Positions 1 to 64,000 of a DNA stretch of 64,000 bases are shown one piece after another. The notes under the pieces are model-generated. The model saw nothing but the letters and a program-made list of their open reading frames with translations, was not told where the DNA came from and did no database searches. The stretch is from a virus. A program made the position numbers and the translations under genes. The DNA is taken from positions 1 to 64,000 of the IMG/VR virus record IMGVR_UViG_3300022226_000004; one strand, written 5' to 3'. Position 1 is the first letter of the stretch. Each line of letters starts with the position of its first letter.

Positions 1-118
1 ACCGAAAGAGCTACTGCTGAGGCGACTAGGTAGTAGCGTTGGCCAGCGACGTATTGACAGCAACGGCAGCGATAGTGCTGGTAGCCGTGACAGCCGGGAG
101 AGACCGGCATTAACTCCC

Positions 119-292
119 ATGATCACATATAGGTTCAGATATCATGACACGTTAAACAACTGTGAGGCTCACTGCTTAGTTGAGGCTTTGAGCCTAGATC
201 ATGCTTACATTAGATTTTGCATCGCTGCTAGGAACCACGTGCTGAAGGAAGTTTATGAGGATAGACAAAATACTTACACAATATCGCAATGA
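119..292 (+). CDS. Small hypothetical protein (57 aa)
   Basis: The frame is open from base 2, with the first plausible ATG at 119. It encodes 57 residues starting MITYRFRYHD and ending at a TGA at 290-292. The pattern (short N-terminal beta strand, acidic-hydrophobic middle, then A-Y-x-x-F-x-I-A-A and K-E-V-Y-E) resembles other tiny phage proteins such as those at 49407 and 49854. There is no good Shine-Dalgarno just before the ATG. It overlaps the next gene (255-473) by 38 bases in another frame, as in coupled phage genes. Function unknown; the start could lie left of the window. Confidence 0.45.
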   Translation: MITYRFRYHDTLNNCEAHCLVEALSLDHAYIRFCIAARNHVLKEVYEDRQNTYTISQ

Positions 293-473
293 TTTTACCG
301 CAATACTTGTCTGCGAACATTGCGGGCACGAAAGGAAGTTGATGACTGGTTACGACGACGCCAACTATCACCGCAACGTTATCCCCAAAATGCTCTGCGT
401 TGCTTGCTTCAAGGACAGGGCTGGCAATACCAAGGCAGCTAAAACCTTGGCCGAGGGTCATACCCCTTCGTAA
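255..473 (+). CDS. Small zinc-ribbon-like protein (72 aa)
   Basis: The 72-residue protein has two cysteine pairs, C-x2-C (CEHC, residues 20-23) and C-x2-C (CVAC, about 48-51), separated by about 25 residues including Y-D-D-A-N-Y. This matches the treble-clef/zinc-ribbon layout of many small phage proteins. GAAGGAAG lies 3-10 bases before the ATG and supports the start. The 3' end overlaps the convergent glycosyltransferase-like gene by 35 bases. The partner and role are unknown; nucleic-acid or protein binding is an inference from the zinc fold. Confidence 0.7.
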   Translation: MRIDKILTQYRNDFTAILVCEHCGHERKLMTGYDDANYHRNVIPKMLCVACFKDRAGNTKAAKTLAEGHTPS

Positions 474-1212
474 GTGAGGCCCGTTCACCAAGAGACCAAG
501 GCTTATGCCTGGCATCCGGAACCCCAAACCTCTCCGCCGCTGACAGATACTCTGCCGGCAGGTTCTGATACCTGCGCAAGAAATAATGTGGGTGGCGTCC
601 TGAATGATCAGTGATCTCTGGGGCAAGGTGGATCCTGTTTTGCAAGGCTGTGTTGCGAATGGAGTCCCAGAACACTTCAACAAACTGGTCGTGATATTGC
701 TTGGCCTCCGATATCTGCTTCTCGTAGGCAGCCTTCAGCCACTCAGCCGTTATCACTGACACCTTCATGAACGCCACGTCCGTCAGCATGGCGAACCTAG
801 CGAACTTCGTGTGCCCACGGTGGATTAGCCTGGGGTCAGGACGGTTCGGAAAGATGGCAGCAAGATTGGGGTTGGCGGCAAACCGCTGCTCCACGATCTC
901 CTTGACCTTAGGGTGGATGATCATGAAGCGCTGCGAGACCTTAATTGCCACGTCTGCGCCCACAGCCTTAGCCAAGGCCAGAGAGTCTAGGTAGCATTGC
1001 ATGTCCCCCTGGAAGTGACCAACCGGAGTCTCGTTGGTGTGGAAATAGCACTGGTGCTTAGCTGCAACGGCTTTAGCTAACGTTGTCTCAGGGGATCGAT
1101 CGTCACGAATCGTTACAGGAAGGTCGTTGCCAAAGACAGCTCTGAGGAAATAGACATTGAGTTCAGTGAAGTGGGTGAACCCAGCCGAACCTACACACGC
1201 AGCATATTTCAT
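439..1212 (-). CDS. Putative GT-A type glycosyltransferase-like protein (257 aa)
   Basis: The product opens with MKYAACVGSAGFTHFTELN, continues to an I-R-D-D-R-S-P-E motif near residue 36-43 and later D-V-A-I-K-V-S-Q-R-F. This is the order seen in GT-A nucleotide-sugar transferases, where a short acidic motif binds metal and sugar nucleotide. The assignment rests on this pattern, not on a clear family match. The start overlaps the stop of the giant gene by four bases (ATGA), so it is the last gene of the leftward virion block. It could modify a virion protein or the host surface. A different Rossmann-like enzyme is possible. Confidence 0.5.
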   Translation of the reverse strand: MKYAACVGSAGFTHFTELNVYFLRAVFGNDLPVTIRDDRSPETTLAKAVAAKHQCYFHTNETPVGHFQGDMQCYLDSLALAKAVGADVAIKVSQRFMIIHPKVKEIVEQRFAANPNLAAIFPNRPDPRLIHRGHTKFARFAMLTDVAFMKVSVITAEWLKAAYEKQISEAKQYHDQFVEVFWDSIRNTALQNRIHLAPEITDHSGRHPHYFLRRYQNLPAEYLSAAERFGVPDARHKPWSLGERASLTKGYDPRPRF

Positions 1213-4200
1213 AAATCCCTGACGAACCTTCGAGACCGCGAACCCCTTAGCCGGCCAAACTCCCTGCCGCCTCTGGCAAATCTTACCTGGACTAATCCAC
1301 CCCCCAATTGCCTGACCTGCTCCCCAGCGCCAGTTGCAAACGTGAGGCTAACTCCGATGACTTCACCGCCGCGCTTCAATAACTCCTCAGTGCGAAGAAT
1401 CTTCTCCCGTTCATCTGGTCGCATTCTGGCCAATGTGGCTTCGCGTTGGGCAGCACTGATCTTTCCCTTGAAAGCACGGGTGTAAGGGTTGCGCGTGGAG
1501 TAAAGCTGCCTCACTGACTGCTCAGGGTTCGCACGCCCAAGACTTTCGGCAACCGTTAGTGCTTCTTTAAATACCTTCTCGAGTTCATCAAACTCCCCAA
1601 GCATCGCATGATTGATCATGCGGTTTCCATAGGGGGACAAAGGCGTTGAGACCGCACCAACCCGCGTGATTCCAGACGGTGGCTTGAGTAAATCAAAAGG
1701 GCCGTAACGAACAAGAAGCCGCGATGCATTGCCTGCCTCCATGACACCCTTTGTCTCAGGTAGGTTGTTCAGTAAAAGCTGCCCAACCAACGGGTTGATA
1801 GACCGCACCAATCGCCCGGCACCAAATGAGATGTCACCGGTATTCACGACACCACCAACGTAGTCAGCTAAAGCAACTGCTTGATTCTGCGCTAGAATCG
1901 TGGGGTCGAACGCCCTCCGGGTCGGTAGATCATTCAAGGCAACGTTGACCGCCGTAGCAACAAAAGGAATAGCCGAGAAGGCATCGATCAAGAACCCCTT
2001 GGCAATACTCTCAGTGCCCTCTCGCTCCCATGGCTGTCGAGTAGATCGCTCTTGACCAATCAAGGAATACCACATGCGGATCAACTCCTCGGTGCCCTCA
2101 TTCGTCAGAGCGCTGGTGACAAGTGATGACAGAAAGAATGCCCCTACTGAGGCCGGCACGAGAACCTTGGCAGCCGCTGAATTCCTTTCCACTGCACCAC
2201 CCCAAGCGCTCAACTGTCGTGACAACGTATTGAGGTTCCATCCCATCAGAGCAAATGCGATACGGTTGAACGCGCTGCGCCGACTAACCTGCGGGCGATT
2301 GGCTGGCGTCGCCACATTGACCTCTTCCATTGTGATCAATGCCAATGACACCTTCTCCTGCCGCGTAAGCCACGGCACTGACTTCCGGTCTGCAACAGGG
2401 GTTGCCTCAAGCCGAGCATAGTAGTTATTGATCGAGCCTTTGAGATCTATGCCGGCCTTCCCAAACCAGTCAACAATCTCATTCATCGAGGTCTTGTCGA
2501 TGTCACCACCAAACCAAGACGGGACAACGTCTGAAGGTTTGAGATCGGTTATACGGTTTGGCATGCCGCGCCTCAGGTTGTTCAAGAACCGCTTCCTTAG
2601 GTGAGCCTCAAGGAAGTTGGCACCAGAAATTGCTGTGTTCGCCGCTGAAACATTAGCAACCAAGTCACCGACCCGTGGGAAGAAAGGCCTCAACAAGAGG
2701 TGAGCATGGAAATCAACAAACGCCAGGAAGCCCTTGCCTGTCTTGCTGACGAAATTGGCGATAGGGCGAGACCTGTCCTCAATACCCTCAGCGGAGATCT
2801 GCCCCCACGTTGACAAGCTCTCAGCCATTGAATCCATGTGATCCTTGTGAGCCATCGGCATATCAAAGCCGCGCTCTCTCAACTCGCGGAAGACATTGGA
2901 CCTCTGAAAGTTGGCGTTCGAAAGATCCTCTATCGACCTGGCAAGTAAGCTGGACTCAGCTAGCAAAGCAGATCGAACAAACTCTTTCCATGCCTTGCTC
3001 GCACGCCCGCGCATGGCTGCGCTTCCCACGTTCTGAACCCCTTCCCATAATATCCCAGCTGATTCCGGAATACGGACAAGCGACTTAGCTGCTGCTGCCG
3101 GGAGGTCAACAGCAAGGCCGCCCAGCCCAGTCACCATGCTTTTCGTGATGCTCCCTAATGCCCACCCGTAAGACCGGAGAGTAGCATTGGTCAGTCTTGA
3201 CATGCGCTGACCAGTATAGAATAGCCCTCCCTGAAAGGCGTTTCTGATCATGGTCGGAACGCCAGTCAGCACTTGCCCGATCATCACACCAGAGAGCCTG
3301 TTGAGGAAGACGGTTTCATCTTCCGCCATTCGGCCGCCCGGACGGAAGTTAGCCTCTAGGTCAATCAGGAATCTCTCTATGCTCTGGATATCTGACTGAA
3401 GCTTGTCGTATTCAACAGTGTCATCGCCTGCCGCAAGCCTCTGACGCTCCAGCTTTCTCTGCCTGAGACGGGCTGTAGCTTCGTTTACTCGCTCTCCAGT
3501 AGGTTGGTTCCGGCCTTCATTAAGTGCAGCGCTCCGCGAAGCCTGCTCTGCCTTCAGGGCATCCGCAACAGATCTAGCTGAGTTGACAATCTCATCAAAG
3601 AACCTGCTGGATCCATTCAGTCTGAAGTTAGCGATGTCGGCTGTCCCACGGAACCCATAGTTGTAGAACCAGTAGTGCCCCAGCCTGCGCCCTCGCCCCT
3701 TAGTGAAGCTGTTGGCGCTCTCCATGAGCTTTGCGTCCACCTTGTTGCTATCAGGCTCAAGTGGGCGAGCCGCAAACTTTTCAACCCTGAGCACCATGTT
3801 GCGGATCTCGCGTCTGAAATTGGTGGCACCACCAAAGTCTGGGTCTCCAGTGGTTCGCTCATTGATAAACGAATCCAGTTCAGCCATGGACACAATCTCG
3901 CCCCTGCGTATTTGCTCTGCTGCCTCAAGATAGATCTCATCTAACCCGGTGCGCTCCGAATAATCAGAAGAGCGATCAGTCAAGAACGGCAGCACGAACT
4001 CCCCGAAGTGAGCATTGAGCAAGTCATCAATCTTCGTTGAGTCCTTCGCATCGTGAAGCTTCTTGTAGATCCTGGAGAACTCCAAGGCAGTAGGGTTAAA
4101 CCTACGGAAGAGCAATCGCTCTCCAATCCTCAGGGGTTTGCGTCTGATCGTAACACCTGGAATCCATTCGCTCTCAACCAGCGAATCCACAAGGAAGGTC

Positions 4201-7200
4201 TTGTTCGCTCTGGTATCAATGCGGTGCGCCTCATCCGTGCTCCGGGCCTGGATTTCCAGTGCTGCAATGTCCTCCCTGGTGACAGTGAGGCCTGAATCCG
4301 GTAGCACATCCCCGGCAGCGAAGGTTACGCCCTGGGTCTGGCTTCGCGCAAAGAGTTCCCGACCGATACGCTCATACCAATCAGCAACAAGCTCGACCGC
4401 ATTAGGGTCTCTTACATCCCTGAATTCCCTGGGGTCAGTCTCGAGATCCAAAGCATGCGAGCGAGAGGCTCGGAATAACGCCACTATAATCTTCGGAGCC
4501 GCATTAGCCTGCCATTGACCGAACTTGATGTGGCTGTCAACCCACGTCTGCATTGCCACCTTTGCTGGCTGGACAGCCCTGACGCCAATCTGCCGGACAA
4601 GCCCTTCCCAAATCTGAAGGGTATTGTTTACCATGGATGCGACCCCACCAAGGTTGAACACGTAATTGCGACCGAAATCAGTGGCCATGGATGACCTTGT
4701 CATGAATGACGCGAAGTCAAACCATGCTTGCCAGAACTTGCGCTCAGGCTTCTGAAGGTTGTCAGCGTTAGCGAGCCACTCACCGATCTTGTTCAAGGCC
4801 TCGTTGGCGGAGACCTGGGCAGCGTTCCATCTCTCAGTGTCGGAATCAAAATCAACCCGGTATGTCTCGCCGGCCGGAGTCGGAATGATAATGCTGGCAC
4901 CGTGCTGGGGTAGCCCGATCTTCTCCCATGCGGACGGGACAAAGATCTCTCCGGTATCCCTGGCAACTAGCTGCCTGAAAGCCAGCCACTCTGGATCAGT
5001 GGTCAGCCTGGTGGTGAACTCAACTCCGGTGTTCAAGACGTTAAACCGATTGATTGCCCGCCTGATCCTGCGGTTGGCTGTCCGATAGAGATGGGCAGCC
5101 CGATCAAGGTCACTCTGCACCCGCCCAGAGAAGTTGATAAGACGATTGACCTCGGCCATGTCGCCGGCTCTCAGACTGGCAGCCAAGCGCGTGGCAAGTC
5201 CGCCTGCCGCTGCGACAATATTGTCACTAGTGGCATAGTTCTGGGCCAGTAGCTCAGCCCTGTGCTTCGTGTTCCTAGCTAGCCAAAGCAAGGCAACATC
5301 CGTGATCACCTTTCGATCGCCACCTTCAAGTAGCCTAGGTGCAACACGCTGAATCACGGAAGCAATATCCCCTGCCTCAAATGTATCCGGTGACATCAGC
5401 ATGGCAGCCCCCTGGTTGTCACCCTCCATAGCTTCGGTCATCAGCTCCACCTTCTGGGCTATGCCACCAGAAACTTCAGCAGCATGCTCCCAGAATCGAC
5501 GCTCCAATAGCGCTTGCTCAACCTGTGACTCGCTTGCGCCATCCTTTTTGGCAGCGTTAATTGCAGCCGCAATCCCTGTGTCAATCTGAGTCCGCAGGGA
5601 TAAGCTGAGCGCCTCCTGGTCGAAGATGGTTTGACGCGCTGTGATAGCTTGCTCTACCAGTTCGGCAAACTTTGGCGAGGTCAGTCTTTCGGCAAGGGTG
5701 TTCCTCTTGTGCACCAGCCTGTCATGCTTGTGCTCATAGAACCTGATCCCGGACAGCATGTTGTTCTTCAGGACTTCAGCCAACGCAGGCGGCAGGTCCC
5801 GAATTGCAGTCTGGTAGGTTTGAGGATCCACGTTGAACGTAGCGCGAATCGCTTCGTTGGTCTCGTGTAGATTAGCTAGCCCGATATCTCGTTGCACAGC
5901 CTCAGTCACTTCGAAGCCGTCATTTCGCATGTCGTCCACTACCCGAGTGAACGCATCCGAAAGCGTGGCATTAGTCGTTGCGAAGATTGTCCCAAGCGAC
6001 CGTCGCGCCGGGGCCAGGGCAAAGCTGAACTCCTGCAGAACCTGCTGCTTAGTTAATGCTAAGTTGGCAATCGGTGCCCGCTTGTTGATTTCGCTTAGGG
6101 CGCCCCCTCTGGCACTGACATCGAATTCACCATTACGCAGCTTTGACAAGACGGAGTCGAAGAAGGCATCTCGAGACCGGTCAACAGATCTGAAAACCTG
6201 CTTGAGCGCCAACACGAATTGATCGAAGAAATTCTTCAGCCAGTCAATGATGCCAGACATCGTTGGGCCGCTCCTGGCTTTCGCTGCAGCCTCAGTAAGG
6301 TGATGGGCTACGAACTCATCATCGTTGATCAACGGGTAGAGATTCGCTAGCTCCGCTGCATTCGGCAACCTGGCGAATTGAGCTGACGTGATCTCGCCAC
6401 CATTCCGATCCAGCTCAGCAAGAAAGTCTTTGGTTCTTTGGTTTGCCTCAGGTGAAGCTCTGAGCGTCTCGATCTCCCTAGCCCTGAACCCAGAAACCTC
6501 TGCGCGAAATGATCGCGGCAAGAAGGTCGCGGCAGCATGAGCAAACTCCTCGGCAACGCCCGTTGCGGAACTGGAGCCAGCGGAAACCTTGATCAATCTA
6601 AGGGCATCAACAAATGTCCCGCCGAATTCAACAGATGAACCAACAACGGTTTGCCTGCCGGGCTGAATAACGAACGTCAGGCCCTCAAGATATTTCGGGT
6701 TCATGTGCTCCAGGAAGCTGATAGCTGTTTCCCTGGCAGAACCTGATAGCCCGTTATTAGGCGCGGATACTAGTTCAAGGATCTGATCCCTTCCAGTTGC
6801 CGGTTGGTTCAGTAAGGCCGGGTCAACGGAGCTGAGCTGAACAACCTCTGTCCCGCGCAAAGAAGCCAACGCATTGGGATCAACCCGCAGCGTATCCCTG
6901 ATCGCCTCTATGGCGTCAGCTATTGCACCCTGAACATCCTCGCCAGGTGCAATGGGCGTTAGTAATTCAACGATCTTCTCCCTTGCCTCAACCCAGAAGG
7001 CATCATCTTCAGGGTCGTGATCAGTTAGTGCATCCGCAAGCTCTGGATCTATCTGCTCGAACCGCTGGACAAAGCTTGTGGCTATACGGGCATCGCTCCG
7101 CGCCTCAGCATTTGTGAACCCTGGGGACTCTACTTCTGCAGGCTCGGCGCCAAAACCCTGCTCCGACAGCTGCGTGGTAGCCTCTTGCTCATCCTCTGCC

Positions 7201-10076
7201 ACCGTGGTAGGCGCAGCAGCTGCAGCAAAGCTTCCTGAAGCAGCAGCTTCGTTTAACGACACAAGCCTTGCATCCTGCCCGAGAAGACCGAAACCTCGCT
7301 TGCCTTTGCCTGCCTGCTTGAGTTCGGAGCCCGGCAGCAAAATATCCTTTTCTCTGGCATCAACTGGAACGAACTGAGATACGTCATTAAGAATCTTGTT
7401 GGACAGGTAGAACCCCTTGGTTGTTGCGGCAGGAATCCACTCTTCAACCAAGCCAGCCTCGATGAGGGGCTGCAGAGGGATGCGAGCAACGGACTTCAGC
7501 TTTGAGCTAGTCTTCTCCTTTGCTCTGAGCACAACCGATCGAACCCCCTTGGTAGTCTGCACCGCCATCCACGTTGCAACAGGATCCCCGGTCTCCCCAT
7601 CAATCAAGACATCGCCGACATCAACGTGGGTTGCATCTCTGACCGTCGCTCTATTCTGGTGGCGCCGAGGCAGATTCTTGTATTCGCTGCTGTTCGGAGA
7701 AAATGACTTCGTGCTTCTAATCCTGAATTCAAAACCCTCCTTGGCTGGGGGAAGCAAGTCAGCCACATGATCAGGAACTTGCTGGGCTACACCCTCCACT
7801 GGTTGGGGAGCCGGTGGAGCTGCAGGCGCAGGAATATCTACGGCCTCCAGATCCTCTTGAGTTAATGCACCCTGGCTGCCCTCACGCTGATTCTGCAACC
7901 CTCCGCTTCCTGTGTTCGTAGCTGCTTCAATCGCCTCACGGAAGAACTGAAGCTGAGGGGTCAGCTCAACGACTGTGTCTGTGTCTTTCTTGGTTCGAGC
8001 AACTTGAATCCGGTTTCGAACAGAAGCTCTAGCAGAAGTAATGGCAGCCAAGTCGTCCCTGGTTTTAACCCGGAGCCCAAGGTTTCTTGCCTGTCCTGTC
8101 AGCGTCCTGCCTTCTGAAGCCCTGCCAGGAGTAGCCACTTCCTCGGCTATGCTCGCAACGTTCTCCTTGGTTATCTCTTCGAGACCCTGAGGGGCAGGGG
8201 CAACCTTTGACGGTTGAGGCTTAGCTGGCTTCTTGAGGTTGGTTTGCCATTCATCAACTGTCGGCAAGCCAATGACACTGTAGCCATGAAGCTCGAGCTG
8301 CTTTGCCCCAAGCGTGTTGCCGGGCGTATTCTCCGCCCATGTGCCGTCAACCACTAAGCTAGGCAATGGCGTGGTCACGCTGACCAATGCCTCGGTGGGG
8401 TCAAAACCCTGCGGAGCAAGAGCCTCAGCTATCCTGATCCCTTCCTCTCCCCGAGCCGTGTTATCTTCATACCCCTCGAACCTGGCCTGAACCACTTCAC
8501 CGGTCTGAGGGTTCATAACCATGACGGTTTGTTGACCAGGTCGATTGTTCGGGAGGCTGATCACTTCATTCGGGTCAGCCGGCGCCGGCTTTGAACTGGA
8601 TTGGATTCTGGCCGCTATTGCTTGGGGCGAGTTCGCTAGCTCCTGAAGTTTCCCAAAGTCAGTATCATTGACGACTGGCTCAGCTACGGCCGCTGCCGCT
8701 TTTCCCTGCGTTCCCTCCTGTGTCGGAGGTTCTGAATCAACATCAGACGGTAGCGGCGGAGCCGGCTGGGATCTGAGGTCCTCTTCGCGTTCAACAATCT
8801 CTTCAACATGTGCTTCCGTGGGTGCTTCGGACGCAGGAACAGAGGTTGGAGGTGGTAGCAACCTAGTAGCCCGCCTGTCTTGTGGTTCGGGTTGACTTAC
8901 TTCCGTCCCGGCAGTTGCCTCTCGTTGAGCTCGTCGCCTTGCCCTGACACCACGGGCAACTTCCCGTCTCGTTAGGTCATCATCAACTAATGGATCACTA
9001 GGCGCACGAATGAAAGCTGGGGCGCCAGCACCGTTAGGCCCAAAAACATCGTCACCGAATTGCTGCCGGAACTGCTCAATCGTCTCGTCAATTTGCTCGG
9101 GGCGACCCTTGATTCGTTGTGCAATTTGAATAGGGGTCTCGACAGCTCCACCTAGTCCAGCCCCAAGGCCCATAGCAAATGCCATCTGGACAGCCAGATC
9201 ATCCGCCGTGAGATCAGGGTTGACCAATGCCTTCTGGTTTACCCACTGCAGAAATTCGTCTGTCGCCTCCTCAATCCCTTCCAGCCCAGCCTGATTGACG
9301 ATATTGCGGAACGCCGACTGGAAAGCAGGTTTGCCGATAGGGCGAGTGAGTCGCTCAACACCAGTCGCTCCAAACAGCCTGGTCGTTAGTCCTGTCGCTA
9401 AGCCGCCTACAATACCTGGGAGCACAGCCATGCGCTCAGCTCTGTCTTGCGACAAGCCTTGCTCAAGGAAATAATCCTTCGACTCCTCGAAGCTGAGACC
9501 ACCTGAGAGCAGCGCGGAAAACCCAACGGCTCCAGCCATGCCGCCAACGGCCGCAGCTGGGATAGACGGTGCACTCAACAGCGCGGCAGTCGCTCCTTCT
9601 TTTGCAATGCGCCCAGCTGGGCCAGAGTTGATTCCTTCCGAAGCCTCGGCAAGCTCTGCTAATTGGAGATCACTTCCGCGAGACAATCGGCGGCCATGTT
9701 CCTTTAAAGCCTCGCTGCCGATGACATTGCCTAGCAGTGTCTCGCCTCCACCAAAGGCTTTAACTGCTAACGGCGCCGCAGCCTCAGCGCCCAGCATTGC
9801 TTGAGTAGTGAGCGTCTTAAATGAATCGGACGGTTGGTTCAGGCGTTTGCGTTCACCCTCAAGCCTGGCGCGACGCATGTCTTGCCCAAACTGTTTCCCC
9901 TCGTCGGTCTCGAGAAAGCCAGTGAAGGCTTGTTTGAATCTCTCTTCAGCAGGTGTAGCTGAAAGCGCCTCTCGAACCTGGCGCAGGGCATTAGGCGGGA
10001 TGCTATCTAGGGATGGATCCGCATCACGGTTTGCGGTCGGATCATCTGAGTTAATCGTAGCAAATGGAGTTGCCAT
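1209..10076 (-). CDS. Giant polyvalent virion protein, probably ejected with DNA (~2955 aa)
   Basis: At about 2955 residues this is the largest gene in the window. The N-terminal 250 residues contain Ala/Gly-rich hydrophobic stretches (around 100-235), then a Pro/Glu/Ala-rich linker (about 390-480). Near residue 1172 is V-A-E-E-F-A-H-A-A, which looks like a zincin helix whose first histidine is missing. It is followed by D-D-E-F-V-A-H-H and a W-L-K-N-F-F-D-Q-F helix, the arrangement seen in degenerate metallopeptidase domains of phage polyvalent proteins. The last 700 residues again carry hydrophobic helices (about 2268, 2645, 2700). By place and size it corresponds to gp16-like internal virion proteins that enter the cell. 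No RNA polymerase motif of the N4 type was found. An upstream ATG (10103) would add nine residues; 10076 starts right after the previous stop (TGAAATG). I cannot assign an enzymatic activity. Confidence 0.75.
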   Translation of the reverse strand: MATPFATINSDDPTANRDADPSLDSIPPNALRQVREALSATPAEERFKQAFTGFLETDEGKQFGQDMRRARLEGERKRLNQPSDSFKTLTTQAMLGAEAAAPLAVKAFGGGETLLGNVIGSEALKEHGRRLSRGSDLQLAELAEASEGINSGPAGRIAKEGATAALLSAPSIPAAAVGGMAGAVGFSALLSGGLSFEESKDYFLEQGLSQDRAERMAVLPGIVGGLATGLTTRLFGATGVERLTRPIGKPAFQSAFRNIVNQAGLEGIEEATDEFLQWVNQKALVNPDLTADDLAVQMAFAMGLGAGLGGAVETPIQIAQRIKGRPEQIDETIEQFRQQFGDDVFGPNGAGAPAFIRAPSDPLVDDDLTRREVARGVRARRRAQREATAGTEVSQPEPQDRRATRLLPPPTSVPASEAPTEAHVEEIVEREEDLRSQPAPPLPSDVDSEPPTQEGTQGKAAAAVAEPVVNDTDFGKLQELANSPQAIAARIQSSSKPAPADPNEVISLPNNRPGQQTVMVMNPQTGEVVQARFEGYEDNTARGEEGIRIAEALAPQGFDPTEALVSVTTPLPSLVVDGTWAENTPGNTLGAKQLELHGYSVIGLPTVDEWQTNLKKPAKPQPSKVAPAPQGLEEITKENVASIAEEVATPGRASEGRTLTGQARNLGLRVKTRDDLAAITSARASVRNRIQVARTKKDTDTVVELTPQLQFFREAIEAATNTGSGGLQNQREGSQGALTQEDLEAVDIPAPAAPPAPQPVEGVAQQVPDHVADLLPPAKEGFEFRIRSTKSFSPNSSEYKNLPRRHQNRATVRDATHVDVGDVLIDGETGDPVATWMAVQTTKGVRSVVLRAKEKTSSKLKSVARIPLQPLIEAGLVEEWIPAATTKGFYLSNKILNDVSQFVPVDAREKDILLPGSELKQAGKGKRGFGLLGQDARLVSLNEAAASGSFAAAAAPTTVAEDEQEATTQLSEQGFGAEPAEVESPGFTNAEARSDARIATSFVQRFEQIDPELADALTDHDPEDDAFWVEAREKIVELLTPIAPGEDVQGAIADAIEAIRDTLRVDPNALASLRGTEVVQLSSVDPALLNQPATGRDQILELVSAPNNGLSGSARETAISFLEHMNPKYLEGLTFVIQPGRQTVVGSSVEFGGTFVDALRLIKVSAGSSSATGVAEEFAHAAATFLPRSFRAEVSGFRAREIETLRASPEANQRTKDFLAELDRNGGEITSAQFARLPNAAELANLYPLINDDEFVAHHLTEAAAKARSGPTMSGIIDWLKNFFDQFVLALKQVFRSVDRSRDAFFDSVLSKLRNGEFDVSARGGALSEINKRAPIANLALTKQQVLQEFSFALAPARRSLGTIFATTNATLSDAFTRVVDDMRNDGFEVTEAVQRDIGLANLHETNEAIRATFNVDPQTYQTAIRDLPPALAEVLKNNMLSGIRFYEHKHDRLVHKRNTLAERLTSPKFAELVEQAITARQTIFDQEALSLSLRTQIDTGIAAAINAAKKDGASESQVEQALLERRFWEHAAEVSGGIAQKVELMTEAMEGDNQGAAMLMSPDTFEAGDIASVIQRVAPRLLEGGDRKVITDVALLWLARNTKHRAELLAQNYATSDNIVAAAGGLATRLAASLRAGDMAEVNRLINFSGRVQSDLDRAAHLYRTANRRIRRAINRFNVLNTGVEFTTRLTTDPEWLAFRQLVARDTGEIFVPSAWEKIGLPQHGASIIIPTPAGETYRVDFDSDTERWNAAQVSANEALNKIGEWLANADNLQKPERKFWQAWFDFASFMTRSSMATDFGRNYVFNLGGVASMVNNTLQIWEGLVRQIGVRAVQPAKVAMQTWVDSHIKFGQWQANAAPKIIVALFRASRSHALDLETDPREFRDVRDPNAVELVADWYERIGRELFARSQTQGVTFAAGDVLPDSGLTVTREDIAALEIQARSTDEAHRIDTRANKTFLVDSLVESEWIPGVTIRRKPLRIGERLLFRRFNPTALEFSRIYKKLHDAKDSTKIDDLLNAHFGEFVLPFLTDRSSDYSERTGLDEIYLEAAEQIRRGEIVSMAELDSFINERTTGDPDFGGATNFRREIRNMVLRVEKFAARPLEPDSNKVDAKLMESANSFTKGRGRRLGHYWFYNYGFRGTADIANFRLNGSSRFFDEIVNSARSVADALKAEQASRSAALNEGRNQPTGERVNEATARLRQRKLERQRLAAGDDTVEYDKLQSDIQSIERFLIDLEANFRPGGRMAEDETVFLNRLSGVMIGQVLTGVPTMIRNAFQGGLFYTGQRMSRLTNATLRSYGWALGSITKSMVTGLGGLAVDLPAAAAKSLVRIPESAGILWEGVQNVGSAAMRGRASKAWKEFVRSALLAESSLLARSIEDLSNANFQRSNVFRELRERGFDMPMAHKDHMDSMAESLSTWGQISAEGIEDRSRPIANFVSKTGKGFLAFVDFHAHLLLRPFFPRVGDLVANVSAANTAISGANFLEAHLRKRFLNNLRRGMPNRITDLKPSDVVPSWFGGDIDKTSMNEIVDWFGKAGIDLKGSINNYYARLEATPVADRKSVPWLTRQEKVSLALITMEEVNVATPANRPQVSRRSAFNRIAFALMGWNLNTLSRQLSAWGGAVERNSAAAKVLVPASVGAFFLSSLVTSALTNEGTEELIRMWYSLIGQERSTRQPWEREGTESIAKGFLIDAFSAIPFVATAVNVALNDLPTRRAFDPTILAQNQAVALADYVGGVVNTGDISFGAGRLVRSINPLVGQLLLNNLPETKGVMEAGNASRLLVRYGPFDLLKPPSGITRVGAVSTPLSPYGNRMINHAMLGEFDELEKVFKEALTVAESLGRANPEQSVRQLYSTRNPYTRAFKGKISAAQREATLARMRPDEREKILRTEELLKRGGEVIGVSLTFATGAGEQVRQLGGGLVQVRFARGGREFGRLRGSRSRRFVRDL

Positions 10077-10077
10077 T

Positions 10078-11283
10078 TCATCGAGTCCCGTTTTCCTTCT
10101 CAACCCTGATTATGTTTGCGAGCCGGGATCTCGCAGTCTCGGCAGCCTGAGCAATGGCATCCTCAACAGGAACTCCACGACCCACTAGCTCTGCGGCAAT
10201 CTGAGTTTGCGCCCTGTCGAAGAAAGCGACATCAGAGCGTTGAAGAGGCTCAGCCAATCCGTCAACCTCGAACGTGACAGCAGCTCCACTGGTGTCGAAG
10301 AATGGGGAGGTGTCTAGCTCTGGCGGGCGAGATGCCTGAGTGTTCACAAATAGCCCAGCCAAGCCAGTGGGGGACGTTTCGCCAGTAGATGGCGGGCGAC
10401 CCCGAGGAAAGGCCGCACGCGCTGGTATTCCACCCTGTGCGCCCTGCACGATGGGCGAGGCAAATGGAAGACTAGGAACAGGGGTTGCCGCTACGCCTTC
10501 TGGTAGTTCAGGTAAGAACTCCTGTCTTGTGTCGATATTCAACGGGGTTCGGCCAGCTTCAGACCTGGCAACGAACTGACCCTGTTGAGGCACGACCTGC
10601 CTGGAAAGCCTTGGGTCAGTAAGGACATCAATCGCAGCCTGCCGCTGAGCTCCTCGCAACTCATCAGATGCTAGCAAAGCCTGCTGCCTCAGAGCTTGCC
10701 TTTGCTCGCTCAAGTCAGCTTCAGTGGGAGGAAAACCCAACCGATCTTCTACCGACTTCGGTAGAAAGGGAGCAAAAACATTTTGAAAAAACCCTCTTTC
10801 CTCTGCTGGCTGTGCGGCGTTAAGTAATTCGCGGCGGGCAGTAGACACATTTTGCTCGAAAGGTTCGATCAGCGCCTGGTTGAGCGCCGTCGCAACAGCG
10901 GCCTGCTCCTGAGCGGCCTGAACTCTCTGAGCCCTGGCAGCCTGCTGTGCGGCTGACAAGGCCTGCTGCTGTTGTGGATCGAACTGACCAAGAAAAGGAG
11001 CGAGCTCCTGCTCTCCAAGCTGGCCTTGCCTCGCAGCGTTAAAGACATCAGAGAATAACCTATCACGGCGCTGAATCTCGAACTTGTTGCGCTCACTCTT
11101 CGCCTGATCTTCTGACCTGCGATCAAGCGCTTCTAAACGCTTCTCCTCTGCAGCCTCACGCCGACCCTGGAGCCCAACCGTTACGAACCTGTTCAGTGCA
11201 CCCTCGAGCTGCGCTGCAGATGTTCTCCTGCGATCCTCAGCTTGTCGTGCCAGAGAATCAAAGCTGTCCCCAAAAGTTGCCAT
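10078..11283 (-). CDS. Internal virion (ejection) protein candidate (401 aa)
   Basis: The protein is Ala/Gln/Arg/Glu-rich and mostly helical: residues 1-170 are full of E-A-A-E-E-K-R and Q-Q-Q-Q-A-L-S-A-A-Q-Q-A type heptads that suggest long coiled coils. A lower-complexity Pro-rich segment follows and then a short helical C terminus. It lies between a gp14-like gene and the giant gene, the order of the T7-type ejectosome (gp14, gp15, gp16). I therefore infer a gp15-like role in the inner core or trans-envelope channel. No sequence motif proves this. The stop codon abuts the giant gene's ATG. Confidence 0.6.
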   Translation of the reverse strand: MATFGDSFDSLARQAEDRRRTSAAQLEGALNRFVTVGLQGRREAAEEKRLEALDRRSEDQAKSERNKFEIQRRDRLFSDVFNAARQGQLGEQELAPFLGQFDPQQQQALSAAQQAARAQRVQAAQEQAAVATALNQALIEPFEQNVSTARRELLNAAQPAEERGFFQNVFAPFLPKSVEDRLGFPPTEADLSEQRQALRQQALLASDELRGAQRQAAIDVLTDPRLSRQVVPQQGQFVARSEAGRTPLNIDTRQEFLPELPEGVAATPVPSLPFASPIVQGAQGGIPARAAFPRGRPPSTGETSPTGLAGLFVNTQASRPPELDTSPFFDTSGAAVTFEVDGLAEPLQRSDVAFFDRAQTQIAAELVGRGVPVEDAIAQAAETARSRLANIIRVEKENGTR

Positions 11284-12083
11284 TAGCTTCGCCTGGTTCC
11301 AAAGAGGCCGCCCCCACCACCAACGGCTCGGACGGCACCAAAGTTGAGCAAGCCTCCGCCTAAACCTTGCGCCGCGCCAGCAATCTGGCCAAGCAGCGAC
11401 GGATCTTGCTGAAGCCCTTCAATGCGGTTAGCTCGGTCAGCCTCAGAAAGCTGCCTGAGGGTGCCGATCGTGCTCCCTTGAACCTGCCCTCTCGTCAGCG
11501 TCGGCTGAACGCTGCGGTTAAGCAAGGTGTCAAGCAGCTGCTGACGCGTGAGCTGATTGGCTAGCTGCTGCTGAAGAATGAAACCGAAATCAGCCCGCTC
11601 TTGAGCGGTGTCTTCTAGCGCAGCGTCAATCTCAGCATCCCTGGATAGCCTACCAAACTGTAGATCCAGAAAGGAATCACCTCCCGGAAGCCCACGCCTT
11701 GCACGTAGACGCTGATTGGATTGACGGATCCTGTCTAAGGCACGCTGGGTGGCGCTCTCTCTGGCTCCGCGCCTGCGCTCCCTTAGACCACGTAGCTGCT
11801 GTTCAGTCTGGCCGCCAAACAAGTCCTCTATCGTCCTGACACCTTCGCGAGTGAATCGCTCGACATCAGGAGTCTGCTCCCGGAAGCGCCGGCCGAAATC
11901 AGCAAGATTGCTTTCCTGGAGATTTAGCGTCTCATCGGTTGTTCCAATTTGGCGCCGAATGAGCCGGTCAACTTCCGGGTTTCGGACAATGGACTTCAGG
12001 CGCACATCGCCACCATCATCAAACGCACTGGCAATACTGCCAGCAGCGCCCAATGCCGCACCGATTCCACCTAGAGCACCCAT
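11283..12083 (-). CDS. gp14-like internal virion protein candidate (266 aa)
   Basis: It starts MGALGGIGAALGAAGSIASA, a small glycine/alanine hydrophobic segment that could insert in a membrane, followed by Arg/Gln/Leu-rich helices (residues 40-200) and a glycine-rich C terminus (GGGLLNFG, GGGGGLFG). Short proteins with a Gly/Ala N-terminal membrane segment just upstream of two larger internal proteins are typical of podovirus ejection gene 14. It overlaps the next gene by one base. The assignment rests on layout and composition. Confidence 0.55.
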   Translation of the reverse strand: MGALGGIGAALGAAGSIASAFDDGGDVRLKSIVRNPEVDRLIRRQIGTTDETLNLQESNLADFGRRFREQTPDVERFTREGVRTIEDLFGGQTEQQLRGLRERRRGARESATQRALDRIRQSNQRLRARRGLPGGDSFLDLQFGRLSRDAEIDAALEDTAQERADFGFILQQQLANQLTRQQLLDTLLNRSVQPTLTRGQVQGSTIGTLRQLSEADRANRIEGLQQDPSLLGQIAGAAQGLGGGLLNFGAVRAVGGGGGLFGTRRS

Positions 12084-12101
12084 GCTAAGAGCAGTCTGAG
12101 A

Positions 12102-12275
12102 TTACTTGTCGATGAAGTGAGACCGATTCACTGGGGCACCCTGCGCCAACATCGCCATAACAGCGCTGTCGGTTCGCGCAGGCCTCTTGGGAGCCTTCAT
12201 GATATCAGCTTTAGTAGGCCGGTCTACTGTCTTCGTCCGATTTGTATTTGTTCCACCAATTCCTGGTTTGGGCAT
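12102..12275 (-). CDS. Small basic hypothetical protein (57 aa)
   Basis: A complete 57-codon frame runs from ATG at 12275 to TAA at 12102, with AGAAAGG ending six bases before the ATG. It begins MPKPGIGGTNTNRTKTVDRP and is Lys/Arg/Pro-rich, with M-A-M-L-A-Q-G in the second half. It fills the gap between the gp14-like gene and the acetyltransferase. Similar small basic proteins accompany ejection proteins in other podoviruses, but the function is unknown. Confidence 0.6.
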   Translation of the reverse strand: MPKPGIGGTNTNRTKTVDRPTKADIMKAPKRPARTDSAVMAMLAQGAPVNRSHFIDK

Positions 12276-12289
12276 ATTCGCCTTTCTAG

Positions 12290-12706
12290 TTAAAGGTTCA
12301 CTGTCGAGATAACTTCTCTCGGACTAAATCCTAAACCCTGATAGCGTTTTAGTATAGTGTTTTCTGGAAAATGAGATGTGGCATGGACTCGATGGCAGCC
12401 CAAGCCCCTCAGCAATGCAACCATGTGATCCAGTATCATGATCTCTTTGTTGCTCATGAAATGCCAGAAGAGGATGTGACCATCCAGAAAATCAGTGTTC
12501 CAAAGGAATGGAAAAAGAACAGCCCCAGCTACACTTGCGTCGCCACGTATCACGACGCCGTTAATAATGGTGTTCTCTAAAACAGAGCGAACATCCTGGG
12601 GGTCAAACCTTACCTGGTATGATGGCTCGCCAACCTTGGCCGCCCCGTCCATCATGATGGGCATCAGCTCTTCAACGTCTTCGAGAACTGCAGCCCTGTA
12701 ATTCAT
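12290..12706 (-). CDS. GNAT-like acetyltransferase (138 aa)
   Basis: N-terminal M-N-Y-R-A-A-V-L-E-D-V-E-E-L-M-P matches the first strand and helix of GCN5-related acetyltransferases. Then come G-A-V-L-F-P-F-L (strand), a central region with M-V-A-L-L-R-G-L-G-C and a C-terminal L-K-R-Y-Q-G-L-G-F strand, as in GNAT domains. At 138 residues it is near the minimum for the fold, and the acetyl-CoA loop (Q/R-x-x-G-x-G/A) is not obvious, so catalysis is uncertain. GNAT-like genes sit among virion genes in many podoviruses. The ATG shares one base with the end of the upstream gene. Confidence 0.65.
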   Translation of the reverse strand: MNYRAAVLEDVEELMPIMMDGAAKVGEPSYQVRFDPQDVRSVLENTIINGVVIRGDASVAGAVLFPFLWNTDFLDGHILFWHFMSNKEIMILDHMVALLRGLGCHRVHATSHFPENTILKRYQGLGFSPREVISTVNL

Positions 12707-12909
12707 TAGCTCACATCTCTTTCAGGATCTTTGACTTCGAAAAGCCCTTGAACTCTCTCCGCCCAAACCAGGAAATCCCTATTCCAGTCACCCAGCTCTG
12801 GGAACCTGCGAACCATTGCATCAGGTAGCGCAGGAGGGAGGGGAAACTGAGCGTCTCGAACCCGAGCCTGAACTCTTACCAACCTTCTAACCTGGACTGG
12901 AGCTGGCAT
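12706..12909 (-). CDS. Small hypothetical virion-region protein (67 aa)
   Basis: This protein has an Arg/Val/Pro-rich N terminus (P-A-P-V-Q-V-R-R-L-V-R-V) and an aromatic C-terminal half (W-N-R-D-F-L-V-W-A-E-R-V). It shares single bases with the stabilisation gene upstream and the GNAT gene downstream, so it is probably made by translational coupling. No domain is recognised; an assembly or structural part is likely only by position. Confidence 0.6.
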   Translation of the reverse strand: MPAPVQVRRLVRVQARVRDAQFPLPPALPDAMVRRFPELGDWNRDFLVWAERVQGLFEVKDPERDVS

Positions 12910-15335
12910 TACGGTTCCTCACACCTCCCTATCATTGCGTAAGCGCTTGAGAAGCAAATTGACCCACCAGTTCCTTGGATCCTGAGTCGCCATTGAAGAA
13001 AGATCCCTGCACGATGAGGAAACCACTTAGCTTGTTCATCAGCCCGGCTCCCTGCGGCATCATGCTCATCACCGGTAGTCAGAGATCGACAGCCAATAGG
13101 CATCCCTTCAAGGACGTTACCGTCTCTGTCGATAACTCTTTCCTTTTTGAATCGCCCGCAACCAGGCTGAGACCCAAACCCAATGAACAACTCGAGAGTT
13201 GATGGTATAGTCTGAACTGGCGCCGTGAAGTTCACTGAAAAATCAGAGATGGTTTTCTCGAGATCGGTCTTGAAGTCATCTGCCCCGGATTCAAGAACAG
13301 TCGTGTAGCCATCCAAAACATAATCAGAACCTCCCGTAATGCGCTCTCGATTGAAATTGTCATCAGTGTATTCCTTGAGTGCGAAGTCAGTAGCGCTCGC
13401 CATCACAAACCTATCGGACGATTCGCATTCACCGCATAGTTCCGACTCAGAAACAGCACCAATTCTTGAGCACACTGAATCAGGGTCGGCTGGCAGATCG
13501 GGGTCCTCTGTCGCATTTAGGATGTAAGTCGGTGGATCAGTAAAGGGCTCGCTGGTTGCCGGGTTCGATGGCCCTTCCTTGACGGCATCAGCGCTCAGTG
13601 CTTCACGAGTGCAAATCTCTAACTCCTCTAGAAAGGCGGCAATGGTCTGAGCCTTCCTGCCGCTTAGCCAATGGAATGCGGTGAAACCATGGTCAACTAA
13701 ATCCGCACCAAGCTGAGCGTTAGTCAGGTTGAAAACCAAGCTCATGTTAGGACAAACGTTTTCATCGGTTGGCCATGAAAACCAAAGCTCCTTGAATTGC
13801 GGATTCCACCCTCCCACAAAATGCTGGCAAGCATCCTGATTCAGCGGGCCGAACGAAATATCATCGCGCTCAATGCCATCGAATACCACATTGCTGACCA
13901 TTCGCTGCCAATCAATTTCCCTGGGGCGCTTGTCAAAAGACGTGAACTGAAGTAAGCGATCCTCAGACCAATAGTAATGAGCGTCACCTGTATTGACCAA
14001 GCTCCACTTGTATTTGAGTGAGTCCTCACCCTTGTAAATCTGCTCAATGAAAAACACTGGGTCTGTGTCCTGCGAACCAGCTGTCAGGGCAACGCGATAT
14101 ATCGAGAGATCCGTGTAGATGAACATGAAGTCATTCAGGCCCTCAATCCTCAAGATTGTCTCGCCTATGCCTAGATCTTGAAACCCTGCTAGCGAATCAT
14201 CAGACGGGACATAACTTGTCGGGTCATTGAAGTCAGACCAAACAATCCGATCTCGGTGGCGAATACCGTCCTGAACAACATCGCCAAAAAAGATGAACCC
14301 CTTCCACTCGCCAACGACACTTGCCGCCGTAATGTTGAGAGTGTCGAGATCGTCTATCTCAACGGCAGCCCAAAGATCACACCCCTGAGGCTGAGACAGC
14401 ATGTTCCAATAAAGTGGAGGGTTGAAGCCGTTCGTGAAGATCACTGAATTCTCATGGACAGCAGACATGAACTTCGTTTGAGAGCAGTTGTTGCAATCCT
14501 CGTCTTCATCCACAACCCCGCCAAGACCATCGGCCAGGATCTTCCAGTTGCCAGTGTCTTCATTGAGTGCATACAGTCTGCTCTTCGTTCCAGCCACAAG
14601 CATTCTGGCCCCCTCTGAGCTAGTGGCATGGTTCAGCAGGGTGATAGCCTCGAGACACCCGCTCCTAGTCTTGAGCTCATCGCCGCAATAAGTATAGGTG
14701 TATCGAAGGTCAGTCGAGTAAACAGGGATCGGATCCCCGTAGCCATAGCCGACAACTGTTTCGCCTGGGTCGATTTGAACCAGCTTTAGCTCGAAGTAGG
14801 ATGTCTGCCAGTAATCCGGGTATCCAGTCGTGCACGGCGGGTCATAGGCGCCAAGCAGGGTGTCAAAAAAAGCTGGCTGCAGGGTGTAAGGATGCCCTTC
14901 AAAGTATGGTTCGCAAATCGTAAACTCGCCGTCAACGAATGACCTGAAATTGTAGACACCAAAAAAATCAGGGGCAAACCCGCACTCAATTCCGTAGGGG
15001 ATGTTTGTCTGTGTCTCTGGAGTAATTGAAGACGGAAAGAAAAACGGATATTGAACCCCTGTCTGTGTCCCGTCGATCGATATGGGAATGGAAAACTCAT
15101 CGTAGTAAAGCTGCAGACCTGTTAGCTGGTCGTGCAAATCTGAATTGTTGTAAGGATCGTTGACCCCTGAAAATAATCGCCTCCATCCTCCCCGGCGACA
15201 CCGCTTATTTCTGCCACGAATAGATGAATTCAGGACAAGCCTAAACCCGTCGGCCTTCGTTTCATCGGGCTGGGATCTGGTGTCAAAGATTCCAGCAAAC
15301 GACCTGAGCTTAACGCTTTTGAACGGGTTGGGCAT
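12909..15335 (-). CDS. Phage stabilisation / tail nozzle protein (tail tubular protein B-like, 808 aa)
   Basis: The N terminus contains F-R-L-V-L-N-S-S-I-R-G-R-N-K-R-C-R-R-G-G-W, the recurring start of podovirus stabilisation proteins (an extended strand and basic R-R-x-G motif after the 'made of blades' leader). The rest is beta-rich with many Trp/Tyr/Asp and blade-like repeats such as G-L-N-D-F-M-F-I-Y-T-D and W-S-L-V-N-T-G-D-A-H-Y-Y-W-S, consistent with the beta-propeller of gp12/gp10-type nozzles. It would cap the tail tube below the adaptor and hold DNA in. The length (808) is typical for the family. Confidence 0.75.
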   Translation of the reverse strand: MPNPFKSVKLRSFAGIFDTRSQPDETKADGFRLVLNSSIRGRNKRCRRGGWRRLFSGVNDPYNNSDLHDQLTGLQLYYDEFSIPISIDGTQTGVQYPFFFPSSITPETQTNIPYGIECGFAPDFFGVYNFRSFVDGEFTICEPYFEGHPYTLQPAFFDTLLGAYDPPCTTGYPDYWQTSYFELKLVQIDPGETVVGYGYGDPIPVYSTDLRYTYTYCGDELKTRSGCLEAITLLNHATSSEGARMLVAGTKSRLYALNEDTGNWKILADGLGGVVDEDEDCNNCSQTKFMSAVHENSVIFTNGFNPPLYWNMLSQPQGCDLWAAVEIDDLDTLNITAASVVGEWKGFIFFGDVVQDGIRHRDRIVWSDFNDPTSYVPSDDSLAGFQDLGIGETILRIEGLNDFMFIYTDLSIYRVALTAGSQDTDPVFFIEQIYKGEDSLKYKWSLVNTGDAHYYWSEDRLLQFTSFDKRPREIDWQRMVSNVVFDGIERDDISFGPLNQDACQHFVGGWNPQFKELWFSWPTDENVCPNMSLVFNLTNAQLGADLVDHGFTAFHWLSGRKAQTIAAFLEELEICTREALSADAVKEGPSNPATSEPFTDPPTYILNATEDPDLPADPDSVCSRIGAVSESELCGECESSDRFVMASATDFALKEYTDDNFNRERITGGSDYVLDGYTTVLESGADDFKTDLEKTISDFSVNFTAPVQTIPSTLELFIGFGSQPGCGRFKKERVIDRDGNVLEGMPIGCRSLTTGDEHDAAGSRADEQAKWFPHRAGIFLQWRLRIQGTGGSICFSSAYAMIGRCEEP

Positions 15336-15991
15336 CAGGTTTTAATCAGATATCTCATGGCAGCATACGGAGGCATGTTGTCATGTGACCCGCCTCCTCC
15401 AGTGTCTCTTGTCTCACCCAAAGCAGCTGCCACATTGTTGAACTGCCAGTCAACCTCTTCGCCACCGCCCACACGAAGCCTGCCAACCTCGCCATCTGTA
15501 GTGAGCCCATCATCCTCAACGCCAAACGTGTGATTATGGGCTGGGATCTGAGCTTCCGTCAGTGTTACGGCTTTGGCCCCCCCTGTTCCAGCAAGGACGA
15601 AATCGACATCAGTGCCGCTCAGCCCGAAAATGCTTTTGCCCTGAAGGTCTGGAAGGTTGAAAGTTGTGGATGAATCCCCGGCGCCGTAAACAGTCCCCAG
15701 CTTGGCAAAGAGGTTCGCATAGGTAGTTCTGCTGACCTCCTGCCCGTTGCACCATAGCCAGCCATCAGGAATGTCTGCGCCAGCATAGGCCTGAACAATG
15801 CCGGGCGGGAGCTGGAAGACCTCATTACGGAAGGCCTGCGACAAGGACCCATCCGCATTCAGCATGTAGTTCAGGAAATCGCATATCAGCTGTGGCTGTT
15901 GAAACAGAACTCGCCGCAGCGCTTCACATCGGTCTGTCCCCGGTGTCGGCGTCAGTGAGCAAAACTCATCAGGTGTCGTTGGGCTAGGCAT
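15335..15991 (-). CDS. Tail collar domain protein (218 aa)
   Basis: Residues about 63-112 carry the Phage Tail Collar signature: G-I-V-Q-A-Y-A-G, P-D-G-W-L-W-C-N-G-Q, Y-A-N-L-F-A-K-L-G, Y-G-A-G-D and F-N-L-P-D-L-Q-G. The C terminus has A-H-N-H-T-F and M-P-P-Y-A-A-M-R-Y-L-I-K, as in short tail fibres, where collar domains trimerise and hold the receptor-binding tip. Its stop overlaps the nozzle gene start by one base, and its start overlaps the glycosyltransferase stop by eight. A short fibre or tip protein is the likely role. Confidence 0.9.
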   Translation of the reverse strand: MPSPTTPDEFCSLTPTPGTDRCEALRRVLFQQPQLICDFLNYMLNADGSLSQAFRNEVFQLPPGIVQAYAGADIPDGWLWCNGQEVSRTTYANLFAKLGTVYGAGDSSTTFNLPDLQGKSIFGLSGTDVDFVLAGTGGAKAVTLTEAQIPAHNHTFGVEDDGLTTDGEVGRLRVGGGEEVDWQFNNVAAALGETRDTGGGGSHDNMPPYAAMRYLIKT

Positions 15992-17039
15992 CTATTATCC
16001 CGTGTTCGATTAAAATGTTCACAAGGCCTTCCGCAAATTGAAGCTCCGTGAAACGTGATGCAGATTCGGCAGCCAGTAACCCTCGATGCCTAACGATATC
16101 GCGATTACTGTAAGTCCACCGGAGCTGCTTTATCGCTGAATCACGATCTGGCTCCAACCATGTCCCGGACCCTTCGTAGATACCCTGCGCTGGAACAAAC
16201 GAAAAGTCCAGTGGGAACGCATTGTTTCGATCCATGAACATCTGGAGGGAGGTGAATACAGGGCAACAACATGGTCGGCCAATAGCCATCGCTTGCTGCT
16301 GCCACAACCCCCACCCCTCACCCCTGGACATCGAGAAAAAGATGTGCCCACTAGCCAGCCAATCGGCAATCCCTGAGTCACTCATGTTCTCACGCCTCAC
16401 TGCTATCCGCGTGTCGCCCCAGGTTTCATCCAGATCGCACCTCGGGCTGATCTTGACATGCAACTCAACGTCAGGGGTGTCCGGAAATGCGGCAATCCAT
16501 GTTTCGATCAGCTCGGGCAACATCTTCCTGAGCCCGCCAACTTCGCGCTGGCCGGCTGCCTTTACGACAAAAGGCCCATCAATCGCCATTGGCTTGAAAG
16601 AGAATGTGTCCGTATTGATCCCGAGAGGCAGAACGGCAATCTTGCTTTTCACGCCGGCTGCTGAAAAGACGGAGGCATTCCAATGCGACGGCACAATGAC
16701 CAGCTCTGCTTTGTTTAGCTCATCAACATAGGTGCTAGCCAACCCGTTGGTCTCCCACATCGTGAACCAGGCAATCTTCTTGCCCCTGGATTCGCTCAAT
16801 GGGTCAGTGGTTGGCGGATGAAACAAAAGCTCCCATTGCTCTGCTCCAGGCCTGCGGACAAAGCATCGTTTTATCGATTCCGGAATAGCAGGATCATCCC
16901 AGGCAGAAGACACCGTTGGGCGAAGATCTACATGGAGCCCGAGAAACTCGAGATTGGAAACGGCCATCTGGGTAACACGACCCCAGGCTGAATGCCCATC
17001 TACTTGACCACGAATATTGATACGGCGCGACGAATTCAT
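15984..17039 (-). CDS. Glycosyltransferase, group 1/GT4-like (351 aa)
   Basis: The C-terminal Rossmann half contains F-F-S-M-S-R-G-E-G-W-G-L-W-Q-Q-Q-A-M-A-I-G-R-P, which is the conserved E-x-x-G-L-x-x-x-E/Q-A-M-A-x-G-x-P loop of GT-B transferases that binds the sugar nucleotide. The N-terminal half has the matching open alpha/beta pattern (I-V-P-S-H-W-N-A-S-V-F, V-L-P-L-G-I-N-T-D-T-F). Its place between collar and fibre genes suggests it glycosylates a virion protein, or alters the host surface glycan. The donor sugar and acceptor are not visible. Confidence 0.85.
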   Translation of the reverse strand: MNSSRRINIRGQVDGHSAWGRVTQMAVSNLEFLGLHVDLRPTVSSAWDDPAIPESIKRCFVRRPGAEQWELLFHPPTTDPLSESRGKKIAWFTMWETNGLASTYVDELNKAELVIVPSHWNASVFSAAGVKSKIAVLPLGINTDTFSFKPMAIDGPFVVKAAGQREVGGLRKMLPELIETWIAAFPDTPDVELHVKISPRCDLDETWGDTRIAVRRENMSDSGIADWLASGHIFFSMSRGEGWGLWQQQAMAIGRPCCCPVFTSLQMFMDRNNAFPLDFSFVPAQGIYEGSGTWLEPDRDSAIKQLRWTYSNRDIVRHRGLLAAESASRFTELQFAEGLVNILIEHGIIDA

Positions 17040-17057
17040 CGACGCCAGTCTGCCGCA

Positions 17058-18266
17058 TCATTGGTCCTCAATCCAGAGCAAACTTAACGTTGCGTCCGTA
17101 GTCGCAGCGGTGGCTCTTGCGGCAAAGGAAACAACATCGCCCGGAAACACCCTCGCATTGAGTTCATTCAGATTCAGGGAGAAACCTCGATCCTTTGCCA
17201 CGGATCTGACTATTAGGGCGGTTCCTCCAGTCACCGTTGTTCCAGCGGTATCTTTCTCAGTAAACGATTGCGAGGCGTTGATATCCGCATAAGAAGGAGA
17301 CCCTCCAAGAGTAGGGTTTAGGACAACTCGAATGATGGCCGGCTTCGTCCCGTCAACACCAGCACTAAACAGGATGGGGAGCAGGAGCCCCTTGTTGTTC
17401 TTGCCGTTGAATGTTGACTTAACGCGCAACGCAAAGATGTTCGTGAGCGTGGTGCCAACACCAGTCTTAGTATTGTCCGTTGTGAATCTTGGCCCCAATA
17501 ACCCGCCAGAGACCCCCTGCTGCCCAGCAAACCAAGATGCACACTTAACCACTACATCCGTGGCGTTACTCGTGTTGTTGGACTCAATCGCAAGCGGGAA
17601 TGATGGGTTGTCAAAAGATGGCGCGGTATTGAGATTGGCGTATTTGATCCTGTGAACCAGGTAAAACGCACCAGTATCATTGCGCTCAATATAAAACTGG
17701 ATCTCACCAAACCCAAGATACTGCATTTGGATCCGGTAGACATTGCCGGTCTGCTGGTCAAGCGTGTCGCCACTCGGGCCAGTGCCGTCCATCGGGTCAA
17801 CATTCCATGAGGCTTGAGGAACAAACGTGTCAACGGTTGCTGAACGTCTGAAAATCCCAAAGGTCGTCCCCTGGTAGCCAAACATGACGCCATTATCCAC
17901 ATCAAAGGCGCCGGCATACTGGTTGTTTCCTGAAGCTGGCGTATCAAAAACTGCGGTGAACCGAAAATCAGAACCTTGTCCGGCATCATATTTGGCGATG
18001 CGGCGACTCCTCCCTCTCCCGACAGAACTCGTAGCCGCCCCGCTATGAGCCTCCAGCATGGATGACGCTACTGCTGTCGATCCAGACCCGGAGCTCTCGT
18101 CTGTTACGTTCTGAGCATTAAGCGTGTAGGTGAACGAAGCCTGAACTAACGGTTTGATCGACGTTATGATTTTCTCGCCAAAAGCAGCAATCTGAAAATC
18201 CGGATCAACCGTGGTTTGAGCCGCAATGCCAACGCTTACCGGTGGTGGGGTGATTGTCAAGCTCAT
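17058..18266 (-). CDS. Fibre/capsid-decoration protein with jelly-roll-like motif (402 aa)
   Basis: The central part (about 85-240) contains D-F-R-F-T-A-V-F-D-T, N-G-V-M-F-G-Y-Q-G-T-T-F-G-I-F and I-Q-M-Q-Y-L-G-F-G-E-I-Q-F-Y-I-E. This set recurs in surface proteins of marine phages and large viruses and looks like a beta-sandwich. Ser/Thr/Gly-rich segments flank it. It overlaps the next gene by four bases and probably forms part of a tail or head fibre. Assignment is by pattern; the fold should be checked with structure prediction. Confidence 0.6.
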   Translation of the reverse strand: MSLTITPPPVSVGIAAQTTVDPDFQIAAFGEKIITSIKPLVQASFTYTLNAQNVTDESSGSGSTAVASSMLEAHSGAATSSVGRGRSRRIAKYDAGQGSDFRFTAVFDTPASGNNQYAGAFDVDNGVMFGYQGTTFGIFRRSATVDTFVPQASWNVDPMDGTGPSGDTLDQQTGNVYRIQMQYLGFGEIQFYIERNDTGAFYLVHRIKYANLNTAPSFDNPSFPLAIESNNTSNATDVVVKCASWFAGQQGVSGGLLGPRFTTDNTKTGVGTTLTNIFALRVKSTFNGKNNKGLLLPILFSAGVDGTKPAIIRVVLNPTLGGSPSYADINASQSFTEKDTAGTTVTGGTALIVRSVAKDRGFSLNLNELNARVFPGDVVSFAARATAATTDATLSLLWIEDQ

Positions 18267-18799
18267 GCTTTCCTCCCGTAAAATGTAAAGGTTAATGCAT
18301 TGGCAACACTAGACCTGACTGCGACCGCACCGGAACCAGATAGGATTACTGGTCCATCAAAAGTAGCGACCGAACCGGCAGCCAGTTCGACATCCCATGC
18401 GATCGCCGTGGCTTCAGAGTAAGCCGCACCATCGGTGTCAACCATGATCCTGAATGTTGCTGCACTTCCTGACGTGTTAGCCACAACGATGTTGTCAATC
18501 ACTCGCTTCACGGAGGCCTCGGGGTGAACAACAGTGACATTGCTGGTGCCTGTTGGCCTGAATTGACCGAGCTCCGTGAACTCAGATAGGTCATTTATCC
18601 CAGTGACTGCCGCGCTGACGTTGGTCAGCTCACCGAGAGCTGTTTCAAGCGCAGTCAGATCAATACCTGATCCAGCCGTGTTTATCGCGTTGTAAACAGA
18701 AACAACAAAGTCCCTTAAATCCTGAGCGCTAATCTGCCTTGTCACGTTGTCAGGAAACAACGCCAGGATCTGTGCTTGTGTTCTTATCGTGTCTGCCAT
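18263..18799 (-). CDS. Virion fibre/attachment protein (178 aa)
   Basis: The N-terminal segment I-L-A-L-F-P-D-N-V-T-R-Q-I-S-A-Q-D-L-R-D-F-V-V-S-V is a common anchor motif at the start of phage fibre and attachment proteins. It is followed by a beta-rich segment (T-V-V-H-P-E-A-S, F-R-I-M-V-D-T-D-G, V-A-T-F-D-G-P-V-I-L). The gene overlaps the two neighbours (18799 one base; 18266 four bases). It probably joins the following jelly-roll protein to the capsid or tail, an inference from order and motif. Confidence 0.6.
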   Translation of the reverse strand: MADTIRTQAQILALFPDNVTRQISAQDLRDFVVSVYNAINTAGSGIDLTALETALGELTNVSAAVTGINDLSEFTELGQFRPTGTSNVTVVHPEASVKRVIDNIVVANTSGSAATFRIMVDTDGAAYSEATAIAWDVELAAGSVATFDGPVILSGSGAVAVRSSVANALTFTFYGRKA

Positions 18800-19692
18800 T
18801 ATCCAAATCCAAACCCGACCGCGTTAGGGTCGAAAGAATTGATGGTGTTGCCCTCGGCAAGGTCAACCTGAGGGTGTGGGTAAACTGGAGGGAACATCTG
18901 TGACAGCTGCCCTGGATCTAATCCTTGACTGCAATCCCTGTCAGCCTGAACCCTGCGATGCTCATTGCACCAATACATCAAGTCAGCAAATGCAGTGTTG
19001 GCTTCCTCCCTGAGGTCCCTGGCGTAGGAAGGATTCTTGCGATCCCTGAGAGCGACATCAGCCTTGATCGAAAGACCAACGTAATTCTCGATCGCTGAGT
19101 CATTGGGAATCGCATCATTTGCCGACCAGTTGTATCGGATCCCTTCCCAGTGAACAGCTACTACATAGCCACATGGGAATCTTGGAGCCAAGTAGACCTC
19201 ACCCCCTCGTCCTGTGGCGAAATACCGGGAAGCGCACTTGAACCTGTCATCTGGCTCGTCCTCCCCAGACGCGTAATACGGGTAGCACACTTCAGAGCCA
19301 GCAGTGTAGAGCGTTGTGTCAGGGTTCTGCCACCTGCACCCGTCTTCAGACGCCCAACAGCTAACAAACTGGTAGGTCTTATGATCGTAGAAAAACTTCT
19401 CGCAACCAGCTAGAGGCTTGAAGGCATAGACAGCGTTGATCTTCGCTCTGACCGGGGCGTGGATCAAAGACATCCCGCAATGATCAAACGCCTGGTCCTT
19501 GTAGTAGAAGTTGACCTGGAGGGACCGCCAACACTCATTGTAGGTCTGGAGTTTTGTGAGAGCGTTCTTGAAGTAAAGGTCGTGGGCGGCAGCCATGCTC
19601 TCCCCAGAACCCTCCGGAAAAATCACCGCTCTTACAGCATTCTTGAACGCTGCGTAAGTCGTGTATTCAATGGTCTGTTCTGGGCTTATCAT
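18799..19692 (-). CDS. Head-tail adaptor candidate (tail tubular protein A-like, 297 aa)
   Basis: The N-terminal region (E-Y-T-T-Y-A-A-F-K-N-A-V-R) and the C-terminal helix-rich stretch (D-S-A-I-E-N-Y-V-G-L-S-I-K-A-D-V-A-L, then R-D-R-K-N-P-S-Y-A-R-D-L-R-E-E-A-N-T-A) resemble podovirus gp11-like adaptors. A Cys-rich middle (eight Cys between residues 51 and 152) is unusual and may form a metal site or disulfides. The gene lies between capsid and nozzle genes, where the adaptor belongs. No family profile was run. Confidence 0.5.
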   Translation of the reverse strand: MISPEQTIEYTTYAAFKNAVRAVIFPEGSGESMAAAHDLYFKNALTKLQTYNECWRSLQVNFYYKDQAFDHCGMSLIHAPVRAKINAVYAFKPLAGCEKFFYDHKTYQFVSCWASEDGCRWQNPDTTLYTAGSEVCYPYYASGEDEPDDRFKCASRYFATGRGGEVYLAPRFPCGYVVAVHWEGIRYNWSANDAIPNDSAIENYVGLSIKADVALRDRKNPSYARDLREEANTAFADLMYWCNEHRRVQADRDCSQGLDPGQLSQMFPPVYPHPQVDLAEGNTINSFDPNAVGFGFG

Positions 19693-20126
19693 TATGCTTT
19701 GCCCACCTTCGGCACCACGAACTCCGTTTCAACTGCAAGAGTCTCTGGTTTCTGGGGGGCCGCTGGGCCTGTTGACGGCTGCCCGTTCCTAATATCAGTG
19801 ACCGCAACGGCGGCACCCGCGTTTGGCTGCCTTGGCTTTACGTTGCCAAGATGGGCCGGCCCCACCATTTCCCGATTTCGCAGAGCTCTTGGATCGAACG
19901 GTGTCTGAGCTTTTTTTTTCAAGAACTCCTGGTATTCAGCTTCCGTGATCTCGCTGACTCCGCCTGCTCCACGCGACATGAGCTGCATGAGCTCATTGAT
20001 AATGTAACCATTGGCCGTTGCCAGATACCCGTAATTGTCGTCAGCTGCGTCAAACTCTAAGGGAGACCCGTGTGAAAGCATCACTCGTGTCCTTGGGCAT
20101 TCCTTCTTGAAGTAACGTGTGTCCAT
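19692..20126 (-). CDS. Small virion-region hypothetical (144 aa)
   Basis: The N-terminal half contains P-R-T-R-V-M-L-S-H-G-S-P and a helical M-Q-L-M-S-R-G segment. The C-terminal third is Pro/Gln/Ala-rich and probably disordered. Residues E-F-L-K-K-K-A-Q are encoded by an uninterrupted run of nine A on the coding strand (19911-19919). It follows a capsid-side terminator and precedes the adaptor, with a one-base overlap. Function unknown; a head-completion role is possible. Confidence 0.6.
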   Translation of the reverse strand: MDTRYFKKECPRTRVMLSHGSPLEFDAADDNYGYLATANGYIINELMQLMSRGAGGVSEITEAEYQEFLKKKAQTPFDPRALRNREMVGPAHLGNVKPRQPNAGAAVAVTDIRNGQPSTGPAAPQKPETLAVETEFVVPKVGKA

Positions 20127-20164
20127 CGGACTTAAACTACGTCACTGGTTGCGGTTGTGCCATC

Positions 20165-20200
20165 AAAAAAGGCCCGGCAGAAAATCAATTCCACCGGGCC
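20165..20200 (-). terminator. Intrinsic terminator after the capsid gene
   Basis: On the leftward strand a 7-bp perfect stem (GGCCCGG at 20194-20200 read as its complement, and 20171-20177) with a 16-base loop is followed by six T (20165-20170 as A on the top strand). It lies just downstream of the capsid gene and before the next leftward genes. Partial termination here would keep capsid mRNA more abundant than tail mRNA. Confidence 0.8.
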
Positions 20201-20220
20201 GCCGCAGTCCCCAGGCCGAC

Positions 20221-21936
20221 TTAAACAGCCGTGTAGAGATCAGTGTAATCGCCGCTCTCGCCAGTGTGATCCGGAATGACATCGCTGAAGTTCTCAACGA
20301 TTAGGTTGTCCGGAGGACATTCAACGATTGCAGTCCAGGTTACGGAGTTAAGACTCACTTCCTGAGTCGGGTTCTCCATGACGCAAGCATACGCGCTATC
20401 GATCCTAGCCAAGTCCTCGAGCTTGCCGGTTCGGAAGACCTTGCGATTAGATGCGATGATGCCAGGGTAGATTCCGCCACCAAGATCCAGGATCCACAAG
20501 AAGCGTGCCGTGCTAGTCAGGCCCTCGGTTTCGGCCGCCGAGCCCATGTCATCGAAGAAGAAGTGGCAAATGATGTTCATCGTCACGCCCTTCGGAAAGA
20601 TGAGGTGGTAGCTCGTCCAGCGGAATCCAAGAACTCCGTGCATGCCGCTCTCCATCGCAATGTTGAACCGCGCCAACCCCTCATATTGGGTGTCGTAGTA
20701 GCGGATCATTGCCCGGTGAATCAAGGCTGCCGTGGTCGTATCCGTGTAGATATCGATCGAATCAGCCAACTTGCCTTGGTTCGACCGAGACCGATGGATC
20801 TGATAGAGCGCGTTGAAAAGCTCCTCAAGATTCAGCTGTTGGTTTTGCAGGTCATTGACCTGGCCGCACTCATGCAGCTGCTCGTAAACACCGACAGCGT
20901 TGGCTCTGAATCCTACACAGACAGACTCGTTCGGAATGTAGAGATCAGAACCTCCGTAGGTCTGGATCTGCTCCAATGACTTCCAGTTCGCCAAGGTTTG
21001 ATTGGCGCTGATAGCCTTGTTCCAGAAGAAGCTATTGAGCCACTCCCGCTGGAAAAGCATGCCGTATTGCTTATTGCGCTCTGCGACAGGGACATCACCG
21101 AATTGACGAAAATACTCGTTGGTCTCCATCAACTTAGCGAACCACTCTTCATAGAGGCTATCCACGCACATCGTCCACCGACTGGTCTGCACCCAGAACG
21201 GAACAGACCGGTTAGGGTTGAGGGCCGGGCGATTGTGGCAATACGATTCCCAGTCCGACACGTTATTGGTGCCGATAACCAGAATGCCGGTCGTCGGGAA
21301 TTCAACCTTGGGCGCCGGCGAATTCGAAGCCGCGTTCTCGGACACCATGGTCAACTGAGTGGTGGCACTTCCACCGAACGTGCTGTCCACAGCAGTCACG
21401 ACACGCCAAGCAGTGCGGGTAGCCGTGCCCCCGGCAGTCCGACTGAAGATGAACACCCTGGTATCCGGCACAAACCACGCATTGTCCAACGGAACACCCT
21501 GCCTGGAAAGCACTTGAACGGTGTAGGCGCCGGCAGTCCCGGAACCATCAACGACCGCCCAGTATTCGTCATTAACAATCGACTTCTGCTGCGCAAGGAT
21601 GAAGGGCTCCACTAGGCTGGGAGATCCCCGAACCCGGCGCTTCGTGACGAAACCGGAAAAGCTCCTAGCTGACGCCATCAGGAAATCGAACAGTCCGTTG
21701 ACCCGACTCCCGCATGCCTTGATCTCAAGCTGCGTAAGCAAGAGAGATTGCATGTCACGGAAATCGTTGTTCTCGTCCTGGAAAATCGAAGAGAGTTCCG
21801 AAGGCGTAGCCCCAATGACATCGCATCGAGTCACAGTTCCACATGAATCGAAGGATGTCCCAATGGCTACATCACAACGTCCATCCTCTGAAAAAATATT
21901 GCTTCCAATTGGCATCTGTTTAGGTCGCGGCGCCAC
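20221..21936 (-). CDS. Major capsid protein candidate (571 aa from GTG)
   Basis: The 571-residue product follows the scaffold-like gene and is followed by a strong terminator, the classical place of the major capsid gene. It is rich in aromatic residues and Asn, with D-I-Y-T-D-T-T-T-A-A-L-I-H-R-A-M-I-R-Y and G-M-H-G-V-L-G-F-R-W segments typical of HK97-like A-domain strands. Cys residues (C22, C32, C38 and others) are many for a capsid. The GTG at 21936 gives the longest frame; an ATG at 21915 (MPIGSNIF) is an alternative. Neither has a clear Shine-Dalgarno. The HK97 fold is inferred, not proven. Confidence 0.7.
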   Translation of the reverse strand: MAPRPKQMPIGSNIFSEDGRCDVAIGTSFDSCGTVTRCDVIGATPSELSSIFQDENNDFRDMQSLLLTQLEIKACGSRVNGLFDFLMASARSFSGFVTKRRVRGSPSLVEPFILAQQKSIVNDEYWAVVDGSGTAGAYTVQVLSRQGVPLDNAWFVPDTRVFIFSRTAGGTATRTAWRVVTAVDSTFGGSATTQLTMVSENAASNSPAPKVEFPTTGILVIGTNNVSDWESYCHNRPALNPNRSVPFWVQTSRWTMCVDSLYEEWFAKLMETNEYFRQFGDVPVAERNKQYGMLFQREWLNSFFWNKAISANQTLANWKSLEQIQTYGGSDLYIPNESVCVGFRANAVGVYEQLHECGQVNDLQNQQLNLEELFNALYQIHRSRSNQGKLADSIDIYTDTTTAALIHRAMIRYYDTQYEGLARFNIAMESGMHGVLGFRWTSYHLIFPKGVTMNIICHFFFDDMGSAAETEGLTSTARFLWILDLGGGIYPGIIASNRKVFRTGKLEDLARIDSAYACVMENPTQEVSLNSVTWTAIVECPPDNLIVENFSDVIPDHTGESGDYTDLYTAV

Positions 21937-21966
21937 CGAGCAATAGCACCAGCTTTACTAAACAGA

Positions 21967-23514
21967 CTACCTCTGGAAAAGTCGGTCGGTCAACTGAACC
22001 GACCAACTCTTTTCATTGTCTGCAGTGGCTCCAGGGGTTGAGTCTATTTTTGACCCAGACGTTGTAGATGGGGCTGGGGATTTCTTGGGTTTTTGCTGGG
22101 ATTCTGCTCCCTTCTTGGCGGCAGGCGGGGACAGAAGCGCCTCTTCGTTAATGTCCAGCCCTTGTGATTTAGCAAGCTTGACGAGCTCTTGCGCTCTAGA
22201 TTTTGCTAGTTTGCCAGCTAAGGCCACTGCTTCTTCCTGAATCGCAGCAATCATTTCCTGCTCGCCGACAGTCCAATATTGGTCGGCTGCCGCTGGGTTG
22301 CGATTCACAAGACTGGCAAACTCATCAGTCCGCATAAACTGCTTGCCGCCACGTTGGGACTTCCGTGACGCTGCGAATGCATCATTCAGTGATTTCTCAA
22401 TCTGGGCTAGCGTTTTGTGGATTTGGTCAGATGGGTTGAACCTGGTCGATCCGGAGTAAATTTCGACGGTTGCTCGGAGATGCTTGTCCATCTCTTCTGC
22501 AACCTCAGCAGCAACCCGATCCAGGATCCCGCCATTCTCCTTAGCCGCTGACCGTCCGGCCCGAGTAGTCAAGTCAGCACTGACTTTGAATCCGGAAGCA
22601 AACTCCTTGGCAGCACTCTCAATCACCATTGCCGCTTTCTTATCTGCTTCCTGTTTGACCAACTTGGCCTCTAACTCCTGCAGTCTTCGTGTGGACTCGT
22701 CGGAACCACTAGGCTTTAGCACATTGAGCTTGGCCTCGTCGTAATCATCTGGGTCATACTGCACTTCAATAGAATCCAGGAAGTCAGCATGCTCATCATC
22801 CTTCCAATCAAACCGCTTGCCAGGATTGTCTTTCTGCCACTGAGTTCGATAGTCCTTTTTGGAGGTGAGCTCCTCAAGGAACTGAGTGGGAAGACTTGAG
22901 TATTCGCTCGGCCATTTTTTGGCCATGGTTTGAAGAATAGAGTAGGTCCGCTCAGCCTTCCTGTTGCCTTGGATAACCTCTGGAATCTCAGAGAGTTTTG
23001 ACTCTTGCTTGAGCGTGTCCTTTGGTGTGGAAACCGCACGAGTCGCAGCTTCGGTGGCAATCCTGGTGATATCGCTTAGAGATACAGGCGGGGTTTCTTC
23101 TTCCTCCTCGGCGGCAGCAGACTTCGCATCATCCTCTTCAGCCTCAGCGTCATCGGCCTTGATCTCCTCCTCTTCTTCTGGCTCTTCCTTGGTGTCGGGC
23201 TCGTCCTTGGGAGGTTTCCGGCCGAACAGTCTGGCTTTTAGCGCCTCAGCGGCTTTCTTGCGACCCTCATCGTCTGGCCTTCCCTCCTCTTGATTTGGCT
23301 TTCCCTGGTGAACATACTCCGTGCGGGTAGCTCCATGCGTGTCTTTGGTATCATCCCCAAGTTTCTCAACCTGAATCTGCGGCTTGTCTTCCCTGGGTTT
23401 AGGCGATGCCTCTCCCTTCCTTAGGAGATGGCTTCCTAGCATGTCTCGCAATGACGGGGCGCTTGCGGTGGGTGAGGCTGTTTCTTCGGTCTGGGTTCCT
23501 GCGTCTTTTGGCAT
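21967..23514 (-). CDS. Capsid scaffolding/assembly protein (515 aa)
   Basis: The N-terminal third (residues 1-150) is charged and acidic (E-E-P-E-E-E-E-E, A-E-A-E-E-D-D) and likely disordered. The middle is long coiled-coil helix (L-Q-E-L-E-A-K-L-V-K-Q-E-A) and the C terminus is helical and Lys/Ala-rich. This charge-and-coil profile, next to the capsid and portal genes, is the mark of scaffolding proteins, which guide prohead assembly and then leave. No protease domain was seen, so the scaffold may exit intact. Confidence 0.75.
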   Translation of the reverse strand: MPKDAGTQTEETASPTASAPSLRDMLGSHLLRKGEASPKPREDKPQIQVEKLGDDTKDTHGATRTEYVHQGKPNQEEGRPDDEGRKKAAEALKARLFGRKPPKDEPDTKEEPEEEEEIKADDAEAEEDDAKSAAAEEEEETPPVSLSDITRIATEAATRAVSTPKDTLKQESKLSEIPEVIQGNRKAERTYSILQTMAKKWPSEYSSLPTQFLEELTSKKDYRTQWQKDNPGKRFDWKDDEHADFLDSIEVQYDPDDYDEAKLNVLKPSGSDESTRRLQELEAKLVKQEADKKAAMVIESAAKEFASGFKVSADLTTRAGRSAAKENGGILDRVAAEVAEEMDKHLRATVEIYSGSTRFNPSDQIHKTLAQIEKSLNDAFAASRKSQRGGKQFMRTDEFASLVNRNPAAADQYWTVGEQEMIAAIQEEAVALAGKLAKSRAQELVKLAKSQGLDINEEALLSPPAAKKGAESQQKPKKSPAPSTTSGSKIDSTPGATADNEKSWSVQLTDRLFQR

Positions 23515-23520
23515 AGCTTA

Positions 23521-23817
23521 CTAGTCCTGATTTTGATCAGATCCTAGGACATCGCTGCGCATCTGCAACAATAATATTTCCGCCTTCCGGTAGTTCGCTG
23601 CCTTTCTGGCAACTAATTTAATGTCTTCGATCTGCATGGGATCAGTGGCACCTTCAAGCGAAGCTTCAATCAAAAGGTTCGCGGCCTCGATGCCTGTCTC
23701 ATCTGACAGGCTTGAAAAAGCCTGACACAAAAGGTCAAACGCTTCCGAGCGAAACAACTTCTCGAGCTTTGCCCGGTCCTGACTGCTGAACTCGTCCCAA
23801 ACTGTTTTCACTGGCAC
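23521..23817 (-). CDS. Small hypothetical in head cluster (98 aa)
   Basis: A helical, acidic 98-residue protein (K-L-E-K-L-F-R-S-E-A-F-D-L-L-C-Q-A-F). The first 28 codons overlap the 3' end of the portal gene by 83 bases in another frame, so it is probably coupled to portal translation. Its stop is six bases before the scaffold start. Function unknown. Confidence 0.6.
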   Translation of the reverse strand: MPVKTVWDEFSSQDRAKLEKLFRSEAFDLLCQAFSSLSDETGIEAANLLIEASLEGATDPMQIEDIKLVARKAANYRKAEILLLQMRSDVLGSDQNQD

Positions 23818-26113
23818 TCCTTACTATTTGTTCAAGCTTCTGGGAAATCTCCACCAATGCGCTCTGAATGACAGGAACAGTCTCAAGCATCTCCTGCTGC
23901 CCTGCAACAGCCTCGGCCACTGGAGCAACGGTCTGTTCGACAATCGCCTGAGCATCGCCGGCCGCAGCAGCCCGGACTTCCTCGGCCAACTGGGCTAACT
24001 GTTGACGGAACTCATCTCCGCCCTGTCCCTGTTCGACTTGCTCCAGTTGCCTGGTTCGCTCAAGATTGGCTACCCTGAGCGTGAAATCTCTCGGCAGCCC
24101 AGCGATACGAATAATCTGATTGGTCAGAGCAATCGCTTGTTCTGCGCCTATCGCTGTTGCGGTAATTGGATTCGACAACAGTTGGATCAAAATCTGACTC
24201 ATCGAAACGGCAACTTCGGCGTTTGAGGTCCTGTCATCAGCATCCCTCGAACTGGCAAACCCCTCGAGAAGAAGAGCTTCCTTGGGACCCTCGATCTCCG
24301 CATTCTCCCCTTCGTTTGCTGCCGCCCTAGAAACAGTGAACCCAACCTCCTCTAATGCTTCGGCAGTCACTGGATGAACCGTCGCAATCTGCGAATACAC
24401 CGTGTCCTGCCCATACGCCATCAACCCGTCATAAAGCTGCTTCTTCCAAGCCGCAATCCCGTCATCAATGAACCCACCGGTTAAGGCGATTCGGTTGGTC
24501 ACATTGTTGCCGATCACCCTGACCTCTTCAGCTGTCTGCTCATGCGCAGCAACGGCCCCAACCTCCTGGGCTGAGAACACGAGCACTCGCTCCACCATGT
24601 CGAGCAGTGTCCGGAAAGCCCCGAGCAGCTCGACGGTGTTGAATAATGGAAACTTGACAGTGTGAAATGCCTCTCGAATGTCCTGCTGTGACATTCTTAC
24701 CTTCCGTCCGGAAAACGGGATGAAAGGGATGGAACGATACCACTTCTCCCCAAGATTCTGGAGTTCTTCGATGTGTTGCTGGGCTACCAGATCCGAATTT
24801 ACGAACACTGCTTGCGCCAAATTCTTCTTTGCGCTCAGGATTTGCTGCGACAACAAGTTGCTCATGTGATCCTGAAACGGTAGCAACTCAAGGCTCAGGC
24901 TGGCTGGATTCTTCCGCTCTTCGTGGGCGTCATACCCCATGTAAACCGCAGGAGTGTATAGAATCGGAGCCACGTAAAGAGGCGTGTCGTCATTCGCCAA
25001 AACAAACCGCATCCAAATCGGGGCATCGTAATCCCCTAGGCCCCATTGCTTCGGCGTTAGGCGCATGAAGTGATCAGTCAAGACCACTCCCTGATCCCTG
25101 TCCTCTGTCGAAAAGAAGCCCACCCGAGACTCCCTGTCGTTTTCCCCTGCGCCAGACCTGGCGACTAATCCGTTATCATCACAGGATGGAAGGTTGATTG
25201 TGCATGGGCAGATCTGGCGCCTAAGAATGTCCCCCTTGGGAAGGATGCTTCCCGTGTTCTTCGATACTGAATCCTTGTTGAAGAAGGTCTCACTGTCCTC
25301 GATCTCCGAGAACCTAACGACCCGCCAATACCCAAGAAACTCAACCCCGGTATTGGTGTTGATCGTTCCCAGACGATACCGATCGTCGTAGAAAGTTCTG
25401 CTGGGGTGCGGGATATTGTAGCGCAAGCCCTCCTTGATAATCCTGTCTTCAATCGAGTCGTCTTCACCAATCTCCTTGGCAATCTCGGTGAACCAGTCTT
25501 CTGCGGGGAACGCCAGCATGGTCCCGTAATGCAGAGCATGAAAGATCATCTGCCTGAGCGTCGCACGATAGCCCAGCTGGTCAGACATGAAACGAATCCT
25601 GTCGGTAATAATCTCAGTCCTGATTCTGTCCTGCCTGGTGCTCTTTGCGGGCTCATACTTCAGCAATGGGTGAAGGTCGCGATCAGCGAACAGCTTGCTC
25701 CATCTGATGTTCAGGTAGGCTCGGACAAGCGGGATTATGATCTCGTTAAAGGTGGGCAAGTCTAGCTCCTTCTCAGACTTCTCCTCGGTGACACGTGACG
25801 CCAATGCGTTGGTCATGGGTCGGTCATTCAGGATCTCGAGCGCCTCCTTTGACTTGCCGGCCTTCAAGCTACGTAAGGCCCCATGCATAAGAGTGGGGGT
25901 TATCTGGCGAAACGGCGCATCGTAAGCCATATCGATAGCCCACCATGTCCTCCACTGACTCAGGTTGCTGTCCCTGCCGTCTCGACTCCTTGAGCAAAGA
26001 AGATTGAGCAATGTCTTGAGCTTCCCCTGAAGCACCTTGCCCTCAGGAGTGAACTTGGGTCTCAGCTGCTCTGGCGTTAAACCGAACCTCTCTAGTTGAT
26101 CAAATTTTATCAT
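23735..26113 (-). CDS. Portal (head-tail connector) protein (792 aa)
   Basis: The N-terminal helical wing contains repeated W/R-rich segments, and the middle has R-I-R-F-M-S-D-Q-L-G-Y-R-A-T-L and Y-N-I-P-H-P-S-R-T-F-Y-D-D-R-Y-R-L-G-T, typical of podovirus portals of about 700-800 residues. A helix-rich clip/crown half and a Gln/Ala/Glu-rich C terminus (Q-Q-L-A-Q-L-A-E-E-V-R-A-A) follow. It would form the dodecameric DNA channel and dock terminase and adaptor. The start overlaps the upstream gene's stop by four bases (ATGA). Confidence 0.8.
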   Translation of the reverse strand: MIKFDQLERFGLTPEQLRPKFTPEGKVLQGKLKTLLNLLCSRSRDGRDSNLSQWRTWWAIDMAYDAPFRQITPTLMHGALRSLKAGKSKEALEILNDRPMTNALASRVTEEKSEKELDLPTFNEIIIPLVRAYLNIRWSKLFADRDLHPLLKYEPAKSTRQDRIRTEIITDRIRFMSDQLGYRATLRQMIFHALHYGTMLAFPAEDWFTEIAKEIGEDDSIEDRIIKEGLRYNIPHPSRTFYDDRYRLGTINTNTGVEFLGYWRVVRFSEIEDSETFFNKDSVSKNTGSILPKGDILRRQICPCTINLPSCDDNGLVARSGAGENDRESRVGFFSTEDRDQGVVLTDHFMRLTPKQWGLGDYDAPIWMRFVLANDDTPLYVAPILYTPAVYMGYDAHEERKNPASLSLELLPFQDHMSNLLSQQILSAKKNLAQAVFVNSDLVAQQHIEELQNLGEKWYRSIPFIPFSGRKVRMSQQDIREAFHTVKFPLFNTVELLGAFRTLLDMVERVLVFSAQEVGAVAAHEQTAEEVRVIGNNVTNRIALTGGFIDDGIAAWKKQLYDGLMAYGQDTVYSQIATVHPVTAEALEEVGFTVSRAAANEGENAEIEGPKEALLLEGFASSRDADDRTSNAEVAVSMSQILIQLLSNPITATAIGAEQAIALTNQIIRIAGLPRDFTLRVANLERTRQLEQVEQGQGGDEFRQQLAQLAEEVRAAAAGDAQAIVEQTVAPVAEAVAGQQEMLETVPVIQSALVEISQKLEQIVRSASENSLGRVQQSGPGKAREVVSLGSV

Positions 26114-26406
26114 CCTATCCGTGGGGTTTTCTCCAGGATTCGCATCCGCATCCGCATAGCCTTCGCCTCAATTGGGGCAGACCCCGTAACTGTTGCAATG
26201 ATTCTGGTGGTAACTCTCAACCTCAATGGCACACCATCCCATGTAACTTCCGCCACCGAATTCCTGTCAATGACATGCTGAACAGACCTCTCGCTGCACC
26301 GATGGAGCCTTAGATTCTTAGCCATCAACGCCAGATTTACTGTCCCGTTTTCGTTTTGCGACGCTGCTATTTCAACTGATGCTCTTGTGTCAGGTTTGCG
26401 ACCCAT
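26110..26406 (-). CDS. Small hypothetical upstream of portal (98 aa)
   Basis: Starting from ATG 26406 the product is 98 residues, very basic (M-R-M-R-M-R at the end) with an S-V-E-I-A-A-S-Q-N-E-N beta pattern near the start. It overlaps the portal start by ATGA, so it is translated with portal. The longer frame to 26589 would run into the terminase coding region and is unlikely. The start lies only 51 bases from the divergent terminase ATG, so both promoters share that gap. Role unknown. Confidence 0.55.
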   Translation of the reverse strand: MGRKPDTRASVEIAASQNENGTVNLALMAKNLRLHRCSERSVQHVIDRNSVAEVTWDGVPLRLRVTTRIIATVTGSAPIEAKAMRMRMRILEKTPRIG

Positions 26407-26457
26407 CCTGTTCAATATCCCCTTGAGTCCAACCAATGGCAAGGGGATAATGATTTC

Positions 26458-27993
26458 ATGCCAGTTGACGCGAACGGTAGGTGGTATCCAGATATTTGTG
26501 GAAAGCAACTCGAAGTCTTCAACGCCAGGAAGCGCTACACTCTTGTTGACGGTCCAAAGAAAAGCGGGAAATCCATTGCCAATCTTCATCGCTTAGCGCG
26601 GCACTTGTGGGAGGTGCCCAGTAGAGTTGGAGTTTTCACTAAGACACTCCGCAATGCCAAGTCGGGAGGAGTCTGGAATGACTTGATCGATATTATCCTT
26701 CCGGAATGGTTCGATTCCGGGATCGGCATCCGGTTCACAACCAGAAAATCTGACGGAACCTACGGCCCAAAGCAGGATGCCAACACCAGAATGCAATACT
26801 TCAAAGTCAGAAACTCTCATGGAACACAATCTGAGGTTCAGCTCCACTCCATTGACAACGAGAGGGAAGTCGAATCCATTGCCAAAGGCACAAGGTTCTC
26901 GATGTTCTACTTTGCCGAGCTCTCAAATTTCAAGAACAGGCTAGTATTCGATATTACTAGCGATCAGCTCCGCATGCCATCAATTGCATTCGAAGATCAC
27001 ATGTGGCTTGCCGACACAAACCCTTCTGACGACGGGCCGGATAGTTGGATCTACAAGCTCTGGTATTCATTCTTGGAAATGGAGGACTGCCCCCAGCCAA
27101 ACCTTCAGCGCCACCTCCAACGAATCCAGATAATGATTGAGGACAATCCCTATCTGAGCGAAGAAGAAGTCAATGACCTCAAGGAGCGCTTTGTCTACGA
27201 CCCTGATCTTTACGCCCGATATATCGAGGGCAAATGGGTTCACGCAGTGAAGGACGCCTTGTTCGAAACCCAATTCAAGCCAGCCGTCCACGTCCTGGGT
27301 AACACAGACGCTCTAGATGAGGATCAATGGGAAATCCTACTGCCGTCAGATAACTGCTCCCAACTTCTTTCAGGATGGGATCTTGGAGACCGCTATCATT
27401 CAGCACACATCGTTGAAAAAGTTTCGACAGCTAATGGGCAGACATTCCTTGTCCTTGACGAATGCTGCAAGCTCAACCCGGAGGAGCAAGTCTCAATCAA
27501 GGACTTCACGGAAGAATTCCTGGAGCTTTACGAGTTCTGGATGAAGCGGGCAATCAATGGGCGAGTAGGCCCGGACGGAAAACCAATACTCGAGATCCCG
27601 TGGGTTCACTGGGCTGATTCGCAAGCCTTGAATTCCTACCGCAGTGGAGCAGACAACTACGATGCAAACCTGGTCTACAGCTATTCAGATGCCCGAATCG
27701 CATTCAATGCTGCCCCTAAATTTCCTGGGTCAGTCCAAACCAGAATCCGTTTAGTCAAGACACTGTTGTTTGAGGGGAGGTTGCTGATCTCGGCTAAATG
27801 CCAATCTACAATCCAGATGTTCAAATCACTGAAGGCGGGAAGTGGCGCTAAGCCAATCGCTCCATCAAAACACAGGCATCCTTTTGATTCGTTGTCCTAT
27901 CTCCTTGCCTCAGAAGAGCCATGGGGCCTCCTCGAGGATCTGGATAAAACCGGGAACGACGAAAAAGAGCCGGCCATTGTGATGATACAATGA
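26458..27993 (+). CDS. terL: Terminase large subunit (511 aa)
   Basis: ATPase: Walker A G-P-K-K-S-G-K-S at residues 32-39; Walker B with hydrophobic F-S-M-F-Y-F-A-E at about 147-154 (catalytic E154). Nuclease domain: G-W-D-L-G-D with D308, W-A-D-S-Q with D387, and H-P-F-D-S-L-S-Y near the end for the third acidic site, an RNase H-like fold. It pumps DNA into the prohead through the portal. It is one of few late genes on the rightward strand, divergent from the portal cluster, and ends in a stem-loop. AAGGGG 11 bases before the ATG is its likely Shine-Dalgarno. Confidence 0.95.
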   Translation: MPVDANGRWYPDICGKQLEVFNARKRYTLVDGPKKSGKSIANLHRLARHLWEVPSRVGVFTKTLRNAKSGGVWNDLIDIILPEWFDSGIGIRFTTRKSDGTYGPKQDANTRMQYFKVRNSHGTQSEVQLHSIDNEREVESIAKGTRFSMFYFAELSNFKNRLVFDITSDQLRMPSIAFEDHMWLADTNPSDDGPDSWIYKLWYSFLEMEDCPQPNLQRHLQRIQIMIEDNPYLSEEEVNDLKERFVYDPDLYARYIEGKWVHAVKDALFETQFKPAVHVLGNTDALDEDQWEILLPSDNCSQLLSGWDLGDRYHSAHIVEKVSTANGQTFLVLDECCKLNPEEQVSIKDFTEEFLELYEFWMKRAINGRVGPDGKPILEIPWVHWADSQALNSYRSGADNYDANLVYSYSDARIAFNAAPKFPGSVQTRIRLVKTLLFEGRLLISAKCQSTIQMFKSLKAGSGAKPIAPSKHRHPFDSLSYLLASEEPWGLLEDLDKTGNDEKEPAIVMIQ

Positions 27994-27998
27994 CCGGC
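27969..27998. terminator. Stem-loop at end of terminase (bidirectional terminator candidate)
   Basis: An 11-bp stem with a single C/A mismatch and a six-base loop (GATGAT, 27981-27986) spans the terminase stop codon. It sits between convergent genes (terL and the leftward lysis block). A-rich sequence on its left would be a U-rich tail for leftward transcripts. Probably terminates transcription from at least one side. Confidence 0.6.
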
Positions 27999-28033
27999 CA
28001 CTTACACACCCTCACGCCAACCTCCGCTGGCGC

Positions 28034-28288
28034 TCATGACTTCCCGCTCGGTAGGTTGCCATCGGCCGGATTTGGCCATGGCGTATAATGCTTTCCGTTC
28101 TCCTGTGACTTGTCCATGTTCCGGGATTGAACATACATCGCAAGCACAGCCAAGACCAGGGTGGAGAATGTCTCTGGCTCGAGCTTCTCTTCCTTGGTCA
28201 GATCCCAGGAACTAACCACAACAGACAACGCAATCAAAAACCGCGTTGTCTTCGCAAGCCTTGCCACATCCTGGAACGCCTTGATCAT
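28034..28288 (-). CDS. Holin-like membrane protein (84 aa)
   Basis: The 84-residue protein has two hydrophobic segments: R-F-L-I-A-L-S-V-V-V-S-S (about 16-27) and F-S-T-L-V-L-A-V-L-A-M-Y-V (about 41-53). A polar C-terminal tail follows. This is a class II holin-like layout, and the neighbours (short helical protein, lipobox protein) make a lysis cassette plausible. No endolysin was recognised beside it. Could also be an unrelated membrane protein. Confidence 0.5.
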   Translation of the reverse strand: MIKAFQDVARLAKTTRFLIALSVVVSSWDLTKEEKLEPETFSTLVLAVLAMYVQSRNMDKSQENGKHYTPWPNPADGNLPSGKS

Positions 28289-28488
28289 GGGGCTGGCTGA
28301 GTCTGCCCCTTTTTTGCCCTAGCCTCAGTGATGTAATCGTCGTAGCCCTTCTGGGCTGTCTTGAACCAATCATCCATTTGCTGATCCGATATGGAGTCAG
28401 CACGAAACAACATGAACATCTTTTGCGCGGCCGGCAGTCCGTATTTAAGGGCCAGCTGAGCAATGGTCATGATCATTTGTGGGGTCAT
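28285..28488 (-). CDS. Small helical protein of lysis-like cassette (67 aa)
   Basis: An N-terminal amphipathic helix (M-I-M-T-I-A-Q-L-A-L-K-Y-G-L-P-A-A), a charged middle (D-S-I-S-D-Q-Q-M-D-D-W-F) and a basic C terminus. Both ends overlap neighbours by four bases, so it is coupled to the lipobox gene and holin candidate. Function unknown. Confidence 0.6.
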   Translation of the reverse strand: MTPQMIMTIAQLALKYGLPAAQKMFMLFRADSISDQQMDDWFKTAQKGYDDYITEARAKKGQTQPAP

Positions 28489-28904
28489 AATGCGGTAACT
28501 ATAGCGCTAACGATTGCCAGGATGGAAGCGGATGATTCAGATAGGGAAAGGAGGGCGCGATCAACTGAGCTCTTGTCTCCGCCTCCAGAATCACGCGCCG
28601 TTTTGTAGATCTGCCAGGCAGCCTCAGCTGCCTGCATGGCAGACTGGTAATCGCCGTAGGCGTTTCTGACGTTCAATTCATCCTCCTTGAGATCCGAAAG
28701 CAACTGAGCCGATTTAGTGAACGATCCGGCTGAAGCTAAGGTCTCAGCCTCAGCTTCCACTGAAACATAGTAGTCCGCCCATGCCTTCATCGCGGCATCA
28801 ACGGTCTCAGCTGTCGCCCCTATGGTCTTCTTGGAGCTCTGCTCAAACGTCGCACAGCCCACAAGGCTAGCTGCGATCAATACCCATAAAGCCTTCATCT
28901 TCAT
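28485..28904 (-). CDS. Lipoprotein, possible unimolecular spanin (139 aa)
   Basis: The start at 28904 follows AGGAAGGGCG. The N terminus M-K-M-K-A-L-W-V-L-I-A-A-S-L-V-G-C is a lipoprotein signal with lipobox L-V-G-C and lipidation at Cys17. The next 105 residues are Ala/Glu-rich helix, and the chain ends with a hydrophobic stretch (A-S-I-L-A-I-V-S-A-I-V-T-A-L). Outer-membrane lipid at one end and a C-terminal hydrophobic helix at the other is the u-spanin design (T1 gp11 type), which fuses the inner and outer membranes at lysis. The last segment is short for a membrane helix, so this is tentative. Confidence 0.5.
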   Translation of the reverse strand: MKMKALWVLIAASLVGCATFEQSSKKTIGATAETVDAAMKAWADYYVSVEAEAETLASAGSFTKSAQLLSDLKEDELNVRNAYGDYQSAMQAAEAAWQIYKTARDSGGGDKSSVDRALLSLSESSASILAIVSAIVTAL

Positions 28905-28912
28905 CGCCCTTC

Positions 28913-29452
28913 CTAACACTCGCAATAGCGCCCGACTTCGACCAACCCAACAGCGACCTGAAGCGCACCTTGCCCCGGAGCACGGAAGCCAACGGAAATC
29001 TTCTCGCCGATGTCAGCCGGCTTGACAAGGTAATGCTCGGCAACGGGTTCGAAATTACCACTGCCCTGGGCAATCGGATGAACCGTAGTTTGGCAAACGA
29101 CATCATCCACGTAAAAATCGATCAGGATCTTGCTCGCGCCAAACCCGTCTTTCCGGCTGCCAACTGACAGCGTAGCCAGATACAAATCGGTTCCGTCAGG
29201 GATCGTCTCGAGCTCTTGCTTGAGACCGTCCGTTTGCCCAGCGTAGGCGACATTGGGAGGAGTCGGAACCTGTCCCGCGTTGAAATAAACAGGGTTCGCC
29301 GGATTCCAAATGCCGCACGTGAAACTGAAGGCAAGCTTCCACAGGGTATCTGCTTCGAATTGCGCCTGGGTCGGTGAGTTGCCTGTTCGGAAGCCATTTG
29401 GAGGCAACGTGATGTTGTTGAAGTTGGCGTTTGCGACGGTTACGTTATTCAT
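28913..29452 (-). CDS. Fibre-like beta protein (179 aa)
   Basis: The start is ATG 29452 with GGGGGAT upstream; the longer frame would overlap the next gene. The sequence begins M-N-N-V-T-V-A-N-A-N-F-N-N-I-T-L-P and has several hydrophobic/Asn strands and Y-F-N-A-G-Q, consistent with a beta-rich surface protein. Its position with arabinofuranosidase-fold fibre genes suggests it belongs to the same host-range module. No family recognised. Confidence 0.55.
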   Translation of the reverse strand: MNNVTVANANFNNITLPPNGFRTGNSPTQAQFEADTLWKLAFSFTCGIWNPANPVYFNAGQVPTPPNVAYAGQTDGLKQELETIPDGTDLYLATLSVGSRKDGFGASKILIDFYVDDVVCQTTVHPIAQGSGNFEPVAEHYLVKPADIGEKISVGFRAPGQGALQVAVGLVEVGRYCEC

Positions 29453-29489
29453 ATCCCCCAAAAGTAGGCCAACCAACAACCCTGTCAAG

Positions 29490-30329
29490 CTAGAACACCC
29501 CATAAAAGCCATTCGTGCCCTCCAGGCGGTCTTCCTCGTCCGTGGCGTCAATCGTGTCTATTACGTGGCACTCGGAAAACTTGCCGATCGCGCCGGCTCC
29601 ATGCAAGTAATTCGCACCTATCGTGACGCCAGCAAGCCCGTTAGTCCCTGGGTTTCCACCAGTTACCTTGGCATTGTTGTCAACGCGCAAGAATGAACTC
29701 GCCCCATCAAACCCCGCTGAGATAATCGAGGATGACGCGATCGCCATATCCGTGTTAGCGTTAGCGGACGCCCCGGCATATTGGTCAATCCTTGGAGACA
29801 CGCCCTGAGTCCAAATCAACTGCCTGTTCGTCGCGTCTCTGCCATCCAGAATGCCGCGAGAAATAACCCAGGTGTCATGCTGCCAAACAAGCCAAAGAGT
29901 ATTGGGCTGTGCCAGTGTCCCGGCTACAAAGGCAGTTGACTGAAGGGAATGCGTGCCTCCAAACGAGCAAGCAGGCTCCCCTTCGGCATTCCTGACCACC
30001 ACCCCACCGGAAACAATGGCTGGCTGCAACGCCATTGTCGGCTGCTCAAGATTGGCTGACGAGACTATCTGCCCAATGACCGTTACAATGAAGCCGTTAT
30101 CGGTAGGCCCGGTGCCAACAAACGAAAGAAGGTTGGCGGTATCTAGTCGCCAGTCAGGAGTTTGTGGAATGTTCTGCTCCGCATTGTCAGAGGATCTCCG
30201 AACCCTGATCAATGGGCCATTTGAAAGCGGATTAAGCCGGCGAGCGACAGACCACAGGGCATAGGCATTCTGGGAATAATCGAACAGCCTGGGCGAATGC
30301 AATCCGCCCCTTCTGGGCAATCTTCTCAC
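29490..30329 (-). CDS. Arabinofuranosidase-fold fibre protein (279 aa)
   Basis: Residues 20-75 contain A-Y-A-L-W-S-V-A-R-R-L, L-I-R-V-R-R-S-S-D-N-A-E-Q-N-I and L-D-T-A-N-L-L-S-F-V-G-T-G. This resembles the first strands of the alpha-L-arabinofuranosidase B catalytic (GH54-like, laminin-G/concanavalin-like sandwich) domain found on many phage fibres. It continues with P-A-I-V-S-G-G-V-V and ends F-Y-G-V-F. The gene is clearly related to the one at 30655-31491. Binding or trimming an arabinose- or galactose-containing host glycan is possible; the active-site residues were not verified. Confidence 0.6.
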   Translation of the reverse strand: MRRLPRRGGLHSPRLFDYSQNAYALWSVARRLNPLSNGPLIRVRRSSDNAEQNIPQTPDWRLDTANLLSFVGTGPTDNGFIVTVIGQIVSSANLEQPTMALQPAIVSGGVVVRNAEGEPACSFGGTHSLQSTAFVAGTLAQPNTLWLVWQHDTWVISRGILDGRDATNRQLIWTQGVSPRIDQYAGASANANTDMAIASSSIISAGFDGASSFLRVDNNAKVTGGNPGTNGLAGVTIGANYLHGAGAIGKFSECHVIDTIDATDEEDRLEGTNGFYGVF

Positions 30330-30652
30330 ACTGCGGTATCCACGTAATCCCAGTTAGCAGCTCTTGCGGCTGCCTCCGGAAGCATTGTCCCAGCAAAAAC
30401 AAAGTCCGGGATTCCAGGTGGCTTGACCCCGCCGGCAGCCCAGGCAGCTTCGACCTCCGCGAAGTTTTCAATGAATAGCCCAATCGCATGAGGAGGCCCA
30501 GGAATCTGCCTAGCCGGCGCATACCTGAATCGCGTGATCGTGTCAGGATCGGCTATGGTTGCAGGCGTTTGGAGCTCCTGCATCAGCTGGGCGGACAATG
30601 CTTCTGCCGTCCCCGCAGGGCCGGGCGTGGGTAATACTGATCCTCTTGGCAT
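30326..30652 (-). CDS. Small hypothetical in fibre cluster (108 aa)
   Basis: A Pro/Ala-rich protein (P-T-P-G-P-A-G-T-A-E-A-L-S-A-Q-L-M-Q-E-L, then P-G-P-P-H-A-I-G-L-F-I) placed between two related fibre genes, overlapping the first by four bases. It could be a fibre chaperone or linker; no signature seen. Confidence 0.55.
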   Translation of the reverse strand: MPRGSVLPTPGPAGTAEALSAQLMQELQTPATIADPDTITRFRYAPARQIPGPPHAIGLFIENFAEVEAAWAAGGVKPPGIPDFVFAGTMLPEAAARAANWDYVDTAV

Positions 30653-30654
30653 GA

Positions 30655-31491
30655 CTAATAGATTCCGTAGTAAGCGTTTATATTGTCTAGGCGCCCATCC
30701 TCGTCTGGTGTGCTAACCGTGTTGATCACGAACGCCTCATGAAATGACTGAATTGTCCCTGCACCCAAGATTGCATTTGCGCCAACCGTTAAGCCATCAA
30801 TTCCGGCCGCTCCTGGATTCCCCCCAGTCACCTTAGCGTTGTTGTCAACCCTGGTGAACGAGCTGGCTCCATTAAAGCCAGCTGACACTATGGCCGCTGT
30901 CCCAATGGAAAGCCCTGTGTTAGCATTAACTGAAGACCCGGCGAACTGATCGATCCTCGGCGTCACGCCAGCCGTAATAAGCGCGTTCCGATTCGTCAGA
31001 TCATTGCCATCCATGATTCCCCTAGCGATGACCCAGGTATCCAAAGATCCCACCCACCACAAGGTATTCGGCTGAGCCAATAGGCCAGTAAAGTTGGTTG
31101 TTTGAAGACCCATTGACCCATCAAACCTGGCGCAGGGTTTCCCGGTGGATGACGTTAAGATTGCCCCAACATCAACGATGCCTGGCTGTAGTGAAAATGT
31201 TGCCTGAACAAGGTTGGGCTGGAATAAGTTCTGAGAGTAGACGGTAGTAATCCAAGCCTGGTCGGTAGGCCCGGTGCCAGTGAAGGCCAGAATGGCAGCT
31301 GTGTCTAGGTTTCCAACCCCATCAAATCCAACGTCTAGCTCATTGTTATCAAGACTTCGTCGGATTCGAATCAATGACGCTGAATACGCTGGATCCAACC
31401 TTCTGGATACAGAATACATCCCGATGGCGCTCGCCGTAAGGTCGAACACGTCACCGGAATGAATCCCGCCGCGCCTGCTTAGCCGTCTCAT
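30655..31491 (-). CDS. Arabinofuranosidase-fold fibre protein, paralogue (278 aa)
   Basis: It shares with the 29490-30329 protein the frame R-R-L-S-R-R-G-G-I-H-S, L-I-R-I-R-R-S-L-D-N, L-D-T-A-A-I-L-A-F-T-G-T-G-P-T-D, L-A-Q-P-N-T-L-W, T-W-V-I-A-R-G-I-M-D-G, then V-D-N-N-A-K-V-T-G-G-N-P-G and Y-Y-G-I-Y at the end. The similarity over the full length shows an old duplication. Middle regions differ most, as in host-range proteins. Enzymatic activity is uncertain. Confidence 0.6.
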   Translation of the reverse strand: MRRLSRRGGIHSGDVFDLTASAIGMYSVSRRLDPAYSASLIRIRRSLDNNELDVGFDGVGNLDTAAILAFTGTGPTDQAWITTVYSQNLFQPNLVQATFSLQPGIVDVGAILTSSTGKPCARFDGSMGLQTTNFTGLLAQPNTLWWVGSLDTWVIARGIMDGNDLTNRNALITAGVTPRIDQFAGSSVNANTGLSIGTAAIVSAGFNGASSFTRVDNNAKVTGGNPGAAGIDGLTVGANAILGAGTIQSFHEAFVINTVSTPDEDGRLDNINAYYGIY

Positions 31492-31494
31492 GGT

Positions 31495-32235
31495 TTATGC
31501 TGTGTCTCCAGCTATGACCCAGGTGTCTGTGTCAATCTTCGTTAGAGTCGCAATCGCATGTTGCGCTCTCAAATTCGCTCCGTTCGCTGATTGGATCGTG
31601 ACCCCTGCCCCGGAAACCTGAACCTGTCCAGCACCGGATTGAAGTATCTCAATGCATGTCCCGATAGCGAAAGCGGCGACGGCATTTGTTGGGATCGTAA
31701 GCGTTACCGTAGTCCCGGCAGTAAACCGCTTGACCTTGCCATGGTCGGCCAAAACGAGCGTATAACTGGTCCCCGCCTCGGTCTCAATGTCGGCAACCGC
31801 AATGTTGGTTCCATGAATGTCACCCTGATCCTCTTGCGCCCAGTCCACGTGCTCGGCACCCACGAACCCCAACAGATTGTCATGGTTCACGATCGCCTCA
31901 ATCTCGCCGGCAGTCATTGACGCCCCGGCACCGCCTAGCGCAGCATCAATCAGGACACCATTAGCTGGCACAATTTGCTTCGCACCGTAGTTCGTGGAGA
32001 TCGCAACACTAGCGGCGCCAGATATCGTGTCGGCTGGAACAAAGGCTTCGATCGTGATGTTGTTCGCGCCAGCCTGGCCATCCGCATCAACCACAAACCA
32101 GCTTGACCCAGGAGGTGCGTTGGGTGGAATCCTTACCGTGATGGCACCTTGAGAGGTCCGGACAGCGATAACCCGATCGGAAACGAATGCGTTGTAATCG
32201 GCGCTGACAACTACTGTTTTTGGTGCAAATGTCAT
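31495..32235 (-). CDS. Tail fibre-like protein (246 aa)
   Basis: Two similar beta-rich halves are separated by a Gly/Ala segment (about 95-110). A-I-T-V-R-I-P-P-N-A-P-P-G and T-V-T-L-T-I-P-T-N-A-V-A-A-F-A-I-G-T are comparable positions, and the C-terminal T-D-T-W-V-I-A-G-D motif is typical of phage fibre domains. It lies directly upstream of a GH54-fold gene and is probably the fibre shaft or a partner. Confidence 0.6.
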   Translation of the reverse strand: MTFAPKTVVVSADYNAFVSDRVIAVRTSQGAITVRIPPNAPPGSSWFVVDADGQAGANNITIEAFVPADTISGAASVAISTNYGAKQIVPANGVLIDAALGGAGASMTAGEIEAIVNHDNLLGFVGAEHVDWAQEDQGDIHGTNIAVADIETEAGTSYTLVLADHGKVKRFTAGTTVTLTIPTNAVAAFAIGTCIEILQSGAGQVQVSGAGVTIQSANGANLRAQHAIATLTKIDTDTWVIAGDTA

Positions 32236-32272
32236 TTTCTTCCCTGTGTTTGCCCTGCCCCAAGATCCTTGG

Positions 32273-32644
32273 TCATGGCTTTTTTTCGATTACTTTTATC
32301 AACTGATCGATTTGTTGTTGTTGCTTGGAAACCCCTTCCTCAATTGCCTCCAAAGCACGAGGGCCAGCCGTGATTGTAGTGTAGGCCTCCTTGACTGCCA
32401 GACCTAAAATCAAAATGCCGACCGCCCACATGAACTTTTTCATGCTGGCAGCCCAAGTCACCAAGCGATCAATAGCGACAACGTGAGATTTCGCGGGATC
32501 GCCATTGCCTATTATGACCTTCCTGATTTCCCCTACATCCCTTTGCATATTCTCTAGAGCCGTCACCTTAACCTGCAAAGCTTTAAGCTCCTTTTCGATC
32601 CGCTCGAAACGTTCGGTCTCAGAGCATGGTAAATGAGTCTCCAT
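32273..32644 (-). CDS. Coiled-coil membrane protein (123 aa)
   Basis: Residues 10-45 form a coiled coil (F-E-R-I-E-K-E-L-K-A-L-Q-V-K-V-T-A-L-E), followed by one membrane helix (K-F-M-W-A-V-G-I-L-I-L-G-L-A-V) near 70-85 and a second coil at the C terminus (Q-Q-Q-Q-I-D-Q-L-I-K-V). This layout resembles XhlA-type or Rz-like accessory lysis proteins. It stands among fibre genes, apart from the 28-kb cassette. Holin accessory or i-spanin roles are possible, neither proven. Confidence 0.45.
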   Translation of the reverse strand: METHLPCSETERFERIEKELKALQVKVTALENMQRDVGEIRKVIIGNGDPAKSHVVAIDRLVTWAASMKKFMWAVGILILGLAVKEAYTTITAGPRALEAIEEGVSKQQQQIDQLIKVIEKKP

Positions 32645-32663
32645 TCAATCATCTTAACACTTA

Positions 32664-33521
32664 TCAAATGTCAGTGACAAATGGATAGCGAGGCTTCACA
32701 TACTCTTCGTAAATGGCAGCCATGCAGGCCCTTGTCAAAGCAGTAGTCTCATAGACGGCGATGTCTAGGCAATACCACTCAGCAAAAGGAACCGAGCCAT
32801 AACTGACGCGATCCCTTCCAAGCCTTGTAAGCGTTAAGGTCTGATTGAATGTGCCTTCAGCATTAGCTGTCAGCCTGTTGTTCTGGTAAGCTGACCCGTT
32901 GCCTCCACCATTCTCTCCCCCAACAGCAACAGCTAGGTAGGAGTTCAGGGGTGGCGCGTCTCCATTCGAAACATTGTTGTAGGTAATCGATGCCGAGCTT
33001 CCGCTTAGCCCGATCACCTCTTGCGTTGGATCTTGGAACACCATGTGTGACGTATTGATCGTCAGATTGGCGTCACCAAGAAGAGATCCTGCCTGAACCA
33101 CTCGCCCAATAACTAGGCATGAGTAGTTGGGGTTTGTCAGAGCGATATTGGTGTCAAGTGTAGCGAACTGCCTGGCGTTCGTGAACGTCGAGGTGTTTGG
33201 ACCATTAAAGTAAATGCATGGCGCATCAAATGGGGAAGACCCTCCGGAACCTGACGCCTGCATGTAAATAGGCCCGAATCCAGCCGTATTGTTGAAGGCC
33301 TCATTGCTGGCGATCCTGTCAACCCAGCCATATGTGGGCTTGGTGAGCTCCGTTTGGTCGGGAATTAACGGGTCAAGAGTATCAGCCCTCCAATGGTAAG
33401 TCGGCCCCGCTGAGCATCCGGTGACAGCCTCGAGCTCAATTAGCCCACCCCTTTTCCTAGCGCTCCTAAATAACGGGAGCGCCCTCGTTAAGGTCTGCCC
33501 TGGTAATACAATGCGTGGCAT
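32664..33521 (-). CDS. LamG/concanavalin-like fibre protein (285 aa)
   Basis: The product is beta-rich. It contains H-W-R-A-D-T-L-D, A-P-C-I-Y-F-N-G-P-N, Y-S-C-L-V-I-G-R-V-V and a C-terminal W-Y-C-L-D-I-A-V-Y-E segment that matches the strand order of laminin-G/lectin domains. It appears only loosely related to the two arabinofuranosidase-fold proteins. Likely binds a glycan on the host surface; no catalytic site seen. Confidence 0.5.
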   Translation of the reverse strand: MPRIVLPGQTLTRALPLFRSARKRGGLIELEAVTGCSAGPTYHWRADTLDPLIPDQTELTKPTYGWVDRIASNEAFNNTAGFGPIYMQASGSGGSSPFDAPCIYFNGPNTSTFTNARQFATLDTNIALTNPNYSCLVIGRVVQAGSLLGDANLTINTSHMVFQDPTQEVIGLSGSSASITYNNVSNGDAPPLNSYLAVAVGGENGGGNGSAYQNNRLTANAEGTFNQTLTLTRLGRDRVSYGSVPFAEWYCLDIAVYETTALTRACMAAIYEEYVKPRYPFVTDI

Positions 33522-33823
33522 CAGTCCGCATAGTAGCTGTAAGCTACGTCAACGCTCCCGGCCCTGGCAACCCTGAGGTCGGATAGCCTGCCGGCCGGAA
33601 ACCATTGTTCAGTATCTGCGTGCACCCAGCAACCATCTGGAGCACTTGGGGCATACACCAGCAACGCTTCATCAGCGCTCTCGTTTGAAATCCTGACCCC
33701 ATTCTTGAGCTGAATGTCGTCCCCAGTCAGTGCAGCCGGTGTAGCCGTAGCCGTCCCCCCATTGCTTGCTGGCCCGACATCCGTAACATTTGGATGCGTG
33801 ATATCTGGTTCGTAAAGAGGCAT
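33521..33823 (-). CDS. Small fibre or head-fibre protein (100 aa)
   Basis: The protein has a Gly/Thr-rich N terminus followed by a strand-turn-strand pattern (I-Q-L-K-N-G-V-R-I-S-N-E-S-A-D-E-A-L-L-V) and a final S-V-D-V-A-Y-S-Y-Y. Single-base overlaps tie it to both neighbours. It is probably a minor virion decoration protein. Confidence 0.5.
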   Translation of the reverse strand: MPLYEPDITHPNVTDVGPASNGGTATATPAALTGDDIQLKNGVRISNESADEALLVYAPSAPDGCWVHADTEQWFPAGRLSDLRVARAGSVDVAYSYYAD

Positions 33824-34341
33824 TAAGATCCTTTCGCTACATTGTTGATCTGAATGGCAACTCCCTTCGCCGGCCCATCCCTAAACGACTCAAGCTTGGG
33901 CTGATTACTTGGATCCGTCGCATGGATCTTCAAGATGTTGCCTACCGCTTCATCACGGTCTCTCCATAATCTAGCCTCTAGCTCAGCGAAAGCCAGAAAC
34001 CTTTCGTCTTCATCTTCGCGATCAGCTTTATTGCGGCGTTTGCGACACTTGCGCAGCAATTCGTCCCTGTTCGCATTCGAGAAGACATGCTCAGTAACCC
34101 CTATCCTGTGGAGGCCAATCGCTTGCAATTCACCAGCCATCCCCCTGGCTGCCCTGAACCTCGTTAGTCCAGAGCCCTTCAGCTTCAAGGCCGCGCAAAC
34201 TTGTTGAGCCTCCGCTTCCGTCATGGGAGCGGGTAACGCTTCAGCGACCACGGAATCTATATCGATTTCCTTCTCTCGCCCTTTAGTTGGCTCAGGAGGT
34301 TCTAGATGTGTTTCCGTCATGATCTTCAAGATAGCCCCCAT
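33823..34341 (-). CDS. Possible terminase small subunit or DNA-binding protein (172 aa)
   Basis: N-terminal residues 8-35 are acidic; the middle contains L-K-L-K-G-S-G-L-T-R-F-R-A-A-R-G-M-A-G and then D-E-L-L-R-K-C-R-K-R-R-N-K-A-D-R-E-D-E-D, a basic helical zone suited to DNA contact. The C terminus (G-V-A-I-Q-I-N-N-V) recalls the terminal strand of small terminases. An ATG at 34320 (M-T-E-T-H) is an alternative start. It is far from terL, so the terminase assignment is tentative. Confidence 0.4.
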   Translation of the reverse strand: MGAILKIMTETHLEPPEPTKGREKEIDIDSVVAEALPAPMTEAEAQQVCAALKLKGSGLTRFRAARGMAGELQAIGLHRIGVTEHVFSNANRDELLRKCRKRRNKADREDEDERFLAFAELEARLWRDRDEAVGNILKIHATDPSNQPKLESFRDGPAKGVAIQINNVAKGS

Positions 34342-34510
34342 TCAATGCTTCGGGCCAGCCAAAAGTTGGGACTCCGTCGGCCGCTTCCCATGCCCAGCAG
34401 TTTTTTGAGCGATCCGTTACGGCGAAAGGCATAAAGCACCAACACCCTTGACGCTCACCATCGATGTAACTGCCAGGCGTCCCGCAAGAAAGAAGATCAG
34501 TGTTCAGCAT
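34292..34510 (-). CDS. Small Trp-rich hypothetical, overlapping both neighbours (72 aa)
   Basis: The frame from ATG 34510 encodes M-L-N-T-D-L-L-S-C-G-T-P-G-S-Y-I-D-G-E-R and ends D-H-D-G-N-T-S-R-T-S. It is rich in Trp, Cys and Asp like a real small protein, and overlaps the end of the upstream gene by 14 bases. It also runs 50 bases into the start of the 33823-34341 gene. Only a modest Shine-Dalgarno is present. Without it, about 155 bases would be left untranslated in a compact region. Confidence 0.45.
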   Translation of the reverse strand: MLNTDLLSCGTPGSYIDGERQGCWCFMPFAVTDRSKNCWAWEAADGVPTFGWPEALNGGYLEDHDGNTSRTS

Positions 34511-35540
34511 CCGGCAGCTGGAGCACGCTGCTAACCTTTGAGTCGATAAGCTCCCTGAGGGATGGTTGCGCTTGAAGAATCTTGGGCTCAGAGATAACAA
34601 TATCGTTGGTGACGCCCTCCATATTGCCCGACAAAGATCTAGGCGATTTTTTGTCCGGAAAAATTCGATGCCCAGCCGTAAGACCAACTTTAGAAACACG
34701 AGCAAAAGGCAACAACGCTCTACTACACCAGGTTCGCAGCGCGACTCGAGCAAACTCTCTAGCACTTTGGATCCGCTTCGCAACATCGCCCGCATAACCT
34801 ACAACCCCTAGCTTATCGAGTCTAGCCTTCTCGGCGCCCTTGCTCGCTTTGCGCCAAAGGTCAGTCGGAACACACTCCAGGTTAGGAGATGCCGTCTTGT
34901 CCTCGGGATCCATTGCTATCAGCTGACGCGATAGCAAGCGATCAGCCAACCCTGAATCAATGAACTCCCTTTCATTCGAGCATGCCTTGGGGACATTCCT
35001 GTGGCTGCGTGCCATCAACTCCTTCCAGTGAGGCCGGTAAGGCAGTAGTCCAAGCTTGCAGAACCCGAGATCCAAGACCTTGCCCTGCAACAGCCATGTC
35101 AAAGCAATCCGCTGGAATAAGGCCCAAAAATAAGACACCTCCTCAACCTTCCACGCACTGGCTTCATTGAATAGCTTCACCACAAACGGGTTGCTAACAC
35201 CAGACATATAGGCCTTCCTGACCTTTTCTGCAGACTCTTGCTCCATCTTGCCATTCCACTTCAACCAAAGCTCAGGGGTAATCCCATCAACTTTCTTCAG
35301 CTTCTTGAATTCAGCGGTTGGCAATAGCCAGCCACCAGTTTCAGATGTCCCTAGACTAATGGATTCCAGCTTAGCCTTGAGCCTGGCGAACCTGGCCAGC
35401 GGTAAAGCCACCGCACATGTGGTCTCGTAAACCCTCCGGTGCCCACCCACAAACCCCGCTCTGACCAACACAGGAACCTCACAGCCTTCTGTGACCACTA
35501 CAACCCTAAGCTTTTTATCGCCTGATACGCGAACCGTCAT
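34497..35540 (-). CDS. Hypothetical protein (347 aa)
   Basis: A 347-residue protein, basic in the middle (R-P-H-W-K-E-L-M-A-R-S-H-R-N) with a beta-rich N terminus (K-L-R-V-V-V-V-T-E-G-C-E-V-P) and W-rich segments. It lies between an HTH gene and the small Trp-rich gene, sharing bases with both. No family is recognised; no nuclease or ATPase motif was seen. Confidence 0.6.
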   Translation of the reverse strand: MTVRVSGDKKLRVVVVTEGCEVPVLVRAGFVGGHRRVYETTCAVALPLARFARLKAKLESISLGTSETGGWLLPTAEFKKLKKVDGITPELWLKWNGKMEQESAEKVRKAYMSGVSNPFVVKLFNEASAWKVEEVSYFWALFQRIALTWLLQGKVLDLGFCKLGLLPYRPHWKELMARSHRNVPKACSNEREFIDSGLADRLLSRQLIAMDPEDKTASPNLECVPTDLWRKASKGAEKARLDKLGVVGYAGDVAKRIQSAREFARVALRTWCSRALLPFARVSKVGLTAGHRIFPDKKSPRSLSGNMEGVTNDIVISEPKILQAQPSLRELIDSKVSSVLQLPDAEH

Positions 35541-35770
35541 TACTTGAGGTCATTGAACACAGTCGCAGGAGACACAGCCATGTTTGACGCAATTGCACGG
35601 ATGGACATGCCGGTGCGCCTCATAGCTATCACCCTGGCCTTTCGCGAAGCAATGCGCTTGGCTAAGGCCTGCTCGCGAGTTTTGGCCCGCTTGGTAGCCT
35701 GCTTTTTCACGAACTCCAAATGCTCCAGCCTTTGCTTCAGGCTCATAATCTGACGGTCTATTCTTTTCAT
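35540..35770 (-). CDS. Small HTH DNA-binding protein (76 aa)
   Basis: A basic coiled N-terminal helix (L-K-Q-R-L-E-H-L-E-F-V-K-K-Q) is followed by a C-terminal helix-turn-helix (R-V-I-A-M-R-R-T-G-M-S-I-R-A-I-A-S-N-M-A) and V-S-P-A-T-V-F-N-D-L-K, close to resolvase/transposase-type HTH. At 76 residues it is probably a regulator or a packaging-site binder. It overlaps the methyltransferase by four bases and the next gene by one. It could be the small terminase instead of 33823-34341. Confidence 0.65.
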   Translation of the reverse strand: MKRIDRQIMSLKQRLEHLEFVKKQATKRAKTREQALAKRIASRKARVIAMRRTGMSIRAIASNMAVSPATVFNDLK

Positions 35771-36612
35771 TTCTGGGCTACGAACCTGAGTTCCTCTCCT
35801 AGCCCACGCACTTCAAGTTGATTAACGAAATCCACCACAGCTTCAGGTTTCACATCCGGATTAACGCTCGCAACAACCCTGGACACCTCGCTCCTGGTGT
35901 AATCTCCGATGCTTGTCCAAAACGACATGCGCCCGAAGCCAGCCATTCCCAAAGCAGCCTCCAAGGTATCCTTAGTGTAGTGAACGTAGTGGTAGTTCGC
36001 GTCTAGCCAATACCAATCCTTGCCCAAAGTCTTCGAGCAGTAGGATTCGAAATTCGGAACTATCCCAATGAACCACCCGCCAGGCCGAAGTCTGCGAATG
36101 ACCTGGTTGAGAGCCTCAAGCGGTTTCGGCATGTGTTCAAAAACGTGCATCATTGAAATCACGTCAAACCCTGTTTCAGGACAATCCTCGATCGGATCCG
36201 TAGATATCTTGAGCCCAAGTGACTCCCTTCCTCGAAATGCCATCTTGCGACAAATCTCAATACCGGAAACATCCATGCCCTCGTCCCTCAACGTAAGCAT
36301 GAAAGCGCCCCACCCACATCCAACATCAAGCGCACCACCATGCCCGAGCTCAGGCCCGACACCTCTCTCCTTGAGGTCCCTGATGAAATCGTAACGCCGC
36401 AACGCCGAGTCATTTACCTTGTCAATTCCTGGCCATGCCATGTGGCTCCCGTCATCCCCGTAATCCTGGTAGAACCCTATGAAATCCCTGACCGCATTCG
36501 ATTGCGCATACACGAGTCCACAGTGATTGCATTGCCGCACATTCGGCACTACGCTGTAGCGCGGATGGCTCTCCGCACACGCACAGAGCGGACAGTTTGG
36601 CTGAAATACCAT
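35767..36612 (-). CDS. SAM-dependent methyltransferase with zinc ribbon (281 aa)
   Basis: Cys7/Cys10 and Cys28/Cys31 form a zinc ribbon (C-P-L-C and C-N-H-C). Motif I is L-D-V-G-C-G-W-G (about 95-102), with later D-V-I-S-M-M-H-V-F-E-H-M for the post-motif. This is the class I fold of Methyltransf_23-like enzymes, whose zinc-ribbon members often methylate sugars or small molecules. It is near a sulfotransferase and an RmlD-like gene, so a role in glycan decoration is likely, but a DNA or protein substrate cannot be excluded. Confidence 0.8.
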   Translation of the reverse strand: MVFQPNCPLCACAESHPRYSVVPNVRQCNHCGLVYAQSNAVRDFIGFYQDYGDDGSHMAWPGIDKVNDSALRRYDFIRDLKERGVGPELGHGGALDVGCGWGAFMLTLRDEGMDVSGIEICRKMAFRGRESLGLKISTDPIEDCPETGFDVISMMHVFEHMPKPLEALNQVIRRLRPGGWFIGIVPNFESYCSKTLGKDWYWLDANYHYVHYTKDTLEAALGMAGFGRMSFWTSIGDYTRSEVSRVVASVNPDVKPEAVVDFVNQLEVRGLGEELRFVAQK

Positions 36613-36626
36613 GACATCTGTTTATC

Positions 36627-36899
36627 ATGAATGGCGAAAAACCGCAATCCCGGTTTAACACCCGCACACTGTCAAGACTTGCCGAGAAGACCGGAGCAAT
36701 GGTGGTCACATTTTCAGAACCAAACATGCCAGGCCCGTTTAATGGATTCTCAACAATCGGTTACTGGGACGGAGATTGCTTCAGAAACGCCCACACCGGC
36801 CAACCATTCGCTGACTTTCCTGTCGAAGTTTCCGCCCTCGACGAAACCTGGGTCATCCCAATAAAGCTTGAAAAGCCGGGCAAGCCAGATGATCGTTAA
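36627..36899 (+). CDS. Small hypothetical (90 aa)
   Basis: The product contains F-N-T-R-T-L-S-R-L-A-E-K-T-G-A and a beta-rich C-terminal half (W-V-I-P-I-K-L-E-K-P). The ATG lies only 14 bases from the divergent methyltransferase start, so there is no room for separate promoter elements and no visible Shine-Dalgarno. It leads a four-gene rightward island. Role unknown. Confidence 0.6.
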   Translation: MNGEKPQSRFNTRTLSRLAEKTGAMVVTFSEPNMPGPFNGFSTIGYWDGDCFRNAHTGQPFADFPVEVSALDETWVIPIKLEKPGKPDDR

Positions 36900-36904
36900 A
36901 GGAT

Positions 36905-37189
36905 ATGCCAAACAATGGACCACAACGACGGGGCGGCGAATCAATCGCAACGCCAAGCACCTTTAGTGACACTCCATCACGGGCGCCTGGGGACACCTTT
37001 GATGACTTCCTGAAGCAAACCGGTGGCGATCCAGCTCCCAGAGGAGGACATCAAGAGGCAATCAGTGACCACTTGCGGAAGATCAATGACTTCGGAAAAG
37101 AACCTAGACCTGGTTACGGGCCTGCCCCGGAACCGGAAACCTTTTCCTCGTCCCCAGAGGGAATCCTGCCTGCCGTTCAACCAGAATAA
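36905..37189 (+). CDS. Disordered small protein (94 aa)
   Basis: Low-complexity and Pro/Gly/Ser/Asp-rich, with D-D-F-L-K-Q-T-G-G-D and H-L-R-K-I-N-D-F as possible helices. AAAGGAT immediately precedes the ATG. It is probably intrinsically disordered, perhaps a scaffold or linker factor; nothing more can be said. Confidence 0.55.
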   Translation: MPNNGPQRRGGESIATPSTFSDTPSRAPGDTFDDFLKQTGGDPAPRGGHQEAISDHLRKINDFGKEPRPGYGPAPEPETFSSSPEGILPAVQPE

Positions 37190-37203
37190 AGCATCGAGCT
37201 GTA

Positions 37204-37344
37204 ATGCCCAAAGGCACTAAAGTCGAACGATGCTTCAATAAGCTGAAGCGAGAAGGGAAGCTTCCTGGGTCAGCAGCTAGAATTTGCCAGGCATCAACAG
37301 GTAAGTCGCTCAAAACTGGGAAGCCACCAAAGCGCAAGACTTGA
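37204..37344 (+). CDS. Conserved tiny protein (46 aa)
   Basis: A 46-residue frame runs from ATG 37204 to TGA 37344. It contains K-L-K-R-E-G-K-L-P-G-S-A-A-R-I-C-Q-A-S-T and S-L-K-T-G-K-P-P-K-R-K-T. The G-x-A-x-x-I-C-Q-A-S-T-G motif recurs in tiny proteins of many phages and bacteria, so it is real although its function is unknown. Confidence 0.65.
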   Translation: MPKGTKVERCFNKLKREGKLPGSAARICQASTGKSLKTGKPPKRKT

Positions 37345-37379
37345 CAAGCTCACGATGCCAGCCAAACTGGCAATGACTT

Positions 37380-37586
37380 ATGAGCGAATATTGTATCGTG
37401 AAATGGTTCGACAACAAGAAGGGCTACGGCTTCCTTCAATGTGGAAAAAAAGATGTCTTCGTGCATCACTCGACAATCACTGCCCAGGGATTCAAAACCT
37501 TGAATGAAGGCGAACGAGTTCTAGCAGAGGTCATTGATTCCCCAAAAGGCCCTAAAGCAGTTTCTGTCACCAGAAACCCCGAATAA
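37380..37586 (+). CDS. Cold-shock domain protein (CspA family, 68 aa)
   Basis: The OB-fold nucleic-acid binding motifs are both present: RNP1 K-G-Y-G-F-L at residues 14-19 and RNP2 D-V-F-V-H-H at 25-30, with the usual V-K-W-F-D start and S-P-K-G-P-K-A-V-S-V end. The length is typical. It likely melts RNA structure and may aid translation of structured phage mRNAs. It ends just before a GC-rich stem-loop. Confidence 0.95.
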   Translation: MSEYCIVKWFDNKKGYGFLQCGKKDVFVHHSTITAQGFKTLNEGERVLAEVIDSPKGPKAVSVTRNPE

Positions 37587-37590
37587 GGAA

Positions 37591-37616
37591 GCCCTCCCAG
37601 CTTTCACCAGGAGGGC
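37591..37616. terminator. GC-rich stem-loop after cold-shock gene
   Basis: A perfect 7-bp stem (GCCCTCC at 37591-37597 with GGAGGGC at 37610-37616) surrounds a 12-base loop. No U run follows on the rightward strand. It lies between convergent genes (csp rightward, zinc protein leftward) and may stop transcription or protect the 3' end. Confidence 0.4.
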
Positions 37617-37670
37617 CAACCCTAACAACCAAACCGCGCCAATGAGTTCCAGGCGCTGACTCAGCGTATC

Positions 37671-38206
37671 TCACGCAACCCTGAGCGTCAACGCCTTCTT
37701 GCGCCTCTCGTTAGCTTGATCCAACCTCCGTCGCCTTCCTGCCTCTCGCTTGTCTAGACAAGATTGGCACGTTGACATATGGGGCAACCCCTTTTTGCCG
37801 CCGCAAGTCGAACACTTGCCCTGAGCAAGCAGCTTCCTGATTCGCTTTCTCCTTCGCTCCCGAAACCGCATCATGCAGGTTCCACAGTGACTAGCCGTGG
37901 CTTCCTTGTCGCGCCCACAAGAACACTTTCCAATCTTCGCATACTTGGCGTGCCTCCGATCCCTCTCCGCCTTGTTCTTGAGCCGGCACCTCAAACAGGT
38001 TTTTCGCTCAGCATCCGACTCTTTCTCGCCACCACATTGGACGCAAAGCCCTTGATCGAGTCGCTCACCGTAGACCCGCTTCTTCCACTTGCGCTTCTGC
38101 TCCTTTTCAATAGCATCAGGATCCTCGGGCTTAGCTGGCGGCGCAATCAAGTCCGACCTATTTGCCACAATCCTGAGAATCTCTTCCCTCGATGGAACAC
38201 CTGTTA

Positions 38207-38210
<4 letters not shown>
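37671..38210 (-). CDS. Multi-zinc-knuckle basic protein (179 aa)
   Basis: Three Cys clusters occur along a basic chain: C-V-Q-C-G-G with C-L-R-C (about 56-75), C-S-C-G with C-G-T-C (about 95-112), and C-S-T-C-G-G with C-Q-S-C (about 133-151). Basic helices rich in K/R lie between them. Repeated zinc knuckles and strong basicity imply nucleic-acid binding. Some HNH/homing-type phage proteins share such knuckles, but no H-N-H active site was seen. Confidence 0.65.
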
Positions 38211-40654
<2,444 letters not shown>

Positions 40655-40658
40655 AACC

Positions 40659-41264
40659 TTATCTTGCTCTCATTTTGTTGTAGATGCTCCAGAACGTTTC
40701 TGGGACATCCCTTGGCTTGCTGTTAGTGATGTGATTCTTGCGGAAGAACGTTATCCCGTCAAAGGGGCCACTCATGGAAGCACAATATTTTGCCGTCGCT
40801 TCCTTTCCCCATTTCTTTGCCACCTTCTTGATAGCCTTTTCCGGGATCTTCATGCCGGTGATGCCAGCTAGTTTGGTAGCAGTAGCAACAGGATCTGATT
40901 CTATTTCGTTGTATCTAAGCAACAGCACATCATAGAACCATTGCCTGTGCTGATATAGCCACGCCTCATACTCCTGCGACAATATCAGTTGAATGGCTGC
41001 ATCCCTAGGCTTCCTGCCCACCTTGAGTAGACTGGCAGCTTGACTTGTTGCTTCACGGAAAGGGCACACAACCCTGATGTGCTCTTCAGGCAGAAAAATC
41101 GGCCTCCATAAGTGAATCTTGATGACGTTGTCATTTGGCCTCCTTAACTGCTGGTCGATGTCGCCATCCGTTGCGAACCCACCAGGCACGCCCATGAGCT
41201 CACGGAGTATGTTGTAACACCAGGTGCTCCCAACCCTGTAGCCGCTAGTAACAACGATCTTCAT
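40659..41264 (-). CDS. Sulfotransferase-like P-loop protein (201 aa)
   Basis: The N terminus V-V-T-S-G-Y-R-V-G-S-T-W matches the 5' phosphosulfate-binding loop of PAPS-dependent sulfotransferases (S/T-x-R-x-G-S-T-W), and V-C-P-F-R-E resembles the downstream 3'-phosphate motif (x-x-R-x-P). The family moves sulfate from PAPS to hydroxyl or amine groups. In a phage this would most likely sulfate a glycan, lipid or protein of the virion or host surface. The assignment is by motif; at about 200 residues it is short for the family. Confidence 0.65.
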   Translation of the reverse strand: MKIVVTSGYRVGSTWCYNILRELMGVPGGFATDGDIDQQLRRPNDNVIKIHLWRPIFLPEEHIRVVCPFREATSQAASLLKVGRKPRDAAIQLILSQEYEAWLYQHRQWFYDVLLLRYNEIESDPVATATKLAGITGMKIPEKAIKKVAKKWGKEATAKYCASMSGPFDGITFFRKNHITNSKPRDVPETFWSIYNKMRAR

Positions 41265-41527
41265 CGAGAACTCTCTGAATCGATCAAGGCCTCCAATACA
41301 TGCTTTGCCTTTTCCAGATCATCGATACCGCCCTTATTGCGCCACCTTGAAACATACTTGATGATCTCCCCCTCAGCCCACCAAAGCCCGTTCTTGATTG
41401 CATACTCCATTGGTTCAATGACCATCCCTTTGTAGTGAACCCCACCTCGCATCTTATCGTTCAACGCCGAGCAGCGTTTCTGCGATTCCTGGCTCGTTTT
41501 TTTGTCTTTGCTGCCGTCTCTTGCCAT
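41261..41527 (-). CDS. DUF3310-like small protein (88 aa)
   Basis: The core H-Y-K-G-M-V-I-E-P-M-E-Y, then W-A-E-G-E-I-I-K-Y-V-S-R-W-R-N-K-G-G-I-D-D-L-E-K-A matches the conserved pattern of DUF3310 (H-Y-x3-I-E-P ... G-N-x-x-K-Y-x-x-R). DUF3310 is common in phages and its role is uncertain, possibly tied to nucleotide metabolism. The start overlaps the next upstream frame. Confidence 0.8.
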   Translation of the reverse strand: MARDGSKDKKTSQESQKRCSALNDKMRGGVHYKGMVIEPMEYAIKNGLWWAEGEIIKYVSRWRNKGGIDDLEKAKHVLEALIDSESSR

Positions 41528-41706
41528 AACCTATTCCTTCTTTCGTATTGTATTGCTAACACCTTGGCCATTCTCTCTTGCCATCCTTCAGTAAAATGGT
41601 AGGCACTATCAGGAGGCTGGTAGGCTCCCGGACGAGCCTGGGGAATCTTGTCCGGGATAATGACCTTCCTATTCGGATCAATTTTTAAATGCCTGCCAGG
41701 TTCCAC
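41461..41706 (-). CDS. Small basic hypothetical (81 aa, GTG start)
   Basis: The frame begins with GTG at 41706, just after the stop of the secreted protein gene, with AGGATTAGG upstream. Its residues (H-L-K-I-D-P-N-R-K-V-I-I-P-D-K-I, then a helical basic C terminus) look protein-like. The last 67 bases overlap the DUF3310 gene in another frame. Moderate support; function unknown. Confidence 0.45.
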   Translation of the reverse strand: MEPGRHLKIDPNRKVIIPDKIPQARPGAYQPPDSAYHFTEGWQERMAKVLAIQYERRNRLWQETAAKTKKRARNRRNAARR

Positions 41707-41707
41707 C

Positions 41708-42568
41708 CTAATCCTGTAACGCGTAAACGAAGTCGCACCAAATTATCCTGGCTCCATTCGCGTTCTTCAAGATCGTTGAACTCGAGAAATTCGGGGTGAT
41801 GTTCAGTGCCTGGCCGCCCCATGTCGTCCATGTCGCCTCAAGTGTGTTGTCACTCCCAGGAGCAATCGTCGTAGGCTTGCCCCCAAAGGTAATAACACCG
41901 GGAATCTCGACCTGAAACCAACCCTGGTTCATGCCAGACGATGGGCTAATGTCACGCCAATCACGCACCTTGTGAGCAAAGCCAACCGTGTCGAAGAACT
42001 TAACCCGAATCCCCACCCTAACGTCATACAAGACCGATGGACTTCCACTCAACTGAGCCACCCAAAACGGAGTCTCAAAGTCCGTGTATTGCAAGCTGAT
42101 GCCAGGTTGTGGAGCTCCAGCAGGATGCCAAAACGTAGGCACCTCAACCCGAAATCCAGCAGTGTCAGTCACGCCAGGAGTTTGCACTGGGAAAGAGCTC
42201 GTGCAGGCATCCTGAAAAACACCGTTCAGATAGAACTCCTTGATCCATCCACCCCCAGCGCCAAATGGTGGGCTCAACGGTGCTCCACCAACCCACCAGT
42301 AATCCCGACGGTGCACCGAATTCGCCGGCACATTGACTTGGATGAAGCAGGGACTCCCATAATACGAAGTAGACTGATAATCCGTGGTGGTCGTGGACTC
42401 CGAATAGCTATTGCGATTGAATGCCAGGGTCTCCGTTTTCTTTTTGACGTTCCCAAAAGGTTGGTAGTAATCCTCCACCTGGAAACTCGTGACCGTCAAA
42501 ACCTCTAAATAACCGTCCGCCGCAACACTCATCGCGGCTAATGCTAGTAATGATACTAATTTCTTCAT
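41708..42568 (-). CDS. Secreted beta-rich protein with signal peptide (286 aa)
   Basis: Starting at ATG 42568 (AGAGAG upstream, ATGA overlap with the nuclease gene), the product opens with M-K-K-L-V-S-L-L-A-L-A-A-M-S-V-A-A-D-G, a Sec signal with an A-x-A-type cleavage region. The mature part is rich in Trp, Tyr, Ser and Thr with V-x-V strands (F-R-V-E-V-P-T-F-W-H, Y-D-V-R-V-G-I-R-V-K). It should act outside the cytoplasm, perhaps as a superinfection-exclusion factor, periplasmic binder or virion part. No known family was recognised. Confidence 0.6.
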   Translation of the reverse strand: MKKLVSLLALAAMSVAADGYLEVLTVTSFQVEDYYQPFGNVKKKTETLAFNRNSYSESTTTTDYQSTSYYGSPCFIQVNVPANSVHRRDYWWVGGAPLSPPFGAGGGWIKEFYLNGVFQDACTSSFPVQTPGVTDTAGFRVEVPTFWHPAGAPQPGISLQYTDFETPFWVAQLSGSPSVLYDVRVGIRVKFFDTVGFAHKVRDWRDISPSSGMNQGWFQVEIPGVITFGGKPTTIAPGSDNTLEATWTTWGGQALNITPNFSSSTILKNANGARIIWCDFVYALQD

Positions 42569-43041
42569 TTCTCTCTGTCTATTTGCTCTTGTTGCTTGAC
42601 TAATGTTCCAGACATCTTCGAAATCATGCCCCAAAGCTGTTTGTTGGTCAGCTTGCGGGCCAATGGATTCACCTGACATCTCCGATATACTTTCATTTTA
42701 TCTCCAAATGGAGTTATTACACCCCAATCGTAGTCCTCGCCCCTGGCTTTAAGAACCTCAGACATGGATGACGCGATTCTCTCCGCCAATTCGCGAGGGG
42801 CCAGATAATAACGCTGCCTAGTAGGCGGGATCAAGCTCACTTTGTGCTTCTTTGAGTCAGCATTGAAGTCACTCCATGTCCTCTTGACCTCAATCTCAAT
42901 AACATAGCACTTGTGGTTTACCCCAACCACGTCCGGGCGCCCAGCATGGTCAAAAACCCAGCGCTCTAACGCCACAATCTGGCATCTTCGGCGATACCGA
43001 AGCCATTTAAGAGCCGCGTGTTCTAGGCTTCCAAAGCCCAT
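42565..43041 (-). CDS. PD-(D/E)XK nuclease-like protein (158 aa)
   Basis: Starting at ATG 43041 (AGGAG eight bases upstream), the sequence shows G-R-P-D-V-V-G (D37) and E-I-E-V-K (E51, K53), the PD-(D/E)XK motif set. A C-terminal coil follows. It is probably an endonuclease or a resolvase-like enzyme that could help degrade host DNA or process phage DNA. The frame to 43110 is longer but lacks a better start. Confidence 0.65.
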   Translation of the reverse strand: MGFGSLEHAALKWLRYRRRCQIVALERWVFDHAGRPDVVGVNHKCYVIEIEVKRTWSDFNADSKKHKVSLIPPTRQRYYLAPRELAERIASSMSEVLKARGEDYDWGVITPFGDKMKVYRRCQVNPLARKLTNKQLWGMISKMSGTLVKQQEQIDREK

Positions 43042-43219
43042 CAGGATGCTCCTGGGATAATGCTCCGAGATTCTCGCGAATATAGCGCCCAACAGGGCTG
43101 TCTGCGTCAAAATCCGGAGCAGTCCACAAATAATGAAGGTAAGGGGCCGGCACCTCCTGCATCAACTTGCCCTTGTGCTTGCCAAACGGCATGGGATCCA
43201 AGTCAGCAAGGGCTTTCAT
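43007..43219 (-). CDS. DUF3820-like small protein (70 aa)
   Basis: The segment M-P-F-G-K-H-K-G-K-L-M-Q-E-V-P-A-P-Y-L-H-Y-L-W matches DUF3820 (M-P-F-G-K-x-K-G ... P-x-x-Y-L-x-W-L), a small domain of phages and bacteria also seen at the C terminus of exonuclease X-like proteins. GGAG nine bases upstream supports ATG 43219. The stop overlaps the nuclease gene start by 35 bases. Confidence 0.8.
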   Translation of the reverse strand: MKALADLDPMPFGKHKGKLMQEVPAPYLHYLWTAPDFDADSPVGRYIRENLGALSQEHPDGLWKPRTRGS

Positions 43220-43527
43220 GGAAGTAATCTCCACTTCATAATGATTCTAGCGTGGTTCGAACGCCTTCTGCTCTTCTGCCAACCCCAGAAATCCCACTTT
43301 CGTCCCTTGAAAATGGATCCAGCAGCATTCCCTAGGTCGCTCGCCGGCGTTCCCTCGGCCTCCAGAGCTTCAATCACGTCATCAGCACTCACTGTGGTTT
43401 GAATAAGCGCCAACCGCTCCGCAATCACCCTGGCTCTCTTCAAGGCATCATGCCTCTTGATCGCCGCTAACTCCATTCCCCGCTTCTTCAGCGCCTCTCC
43501 AAGCTCCAAATCCATTTGTTCAGTCAT
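43216..43527 (-). CDS. Conserved phage hypothetical (103 aa)
   Basis: Residues M-T-E-Q-M-D-L-E-L-G-E-A-L-K-K-R-G form an N-terminal helix; the tail contains L-G-N-A-A-G-S-I-F-K-G-R-K-W and S-N-H-A-R-I-I-M-K-W-R-L, a winged-helix-like pattern in phage proteins of unknown role. The start (43527) lies two bases from the divergent ATG at 43530. It overlaps the DUF3820 gene by four bases. Confidence 0.6.
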   Translation of the reverse strand: MTEQMDLELGEALKKRGMELAAIKRHDALKRARVIAERLALIQTTVSADDVIEALEAEGTPASDLGNAAGSIFKGRKWDFWGWQKSRRRSNHARIIMKWRLLP

Positions 43528-43529
43528 CG

Positions 43530-43793
43530 ATGACCAAAATAACCTTTCCGCTTGAACAGTCAAGCGCTTTGTGCGAAACTTTTTTCATGGATTGGATACC
43601 TGCTCACGAAATACTCGAGCACCCAGAGTGCTTTTCGGACTCCATGGACATCGTCCCGCTGCTCTTGGCGTTCCCTGGAATGCGACACCCGGAAGTTGGG
43701 CGCTACACCTACACGGTCAATGAATTCTCTGTCATCGGGGCACCTGGCGACAGACGCCCAACTCACTTCATGCCCATGCCAAAGATGCCGTGA
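43530..43793 (+). CDS. Small hypothetical (87 aa), first of rightward island
   Basis: An 87-residue protein with D-W-I-P-A-H-E-I-L-E-H-P and V-P-L-L-L-A-F-P-G-M segments. The ATG (43530) sits two bases from the leftward ATG in the palindrome TCATCGATGA, so neither gene has leader space for a standard Shine-Dalgarno. The stop overlaps the next gene by ATGA. Confidence 0.6.
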   Translation: MTKITFPLEQSSALCETFFMDWIPAHEILEHPECFSDSMDIVPLLLAFPGMRHPEVGRYTYTVNEFSVIGAPGDRRPTHFMPMPKMP

Positions 43794-44062
43794 AAGCGTT
43801 TGAAGTTTGGTTCGGGCCTGCCAGAAGCCATCGGTTCGCCAATCAGTCAGCTATCATGATCGGCGAAACAAGGGAAAAAGCCAAATACCAGTTCTTCCTG
43901 CAGGCCAAGAAGATGGGAACCGTCACCAAAATAACGGAAATCCATGTCCGAAGACGCAAAGACATGGACCGCATCATCGGAAAAGTCACTCCATACAGGA
44001 GCTATACTCATCAATTCGCGACCAAAATCTTGCTCCAAACACGCAGAACGACACTGTCATGA
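43790..44062 (+). CDS. Small basic hypothetical (90 aa)
   Basis: Contains A-F-E-V-W-F-G-P-A-R-S-H-R-F, I-G-E-T-R-E-K-A-K-Y-Q-F and a basic C terminus. Four-base ATGA overlaps on both sides show it belongs to the same transcript as the flanking genes. Function unknown. Confidence 0.65.
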   Translation: MKAFEVWFGPARSHRFANQSAIMIGETREKAKYQFFLQAKKMGTVTKITEIHVRRRKDMDRIIGKVTPYRSYTHQFATKILLQTRRTTLS

Positions 44063-44238
44063 ACGCACTGCCCATGCCAGACCGTCAGCCCGACACCCCC
44101 GAAGCCGTAATTAAACAGATCTGGAAAAATCCTTGCCCTGCTTGCGGAGCCCAGTCCATGGAAGACTCGGAAATAAGATGCCAGACAGGTTACGTCTGCC
44201 TGGCATCAGAACAAAGGGCCTTGGAAGATCAGACCTGA
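44059..44238 (+). CDS. Small zinc-ribbon-like protein (59 aa)
   Basis: It has C-P-A-C-G near residue 26-30 and C-Q-T-G-Y-V-C near 41-47, a compact treble-clef-like Cys set. ATG 44059 overlaps the previous stop (ATGA). The 3' end overlaps the convergent FN3 gene by ten bases. Probably a small nucleic-acid or protein-binding factor. Confidence 0.6.
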   Translation: MNALPMPDRQPDTPEAVIKQIWKNPCPACGAQSMEDSEIRCQTGYVCLASEQRALEDQT

Positions 44239-44504
44239 ATAATCTGAAGGTTCGTGGGAGCGGGAATCACGAGCGTAATAACGCCCTGGGCCGGCACACT
44301 CTCGTTGAATTGAGCGTCAATCGCCGCAACCTCCACCTCATAGGTCTCGTTCACGTTTAACCCAGCAATCATTTTCAGCCTGTCAGTCTTCGCCACTGAT
44401 GTCTCCACCCAGGTCGGAGCACCTTGAATGCGGTGCCTAACCTTGAATTGAGCAATGAATTGCTCGTCCGATGCCTTGTAGTTCCATGTTACTTGCGCGT
44501 TCAT
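44229..44504 (-). CDS. Fibronectin type III domain protein (91 aa)
   Basis: The whole chain is one FN3 domain: V-T-W-N-Y, F-K-V-R-H-R-I-Q-G, W-V-E-T-S-V, L-N-V-N-E-T-Y-E-V-E-V-A-A-I-D strands follow the FN3 order. Such domains decorate phage capsids and tails and bind carbohydrates weakly. It sits at the right end of the leftward block, so it could be a decoration protein. Confidence 0.85.
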   Translation of the reverse strand: MNAQVTWNYKASDEQFIAQFKVRHRIQGAPTWVETSVAKTDRLKMIAGLNVNETYEVEVAAIDAQFNESVPAQGVITLVIPAPTNLQIIQV

Positions 44505-44534
44505 CCAAAGAGATTACGAGCAAGGAACCCCTTG

Positions 44535-44714
44535 TCAACAACGTTCAACCCTCCAGCCCTTTTTGTCGCAATACGCCTTCACCTCTCTTCCCGACCAACC
44601 CCTCATGTAGCGAATTATCGGAGCCGCTCTGACTACCTTGCCACGCCTGATCTCGCCGCCAGCAACAAAATGAGAAGCCGTTACACGGAATCCGATGGCA
44701 CCACGTTCATCCAC
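44535..44714 (-). CDS. Small hypothetical (59 aa, GTG start)
   Basis: The frame runs from GTG 44714 to TGA 44535 and contains G-G-E-I-R-R-G-K-V-V-R-A-A-P-I-I-R-Y-M-R and G-W-S-G-R-E-V-K-A-Y-C-D, followed by K-K-G-W-R-V. AAGGA lies about ten bases upstream. The 5' part overlaps the end of the RmlD-like gene by 34 bases. Fills an otherwise empty 170-base gap; moderate support. Confidence 0.45.
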   Translation of the reverse strand: MDERGAIGFRVTASHFVAGGEIRRGKVVRAAPIIRYMRGWSGREVKAYCDKKGWRVERC

Positions 44715-45544
44715 TTGATGCAGTCCTTGATCAACGCGTAAGTCTCCGACACATCAATACCGTAACTCCTGATCTTCCGGTTCGATAAAATGCACTGACT
44801 CCTGGGCGCAAAACATTGCTCACGATACTCTCTCTCGCTAAACCAATACTTCCACTTCTTGTTCGAGTAAGCGCCAGCATCCTTGAATAACCCGACAATC
44901 TCACTCGGCCGCACAGCCCCAGTGTTCACCACGTTGTAAATCCCGCAAGGCACGTTCTTCGTAATGCATTGAAGCGCCGCCGTCACAGCCTCCCCTAAAT
45001 GACTCAATGAATTAGGAACCTCCACCAACTTGTCATACCCCAGGATCTTCATTAAGAAGTTCCTTGGGTTGTTGCTGCCATCAAACGGAATCCTGATCCG
45101 CCACATCCATACTTGCTTGCCTAGAAGTAGCTCCTCCGCCTGCGCCTTGCACCCAGAATAAAAACTGGAGCCAGTCCGAAACGTGAAATTAGGGGGATCC
45201 TCCTCCGTGAAGGTGCCGGGGCCATCGTAAATACATCCAGTCGAAACATGCCCCATCGGAATGCCAGCCTTCTCACACGCGTCAGATACCGCCAACGGAA
45301 GAACAACGTTGGAACGAAAACACTCGATCTTGTTGTCCTCGCATGCATCAACGTTCGGCTTCCCAATGTAACCCGCCGCGTTGATCACGGCTTCAATCTC
45401 TGAATGCTTTTCCAGGAAATTAAACACACGTTGAGAATCACAGAAGTCCATGTGCTCCCTGGTAAGCCCAATGCCTCGCTGACCAAGCTGCTTCAAAAAC
45501 TCCTGGCCAACATACCCATTGCCTAACACCAAAATCTTGTCCAT
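44681..45544 (-). CDS. dTDP-4-dehydrorhamnose reductase-like (RmlD family, 287 aa)
   Basis: The N-terminal G-N-G-Y-V-G (residues 8-13) is the Rossmann NAD(P) loop. H-V-S-T-G-C-I-Y-D-G gives the active-site Ser/Thr (101-102), and Y-S-G-C-K (Y129, K133) is the catalytic pair. RmlD-like enzymes reduce dTDP-4-keto-sugars to dTDP-rhamnose or related deoxysugars; with the nearby transferases this could feed virion or host glycan modification. An upstream ATG at 45631 with a better Shine-Dalgarno (GGAGAG) is in the same frame but would put a terminator hairpin in the coding region. The start is uncertain. Confidence 0.75.
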   Translation of the reverse strand: MDKILVLGNGYVGQEFLKQLGQRGIGLTREHMDFCDSQRVFNFLEKHSEIEAVINAAGYIGKPNVDACEDNKIECFRSNVVLPLAVSDACEKAGIPMGHVSTGCIYDGPGTFTEEDPPNFTFRTGSSFYSGCKAQAEELLLGKQVWMWRIRIPFDGSNNPRNFLMKILGYDKLVEVPNSLSHLGEAVTAALQCITKNVPCGIYNVVNTGAVRPSEIVGLFKDAGAYSNKKWKYWFSEREYREQCFAPRSQCILSNRKIRSYGIDVSETYALIKDCIKWMNVVPSDSV

Positions 45545-45581
45545 CAAAACCAAAGTGCTTGACCCCCTTGCCTTAGTCAAG

Positions 45582-45613
45582 AAAAAGGCCCTGGGTGTCC
45601 CTCTCCCAGGGCC
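45582..45613 (-). terminator. Leftward terminator A
   Basis: A perfect 9-bp stem (GGCCCTGGG 45587-45595; CCCAGGGCC 45605-45613) with a nine-base loop is followed on the leftward strand by five U. It stands between the RmlD-like ATG (45544) and the alternative ATG (45631). Confidence 0.75.
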
Positions 45614-45681
45614 GAAACGAACGACCTCCATTGGATCTCTCCAACACTGTTAGCCTCGGTGATCCCATGAAATTTGTCCAC

Positions 45682-45731
45682 AAAAAAAAGGCCGCTCACC
45701 GAAGACTCCCCAGCCAATTCAGTAAGCGGCC
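45682..45731 (-). terminator. Leftward terminator B
   Basis: A 7-bp stem (GGCCGCT 45690-45696 with AGCGGCC 45725-45731) is followed on the leftward strand by eight U (45682-45689), with a long 28-base loop that may fold internally. Confidence 0.7.
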
Positions 45732-45759
45732 CGCTTCGCGTTGAGCAACGCCAAGATGA

Positions 45760-45806
45760 AAAATTAAACCGTAGGCCTAGACAAGTGAGAGCCTTTGGCC
45801 TACGGT
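45760..45806 (-). terminator. Leftward terminator C
   Basis: A perfect 10-bp stem (ACCGTAGGCC 45768-45777 with GGCCTACGGT 45797-45806) surrounds a 19-base loop and is followed leftward by a mixed U-rich tail (TTTAATTTTT). It abuts the rightward early gene and could also be an operator. Confidence 0.6.
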
Positions 45807-45876
45807 GGTGACTGATTATGAAACCGGGATGAGCATCGCTCACCGGCTTCAGAGTGTCAACCACCAAAAAAAGAAA

Positions 45877-46572
45877 ATGACTACAAGAGAAGCACTATTG
45901 GAGCTGATCACCTCAGCTACCGAACCTACCAAAATCGTGACCTACGATATGGCTGACAAACTCGGCGTCAGCCAAAACGCCGTTTTCAGGGCTCTGAAAA
46001 AACTCGTCAGAGACGGGCAGATCAAGCAGGTCGGACCCTCATTGTTCGCAAACCAGTCAACCAGGGTCGAAGAAGGTGTTGTTACGCCTGTTGTTACGCC
46101 TGTTGTTACGCCTGTTGTTACGCCTGTTGTTACGCCTGTTGTTACGCCTGTTGTTACGCCTGTTGTTGAAGGTGTTGTTGAAGGTGTTGTTGACCAACCT
46201 AAGCCGCTTGGCCCCAACACCTTGGAGTCAGGCAGGTTGATAGACGCCGATATTCCGCAAGACCAGTTGGCAACCATGACCAAAGCCGAGCTCGATGAAG
46301 TGATTGCCAGCGGCCCAGAAAGGCACCAGCTGCTATGCTTGAAGGAAAAACAACGCAGAAAACAAGCACAGGACCTCACCAAACTCCCGCAAGGCATGAC
46401 CCTCGATCAATTCTACCGCCAGGAAAACAAGGAGATCTCCAAGAAAAAGGTCGATAGGCTCATCGAAACCATGACCGATGACCCAAAATACGCTGATACC
46501 CTCGGAGTTTGGGCTGTTCCAAATATCACGGAAAGAAAACTCACCCTCCCGGCCCCAGAACCCAAGAACTAA
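45877..46572 (+). CDS. Winged-helix protein with tandem V-V-T-P repeats (231 aa)
   Basis: Residues 1-60 form a winged helix: A-L-L-E-L-I-T-S, then A-D-K-L-G-V-S-Q-N-A-V-F-R-A-L-K-K-L and D-G-Q-I-K-Q-V. Residues 68-95 are seven V-V-T-P units and 96-103 two V-V-E-G units, probably a flexible stalk. The C-terminal half is helical and charged. As the first gene of the rightward operon it may be a regulator or replication factor. The ATG at 45877 is preferred; the frame opens at 45805 but would begin in hairpin C. No strong Shine-Dalgarno. Confidence 0.65.
   Translation: MTTREALLELITSATEPTKIVTYDMADKLGVSQNAVFRALKKLVRDGQIKQVGPSLFANQSTRVEEGVVTPVVTPVVTPVVTPVVTPVVTPVVTPVVEGVVEGVVDQPKPLGPNTLESGRLIDADIPQDQLATMTKAELDEVIASGPERHQLLCLKEKQRRKQAQDLTKLPQGMTLDQFYRQENKEISKKKVDRLIETMTDDPKYADTLGVWAVPNITERKLTLPAPEPKN
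46078..46185 (+). repeat. 12-bp coding microsatellite
   Basis: Seven exact GTTGTTACGCCT units (46078-46161) and two of GTTGTTGAAGGT (46162-46185) lie in frame. Slippage would change stalk length by four residues per unit without breaking the frame. Confidence 0.9.
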
Positions 46573-47180
46573 TGCCCCCTGAGATCCATCTCGTTAAAAC
46601 CCAACCACTTATCACAACGGCTGATGTCACTGAAATCTGGAAACGAAATAAGGGCGTCCATACCAAAATCTTTGAGATCGCGAGACTCATGAAGCAAAGA
46701 TCTAGCTACGAACCAAGCTGGCCCGAATTCGAGCTGACCGCCCGCACGATCATCAAGTTCTTTGAAACCATCCCTGAAATGCTGGACAGCGAGTTCAATG
46801 ACCTGGAACTCCTGGCGAATCGCCTCAATAGAGACTTCACCAAGGTCATGATCCCAACCAATTTCTGGGAAGAATGGCTCACAATACACGAAAACCCTCA
46901 CCCTGTTGCCCGCGTCTTCTTCCATGATCGTTGCATGTATCGCTCCTTAGCCAACTTCGTGGAACTAGCGAGTGCCAGAAGAAAGAGCTTCCCAATGCCT
47001 CAATACCAAATCGCAGCGCTCTTGAAACGCCCAAGATCTAATGTCCGCGATAGCATCGATCTCCTTCTAACTAAGAAAGTTATAGCAAAAACCAGGGCCG
47101 CAATCCCAAAGACCAGGGCCGCAGAATACAGCCTCGATCGGAACTGGATCCCACTATGCTCAGAAAACCACGCCACATAG
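46572..47180 (+). CDS. Replication-initiator-like winged-helix protein (202 aa)
   Basis: ATG 46572 overlaps the previous stop (TAATG). The C-terminal region (Q-Y-Q-I-A-A-L-L-K-R-P-R-S-N-V-R-D-S-I-D, then L-L-L-T-K-K-V-I-A-K-T-R) has a winged-helix profile as in phage O-like replication proteins, and the N-terminal half is helical. Its final codons and the bases after it carry direct repeats, the usual place for initiator-binding iterons. Assignment is by order and motif. Confidence 0.5.
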   Translation: MPPEIHLVKTQPLITTADVTEIWKRNKGVHTKIFEIARLMKQRSSYEPSWPEFELTARTIIKFFETIPEMLDSEFNDLELLANRLNRDFTKVMIPTNFWEEWLTIHENPHPVARVFFHDRCMYRSLANFVELASARRKSFPMPQYQIAALLKRPRSNVRDSIDLLLTKKVIAKTRAAIPKTRAAEYSLDRNWIPLCSENHAT

Positions 47181-47263
47181 AGAAACCCCGCCGCATAGAG
47201 CGATGACAAAAACCACGCCCTCAGGACCCCTCATGAATCTCCAGGACCCCTCAGGAATCTCCA
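47165..47263 (+). repeat. Direct repeats; candidate replication origin iterons
   Basis: Two 18-bp repeats (47165-47182 and 47183-47200; 16 of 18 bases alike, core CATAGAG) run from the end of the initiator-like gene. They are followed by two 20-bp repeats (47223-47242, 47243-47262; 19 of 20 alike) starting AGGACCCCTCA. The spacing and position next to an initiator-like gene suit iterons. Confidence 0.5.
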
Positions 47264-47336
47264 GGATAGGAGGTGTGGAGGAAAGGCCATCTTTTGTCCA
47301 ACGGACGCTAGCTCATTTGCCATAAAAACCAAAACC

Positions 47337-47525
47337 ATGAAATGTCTCATCATCGGTTCCAGAAACGGGAAGATCACCGACGTAGGCCTAGTCGATCACG
47401 ACAAATGGTTCCATCTCAACCCCCCTGGCGTAGATCGCCTCACCATCATCGATGACTTCAACCCCCTTGACTGGACTAACTCCAGGATCTTCCAAGCCTG
47501 GGAAACCTTGAATCACCTTGACTAA
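47337..47525 (+). CDS. Tiny protein, paralogue of 47943 (62 aa)
   Basis: M-K-C-L-I-I-G-S-R-N-G-K-I-T-D-V opens the chain and F-N-P-L-D-W-T-N-S lies in the second half. It is related to the protein at 47943-48134. The leader lacks a strong Shine-Dalgarno. Probably an early accessory protein; role unknown. Confidence 0.6.
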   Translation: MKCLIIGSRNGKITDVGLVDHDKWFHLNPPGVDRLTIIDDFNPLDWTNSRIFQAWETLNHLD

Positions 47526-47552
47526 CCCAACCACCTAAGCCGCACTCAACCC

Positions 47553-47840
47553 ATGAGTCGTAAATTCAACGAAGGAACTGAGTTCACCGTCAGAAACTCA
47601 AAGTCAACCTACCGAGTCTCTCATCGCTTCGGAAACAAGATCGTCGTTACCGCACTCGACGAACACGGCGATACCCACTTCGAAGTCATGGTCGTCCGAA
47701 CCCATAAACACGACCACACCCTAGAAAACCGGGTCGTCCACCTCGCCGGCGATGAGTTCCTCCCTTCGCCCAACGAATGGGGAACCTACGGATGGACTCC
47801 CACATCCCTGAATCGCGCTCTACAAATCGCTCAGGAATAG
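47553..47840 (+). CDS. Small hypothetical (95 aa)
   Basis: Beta-rich with Y-R-V-S-H-R-F-G-N-K-I-V-V-T-A and H-F-E-V-M-V-V-R, ending in a helix (S-L-N-R-A-L-Q-I-A-Q). It lies between the two paralogues. No family seen. Confidence 0.6.
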   Translation: MSRKFNEGTEFTVRNSKSTYRVSHRFGNKIVVTALDEHGDTHFEVMVVRTHKHDHTLENRVVHLAGDEFLPSPNEWGTYGWTPTSLNRALQIAQE

Positions 47841-47942
47841 CCTTTCTTCGTGTATGCACCCACCATATTTTCCATTTGAAGACACCAAGGGTATCTTTTC
47901 ATGATCCCAGCCATCCAAACGCTTAAAGGCGAAAGCACTGAA

Positions 47943-48134
47943 ATGAACCTTCTAATCGCTTCCAAAAACGGGGAAATCACGTCTGTCCTCGCTCTCCAAA
48001 TCCCTTGGATACCAACCTTCAACCCAAACCTCTGTGACCGCATCACCTTCATCCAAAACTTCCGCCCCGGTGACTGGACCAATTCTCCCGTCCTCAAAAT
48101 CTTCTCAGACGCCTTCCCTTCAACTAGCCATTAG
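47943..48134 (+). CDS. Tiny protein, paralogue of 47337 (63 aa)
   Basis: M-N-L-L-I-A-S-K-N-G-E-I-T-S-V aligns with the 47337 protein, and D-R-I-T-F-I-Q-N-F-R-P-G-D-W-T-N-S keeps the central motif. A longer frame begins at 47901 with AAGGG ten bases upstream, so the start is uncertain. It ends just before the RNA region. Confidence 0.55.
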   Translation: MNLLIASKNGEITSVLALQIPWIPTFNPNLCDRITFIQNFRPGDWTNSPVLKIFSDAFPSTSH

Positions 48135-48160
48135 TATGTGTGAGAGGGACCCATTATACT
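48131..48160 (+). promoter_or_regulatory. Possible promoter at left edge of RNA region
   Basis: TATACT at 48155-48160 (five of six to the -10 consensus) and TTAGTA at 48131-48136, 18 bases apart, could drive the RNA region. The -35 is weak and overlaps the end of the preceding gene. A start near 48167 would precede the C-rich tract. Confidence 0.3.
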
Positions 48161-48884
48161 GAAAAGCGACTACCCCCCTTACCCCTCCCCCTACCGGGTT
48201 GTAGATATACTTGTCGATTACGCAAGTAACCTAATGGCAGCACGTTACAAAAGTCTCCCTTGACTAGATCCTATTCGTCGAGTTAGGGAGCTGCAGCGAT
48301 TTCAGGCTCATTGGAGCAGAACGAAGTCAACGTAAACGAAAGTTTGCAAGGCCAGACAGGAGTCTGCAAACCAAGCAAACCCAAATGCTGGACGCCACTA
48401 GCATGGGGTTGATCAGAATCGGATGGCCAAGCGGCCGCGACGTTGAATCACGTATCTCTCGACTTCGCTCTATCTGAGAGCAATGAGACGCGAGGAGCAC
48501 GCAAGCCAAGATCCGAGGGCGCCAACTGCTGGAAGTGTTGGTTGCACGCGACGAGAAGATCGCCAGCCACTAGGTGTGGGCCGAAACGAGTCGAGAGACT
48601 GCCGGTGAACTAGGTTTATCCTAGCATGAGCGAAGCGGGGCGTGACGTAAAGGTTAGGTGTAGTGAGCACGGGAGTCGGGAGACAAGCCTCTCACGGATT
48701 CAATGGAACGGGTTAAAGGCCAAAGGGCTTGCTTATGGTGAGCCGGTCAACCAAGAGCGGAACAGTGGTTCAAGACTGCAACAAGATTCCGCCAAGGGAA
48801 AGGCCTTTGTTCAACCGTTCCTTGAACCGAGTCGCAGAAAGCAAGTCATGGTGACAAGCGGGCGATTCGGTTACAAGGAATGAT
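48160..48884 (+). ncRNA. Candidate large structured RNA (~720 nt)
   Basis: No convincing coding frame exists here, yet the strand folds densely. A long helix pairs 48705-48721 with 48802-48821 (16 bp; one bulged base and a four-base bulge). GCGGAA 48757-48762 pairs with TTCCGC 48787-48792. GGTTCAAG 48767-48774 pairs perfectly with CTTGAACC 48821-48828 outside the helix, making a pseudoknot. Other hairpins: TACTTG/CAAGTA (48208-48228), GTTTGC/GCAAAC (48342-48371), GCTCT/AGAGC (48467-48481), AGTC-GAGA-GACT (48589-48600), CTAGG/CCTAG (48610-48624), GTGAG/CTCAC with an inner GGGA tetraloop (48663-48695). GOLLD and ROOL are large phage RNAs of similar size; I could not match either. The 3' end runs into the next gene's leader. 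Confidence 0.6.
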
Positions 48885-49352
48885 ATGAACGCTATTGTAA
48901 GATCCAAGGTCCAAGAGAAATCCATCAAGATTGGCCGACGCGAGGTTCCGCTGAACGATTGCCTAGTGACGCGAGTGACTGCGACAGGAGCCGCGTCATT
49001 GGTTCCGATTAGTCGCAAGGCATTGCGTGAGCGGAATGATTTGACGGCATCGGAGGCCAAGCGGGCGCATCGCGAGGTTTGCATTCATTTAAAGCAAGTG
49101 CAAGCTGGTGTTTTCGCGTCACTATCGGCGAACAGTGATTTCGTGGGGCTTGGGTTCAAGCAGAACGCGAAGGGTAATCGCATCAGTTTTGAGCTCGAGC
49201 ATCGCCTTCCTGAATCGGAGCAATCATCGCGAGCCATCCGCCTAGCGGAGGACAACGCAATGCTCAAGGAGGACAATGAAGTGTTGGCGGCCAAGTTGGA
49301 GGCCATGGAGAAGATGTTACGCGACGCCGGGCTTTTGAAAGACAAGGCCTAG
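48885..49352 (+). CDS. Hypothetical with C-terminal coiled coil (155 aa)
   Basis: AAGGAAT six bases upstream supports the ATG. The first 110 residues are mixed alpha/beta with R-V-T-A-T-G-A-A-S-L-V-P-I-S-R and basic patches; residues about 115-150 form a coiled coil (L-A-E-D-N-A-M-L-K-E-D-N-E-V-L-A-A-K-L). It starts right at the end of the RNA region and may be co-transcribed with it. It could bind the RNA; that is speculation. Confidence 0.65.
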   Translation: MNAIVRSKVQEKSIKIGRREVPLNDCLVTRVTATGAASLVPISRKALRERNDLTASEAKRAHREVCIHLKQVQAGVFASLSANSDFVGLGFKQNAKGNRISFELEHRLPESEQSSRAIRLAEDNAMLKEDNEVLAAKLEAMEKMLRDAGLLKDKA

Positions 49353-49406
49353 CTCCAGGGTGTCCCTAACGACCAAGCCTAACGACTATGACAGCGAAAG
49401 GAAGTA

Positions 49407-49604
49407 ATGAAGTATTGTGTAACGTATAGAGTCGGTGAACGCATTCACGAGCGGATAGTAGAAGCGAACAGCTATGGGTGCGCCGAGGAACGTGTCATGG
49501 CGGACGAACCGGACGCCACGCACGTTGTGAGCGAAGAATACCACGGCTATGAAGGCTATGACCGGCATGACTGGTCAACGGCGATCACGAACTACTTGGA
49601 CTAA
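49407..49604 (+). CDS. Tiny protein (65 aa)
   Basis: M-K-Y-C-V-T-Y-R-V-G-E-R-I-H-E-R-I-V-E-A-N-S has the strand-then-A-x-S pattern also seen at 119 and 49854; the C terminus is acidic-aromatic. GGAAG precedes the ATG. Unknown role. Confidence 0.65.
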   Translation: MKYCVTYRVGERIHERIVEANSYGCAEERVMADEPDATHVVSEEYHGYEGYDRHDWSTAITNYLD

Positions 49605-49650
49605 CCTAAGCCCCTGACAGCCAAACCTAGAGACCACTGAAAGGAGAAGT

Positions 49651-49860
49651 ATGGACAAGCAAGAAAAAGCAAGGATGGACATTCGTTTATTAGCGGAGAG
49701 CGCGAAGCCGGAGCTAAGGGATTTCGCGATGTCGCGCATCAAGGAGCTCGACGAGTGCATTGGCATGCAGCGTGGCACGGAGCAAATCGTGGTCCACGGC
49801 TTCGCTTCGGAGCTTGATGCCATCGTGAGATATTTGGAGTGGAAAGGAGTAACATGGTAA
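49651..49860 (+). CDS. Tiny helical protein (69 aa)
   Basis: K-Q-E-K-A-R-M-D-I-R-L-L-A-E-S-A-K and a second helix (S-R-I-K-E-L-D-E-C-I) make a helical N-terminal part, followed by Q-I-V-V-H-G-F-A-S-E. AAAGGAGAAGT is just upstream of the ATG. Confidence 0.65.
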   Translation: MDKQEKARMDIRLLAESAKPELRDFAMSRIKELDECIGMQRGTEQIVVHGFASELDAIVRYLEWKGVTW

Positions 49861-49994
49861 AGAAGTATATAGTGATTGGCGTGCGCTTTGGCGAAACCCA
49901 AGCATGGATTTGCGAGGCCTCGTCCGAGTATCAGGCCCGCGAGAAAGCGAAGGCAAGTGGACTGTGTGTGACCCAAGTATTTGACTGCCCCTAA
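49854..49994 (+). CDS. Tiny protein (46 aa)
   Basis: Frame from ATG 49854 (GGAAAGGAG upstream) to TAA 49994. M-V-K-K-Y-I-V-I-G-V-R-F-G-E-T-Q-A-W-I-C then E-A-S-S-E-Y-Q-A-R-E-K-A-K. Overlaps the previous gene by seven bases and the next by one (TAATG). Confidence 0.65.
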   Translation: MVKKYIVIGVRFGETQAWICEASSEYQAREKAKASGLCVTQVFDCP

Positions 49995-50179
49995 TGAAAA
50001 CCATGACCTACGAACAACAGAAGCAAGCGATACTTGCCAGTATGTCAGCGAGCTATTGGCTGAAGGAAGCCATTGAGCGGCTTGATGGGCGTGACCCATT
50101 GGATGCTCTGCAAGACGCGGAGATCCTCAAGACATTGCAGCACGTAAGGGCACTGGATCTGCTTAGAAAGGAGAAGTAA
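49994..50179 (+). CDS. Tiny helical protein (61 aa)
   Basis: M-K-T-M-T-Y-E-Q-Q-K-Q-A-I-L-A-S-M, then R-D-P-L-D-A-L-Q-D-A-E-I-L. Predominantly helical. The start overlaps the previous stop by one base, so it is translationally coupled. Confidence 0.6.
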   Translation: MKTMTYEQQKQAILASMSASYWLKEAIERLDGRDPLDALQDAEILKTLQHVRALDLLRKEK

Positions 50180-50180
50180 G

Positions 50181-50369
50181 ATGGACAATGACGTGCAGTC
50201 TTTGCGCGACCAGTTGAAGGATGCTCGCGTGAAGCATGGCGCTTGGTCAGAAGTAAGGCACGGCGGAGCCACTTACCTAGGCCCAGTTTGGTCTCATCAT
50301 CAAGGAGATTTTCACTGGAGCAAGCGAGTTGGCAACACAGCTATAATGGTTTTGGAAAGCGAGCAATGA
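50181..50369 (+). CDS. Tiny protein with aromatic C terminus (62 aa)
   Basis: Helical start (M-D-N-D-V-Q-S-L-R-D-Q-L-K) then G-A-T-Y-L-G-P-V-W-S-H-H-Q-G-D-F-H-W-S, rich in Trp and His that could bind metal. AGGAGAAG precedes the ATG. It ends in an ATGA overlap with the next gene. Confidence 0.6.
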   Translation: MDNDVQSLRDQLKDARVKHGAWSEVRHGGATYLGPVWSHHQGDFHWSKRVGNTAIMVLESEQ

Positions 50370-50650
50370 TAACGACGCTAAAGGATCTCTTTAAGGAGGT
50401 TGGCGTTGACACGCTGGCGGCCCTCAAGAAATCCATCTTCAAGGGCACTGAATGTGGCGCATGGATTGAGCCTGGCGAGGGCTACGTCGTGCTCGGCAGC
50501 ATCGTTGAAGGCAGTGATGCGGAGGCAACGCCCGTGGAATTGTTCTATCCATTCAGCCGGGATGATTTCTGGCAAGCACTTGAAAGCGTGGACAAGGAAG
50601 CCTGCGCATTATGGGAAGAAGCGAACACTGAAGATGATGATGACCTATGA
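50366..50650 (+). CDS. Small acidic protein (94 aa)
   Basis: From ATG 50366: L-K-D-L-F-K-E-V-G-V-D-T-L then S-I-F-K-G-T-E-C-G-A-W-I and an acidic end (E-D-D-D-D-L). Strongly acidic surface, as in DNA-mimic inhibitors, but without fold evidence. Coupled to both neighbours. Confidence 0.6.
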   Translation: MITTLKDLFKEVGVDTLAALKKSIFKGTECGAWIEPGEGYVVLGSIVEGSDAEATPVELFYPFSRDDFWQALESVDKEACALWEEANTEDDDDL

Positions 50651-50711
50651 TCAACTAATCGCCGGCCTGATCCTCACGCTGGCATTGCTATGGAGCACGA
50701 TGATGCTATGA
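50640..50711 (+). CDS. Tiny membrane peptide (23 aa)
   Basis: An ATG at 50640 (or 50634/50637 in frame) gives M-T-Y-D-Q-L-I-A-G-L-I-L-T-L-A-L-L-W-S-T, a single membrane-spanning peptide. It overlaps the genes on either side by 11 and 4 bases. Real translation is likely but unproven. Confidence 0.35.
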   Translation: MTYDQLIAGLILTLALLWSTMML

Positions 50712-50857
50712 AGTATGGACTAGTCATCAAGGTAGTGCTGCCTTCCGTGATGGAGGCAGTGCTTTTGGTGGAAACCAAGCGCGGCCAAGGTGCCAAGGCA
50801 TGGTTTCATAACACTGGGCACGGGCAATGGGCCGTGTGTTGGAGGCACAAGAGATGA
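50708..50857 (+). CDS. Tiny protein (49 aa)
   Basis: ATG 50708 overlaps the peptide's stop (ATGA). M-K-Y-G-L-V-I-K-V-V-L-P-S-V-M-E-A-V-L-L, then W-F-H-N-T-G-H-G-Q-W-A-V-C-W-R. The second half is His/Trp/Cys-rich. It ends in ATGA with the next gene. Confidence 0.55.
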   Translation: MKYGLVIKVVLPSVMEAVLLVETKRGQGAKAWFHNTGHGQWAVCWRHKR

Positions 50858-51054
50858 GTGCAGCAAAGCTATACCCAAGGCTTTTGGTTTACCAGCTGAT
50901 CGGAGGTCAGGAGATTTACGTGGGCAAGGTCATGCTGGAAGGGCAGACCCACCAAGAGGCTGTCGCTGAGCTAAGGAAACGACTATTGCCTCGTCATCGA
51001 GTGGCAACGAAGTCAATGGATAAGACGGGCAGCCTCGAGGTGCTCATATACTGA
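50854..51054 (+). CDS. Tiny protein (66 aa)
   Basis: ATG 50854 lies inside the previous stop. Mostly beta strands (R-L-L-V-Y-Q-L-I-G-G-Q-E-I-Y-V-G-K-V) followed by a basic helix. Stop and next start overlap by one base. No known fold. Confidence 0.55.
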   Translation: MSAAKLYPRLLVYQLIGGQEIYVGKVMLEGQTHQEAVAELRKRLLPRHRVATKSMDKTGSLEVLIY

Positions 51055-51503
51055 TGACAACCAAGGAGTATAAGGTGGTGGCATTGCGCGAGTGTCCGAG
51101 CAGTGTCAGTCAATGCGACGAGCCCGCGAAAGCTGTGACTTACTGGCATGAGTGCATTGCGAGTGACGAAAGGCACAACCCGGATGTCGAGAACATGGTT
51201 GTCTTGATGCTGACAACCAGAAGGAAAGTGATCGGGCATTACATCGCAGGAGTGGGTGTGCTAGACGGTGTCTTGGTTCACCCAAGGGAGATATTCCGGG
51301 CCGCCATAGTTGCGGCAGCCCATGCGATTATCTTGATGCACAATCACCCGAGCGGAGACCCTGCGCCATCTGAAGCAGATGTCCGGGTTACGCGAGACCT
51401 TCGCTCAGCCGGCCGCATCCTCAAGATGGACTTGCTAGACCATGTCATAGTCGGCTCAGGCGATCGGCCATGGGTTTCGATGAAAGAATTAGGATACTTA
51501 TGA
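51054..51503 (+). CDS. RadC-like JAMM/MPN+ protein (149 aa)
   Basis: H-N-H-P-S-G (residues 96-101) with S106 and D109 forms the JAMM zinc site (H-x-H-x7-S-x2-D). E79 in V-H-P-R-E-I-F is the upstream glutamate, and E-N-M-V-V-L-M-L-T-T-R is the typical first strand. RadC-type proteins are common in mobile DNA; they are metalloprotease-like or DNA-linked, and the older idea of a direct repair role is uncertain. The helix-hairpin-helix part of full-size RadC is absent. Confidence 0.9.
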   Translation: MTTKEYKVVALRECPSSVSQCDEPAKAVTYWHECIASDERHNPDVENMVVLMLTTRRKVIGHYIAGVGVLDGVLVHPREIFRAAIVAAAHAIILMHNHPSGDPAPSEADVRVTRDLRSAGRILKMDLLDHVIVGSGDRPWVSMKELGYL

Positions 51504-51685
51504 CAGAAGAACAGAACGCATTGGTCGCAGAGCTCAGGCAAAAGCTCTTTGAGGTATCGGCCCAGCTCAACGCGGTATTGCATGATCGCAACACTGACGG
51601 GCTGTGGGGAATCCTCACTGATGTCAAGTGGGATTGCGACTACGTCATGGATCACATGCTAAAGCTGATGAAGGATAACAAATGA
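51500..51685 (+). CDS. Small coiled-coil protein (61 aa)
   Basis: ATG 51500 overlaps the RadC stop. Heptads E-E-Q-N-A-L-V-A-E-L-R-Q-K-L-F-E-V mark a coiled coil; the rest is W- and D-rich. Coupled to 51682. Confidence 0.6.
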   Translation: MTEEQNALVAELRQKLFEVSAQLNAVLHDRNTDGLWGILTDVKWDCDYVMDHMLKLMKDNK

Positions 51686-52020
51686 CAAGAGAGGAATACG
51701 AGAAGTATTGCGCTGACTTTGAGCGCGGCACCAAGGGGCTGGAGTTTCTATCGAGCGGAGCCAGTCACAACTGCGGTGAATGCAACCCGGAAGGGCTCAC
51801 TGAGGAGGAGTTCGGGCACGACCATGATCCATGGTTTTCAGCGAGCCCGTGCGACATCTGTGGCGGGCTGGCTGGCAATCGAGAGCCGGCTCATGGCTGG
51901 CTGAAGATGGATAACGGAACCGAAGAGCTGTGCCACATAGATATATGCGTGGACTGTGTTTACTTCATGGAATACGGGCAGCTCGACGACATGACAATGC
52001 TAGACATGGAGGAAGAATGA
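51682..52020 (+). CDS. Cys-rich probable zinc protein (112 aa)
   Basis: C-G-E-C (31-34), C-D-I-C-G-G (about 58-63) and C-V-D-C (about 90-93) give three C-x2-C knuckles with nearby His (H-D-H-D). The C terminus is acidic. Two zinc sites are likely. Coupled by ATGA to 52017. Confidence 0.65.
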   Translation: MTREEYEKYCADFERGTKGLEFLSSGASHNCGECNPEGLTEEEFGHDHDPWFSASPCDICGGLAGNREPAHGWLKMDNGTEELCHIDICVDCVYFMEYGQLDDMTMLDMEEE

Positions 52021-52217
52021 TACTGAACGACCTTGACCGAACGGCAGTCAACATCACCATGATTTGCGCGGCAAAACTGGATGACAACCTGCTCACCGTT
52101 AATTTCGGGGCAGGGTGGTGGATGACACTGAAATACAGCACCATTGATGGCGCGTATGCGGACTGGCATAGGATCACTGACATAATGGACGATAAGGAGT
52201 ATGAAAGAAAATACTGA
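52017..52217 (+). CDS. Tiny beta protein (66 aa)
   Basis: M-I-L-N-D-L-D-R-T-A-V-N-I-T-M-I-C-A-A, then L-T-V-N-F-G-A-G-W-W-M-T-L-K-Y. Start in the previous stop. Overlaps the next gene by 17 bases. Confidence 0.6.
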   Translation: MILNDLDRTAVNITMICAAKLDDNLLTVNFGAGWWMTLKYSTIDGAYADWHRITDIMDDKEYERKY

Positions 52218-52419
52218 TCAACAGTGGTGGATTATCCACCTGCGTTCCGGGGAAGCGATAAAGTTCTTCGGAGCCGTGCAGATAGAGTTCGAGCCCGGTG
52301 GTGAGCTCAAGAGATTTAGCTGGAAACAATTTGTCATCAACAAAGGAGACACTGCGTTGATCTATATCAATCCCGAGGATGTAGCCGCGATAACAGCGAT
52401 AGCGGAAGGTGAGTCATGA
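52201..52419 (+). CDS. Tiny beta protein (72 aa)
   Basis: Q-Q-W-W-I-I-H-L-R-S-G-E-A-I-K-F-F and F-E-P-G-G-E-L-K-R-F-S-W alternate with strands; it resembles SH3-like small phage domains, without a firm match. AAGGAG stands just upstream of the ATG. ATGA to the next gene. Confidence 0.6.
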   Translation: MKENTDQQWWIIHLRSGEAIKFFGAVQIEFEPGGELKRFSWKQFVINKGDTALIYINPEDVAAITAIAEGES

Positions 52420-52607
52420 GACTATTCTACTGCGATCACAATCACAAGGCCACTGAGGTCAGGCTATTGCCTTGCGGTGGTGGGGGCTACGTTCAGTGTT
52501 GCGAGAGGCACTACAAGAAGGAGATGCACTATCGTTTCTCTCGCTTCATGCAAGAGGAGGTGCCGTATGAGTTCCCTTTATGGCGAGACCTCAAGGTGGT
52601 GGAGTGA
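52416..52607 (+). CDS. Cys/His-rich tiny protein (63 aa)
   Basis: Y-C-D-H-N-H near the start and C-C-E-R-H-Y near residue 28-33 form a likely zinc site, followed by a basic aromatic region (Y-R-F-S-R-F-M-Q). Stop and next start share a base (TGATG). Confidence 0.6.
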   Translation: MRLFYCDHNHKATEVRLLPCGGGGYVQCCERHYKKEMHYRFSRFMQEEVPYEFPLWRDLKVVE

Positions 52608-52795
52608 TGACACCTCAAGAAGATATTGAGCAGGTGATGGCCATCGAGGAAGTGGCCATGGTTGAAGACCGGGAGGAATACTTGGCATGCCTCAATGGTA
52701 AGCCAATGGCTGAGCGGCATACCGAACGCGAGGTCAGGGATGGTTGCATCCTAGTGAATCATGTTTACCTTTTTAGAAAGACCCGTAACCCGTGA
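52607..52795 (+). CDS. Tiny helical protein (62 aa)
   Basis: E-D-I-E-Q-V-M-A-I-E-E-V-A-M-V-E-D-R-E-E-Y helix, ending N-H-V-Y-L-F-R-K-T-R-N. Coupled to the previous gene. A GTG at 52792 overlaps its stop, but the downstream frame is doubtful. Confidence 0.6.
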   Translation: MTPQEDIEQVMAIEEVAMVEDREEYLACLNGKPMAERHTEREVRDGCILVNHVYLFRKTRNP

Positions 52796-53041
52796 GTGCG
52801 GTAACAAGGCGTGGGTTCTTGGATTGCCCTTCATACTTGCGACGCGTGACGCAAGGCCAACCACTGGGATCACGCAATTACTTTCGGCAGGACATACACT
52901 GTCGTCAGCAGGCTCCCTTCGGGGTCGAGCTGACATGCGTGAGTGCGCAATCCCGTGGGCAAACCACGGACAAGAAACGCTGAGACGAACAACAACAAGC
53001 TGATTAGGGGTGCCGCATCAACACGGCACCCCGTTACTACA
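52796..53041 (+). other. 246-bp stretch of uncertain coding status
   Basis: Two competing rightward frames cover it (GTG 52792 to 52983; ATG 52761 to 53003), neither with a Shine-Dalgarno or a convincing composition. Its right end holds the 53007-53032 hairpin. It may be untranslated leader or the remnant of a gene. Confidence 0.4.
53007..53032 (+). promoter_or_regulatory. 9-bp perfect hairpin upstream of a membrane gene
   Basis: GGGGTGCCG (53007-53015) pairs with CGGCACCCC (53024-53032) around an eight-base loop. It is followed by GTTACTACA and an ATG at 53042, with no U run. It may terminate weakly, protect an mRNA end, or regulate the next gene. Confidence 0.5.
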
Positions 53042-53167
53042 ATGACAACACTGACATGGATTCTAATGATCATCTTCACTGGCATCGCAGCCCGCCTAAC
53101 GGTGAGAGCCAAGCAGTATGATGCTCGACACAAAGGCAAGAAGCACAAAACATTGCGACTGACATGA
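53042..53167 (+). CDS. Tiny membrane protein (41 aa)
   Basis: T-T-L-T-W-I-L-M-I-I-F-T-G-I-A-A-R-L-T-V is a membrane helix, followed by a basic tail. The ATG at 53042 lies just after the hairpin. ATGA overlap with the next gene. Confidence 0.5.
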   Translation: MTTLTWILMIIFTGIAARLTVRAKQYDARHKGKKHKTLRLT

Positions 53168-53289
53168 AGGACATCGTGGCGGTCGCGATTGCGTTCCTGT
53201 TTGTGGCACTGGCTTTCCTGCTAGTGCTACAAGTTCAGGAAATCACGGAGGAGCAAGGGGCCAAGGAATGGGAGCAGCTAATCAAATGA
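53164..53289 (+). CDS. Tiny membrane protein (41 aa)
   Basis: ATG 53164. D-I-V-A-V-A-I-A-F-L-F-V-A-L-A-F-L-L-V-L is a membrane helix with an acidic tail (E-E-Q-G-A-K-E-W-E-Q). Forms a pair with 53042. ATGA overlap on both sides. Confidence 0.55.
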   Translation: MKDIVAVAIAFLFVALAFLLVLQVQEITEEQGAKEWEQLIK

Positions 53290-53423
53290 AACGGAAACTG
53301 ACAGACGCTGAGAAGAACATGCGGGAGTGGATAAAGCAGCACAACAAGCGCAAATGGGCGGACATCAAGCGCCGCAAGAAGTTTGTGCCGCTGCCAGCCC
53401 ACCAAGAAGTAACACTCAAATGA
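53286..53423 (+). CDS. Tiny basic protein (45 aa)
   Basis: ATG 53286: M-K-R-K-L-T-D-A-E-K-N-M-R-E-W-I-K-Q, then K-W-A-D-I-K-R-R-K-K. Very basic with a possible short helix pair; nucleic-acid binding is a guess. Confidence 0.55.
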   Translation: MKRKLTDAEKNMREWIKQHNKRKWADIKRRKKFVPLPAHQEVTLK

Positions 53424-53434
53424 AGGCATGAGTT

Positions 53435-53653
53435 ATGAACCCTGACGAAGTGGTGGCAACGCTGTTCGAAACACCATTCGGGCAGTATTGGGAGGTTCAT
53501 GCACGGGACGGACAGAAACTCGGTGAGGTAGCCGGAACAGTGGTTACTGACGCGCAATTACACTTGCTCTTGGATGAGAGAGCCGTCGAAGAGCACGGGT
53601 CTGTTCGGATCCTGCAAGCAAGGCAGGTTATCTGCGGGGTGGAAAGGCGGTAG
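53435..53653 (+). CDS. Tiny protein (72 aa)
   Basis: F-E-T-P-F-G-Q-Y-W-E-V-H-A-R-D-G-Q-K-L-G and T-D-A-Q-L-H-L-L-L-D. The ATG lacks a strong Shine-Dalgarno. Function unknown. Confidence 0.6.
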   Translation: MNPDEVVATLFETPFGQYWEVHARDGQKLGEVAGTVVTDAQLHLLLDERAVEEHGSVRILQARQVICGVERR

Positions 53654-53660
53654 CACTGCG

Positions 53661-53846
53661 ATGCATATCAGGATCAATACTTTCGCGGACGACGAGGATG
53701 AGGCTGAATATATCGTCGCGCAACTCACCAAGAAGATACATGAGCAGCTTCGCCGGCCGCCCGCCAAGTGCACGGCACCAGAGGACGCTGACGTGCTACG
53801 CAATCGCAATGGAACAATCATGGGAACCATCAAGGTAAGGAAATGA
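53661..53846 (+). CDS. Tiny protein (61 aa)
   Basis: M-H-I-R-I-N-T-F-A-D-D-E-D-E-A-E-Y-I-V-A then helix-rich basic residues. Ends in an ATGA overlap. Unknown role. Confidence 0.55.
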   Translation: MHIRINTFADDEDEAEYIVAQLTKKIHEQLRRPPAKCTAPEDADVLRNRNGTIMGTIKVRK

Positions 53847-54157
53847 GAGCCGACATAGACCAAGACAAGAGTTACTGGTGGGGCTCAGGCTCTGGGCGCA
53901 TTGAGTTCAATATGCCTGGGGAAGCAGTCCTTGATTGTCATCATCAAGGGGCATGCGACGAGGACGTGGAATACTGGCTGCCGAAAGCTAGGGAGTGGTT
54001 GAAGGATGTATCGGACGAGCTTCTGAGTGCCGAGCTCAAGGAGTATGGAGCATGGGATGAAGAAGAGCGAGAGGATCGTGACGACAATATCATGCGCCTG
54101 ATCTGGCTCGCTGCCGGCGACATCCAGGAAGATGACGAAGCAGAGGAGGAAGAATGA
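53843..54157 (+). CDS. Acidic small protein (104 aa)
   Basis: Aromatic start (S-Y-W-W-G-S-G), helical middle (W-L-P-K-A-R-E-W-L-K-D-V) and a highly acidic end (E-D-D-E-A-E-E-E-E). The acidic tail may mimic DNA. ATGA to the next gene. Confidence 0.6.
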   Translation: MRADIDQDKSYWWGSGSGRIEFNMPGEAVLDCHHQGACDEDVEYWLPKAREWLKDVSDELLSAELKEYGAWDEEEREDRDDNIMRLIWLAAGDIQEDDEAEEEE

Positions 54158-54570
54158 TCACTAAAGCAAAAGCCAATGAGATCCGGCGGCGCAGTGAGCG
54201 TCTAGAGAAATGGATCACAGACAACGGCTATCGGGACAAGACTGGGTGGGCAAGCTACCCCTCTGACAAGGTGCCAAAGAAGTGCAGAGTCGGCAACACG
54301 GAGTTGTCCGCGCTTGAAGTCTACGAGTGGATGACCAGCCCGCCTGACAAATACTTCCTGTATGTCAGCGAAGACAACGCAACGGCCACCACCTGGATGG
54401 GCGACAAGCTTGGGGCAGTGACGTTCGGCAAACCCTATAGTTCTCCAGGGTTTGGCGGCTTCGGGAGCCAGAGGGTGCCCGTCAGGGTCAAGGGGATCAA
54501 TGGAGTGGAATACTACGGGACATACTACAAGTCATCGGGTGACTACGCAAGGGTGAAGAGATGCAACTAA
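54154..54570 (+). CDS. Small hypothetical (138 aa)
   Basis: Basic helical N terminus (R-R-R-S-E-R-L-E-K-W-I-T), then a G/F/Y-rich region with T-T-W-M-G-D-K-L-G-A-V-T-F. The C terminus is beta-rich (V-P-V-R-V-K-G-I). No known family. Confidence 0.6.
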   Translation: MITKAKANEIRRRSERLEKWITDNGYRDKTGWASYPSDKVPKKCRVGNTELSALEVYEWMTSPPDKYFLYVSEDNATATTWMGDKLGAVTFGKPYSSPGFGGFGSQRVPVRVKGINGVEYYGTYYKSSGDYARVKRCN

Positions 54571-54725
54571 TCGACGAACTAAAGGAGCTTGCCAGGAATT
54601 GGCAGCACAAGCGAGACACGGGATCCCTGATCGAAGATCGTGGATTCAACAACGCGAAGGCAATGTGCGCCCACCAGTTGCTGGGAGCACTGGAGCAATA
54701 CGAAAAAGACAATGACATTCAATAA
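54561..54725 (+). CDS. Tiny helical protein (54 aa)
   Basis: Frame from ATG 54561 inside the end of the previous gene to TAA 54725. M-Q-L-I-D-E-L-K-E-L-A-R-N-W-Q-H-K-R-D-T then two helices. AGGGTGAAG precedes the ATG. Confidence 0.55.
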   Translation: MQLIDELKELARNWQHKRDTGSLIEDRGFNNAKAMCAHQLLGALEQYEKDNDIQ

Positions 54726-55155
54726 GGAAACGCATACATGGACTCACGACGGGGCGACGATCGAACCAACTAGCGATGGGAGCTTCTTTGTCCCCACGTT
54801 GGGGCGGACGTATTCGTCGCTTGATGCTGCAGAAAAAGCCATTGGAAAAGCTGCCCGCATTGACCGCAAAAAGCCAAAGGTAGAATTCATGTGGGTTAAA
54901 GGCGAGGAAGTCAAGCGGGCAACGTTTGGCGGCATCCACTTCGGTAGCGGCCGGCCAACCATTAACGGAAAGCAAGAATACAGCTGTCAGTATGTCAACT
55001 CCTCCAAGGCGGCCAGGTTGCGCCAAGTTCTTCAACAGATCGAGGCGCTTGTCAAAGAGAAGCAACGACTACTCCGATTAGTGATAACCACACAAGATCC
55101 GGAACAAGACCAGGAGCGCATAGCAAAACTACTAGAAGAAAGCATGAAGTCATGA
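54712..55155 (+). CDS. Small hypothetical with C-terminal coil (147 aa)
   Basis: ATG 54712 overlaps the previous gene by 14 bases. Beta-rich N half (T-H-D-G-A-T-I-E-P), a basic centre, then L-R-Q-V-L-Q-Q-I-E-A-L-V-K-E-K-Q coil and acidic end. Coupled to 55152 by ATGA. Confidence 0.6.
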   Translation: MTFNKETHTWTHDGATIEPTSDGSFFVPTLGRTYSSLDAAEKAIGKAARIDRKKPKVEFMWVKGEEVKRATFGGIHFGSGRPTINGKQEYSCQYVNSSKAARLRQVLQQIEALVKEKQRLLRLVITTQDPEQDQERIAKLLEESMKS

Positions 55156-55661
55156 ACAGTATAGACTACGGAACACTGAACGGTAAGATCCTATGCAACA
55201 ACGACGAAGAGCGGCTTGTTCGCTACGGTGTGGTTCACATCAACTCCCTGCACTACGATGTCTGGGACGACCTCGAGGCAGACTTCGGGCTACCTGTGTG
55301 CCAAAAGTGCGGCAATGCAATGGAGGACGTTGAGCCTCTTGACGGTATTTATCATTGCCCGCTGTGCAGGCGACAGAACCATGAGGACGAAGTCTTCGGC
55401 GATGAGCCTGCCTACTACTACTACGTCGGTGAGGGCTGCAAGATGTTCAGCGCCTTCGACAACACCTGCCTGTTCGTGACCAAGAGCACGCACGTCATGA
55501 AGGTTAGGCTGTGCTCACCTTGTGCACCTGGGGCGGGCGACATCGACAGCCCGGACGACGACCATGGATGGTGGGCATACTGTCCTCCGCCTTCCTGGTG
55601 GCCGGACGGCGAGGCGCCTGAGATGCATAAGGTCAGTGAAAGAAAGAAGTGGAACATATAA
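55152..55661 (+). CDS. Zinc-ribbon protein (169 aa)
   Basis: C-Q-K-C-G-N-A and C-P-L-C-R-R (residues about 50-77) form a zinc ribbon; more Cys lie at C-S-P-C. W/P-rich C terminus (W-W-A-Y-C-P-P-P-S-W-W). Possibly a nucleic-acid or host-protein binder. Confidence 0.65.
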   Translation: MNSIDYGTLNGKILCNNDEERLVRYGVVHINSLHYDVWDDLEADFGLPVCQKCGNAMEDVEPLDGIYHCPLCRRQNHEDEVFGDEPAYYYYVGEGCKMFSAFDNTCLFVTKSTHVMKVRLCSPCAPGAGDIDSPDDDHGWWAYCPPPSWWPDGEAPEMHKVSERKKWNI

Positions 55662-55671
55662 GAGAAAAGCA

Positions 55672-56010
55672 ATGAAGAACATGAAACTAGTGGGTCAGCT
55701 TTTGGAACTCCTAACTGATGACAGTTCGGAAGCAGGGTGTCACGCCAATCACATCGATGCCTTCATAGGCAAGTCGGTATTCATCCGCACTGTCACCCTG
55801 TATTACACAGGGCGCCTGGTCAAGGTGGAAGACAAGTTCCTTGTGCTCACAGATGCGGCTTGGATAGCAGACACGGGTCGCCTTAGCGAGGCGTTGATAT
55901 CCGGGCAGTTCAATGAAGTAGAGCCGATGCCCGGACCAATCCTGGTAGCAATTAACGCCATCGTAGAGCTGTCCGAGTTTAGTCACCCTTTGCCAAGAGT
56001 GGCAAAATGA
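55672..56010 (+). CDS. Small SH3/OB-like protein (112 aa)
   Basis: S-V-F-I-R-T-V-T-L-Y-Y-T-G-R-L-V-K-V and F-L-V-L-T-D-A-A-W-I-A are strands of a small barrel, as in phage proteins that handle membranes or metals. ATGA overlap with the repeat-bearing gene. Confidence 0.6.
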   Translation: MKNMKLVGQLLELLTDDSSEAGCHANHIDAFIGKSVFIRTVTLYYTGRLVKVEDKFLVLTDAAWIADTGRLSEALISGQFNEVEPMPGPILVAINAIVELSEFSHPLPRVAK

Positions 56011-56348
56011 CAGCTGCGTTATTGGCTGGGTGTTGGTTTTCGCCTAGGTCTGAGCCTGCATCTTTGTCTAGGTCTTGGTCCAGGGTTTTGACTGGGTCCA
56101 GGTCTTGGGCTGGGTCTAGGTCTGGGTTTTCGTCTAGGTCTGGGTCTTCGGCTGGGTCTTGGGCTAGGTTTTCGGCTGGGTCTTGGTCTTGGGCTAGGTC
56201 TGGGTCCAGGTCTTGGGCTGGGTCTAGGTCTGGGTTTTCGTCTAGGTCTGGGTCTTCGGCTGGGTCTTGGGCTAGGTTTTCGGCTGGGTCTTGGTCTTGG
56301 GCTAGGTCTGGGCCTAGGTCTGGGTCTGGGTCTAGGTCTGGGGGATAG
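56007..56348 (+). CDS. Low-complexity Ser/Arg/Gly protein (113 aa)
   Basis: ATG 56007 overlaps the previous stop. After M-T-A-A-L-L-A-G-C-W-F the chain is built of S-R-S-G-S and S-W-A-G-S units with a 36-residue superrepeat. The short lipobox-like start (A-L-L-A-G-C) lacks the usual positive N region. Coding is supported by the coupled start and open frame; the reverse frame is also open, so the true strand is unsure. Confidence 0.4.
   Translation: MTAALLAGCWFSPRSEPASLSRSWSRVLTGSRSWAGSRSGFSSRSGSSAGSWARFSAGSWSWARSGSRSWAGSRSGFSSRSGSSAGSWARFSAGSWSWARSGPRSGSGSRSGG
56036..56345. repeat. Hexamer array with 108-bp superrepeat
   Basis: Degenerate GGGTCT/AGGTCT-type hexamers fill the stretch, and a 108-bp block starting CCAGGTCTTGG (56098) recurs at 56206. 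G runs every few bases allow G-quadruplex folding on the top strand. Confidence 0.85.
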
Positions 56349-56352
56349 ATGG

Positions 56353-56631
56353 ATGCAACCAAAAAATCAAGATATGAATCGTGTAGCTATTATTGTAATG
56401 GCCCTGACGGCAGCGTTCTTTATTACTGTTATCGGGAAAGCACTCTGGTCATGCACTTCCAGGCATCGCAACAATGTCACCCAAAAGAACAAACGTGACA
56501 GGCAGATATGGGAGGCCAGCCGGATTGACTGGGATGCACTGGCTAAAATGCCCATAGAGGAACGAGTGCGGCAAGTAGATAGTCTGCACCAAGCAGGTCA
56601 GCTAGTCGAGAGGGAGGCAGAAGATATATGA
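56353..56631 (+). CDS. Small membrane protein (92 aa)
   Basis: M-N-R-V-A-I-I-V-M-A-L-T-A-A-F-F-I-T-V-I is a membrane helix (ATG 56374 is an alternative start); the rest is basic then helical (M-P-I-E-E-R-V-R-Q-V). It follows the repeat region. Confidence 0.6.
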   Translation: MQPKNQDMNRVAIIVMALTAAFFITVIGKALWSCTSRHRNNVTQKNKRDRQIWEASRIDWDALAKMPIEERVRQVDSLHQAGQLVEREAEDI

Positions 56632-56635
56632 AGCC

Positions 56636-56875
56636 ATGGAACTAACACTAACATTGCTTACTAGCGGGCGCGTCTCCGTGCAGTTCGAAGGCGTGACCCA
56701 CTGCGAGACCTCGTTGACCTATGAGGCCGGCGTAAAGGTAGGGCGAATCGCGGCTAATGATGAGCCGACACTCGGCATTTCAATGAGTGTCGCACCTGCC
56801 GCAAATAAAAGTGAATTCGATGCCTTCATTGAAGGCCTTCGAGATGGACAACAACAAGTGAACGAAGAAGTATGA
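56636..56875 (+). CDS. Small hypothetical (79 aa)
   Basis: L-T-L-L-T-S-G-R-V-S-V-Q-F-E-G-V-T begins a beta-rich half; the end is helical (F-D-A-F-I-E-G-L-R-D). Coupled by ATGA to 56872. Confidence 0.6.
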   Translation: MELTLTLLTSGRVSVQFEGVTHCETSLTYEAGVKVGRIAANDEPTLGISMSVAPAANKSEFDAFIEGLRDGQQQVNEEV

Positions 56876-57057
56876 AAGCACAACAGAATGAAGTTTGGGA
56901 TGCACTGTGCAGGCTCTCGAAGCAAGAGCGTTTCGTGGAGTTCTGCGTGTGGGTCAGCGACGCAAGCGAAGATGAGCTCAGGCTAGTGCTGATCGAGGTC
57001 TTGTCTGCGGATGACATGGTGAACTGGAACAGCAAAGTGAAAAGATTGAGACTATGA
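56872..57057 (+). CDS. Tiny helical protein (61 aa)
   Basis: All-helical: E-V-W-D-A-L-C-R-L-S-K-Q-E-R-F-V then D-E-L-R-L-V-L-I-E-V. ATGA overlaps on both ends. Unknown role. Confidence 0.6.
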   Translation: MKAQQNEVWDALCRLSKQERFVEFCVWVSDASEDELRLVLIEVLSADDMVNWNSKVKRLRL

Positions 57058-57860
57058 CAGCACAATACATTATCGAAGCACTCGACCTCTTTGAGTCCGA
57101 CATCACGTTCGGTGAGGTAGGGGAACCTGGATACGACAGCGAGCCAATGTATGCGTTCGCCAATTGGAATAGCACACGGGCCTTCGTGCTCGGCAAGGGC
57201 TATGTCGGCGAGAAGGACAACACGATGCCGCGCATTGCGAAGCTGCTCGAAGCTAAGGGCGTTGTGTGCGAGTATCCGGACGAGTGGGCTAGCTGCGAGG
57301 ACTGTGGCAAGTTCTTTCGCACCAGTCCTGATTGTTATGGGTGGCTGCCCACGATCATCATCGGTGAATACGGTGGAGGATCCTGTATCTGCCCTGACTG
57401 CATTGATCATGCGGACTACCTTGAAGAACTTGAGGGCGACCACGAGACCGCACTAAAGGTTGACGCAATCGACCCAGCTGAGCACGGCTACCACAGGGTG
57501 GACGACGAGTTCGAAACCGGGTTTCACCGGGGTCAAGATGACTCCCCCAAGAAGGTTGCCAAGGCGCTGCGAGACCAGGGCATTACTAGGTTCTTGTTCC
57601 GGGTGGATAGCGTCGGGCAGTTCGATTCGAACTGGTCTGTGTGGATCCACGATGAGGAATGGGAGCGCTTCAAGGGCTTGCAGGGCAGTGACACCCGATT
57701 CGATCCCGGAATGTCGCCCTCCGAATGCATGGAACGTGGGCTGAAAGCAGCTACGAATGAGCACAGGGCTGGGCATGTAACGGTGAACCGCATCGACACA
57801 TCCACCGGGGAATGCACGACAGAGTTCAAGACAAAGCAGGAGTTCATAGAAGGAAGGTAA
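57054..57860 (+). CDS. Conserved-looking protein with zinc motif (268 aa)
   Basis: C-E-D-C-G-K-F and C-I-C-P-D-C (residues about 81-121) suggest a zinc site. The C-terminal half (F-E-T-G-F-H-R-G-Q-D-D-S-P-K-K, F-R-V-D-S-V-G-Q-F-D, W-S-V-W-I-H) looks like a conserved phage domain of unknown function. One of the larger early genes. Confidence 0.6.
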   Translation: MTAQYIIEALDLFESDITFGEVGEPGYDSEPMYAFANWNSTRAFVLGKGYVGEKDNTMPRIAKLLEAKGVVCEYPDEWASCEDCGKFFRTSPDCYGWLPTIIIGEYGGGSCICPDCIDHADYLEELEGDHETALKVDAIDPAEHGYHRVDDEFETGFHRGQDDSPKKVAKALRDQGITRFLFRVDSVGQFDSNWSVWIHDEEWERFKGLQGSDTRFDPGMSPSECMERGLKAATNEHRAGHVTVNRIDTSTGECTTEFKTKQEFIEGR

Positions 57861-57864
57861 CACA

Positions 57865-58287
57865 ATGATGTATTGTTCATGGGTCACAGTCAGCATCCCA
57901 GCGTCAAAGCAGGAGGAATACCTGGAGGCATTAGCGTCACCTGCGCGTTCGCATGGCTCGCCCGACAAACTAAGTGGGGAGACCGGGCGCAAGTATGTCA
58001 CACTGGAATGGGAGCAAGCAAGCGCTTCAGTGTCGAGCTTCTGTGTTGACGGCATTCCCATGGTTGGGCAATGCGGATCCACTGAGGAGTTCCCGGCCGA
58101 GAAGTGGGCGTGGGACGGCACTAGATACGAAGTGTCGCAAATCAACGAGGACGAAGCCCACCTGTTGGCTGTGGGCGAAGGCACTGAGCCGGGATATGTC
58201 GATGAAGACGACCTGAATTCCGGGATCAAAAGTATAGAGAGGTTTCTAAAGTTCATGCACGAATGCGAAAGGATGCTCGATGGGTAA
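57865..58287 (+). CDS. Small hypothetical (140 aa)
   Basis: C-S-W-V-T-V-S-I-P-A-S-K-Q-E-E-Y then alternating helices and strands; a C-terminal helix (I-E-R-F-L-K-F-M-H). No family recognised. Overlaps the next gene by eight bases. Confidence 0.6.
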   Translation: MMYCSWVTVSIPASKQEEYLEALASPARSHGSPDKLSGETGRKYVTLEWEQASASVSSFCVDGIPMVGQCGSTEEFPAEKWAWDGTRYEVSQINEDEAHLLAVGEGTEPGYVDEDDLNSGIKSIERFLKFMHECERMLDG

Positions 58288-58483
58288 CGGAAGAATACTA
58301 TTAAGAAAGGCCTCGACCAACGAGGAAATGTGGTTCAACAAACAGGGAGTGTGGTTAGCTGGAGCCCTGATCTGGGCTGGTGGCTCCAAGATCTACGTGG
58401 TGGCAAACGAAGGATCTGTCATGGAGACGGTTCACGCCCGGCAACTAGAACTAATAATTGAACCGATGCTCAGGCTGCCATGA
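58280..58483 (+). CDS. Tiny protein (67 aa)
   Basis: G-V-W-L-A-G-A-L-I-W-A-G-G-S-K-I-Y-V-V-A is a hydrophobic core, followed by a helix (R-Q-L-E-L-I-I). ATGA overlap with the next gene. Confidence 0.55.
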   Translation: MGNGRILLRKASTNEEMWFNKQGVWLAGALIWAGGSKIYVVANEGSVMETVHARQLELIIEPMLRLP

Positions 58484-58731
58484 AACTAGAGGCCATACTG
58501 TTTGTAACCGTGTCTGTTTTGGCCATACTTGGGGCGGTTATCGCGATCAACAAATGTGAGCAGCGCCTCCGTCAAGCCGGGGAAGCGGACAGTGAAACAC
58601 AGCGCCGGCCGCTCGCGCCCAATGCGAGACCGGAAATCAGGTATGACCCGATCGGCATCGAGAAGTTCGTTAAGCCGTATGATGCAAGGCCTGAGATTGA
58701 CCTAGGCAGTGGCATAAAGCTAAAACTCTAA
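58480..58731 (+). CDS. Small membrane-anchored protein (83 aa)
   Basis: Residues 3-22 (A-I-L-F-V-T-V-S-V-L-A-I-L-G-A-V-I-A-I) form a membrane anchor; the rest is polar, Pro/Arg-rich. Cytoplasmic or periplasmic tail unknown. Confidence 0.6.
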   Translation: MKLEAILFVTVSVLAILGAVIAINKCEQRLRQAGEADSETQRRPLAPNARPEIRYDPIGIEKFVKPYDARPEIDLGSGIKLKL

Positions 58732-58732
58732 C

Positions 58733-59071
58733 ATGATAGCAACGAAGGAAATTCACATCATACTGCAGGCTGCGCGGGAGAGGATCTGGCGGGGCATGCA
58801 GCAGCTAGAGCAAGAGCTGGCTGTGCATCTCTCGTTTGTCCGTGGCGACGAAAGTGCTTTTCGGAACTGCTACTATTGTCCAGCGCCAGGATCCAAGTGG
58901 AAGAAAAGAGACGAGAGAGCAGGCGAGCTAAGGGAACAGATCGATAGCCATGCCACCATGCTGCAATTCCTGGACGACATCATTGAGCACAGGGGCGACA
59001 CCAAGGAGAGAGCCAAGCTGTTCGCGCAATACCTCAGTGGCGATCGCAGTTTCCTCCAGCCACGAAAGTAG
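58733..59071 (+). CDS. Helical protein with Cys pair (112 aa)
   Basis: Long helices (L-Q-A-A-R-E-R-I-W-R-G-M-Q-Q-L-E-Q-E-L) flank N-C-Y-Y-C-P-A-P, a possible metal or disulfide pair. Last gene before a 200-bp leader region. Confidence 0.6.
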   Translation: MIATKEIHIILQAARERIWRGMQQLEQELAVHLSFVRGDESAFRNCYYCPAPGSKWKKRDERAGELREQIDSHATMLQFLDDIIEHRGDTKERAKLFAQYLSGDRSFLQPRK

Positions 59072-59072
59072 G

Positions 59073-59273
59073 TTGACAGAATAACGTGGGCATGCAAAGT
59101 TCTTTGGCGGTGGGTGTTCTGTAACTTCACCCACTCCATTGCCGGCGGCCAAGACGAGAGCCCACGCGTCTTGGCTGCCTCACTTTTCCGGGCGCGAGTT
59201 CTAGCGGCGCGGGGCTGCGTCGCCTCAAACCCGGCGGCTACCAGACCGTATCTGGTAAACAGAAAGATAACAC
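59073..59273 (+). promoter_or_regulatory. Leader with promoter element and hairpins
   Basis: A perfect TTGACA (59073-59078) is followed 17 bases on by a poor -10 (AAAGTT). The region then folds: GGGTG/CACCC hairpin and, at 59239-59256, the inverted repeat ACCAGA-TCTGGT. It probably sets expression of the DUF932-recombination block. Confidence 0.4.
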
Positions 59274-60458
59274 ATGAGTAATACCACACTGATGGGCCAA
59301 GCTACTCGAGCTGGCCTCACACCTGACGCAAGTTCCATCACGACCGCAGAAGCTTGCCGGCAATGGGCGAGCAGACCGGAGGACGAACGCTACGAATCCC
59401 TTGATGCCTTGTTTGATGCGTGCAACTCGCGTCGCTCCCGGTCTCGAGAGGTTCACGTGGAGACAGCCAAGCTCGTTGTTAAGCCGCACGACAGCGGCGA
59501 GCTCGTGATCAATGGCGAAACCAGCGAGTCTAGATGGACACACTGGAGCTTCGGCCAGACCTGCCAGCTGGTCAAAGCACCGGCATCCTACATGCGGACG
59601 CTGCCTGATGTTCTGGTTCAAGCCAACCTGACGCACGGCCTGATGACCACACGGGACACCATGAAGTTCATGACGATAAACCCGGAGGAGGACGATGAGC
59701 TCACCACTCTGCAGGCCGTGACATCCACGACTTATGGCCGGATCTGGGATGCTGACTGCGTCACTGCGTGTCAACGCATCGTGGAGCGCAGCAATGGGCG
59801 CTTCCATAACCCGCTGGCCTATGCTGGTGGAGATTGGATGGGGCAGCAAGGCAGCACACCAAGGCCTAGCGGGCTCTACGCCTCCGATCGTGACGTGTTC
59901 ATGTTCCTCATCGATGGCGGCTCATTGCTTGAGGCTGGGCCTAGGGCTCAACTCAATCGGGGCTTCTTCATGTGGAACAGCGAGGTTGGAAGCCGATCGT
60001 TTGGGATCATGACCTTCCTGTTCAACCAGGTGTGTGGCAACCACATCATCTGGGGAGCCCAGGATGTGAACAAGGTGATCATAAGGCACTCCAGCGGTGG
60101 ACCTTACAGGTTCGAGCAAGAGGGAGCACCAACCCTGGATCGGTTCGTCAATGCCCCGGCCGCCCCGATTGAATCCGCGATCAAGAAGGCACAGGATTAC
60201 CTGCTGCCGAAGGCCAAGGATGAAGACACTGAACTCAAGGTGATCCGTTCGTTTACCGAACGCCGTGCCAAGTTCTCGGGCGCCGAGGTGCGTGATGCCA
60301 TCAGGTTCGCCAAGGCTGAGGAGGGCGATTGCCGCACGCTATGGCAGCTCGTTCAGGGTTTCACCGCAAGTGCCCGCGCAATCCCCCACATGGACACCAG
60401 GATTGACCTCGAGAAGCGGGCTGGCAAGCTCATGGATATCGTGACAGTCGTAGAATAG
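59274..60458 (+). CDS. DUF932 family protein (394 aa)
   Basis: The conserved DUF932 parts are visible: R-W-T-H-W-S-F-G-Q-T-C-Q-L and A-V-T-S-T-T-Y-G-R-I-W-D, then G-L-Y-A-S-D-R-D-V-F-M-F-L-I-D and G-F-F-M-W-N-S-E-V-G. The family is common in phages and plasmids and of uncertain role, probably DNA-related. Length is near the family's usual. Confidence 0.9.
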   Translation: MSNTTLMGQATRAGLTPDASSITTAEACRQWASRPEDERYESLDALFDACNSRRSRSREVHVETAKLVVKPHDSGELVINGETSESRWTHWSFGQTCQLVKAPASYMRTLPDVLVQANLTHGLMTTRDTMKFMTINPEEDDELTTLQAVTSTTYGRIWDADCVTACQRIVERSNGRFHNPLAYAGGDWMGQQGSTPRPSGLYASDRDVFMFLIDGGSLLEAGPRAQLNRGFFMWNSEVGSRSFGIMTFLFNQVCGNHIIWGAQDVNKVIIRHSSGGPYRFEQEGAPTLDRFVNAPAAPIESAIKKAQDYLLPKAKDEDTELKVIRSFTERRAKFSGAEVRDAIRFAKAEEGDCRTLWQLVQGFTASARAIPHMDTRIDLEKRAGKLMDIVTVVE

Positions 60459-60467
60459 GAGCCCACT

Positions 60468-60770
60468 ATGGACAGAATCTCTTTAGACAATGGCGGATGG
60501 TTCGACAGGAGTCAGGCCAAATGTTACGAAGAGGACCTATTGTGGGATGGCAAAAACTACATCTCATGTGCTACCCGGTCCCAATGGGAGCATCAATACC
60601 TCTACCACACGACTGGAGGCTCATGGGTCCTGTATAAGTGGAGTCAGTTCCAGGGCTCACTCCCATCCTACACGCAAATCACAGCGCATGAAGCCGTCAG
60701 ATGGCTCATCATGAACGGACACGATATTCCTGACAACCTGAAGGCATTAGCAACGGAACAAGAGCTCTAA
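60468..60770 (+). CDS. Small protein beside DUF932 (100 aa)
   Basis: Aromatic (W-F-D-R-S-Q-A-K-C-Y, L-W-D-G-K-N-Y-I-S) with a helical end (A-H-E-A-V-R-W-L-I). Often such genes are partners of DUF932, an inference from position. Function unknown. Confidence 0.6.
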   Translation: MDRISLDNGGWFDRSQAKCYEEDLLWDGKNYISCATRSQWEHQYLYHTTGGSWVLYKWSQFQGSLPSYTQITAHEAVRWLIMNGHDIPDNLKALATEQEL

Positions 60771-60799
60771 CCCCTGACGACCATGAGGGACCATTTGCC

Positions 60800-61186
60800 A
60801 TGAAGAAGAAATCGAAACCGAAACCCGATGGGCTTCCGCCGTTGATCGACTTCGGGCAGAAGGAGGTCATTAGACACCGGTGCCTCGTTTGCCAAGAACC
60901 GACCGGCAAAGAGGAACAACGAACCATCTCGAAAGAAGCCGACCCACTCAAGGAGAAGACAGTCGCCGATGTGACCTGGGGCCTTTGCGGCGATTGCGCA
61001 TCCAAGGCTGAGTCCGGTTACACCTTCATTTTTTGTGAGGGCAACGACCCGCGTGTGGCTAAATTTGGCCCAGACCTTTCAAAGAAGCTATTCAAACCCG
61101 AGGCAATTGGCCAGGTTTTACGCGTGTCTGTCCAGGAATTCGATGCGATGCAGGAAAAACTTGGGATGCGCAAAGAAAACACTTGA
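60800..61186 (+). CDS. Small zinc-binding protein (128 aa)
   Basis: R-C-L-V-C-Q-E (28-33) and C-G-D-C-A-S-K (about 63-69) form a zinc pair. Basic start and helical end. GAGGGA nine bases before the ATG supports it. May take part in the recombination operon. Confidence 0.6.
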   Translation: MKKKSKPKPDGLPPLIDFGQKEVIRHRCLVCQEPTGKEEQRTISKEADPLKEKTVADVTWGLCGDCASKAESGYTFIFCEGNDPRVAKFGPDLSKKLFKPEAIGQVLRVSVQEFDAMQEKLGMRKENT

Positions 61187-61211
61187 CGTTTAAAGAGAGT
61201 GGGCATAGGCT
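61183..61211 (+). promoter_or_regulatory. Possible promoter for recombination genes
   Basis: TTGACG at 61183-61188 and TAGGCT at 61206-61211 are 17 bases apart, just before the SSAP-like ATG (61218). The -10 is weak; the -35 overlaps the stop of the preceding gene. Confidence 0.35.
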
Positions 61212-61217
61212 CGCCTC

Positions 61218-62192
61218 ATGAGTGAACATCTTGAGTCGGAAAGCGCCCCACTAATTCAACCATCCCACCTGTCAGCGATCGAGAAAGCACAGATCGACAG
61301 CCAGGTAGCCACGGCGAAGAAATACCCGAGATCCCTGGCCGAGTGTAAGAAGCGCATGCTCGACGTAGTCCAGCTGGATCAGGAGACAGCAGCGAGTTGT
61401 TTCTATACCCTGCCTGCTCGAGCGGCAGGAACCAAGCCTATCCAGGGACCCAGTATTCGATTGGCCGAGGTTGCTGTGGCTAGCTACACCAACCTGGCTG
61501 CCGGAGCTAGGATAGTGGAGGACGACGGAACATTCGTGACAGCTCAAGGGGTGTGCTTCGACATGGAAAACAATACCAGGGTCACGATGGAAGTGAAGCG
61601 CCGGGTTCGTGACAAACACGGGCGCCGGTATTCTGACGATGTCGTGGGCACAACCATGAACGCAGCGTGCGCCATCGCATTCAGGAACTCTGTGTTCAAA
61701 GTTATCCCCGGAGCTTTGGTCAAACCCGTCTACCAGAAGGCCTTGGAATACGCCGTCGGTGACAAGAAGACACTGGCTATGCGCCGCTCTAAGGCGGTCG
61801 AACATTTCAATAAACTGGGCATCGATAACGAGCGGCTCTTTGCCGCCATCAACGTCAAGGGCCTAGAAGAGATCACCTTGGATAAGCTCGGTGTCCTTCT
61901 CGGCTATCACACTGCCATCAGTGACGGCGACATGACTTTGGACGAAGCTTTCCCGGAGGTAGACAAACCAAAATCCTCCGGGCTCACACCACCACAAAAA
62001 AAAGCAAAAGCGAAGAAGCCTGCCACGCCAGCAGGCAATGGAGGCAAGGAGAAGGAGGTAGCTCCCACTGCTGCAACCGAAGCTGCCCCTTCTCCAACTC
62101 TCCCGGAACCAGACCCAAATGATGCTGCCGATGATGAGCCAGAGCCGGATGAGCCGAACTCATCACAAGACGAGGAACCAGAACTATTCTAA
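61218..62192 (+). CDS. Putative single-strand annealing protein (324 aa)
   Basis: The pattern P-S-I-R-L-A-E-V-A-V-A-S-Y-T-N then R-R-V-R-D-K-H-G-R-R-Y-S-D-D-V-V-G-T-T and N-A-A-C-A-I-A-F-R-N-S-V-F-K-V-I is found in phage proteins next to recombination nucleases. The C-terminal 80 residues are disordered (Lys/Pro/Glu-rich). Just upstream of a RecB-type nuclease it could play the RecT/Bet-like strand-annealing part. No profile was run. Confidence 0.55.
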   Translation: MSEHLESESAPLIQPSHLSAIEKAQIDSQVATAKKYPRSLAECKKRMLDVVQLDQETAASCFYTLPARAAGTKPIQGPSIRLAEVAVASYTNLAAGARIVEDDGTFVTAQGVCFDMENNTRVTMEVKRRVRDKHGRRYSDDVVGTTMNAACAIAFRNSVFKVIPGALVKPVYQKALEYAVGDKKTLAMRRSKAVEHFNKLGIDNERLFAAINVKGLEEITLDKLGVLLGYHTAISDGDMTLDEAFPEVDKPKSSGLTPPQKKAKAKKPATPAGNGGKEKEVAPTAATEAAPSPTLPEPDPNDAADDEPEPDEPNSSQDEEPELF

Positions 62193-62377
62193 TGAACCAG
62201 CGACGAGCTAAGATGATCAACAGTCTGGCGGCAATCGTAGCTGCCAGTGACCCCGAAGATAGACCAGCCAAGTTTTTTGCCAGACAATGCCGCAAGTCAT
62301 ACCTTCGAGTGCCGAGGCCTCTGCGCTTCCAATGGATGCAGGAACTGGAACAACAAGTCATGAGTGACAGGGCATGA
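62192..62377 (+). CDS. Tiny basic protein (61 aa)
   Basis: Q-R-R-A-K-M-I-N-S-L-A-A-I-V-A-A-S then F-F-A-R-Q-C-R-K-S-Y-L. Overlaps both flanking genes (one and four bases), so coupled to the recombination pair. Possible accessory. Confidence 0.6.
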   Translation: MNQRRAKMINSLAAIVAASDPEDRPAKFFARQCRKSYLRVPRPLRFQWMQELEQQVMSDRA

Positions 62378-63516
62378 GCGACGAACGAAAAGGGCTGCCG
62401 TCAGCCAGTGAACTCGGCCGCATTGTAGCATGCCCTGGCTACCTCAAGGCGAAGGCCAAGTTCCCGCACACCGAGCAAAAGCATTTGGCTTATGCCGCCA
62501 GTGGTGAGGAGATCCATGACCAGCTTCAGCAAGAGGTAGGTGATGAGACATTCGAATGGCAGAACCTGACCCAGCGAGAGGAGTGGGTTGCTGAGCGCTG
62601 TGTCCGCATCCGAAGGGAGCTCTGCAAAGAACTGCTCGGCCAGGAAGAACCCGAAGACCCTTATGTCGAACAACGGTTCTGGCTCAAGAAGGTAGGCACG
62701 GAGTGCTTCAGCTCCCGCGTTGACTTCGCAGCCTTCTCTCATGATTGGCGCAAGCTGCTGATCGTGGACTACAAGTCAGGGCCAGGCATCTACCCTGATG
62801 CTACGATGAACTGGCAGATTCATGGGAGCATAGCGGCAATGGCTTACAGTGTGGCGGAGTCCGACCCCGAGAAGTTTGACAAGCTGAAGACTGTCTACGG
62901 AGCCATCATCCAACCCTTGGTCACGGTGAAGCCTGAAATCCTCGAGCTTGATGCCGCAGAGATTGCCCCACTACAAACGCAAGTGAGGCATGCGCTTTCG
63001 GCGGCCAAGTTGAAGTCACCTCCGAGGATCCCTGGGTTGCACTGCATGTATTGCCCTGTCAGTGGTGCTTGCCCAGAGGCACAGGCAGCCACACCGTTAG
63101 TCATTGAGACCAGGTGGAAGGATCAGTTGCCTGACCTGCCTCCAGCATCCATCGCAAGGATGTTGCCTTATGTCTCCGTCATTCAACAACGCTTGGATGC
63201 GCTGAAGGAGCGAGCTAAGGACATACTGAGGAAAGACCCGGATGCTCTGCCGGGATACGTTCTTAAAGAAGTAGCAGGCGGGCATGAAGTCAAGGATGTT
63301 AATGCTTTCGCCAAGGTGGTTTCAGATCATGTCGGGCGTGACGACTTGCGCCCGTTGATGAAACTTCCAGTTGCGCAGGTCAGGGACATGTGGGTTGAGC
63401 GATATTCAAAGTCCGCGAACACCACGAAGGTTGAAGCCAAAAAAGTATGGGAGCTCCTTATCGAGGACGCCACGACCCAGAAGCCTAGCCACGAACGTTT
63501 ATTCAGGAAGAAATGA
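62374..63516 (+). CDS. Cas4/RecB-like PD-(D/E)XK nuclease (DUF2800-type, 380 aa)
   Basis: Residues R115-V-D117 and D132-Y-K134 give the PD-(D/E)XK core (motif I-V-D-Y-K-S-G). Cys20 with C223, C226 and C232 (C-M-Y-C-P-V-S-G-A-C) is the four-cysteine iron-sulfur cluster of AddB/Cas4-type nucleases. It probably resects DNA ends for the annealing protein. Length and Cys spacing fit the DUF2800/PDDEXK phage family. Confidence 0.85.
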   Translation: MSDERKGLPSASELGRIVACPGYLKAKAKFPHTEQKHLAYAASGEEIHDQLQQEVGDETFEWQNLTQREEWVAERCVRIRRELCKELLGQEEPEDPYVEQRFWLKKVGTECFSSRVDFAAFSHDWRKLLIVDYKSGPGIYPDATMNWQIHGSIAAMAYSVAESDPEKFDKLKTVYGAIIQPLVTVKPEILELDAAEIAPLQTQVRHALSAAKLKSPPRIPGLHCMYCPVSGACPEAQAATPLVIETRWKDQLPDLPPASIARMLPYVSVIQQRLDALKERAKDILRKDPDALPGYVLKEVAGGHEVKDVNAFAKVVSDHVGRDDLRPLMKLPVAQVRDMWVERYSKSANTTKVEAKKVWELLIEDATTQKPSHERLFRKK

Positions 63517-63965
63517 ATGCGATAACAGAACAGGAAAAACTAGTTGCCGCCCTTTACAAGGGGTTGGCTCCGATGCGTGAGAAAACTTCGCTCAATGAGC
63601 AGGAGTCTCAGACGATAGCATGGGCAGCGGTGAGCACGTTCGACTTGCTCAAACAGCACTGGCTCAAGGACATCAGGACGGGGCTCCTCAACGGGGAGGC
63701 CAAGACCAAGATTACATTAGGCCTGTCTATTGACTTCTCGTCAGAGCCGGGATCCATTGACACCAAGATCGTGGGCAACTACGGCAAGTGGGACGACTCG
63801 ACTGGCGCCATCTTCTTGCGGGATGCCAAGCAGTTTGAGCTCCCGTTCATGGGTGAAGCAAGACTTGCGACACCCGAGGACGAAGACAACGACGAGGAGG
63901 ACGACAACGACGAGGAGGAAGACGATGGGGATGCTGAGGACGATGGCACGCCGGATCTTACGTGA
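63513..63965 (+). CDS. Small protein with acidic tail (150 aa)
   Basis: Helical and beta regions (I-T-L-G-L-S-I-D-F-S-S, D-T-K-I-V-G-N-Y-G) and an acidic repeat end (D-N-D-E-E-D-D-N-D-E). It follows the nuclease in the same operon and may be a recombination or replication accessory. ATGA overlap upstream. Confidence 0.65.
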   Translation: MNAITEQEKLVAALYKGLAPMREKTSLNEQESQTIAWAAVSTFDLLKQHWLKDIRTGLLNGEAKTKITLGLSIDFSSEPGSIDTKIVGNYGKWDDSTGAIFLRDAKQFELPFMGEARLATPEDEDNDEEDDNDEEEDDGDAEDDGTPDLT

Positions 63966-64000
63966 GACACCGGATGCATACCTGGCCGCGAAACTCAAGG
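63925..64000 (+). CDS. Start of a gene cut by the window edge
   Basis: A frame opens at ATG 63925 with AGGAGGAAG eight bases upstream, overlapping the previous gene, and stays open to the window end (M-G-M-L-R-T-M-A-R-R-I-L-R-E-T-P-D-A-Y). An in-frame ATG at 63943 is an alternative. Product unknown. Confidence 0.5.
   Translation, partial: MGMLRTMARRILRETPDAYLAAKLK

Follow-up and report, generated by a model that had tools for sequence, protein, structure and literature searches.

A candidate large leader RNA with two mutually exclusive folds upstream of a phage gene

The stretch at positions 48135-48884 of the phage genome studied here carries an RNA structure whose conservation over approximately 48390-48880 in the sole close relative found is supported by compensatory changes in many helices. 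We place slightly better than even confidence in the reading that this stretch is a large cis-acting 5' leader RNA, which would act as a translational switch for the gene at 48885-49352. The DNA analysed, referred to as the window, comprises positions 1-64,000 of the 76,991-base virus record IMGVR_UViG_3300022226_000004, a 77-kb phage. Both ends of the record (1-9 and 76983-76991) read ACCGAAAGA, and since the relative runs across this junction, the phage map is probably circular. A tyrosine recombinase/integrase gene at genome positions 67219-68127 (L002 7220-8128) may point to a temperate lifestyle or to dimer resolution. The relative, G001 (IMG/VR UViG_3300022413_000008; 73,174 bases), has a terminase that is 81% identical to that of the window phage, and the two genomes are collinear and circularly permuted, the aligning DNA being mostly 64-79% identical. 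In G001, the counterpart of the stretch lies at approximately 354-1089 and is flanked by homologues of the same two genes, the upstream pair having been matched by eye. The distant relatives (terminase 34-57% identical), several of which are fragments, contained no match to the stretch. The outline of the region is as follows.

48129-48158, + strand: 30-bp conserved motif CATTAGnATGTGTGAnnGGGACCCATTATA at the 5' edge, matching G001 at 27 of 30 positions; it may be a promoter or an origin-binding site
48135-48884, + strand: non-coding stretch, proposed 5' leader of the gene at 48885
48885-49352, + strand: proposed controlled gene of 155 aa, the first of the rightward block, approximately 50% identical to the G001 gene starting at 1090

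The earlier note had described the stretch as gene-free, which was confirmed with a coding model of three-base periodicity that had been trained on genes of this phage. The best frame scored negative across 48021-48740, with stops in those frames, and the score rose only at the next gene. The sole open frame, 48626-48883 (85 aa), had a coding score of about zero (0.002), and the corresponding stretch of G001 is interrupted by stops. Because of these results, the coding explanation was rejected and the model shows the stretch to be non-coding. It is bounded by a small gene ending at 48134 and by the 155-aa gene. The former (47901-48134) and its small neighbour at 47337-47525 are apparent paralogues with the common product motif DRxTxIxxFxPxDWTNS, and window positions 45805-46572 encode a winged-helix regulator-like protein with approximately seven consecutive VVTP repeats. 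The 155-aa product matched nothing in Pfam above the cut-off, nothing in PHROG or NCBIfam and, by fold at E 0.001, nothing in the PDB (pLDDT of the protein model 71.6), and searches of IMG/VR and isolates with the protein returned G001 only.

The stretch had also been called strongly structured throughout, which applies to its parts to different degrees. Local folding z-scores in 200-nt windows (genome background: mean -0.24, sd 1.17) were extreme at 48701-48900 (-6.3, and -4.3 to -6.3 in the G001 counterpart), moderate at 48201-48500 (-2.3 to -2.6) and between +0.8 and -1.0 at 48401-48800, while all 750 nt folded together gave a z-score of -2.84, with none of 20 shuffles equally stable. Conservation was evaluated using RNAalifold on the aligned stretches of the window and G001, with substitutions permuted among columns with the same base as the null; this control refolds each permutation and is free of helix-selection bias. 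A conserved fold was obtained for the middle part (z of -4.2) and the 3' part (z of -4.7), for each of which 0 of 100 permutations were as good, and not for the first 250 columns (z of -0.7), where 21 of 100 permutations were as good and the helices proposed by the program were rejected as chance. The 30-bp motif is the only conserved item in the first approximately 250 nt. As the evidence for conservation comes from two genomes, covariation is not testable in the way it is in a deep alignment. The helices of the body at 48390-48700, whose structure is conserved between the two genomes, are listed below.

48393-48521, + strand: weaker conserved long-range helices 48393-48396/48518-48521 and 48406-48413/48442-48449 from RNAalifold, within the middle part
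48522-48541, + strand: conserved hairpin CCAACuGCU/AGUGUUGG (G001 CCUACuGCU/AGUGUAGG) from RNAalifold, with one compensatory change of A-U to U-A
48567-48579, + strand: hairpin CCAC/GUGG (G001 UCCC/GGGA), two of four pairs changed on both sides and kept
48580-48606, + strand: two-part hairpin with a GNRA loop, outer part 48580-48583/48603-48606 and inner part 48589-48592/48597-48600, eight of eight pairs kept with three double changes
48610-48624, + strand: hairpin CUAGG/CCUAG (G001 GUGAG/CUCAC), three of five pairs changed on both sides and kept
48663-48695, + strand: invariant stem GUGAG/CUCAC, its flanks among the most conserved stretches of the RNA

All 22 pairs of five helices within 48566-48711 are kept in both phages, and in eight of these pairs both partners differ between the genomes. 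Keeping all 22 was not matched by any of 200,000 column permutations, a count that overstates the significance because the five helices had been selected with knowledge of both sequences. Sliding the partners by 1-3 columns left 34-52% of the cells paired. Two hairpins with GNRA loops had been noted previously, of which the one with GAGA (48593-48596) recurs in G001 as GAAA on a covarying stem; the GGGA hairpin was dropped, as it is without conservation in G001.

The proposed switch would occupy the last 190 nt and consists of the following elements.

48695-48721, + strand: 5' strand of the switch helix (state B, start site free), CGG-A-UUCAA-U-GGAACG-g-GUU-AAAGGCC, pairing with 48802-48829
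48802-48829, + strand: 3' strand of the switch helix, pairing with 48695-48721
48818-48880, + strand: 63-nt hairpin burying the Shine-Dalgarno sequence (state A), with the base UUCCUUG/CAAGGAA and an upper stem
48875-48879, + strand: Shine-Dalgarno sequence AAGGA within the CAAGGAA strand, 5 nt ahead of the ATG at 48885

A 16-pair helix reported earlier (48705-48721/48802-48821) is literally present in the sequence and is also kept in G001, where, as in the window, it extends outward to give the switch helix. All 24 pairs of the latter are kept in G001 without a mismatch, with two double changes and three one-sided changes, and two compensatory pairs fall in the inner part. In G001, each of the three one-sided changes results in a G-U pair, which fits RNA of the + strand rather than DNA. 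Two further elements of the earlier description, the hairpin 48757-48762/48787-48792 and the 8-bp pseudoknot match 48767-48774/48821-48828, can be read in the window sequence, but no counterpart of the hairpin and none of similar length of the pseudoknot match were seen in G001, and the pseudoknot was dropped as not conserved.

The start-site hairpin has a folding energy of -32.2 kcal/mol in the window, which none of 2000 inner shuffles reached, and of -39.1 kcal/mol in G001 (1021-1083), where two of 2000 inner shuffles were as stable. Its base is the same in both phages, whereas the upper stem differs in sequence and is paired in both; the upper stem and the G001 start codon were compared by hand and not taken from the MAFFT alignment. 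In G001, the buried AAGGA lies 7 nt before its own ATG. The predicted fold buries the start site: the unpaired probability of the start region of the gene at 48885 is 0.115, the second lowest of 71 genes (median 0.53). At its skew pole, the closest other complete relative, G002, has no buried start site (0.66 unpaired). The switch helix and the hairpin share 48818-48829 and are mutually exclusive, and the folding models show both to be possible in both phages, so that a start signal buried in one of two exclusive folds and free in the other is predicted for each. Constrained folding gave -73.0 kcal/mol for state A and -70.9 kcal/mol for state B in the window, and -83.0 and -79.1 kcal/mol in G001, placing the buried state below the open one by 2.1 and 3.9 kcal/mol, respectively. 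Since these energies put A 2-4 kcal/mol below B, state B needs kinetics or a ligand. When growing transcripts of the window were folded at equilibrium at each length, which is not a kinetic simulation, state B prevailed with 0.97-0.99 until approximately 48872 and state A thereafter (0.99 from 48890), and the order was the same in G001.

According to the proposed mechanism, rightward transcription, presumably starting near 48129-48158, would make the stretch the long 5' leader of gene 48885-49352. The structured body at approximately 48390-48700 would serve as a sensing or protein-binding domain, and the last 190 nt as the translational switch, whose use, direction and trigger we infer. State B would come first, as both strands of its helix are transcribed ahead of the start site, and AAGGA would then be exposed for ribosomes to bind. 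Once the CAAGGAA strand is made, it could pair with 48818-48824 and displace the helix, turning translation off (state A). Which state prevails would depend on a signal acting on the body; candidates are the product of the gene itself, a different protein of phage or host, a metabolite and an antisense RNA.

The 5' edge of the stretch suggests an additional function. The 30-bp motif occurs as a single copy in the window genome and in G001 and as a degraded copy near the skew pole of G002; its core was found in no other IMG/VR contig, and no sigma-70 promoter is recognisable in the stretch, including the motif. In G002, the proteins encoded after the motif are unrelated to those that follow it in the window. 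At 48275, the GC-skew minimum, the skew of the genome makes its largest jump (0.37; next largest 0.18). In G001 and G002, the largest jump is located within approximately 450 bp of the motif copy, at 751 in G001, in the counterpart of the leader (0.27; next 0.11), and at 68950 in G002, approximately 430 bp from the copy (0.31; next 0.18). Third-codon skew is -0.14 to -0.67 in the five + strand genes immediately to the left of the flip and +0.25 in the + strand gene immediately to the right, and because it flips from approximately -0.6 to +0.25 between neighbouring genes of the same strand, gene strand is not the cause of the flip at 48275. The skew flips at window 48275, G001 751, G002 68950 and G016 34325, each the strongest of its genome, probably mark the replication origin, and 48135-48884 may overlap it. 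G016 carries iteron-like repeats, CCCAAAAACGGGGGAGGTC and CCCCCAAAAATGCT, at 33980-34330 (L051 13980-14330), at its own flip (jump of 0.57). Beside the skew pole of G002 lies an unrelated 1.2-kb non-coding stretch with locally strong folding (67400-68600, minus strand; L045 7400-8600), which contains a terminator-like hairpin, AGCGGCAG...CTGCCGC followed by TTTTTT, and could represent a further phage RNA.

Origin and leader functions are compatible, so the origin is a rival only with regard to the purpose of the structure: the stretch could work mainly as DNA, or as an RNA primer as in ColE1, with hairpins for origin opening, priming or nicking. We consider this unlikely. The skew jumps and their independence of gene strand agree with it, as does the presence of phage genes for a replication initiation protein, a DnaC-like loader and a single-stranded DNA-binding protein (SSB), but the initiation protein and helicase loader genes are 17 kb away. 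Moreover, the stretch contains no iterons, no DnaA box with at most one mismatch and no AT-rich patch (GC content 0.526 in 48001-49000), the flip in the window falls in the part without a conserved fold, away from the conserved helices, and the G-U pairs and GNRA loops point to RNA.

The preferred reading as a leader must also be weighed against a free-standing, ornate non-coding RNA of the GOLLD or ROOL kind, processed or terminated before the gene at 48885 and acting in trans, with the hairpin as its 3' end. The earlier note had drawn this analogy, and in our view it is quite unlikely to hold. GOLLD and ROOL are phage or prophage RNAs of a similar size class, likewise large and structured, which are often found near tRNA islands, form cages and have no known function (PMC12286853). 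The stretch differs from them: their covariance models do not match it, a tRNA island is lacking and its 3' end is coupled to a start codon. Rfam searches of the 64 kb at the gathering threshold returned no match, including GOLLD, ROOL and other ornate RNAs, and with permissive filters over 47900-49000 only a chance match to pRNA (E of 2.7) was obtained. ARAGORN found no tRNA in the 64-kb window or in bases 60000-76991. In G001 it predicted a tRNA-Asp with the unusual anticodon ATC at 72901-72989 (L009 12902-12990, minus strand), possibly a false prediction, which lies a few hundred bases upstream of the leader on the circular map and was not found in the window. There is no terminator-like site after the RNA, and in both phages the next gene's start signal, normally spaced, lies within the 3' hairpin; this construction of the 3' end points to a cis-acting leader.

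Further searches found the RNA in these two phages only. Three degenerate patterns over IMG/VR returned G001 only, a covariance model of the RNA over 826 kb (window and relatives) matched the window and G001 and not G002, and nucleotide searches of isolated phages and plasmids gave nothing useful. Two patterns over bacterial genomes gave 0 and 18 matches, the latter judged to be chance because only the searched core matched when scored with the covariance model. The suggestion of a new RNA class stands insofar as the comparison supports a structured RNA that is conserved and belongs to no Rfam family; as most likely a large cis-acting leader, this RNA is apparently a class of its own, and probably not of the free-standing type.

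A fixed, unregulated leader, whose hairpin lowers translation or protects the 5' end of the mRNA and whose alternative helix is a by-product of GGAAC/GTTCC repeats, would agree with the greater stability of state A in both phages and with the approximately equally buried start regions of four other window genes, but is very unlikely, as it leaves unexplained both the 24-pair competing helix kept with compensatory changes and the approximately 300 nt of conserved structure upstream.

Among known systems, translational riboswitches and further leaders with a buried Shine-Dalgarno sequence resemble the leader proposed here in their exclusive folds, one of which hides the start of the adjacent downstream gene, and in the structured domain upstream. 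Such leaders are typically roughly 100-200 nt in size, whereas this one would measure approximately 500-720 nt, has no known aptamer and is present in only two phages. The leader of T4 gene 32, which mediates autogenous repression by gp32 (PMC535899), is likewise a phage RNA structure controlling translation of the neighbouring gene, which is predicted here; the present leader has no conserved pseudoknot and is much longer. The ColIb-P9 repZ leader uses a pseudoknot switch together with an antisense RNA (PMC8383071, citing Asano and Mizobuchi 1998). As there, a structured leader lies near a replication origin, here a possible one, and alternative pairing decides on access to the start site, whereas the pseudoknot here is not conserved in G001, the product of the gene at 48885 has no similarity to a replication initiator and there is no conserved leader frame. 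By analogy, the mechanism appears nearer to a Shine-Dalgarno switch, with T4 gene 32 and repZ as mechanistic parallels.

To our knowledge, few structured RNAs of such size are known in phages, and most of these have no assigned role. The anatomy of the proposed leader suggests a role that can be tested, as specific pairs can be disrupted and then re-established, with a single gene as the readout. More tentatively, and with clearly less than even confidence, the stretch could be a very large leader RNA of a new class located at the replication origin, which senses an infection or replication signal and, through strand exchange at the start site, switches the first rightward gene. A position at the origin, if real, would link the timing of replication or infection to early gene expression.
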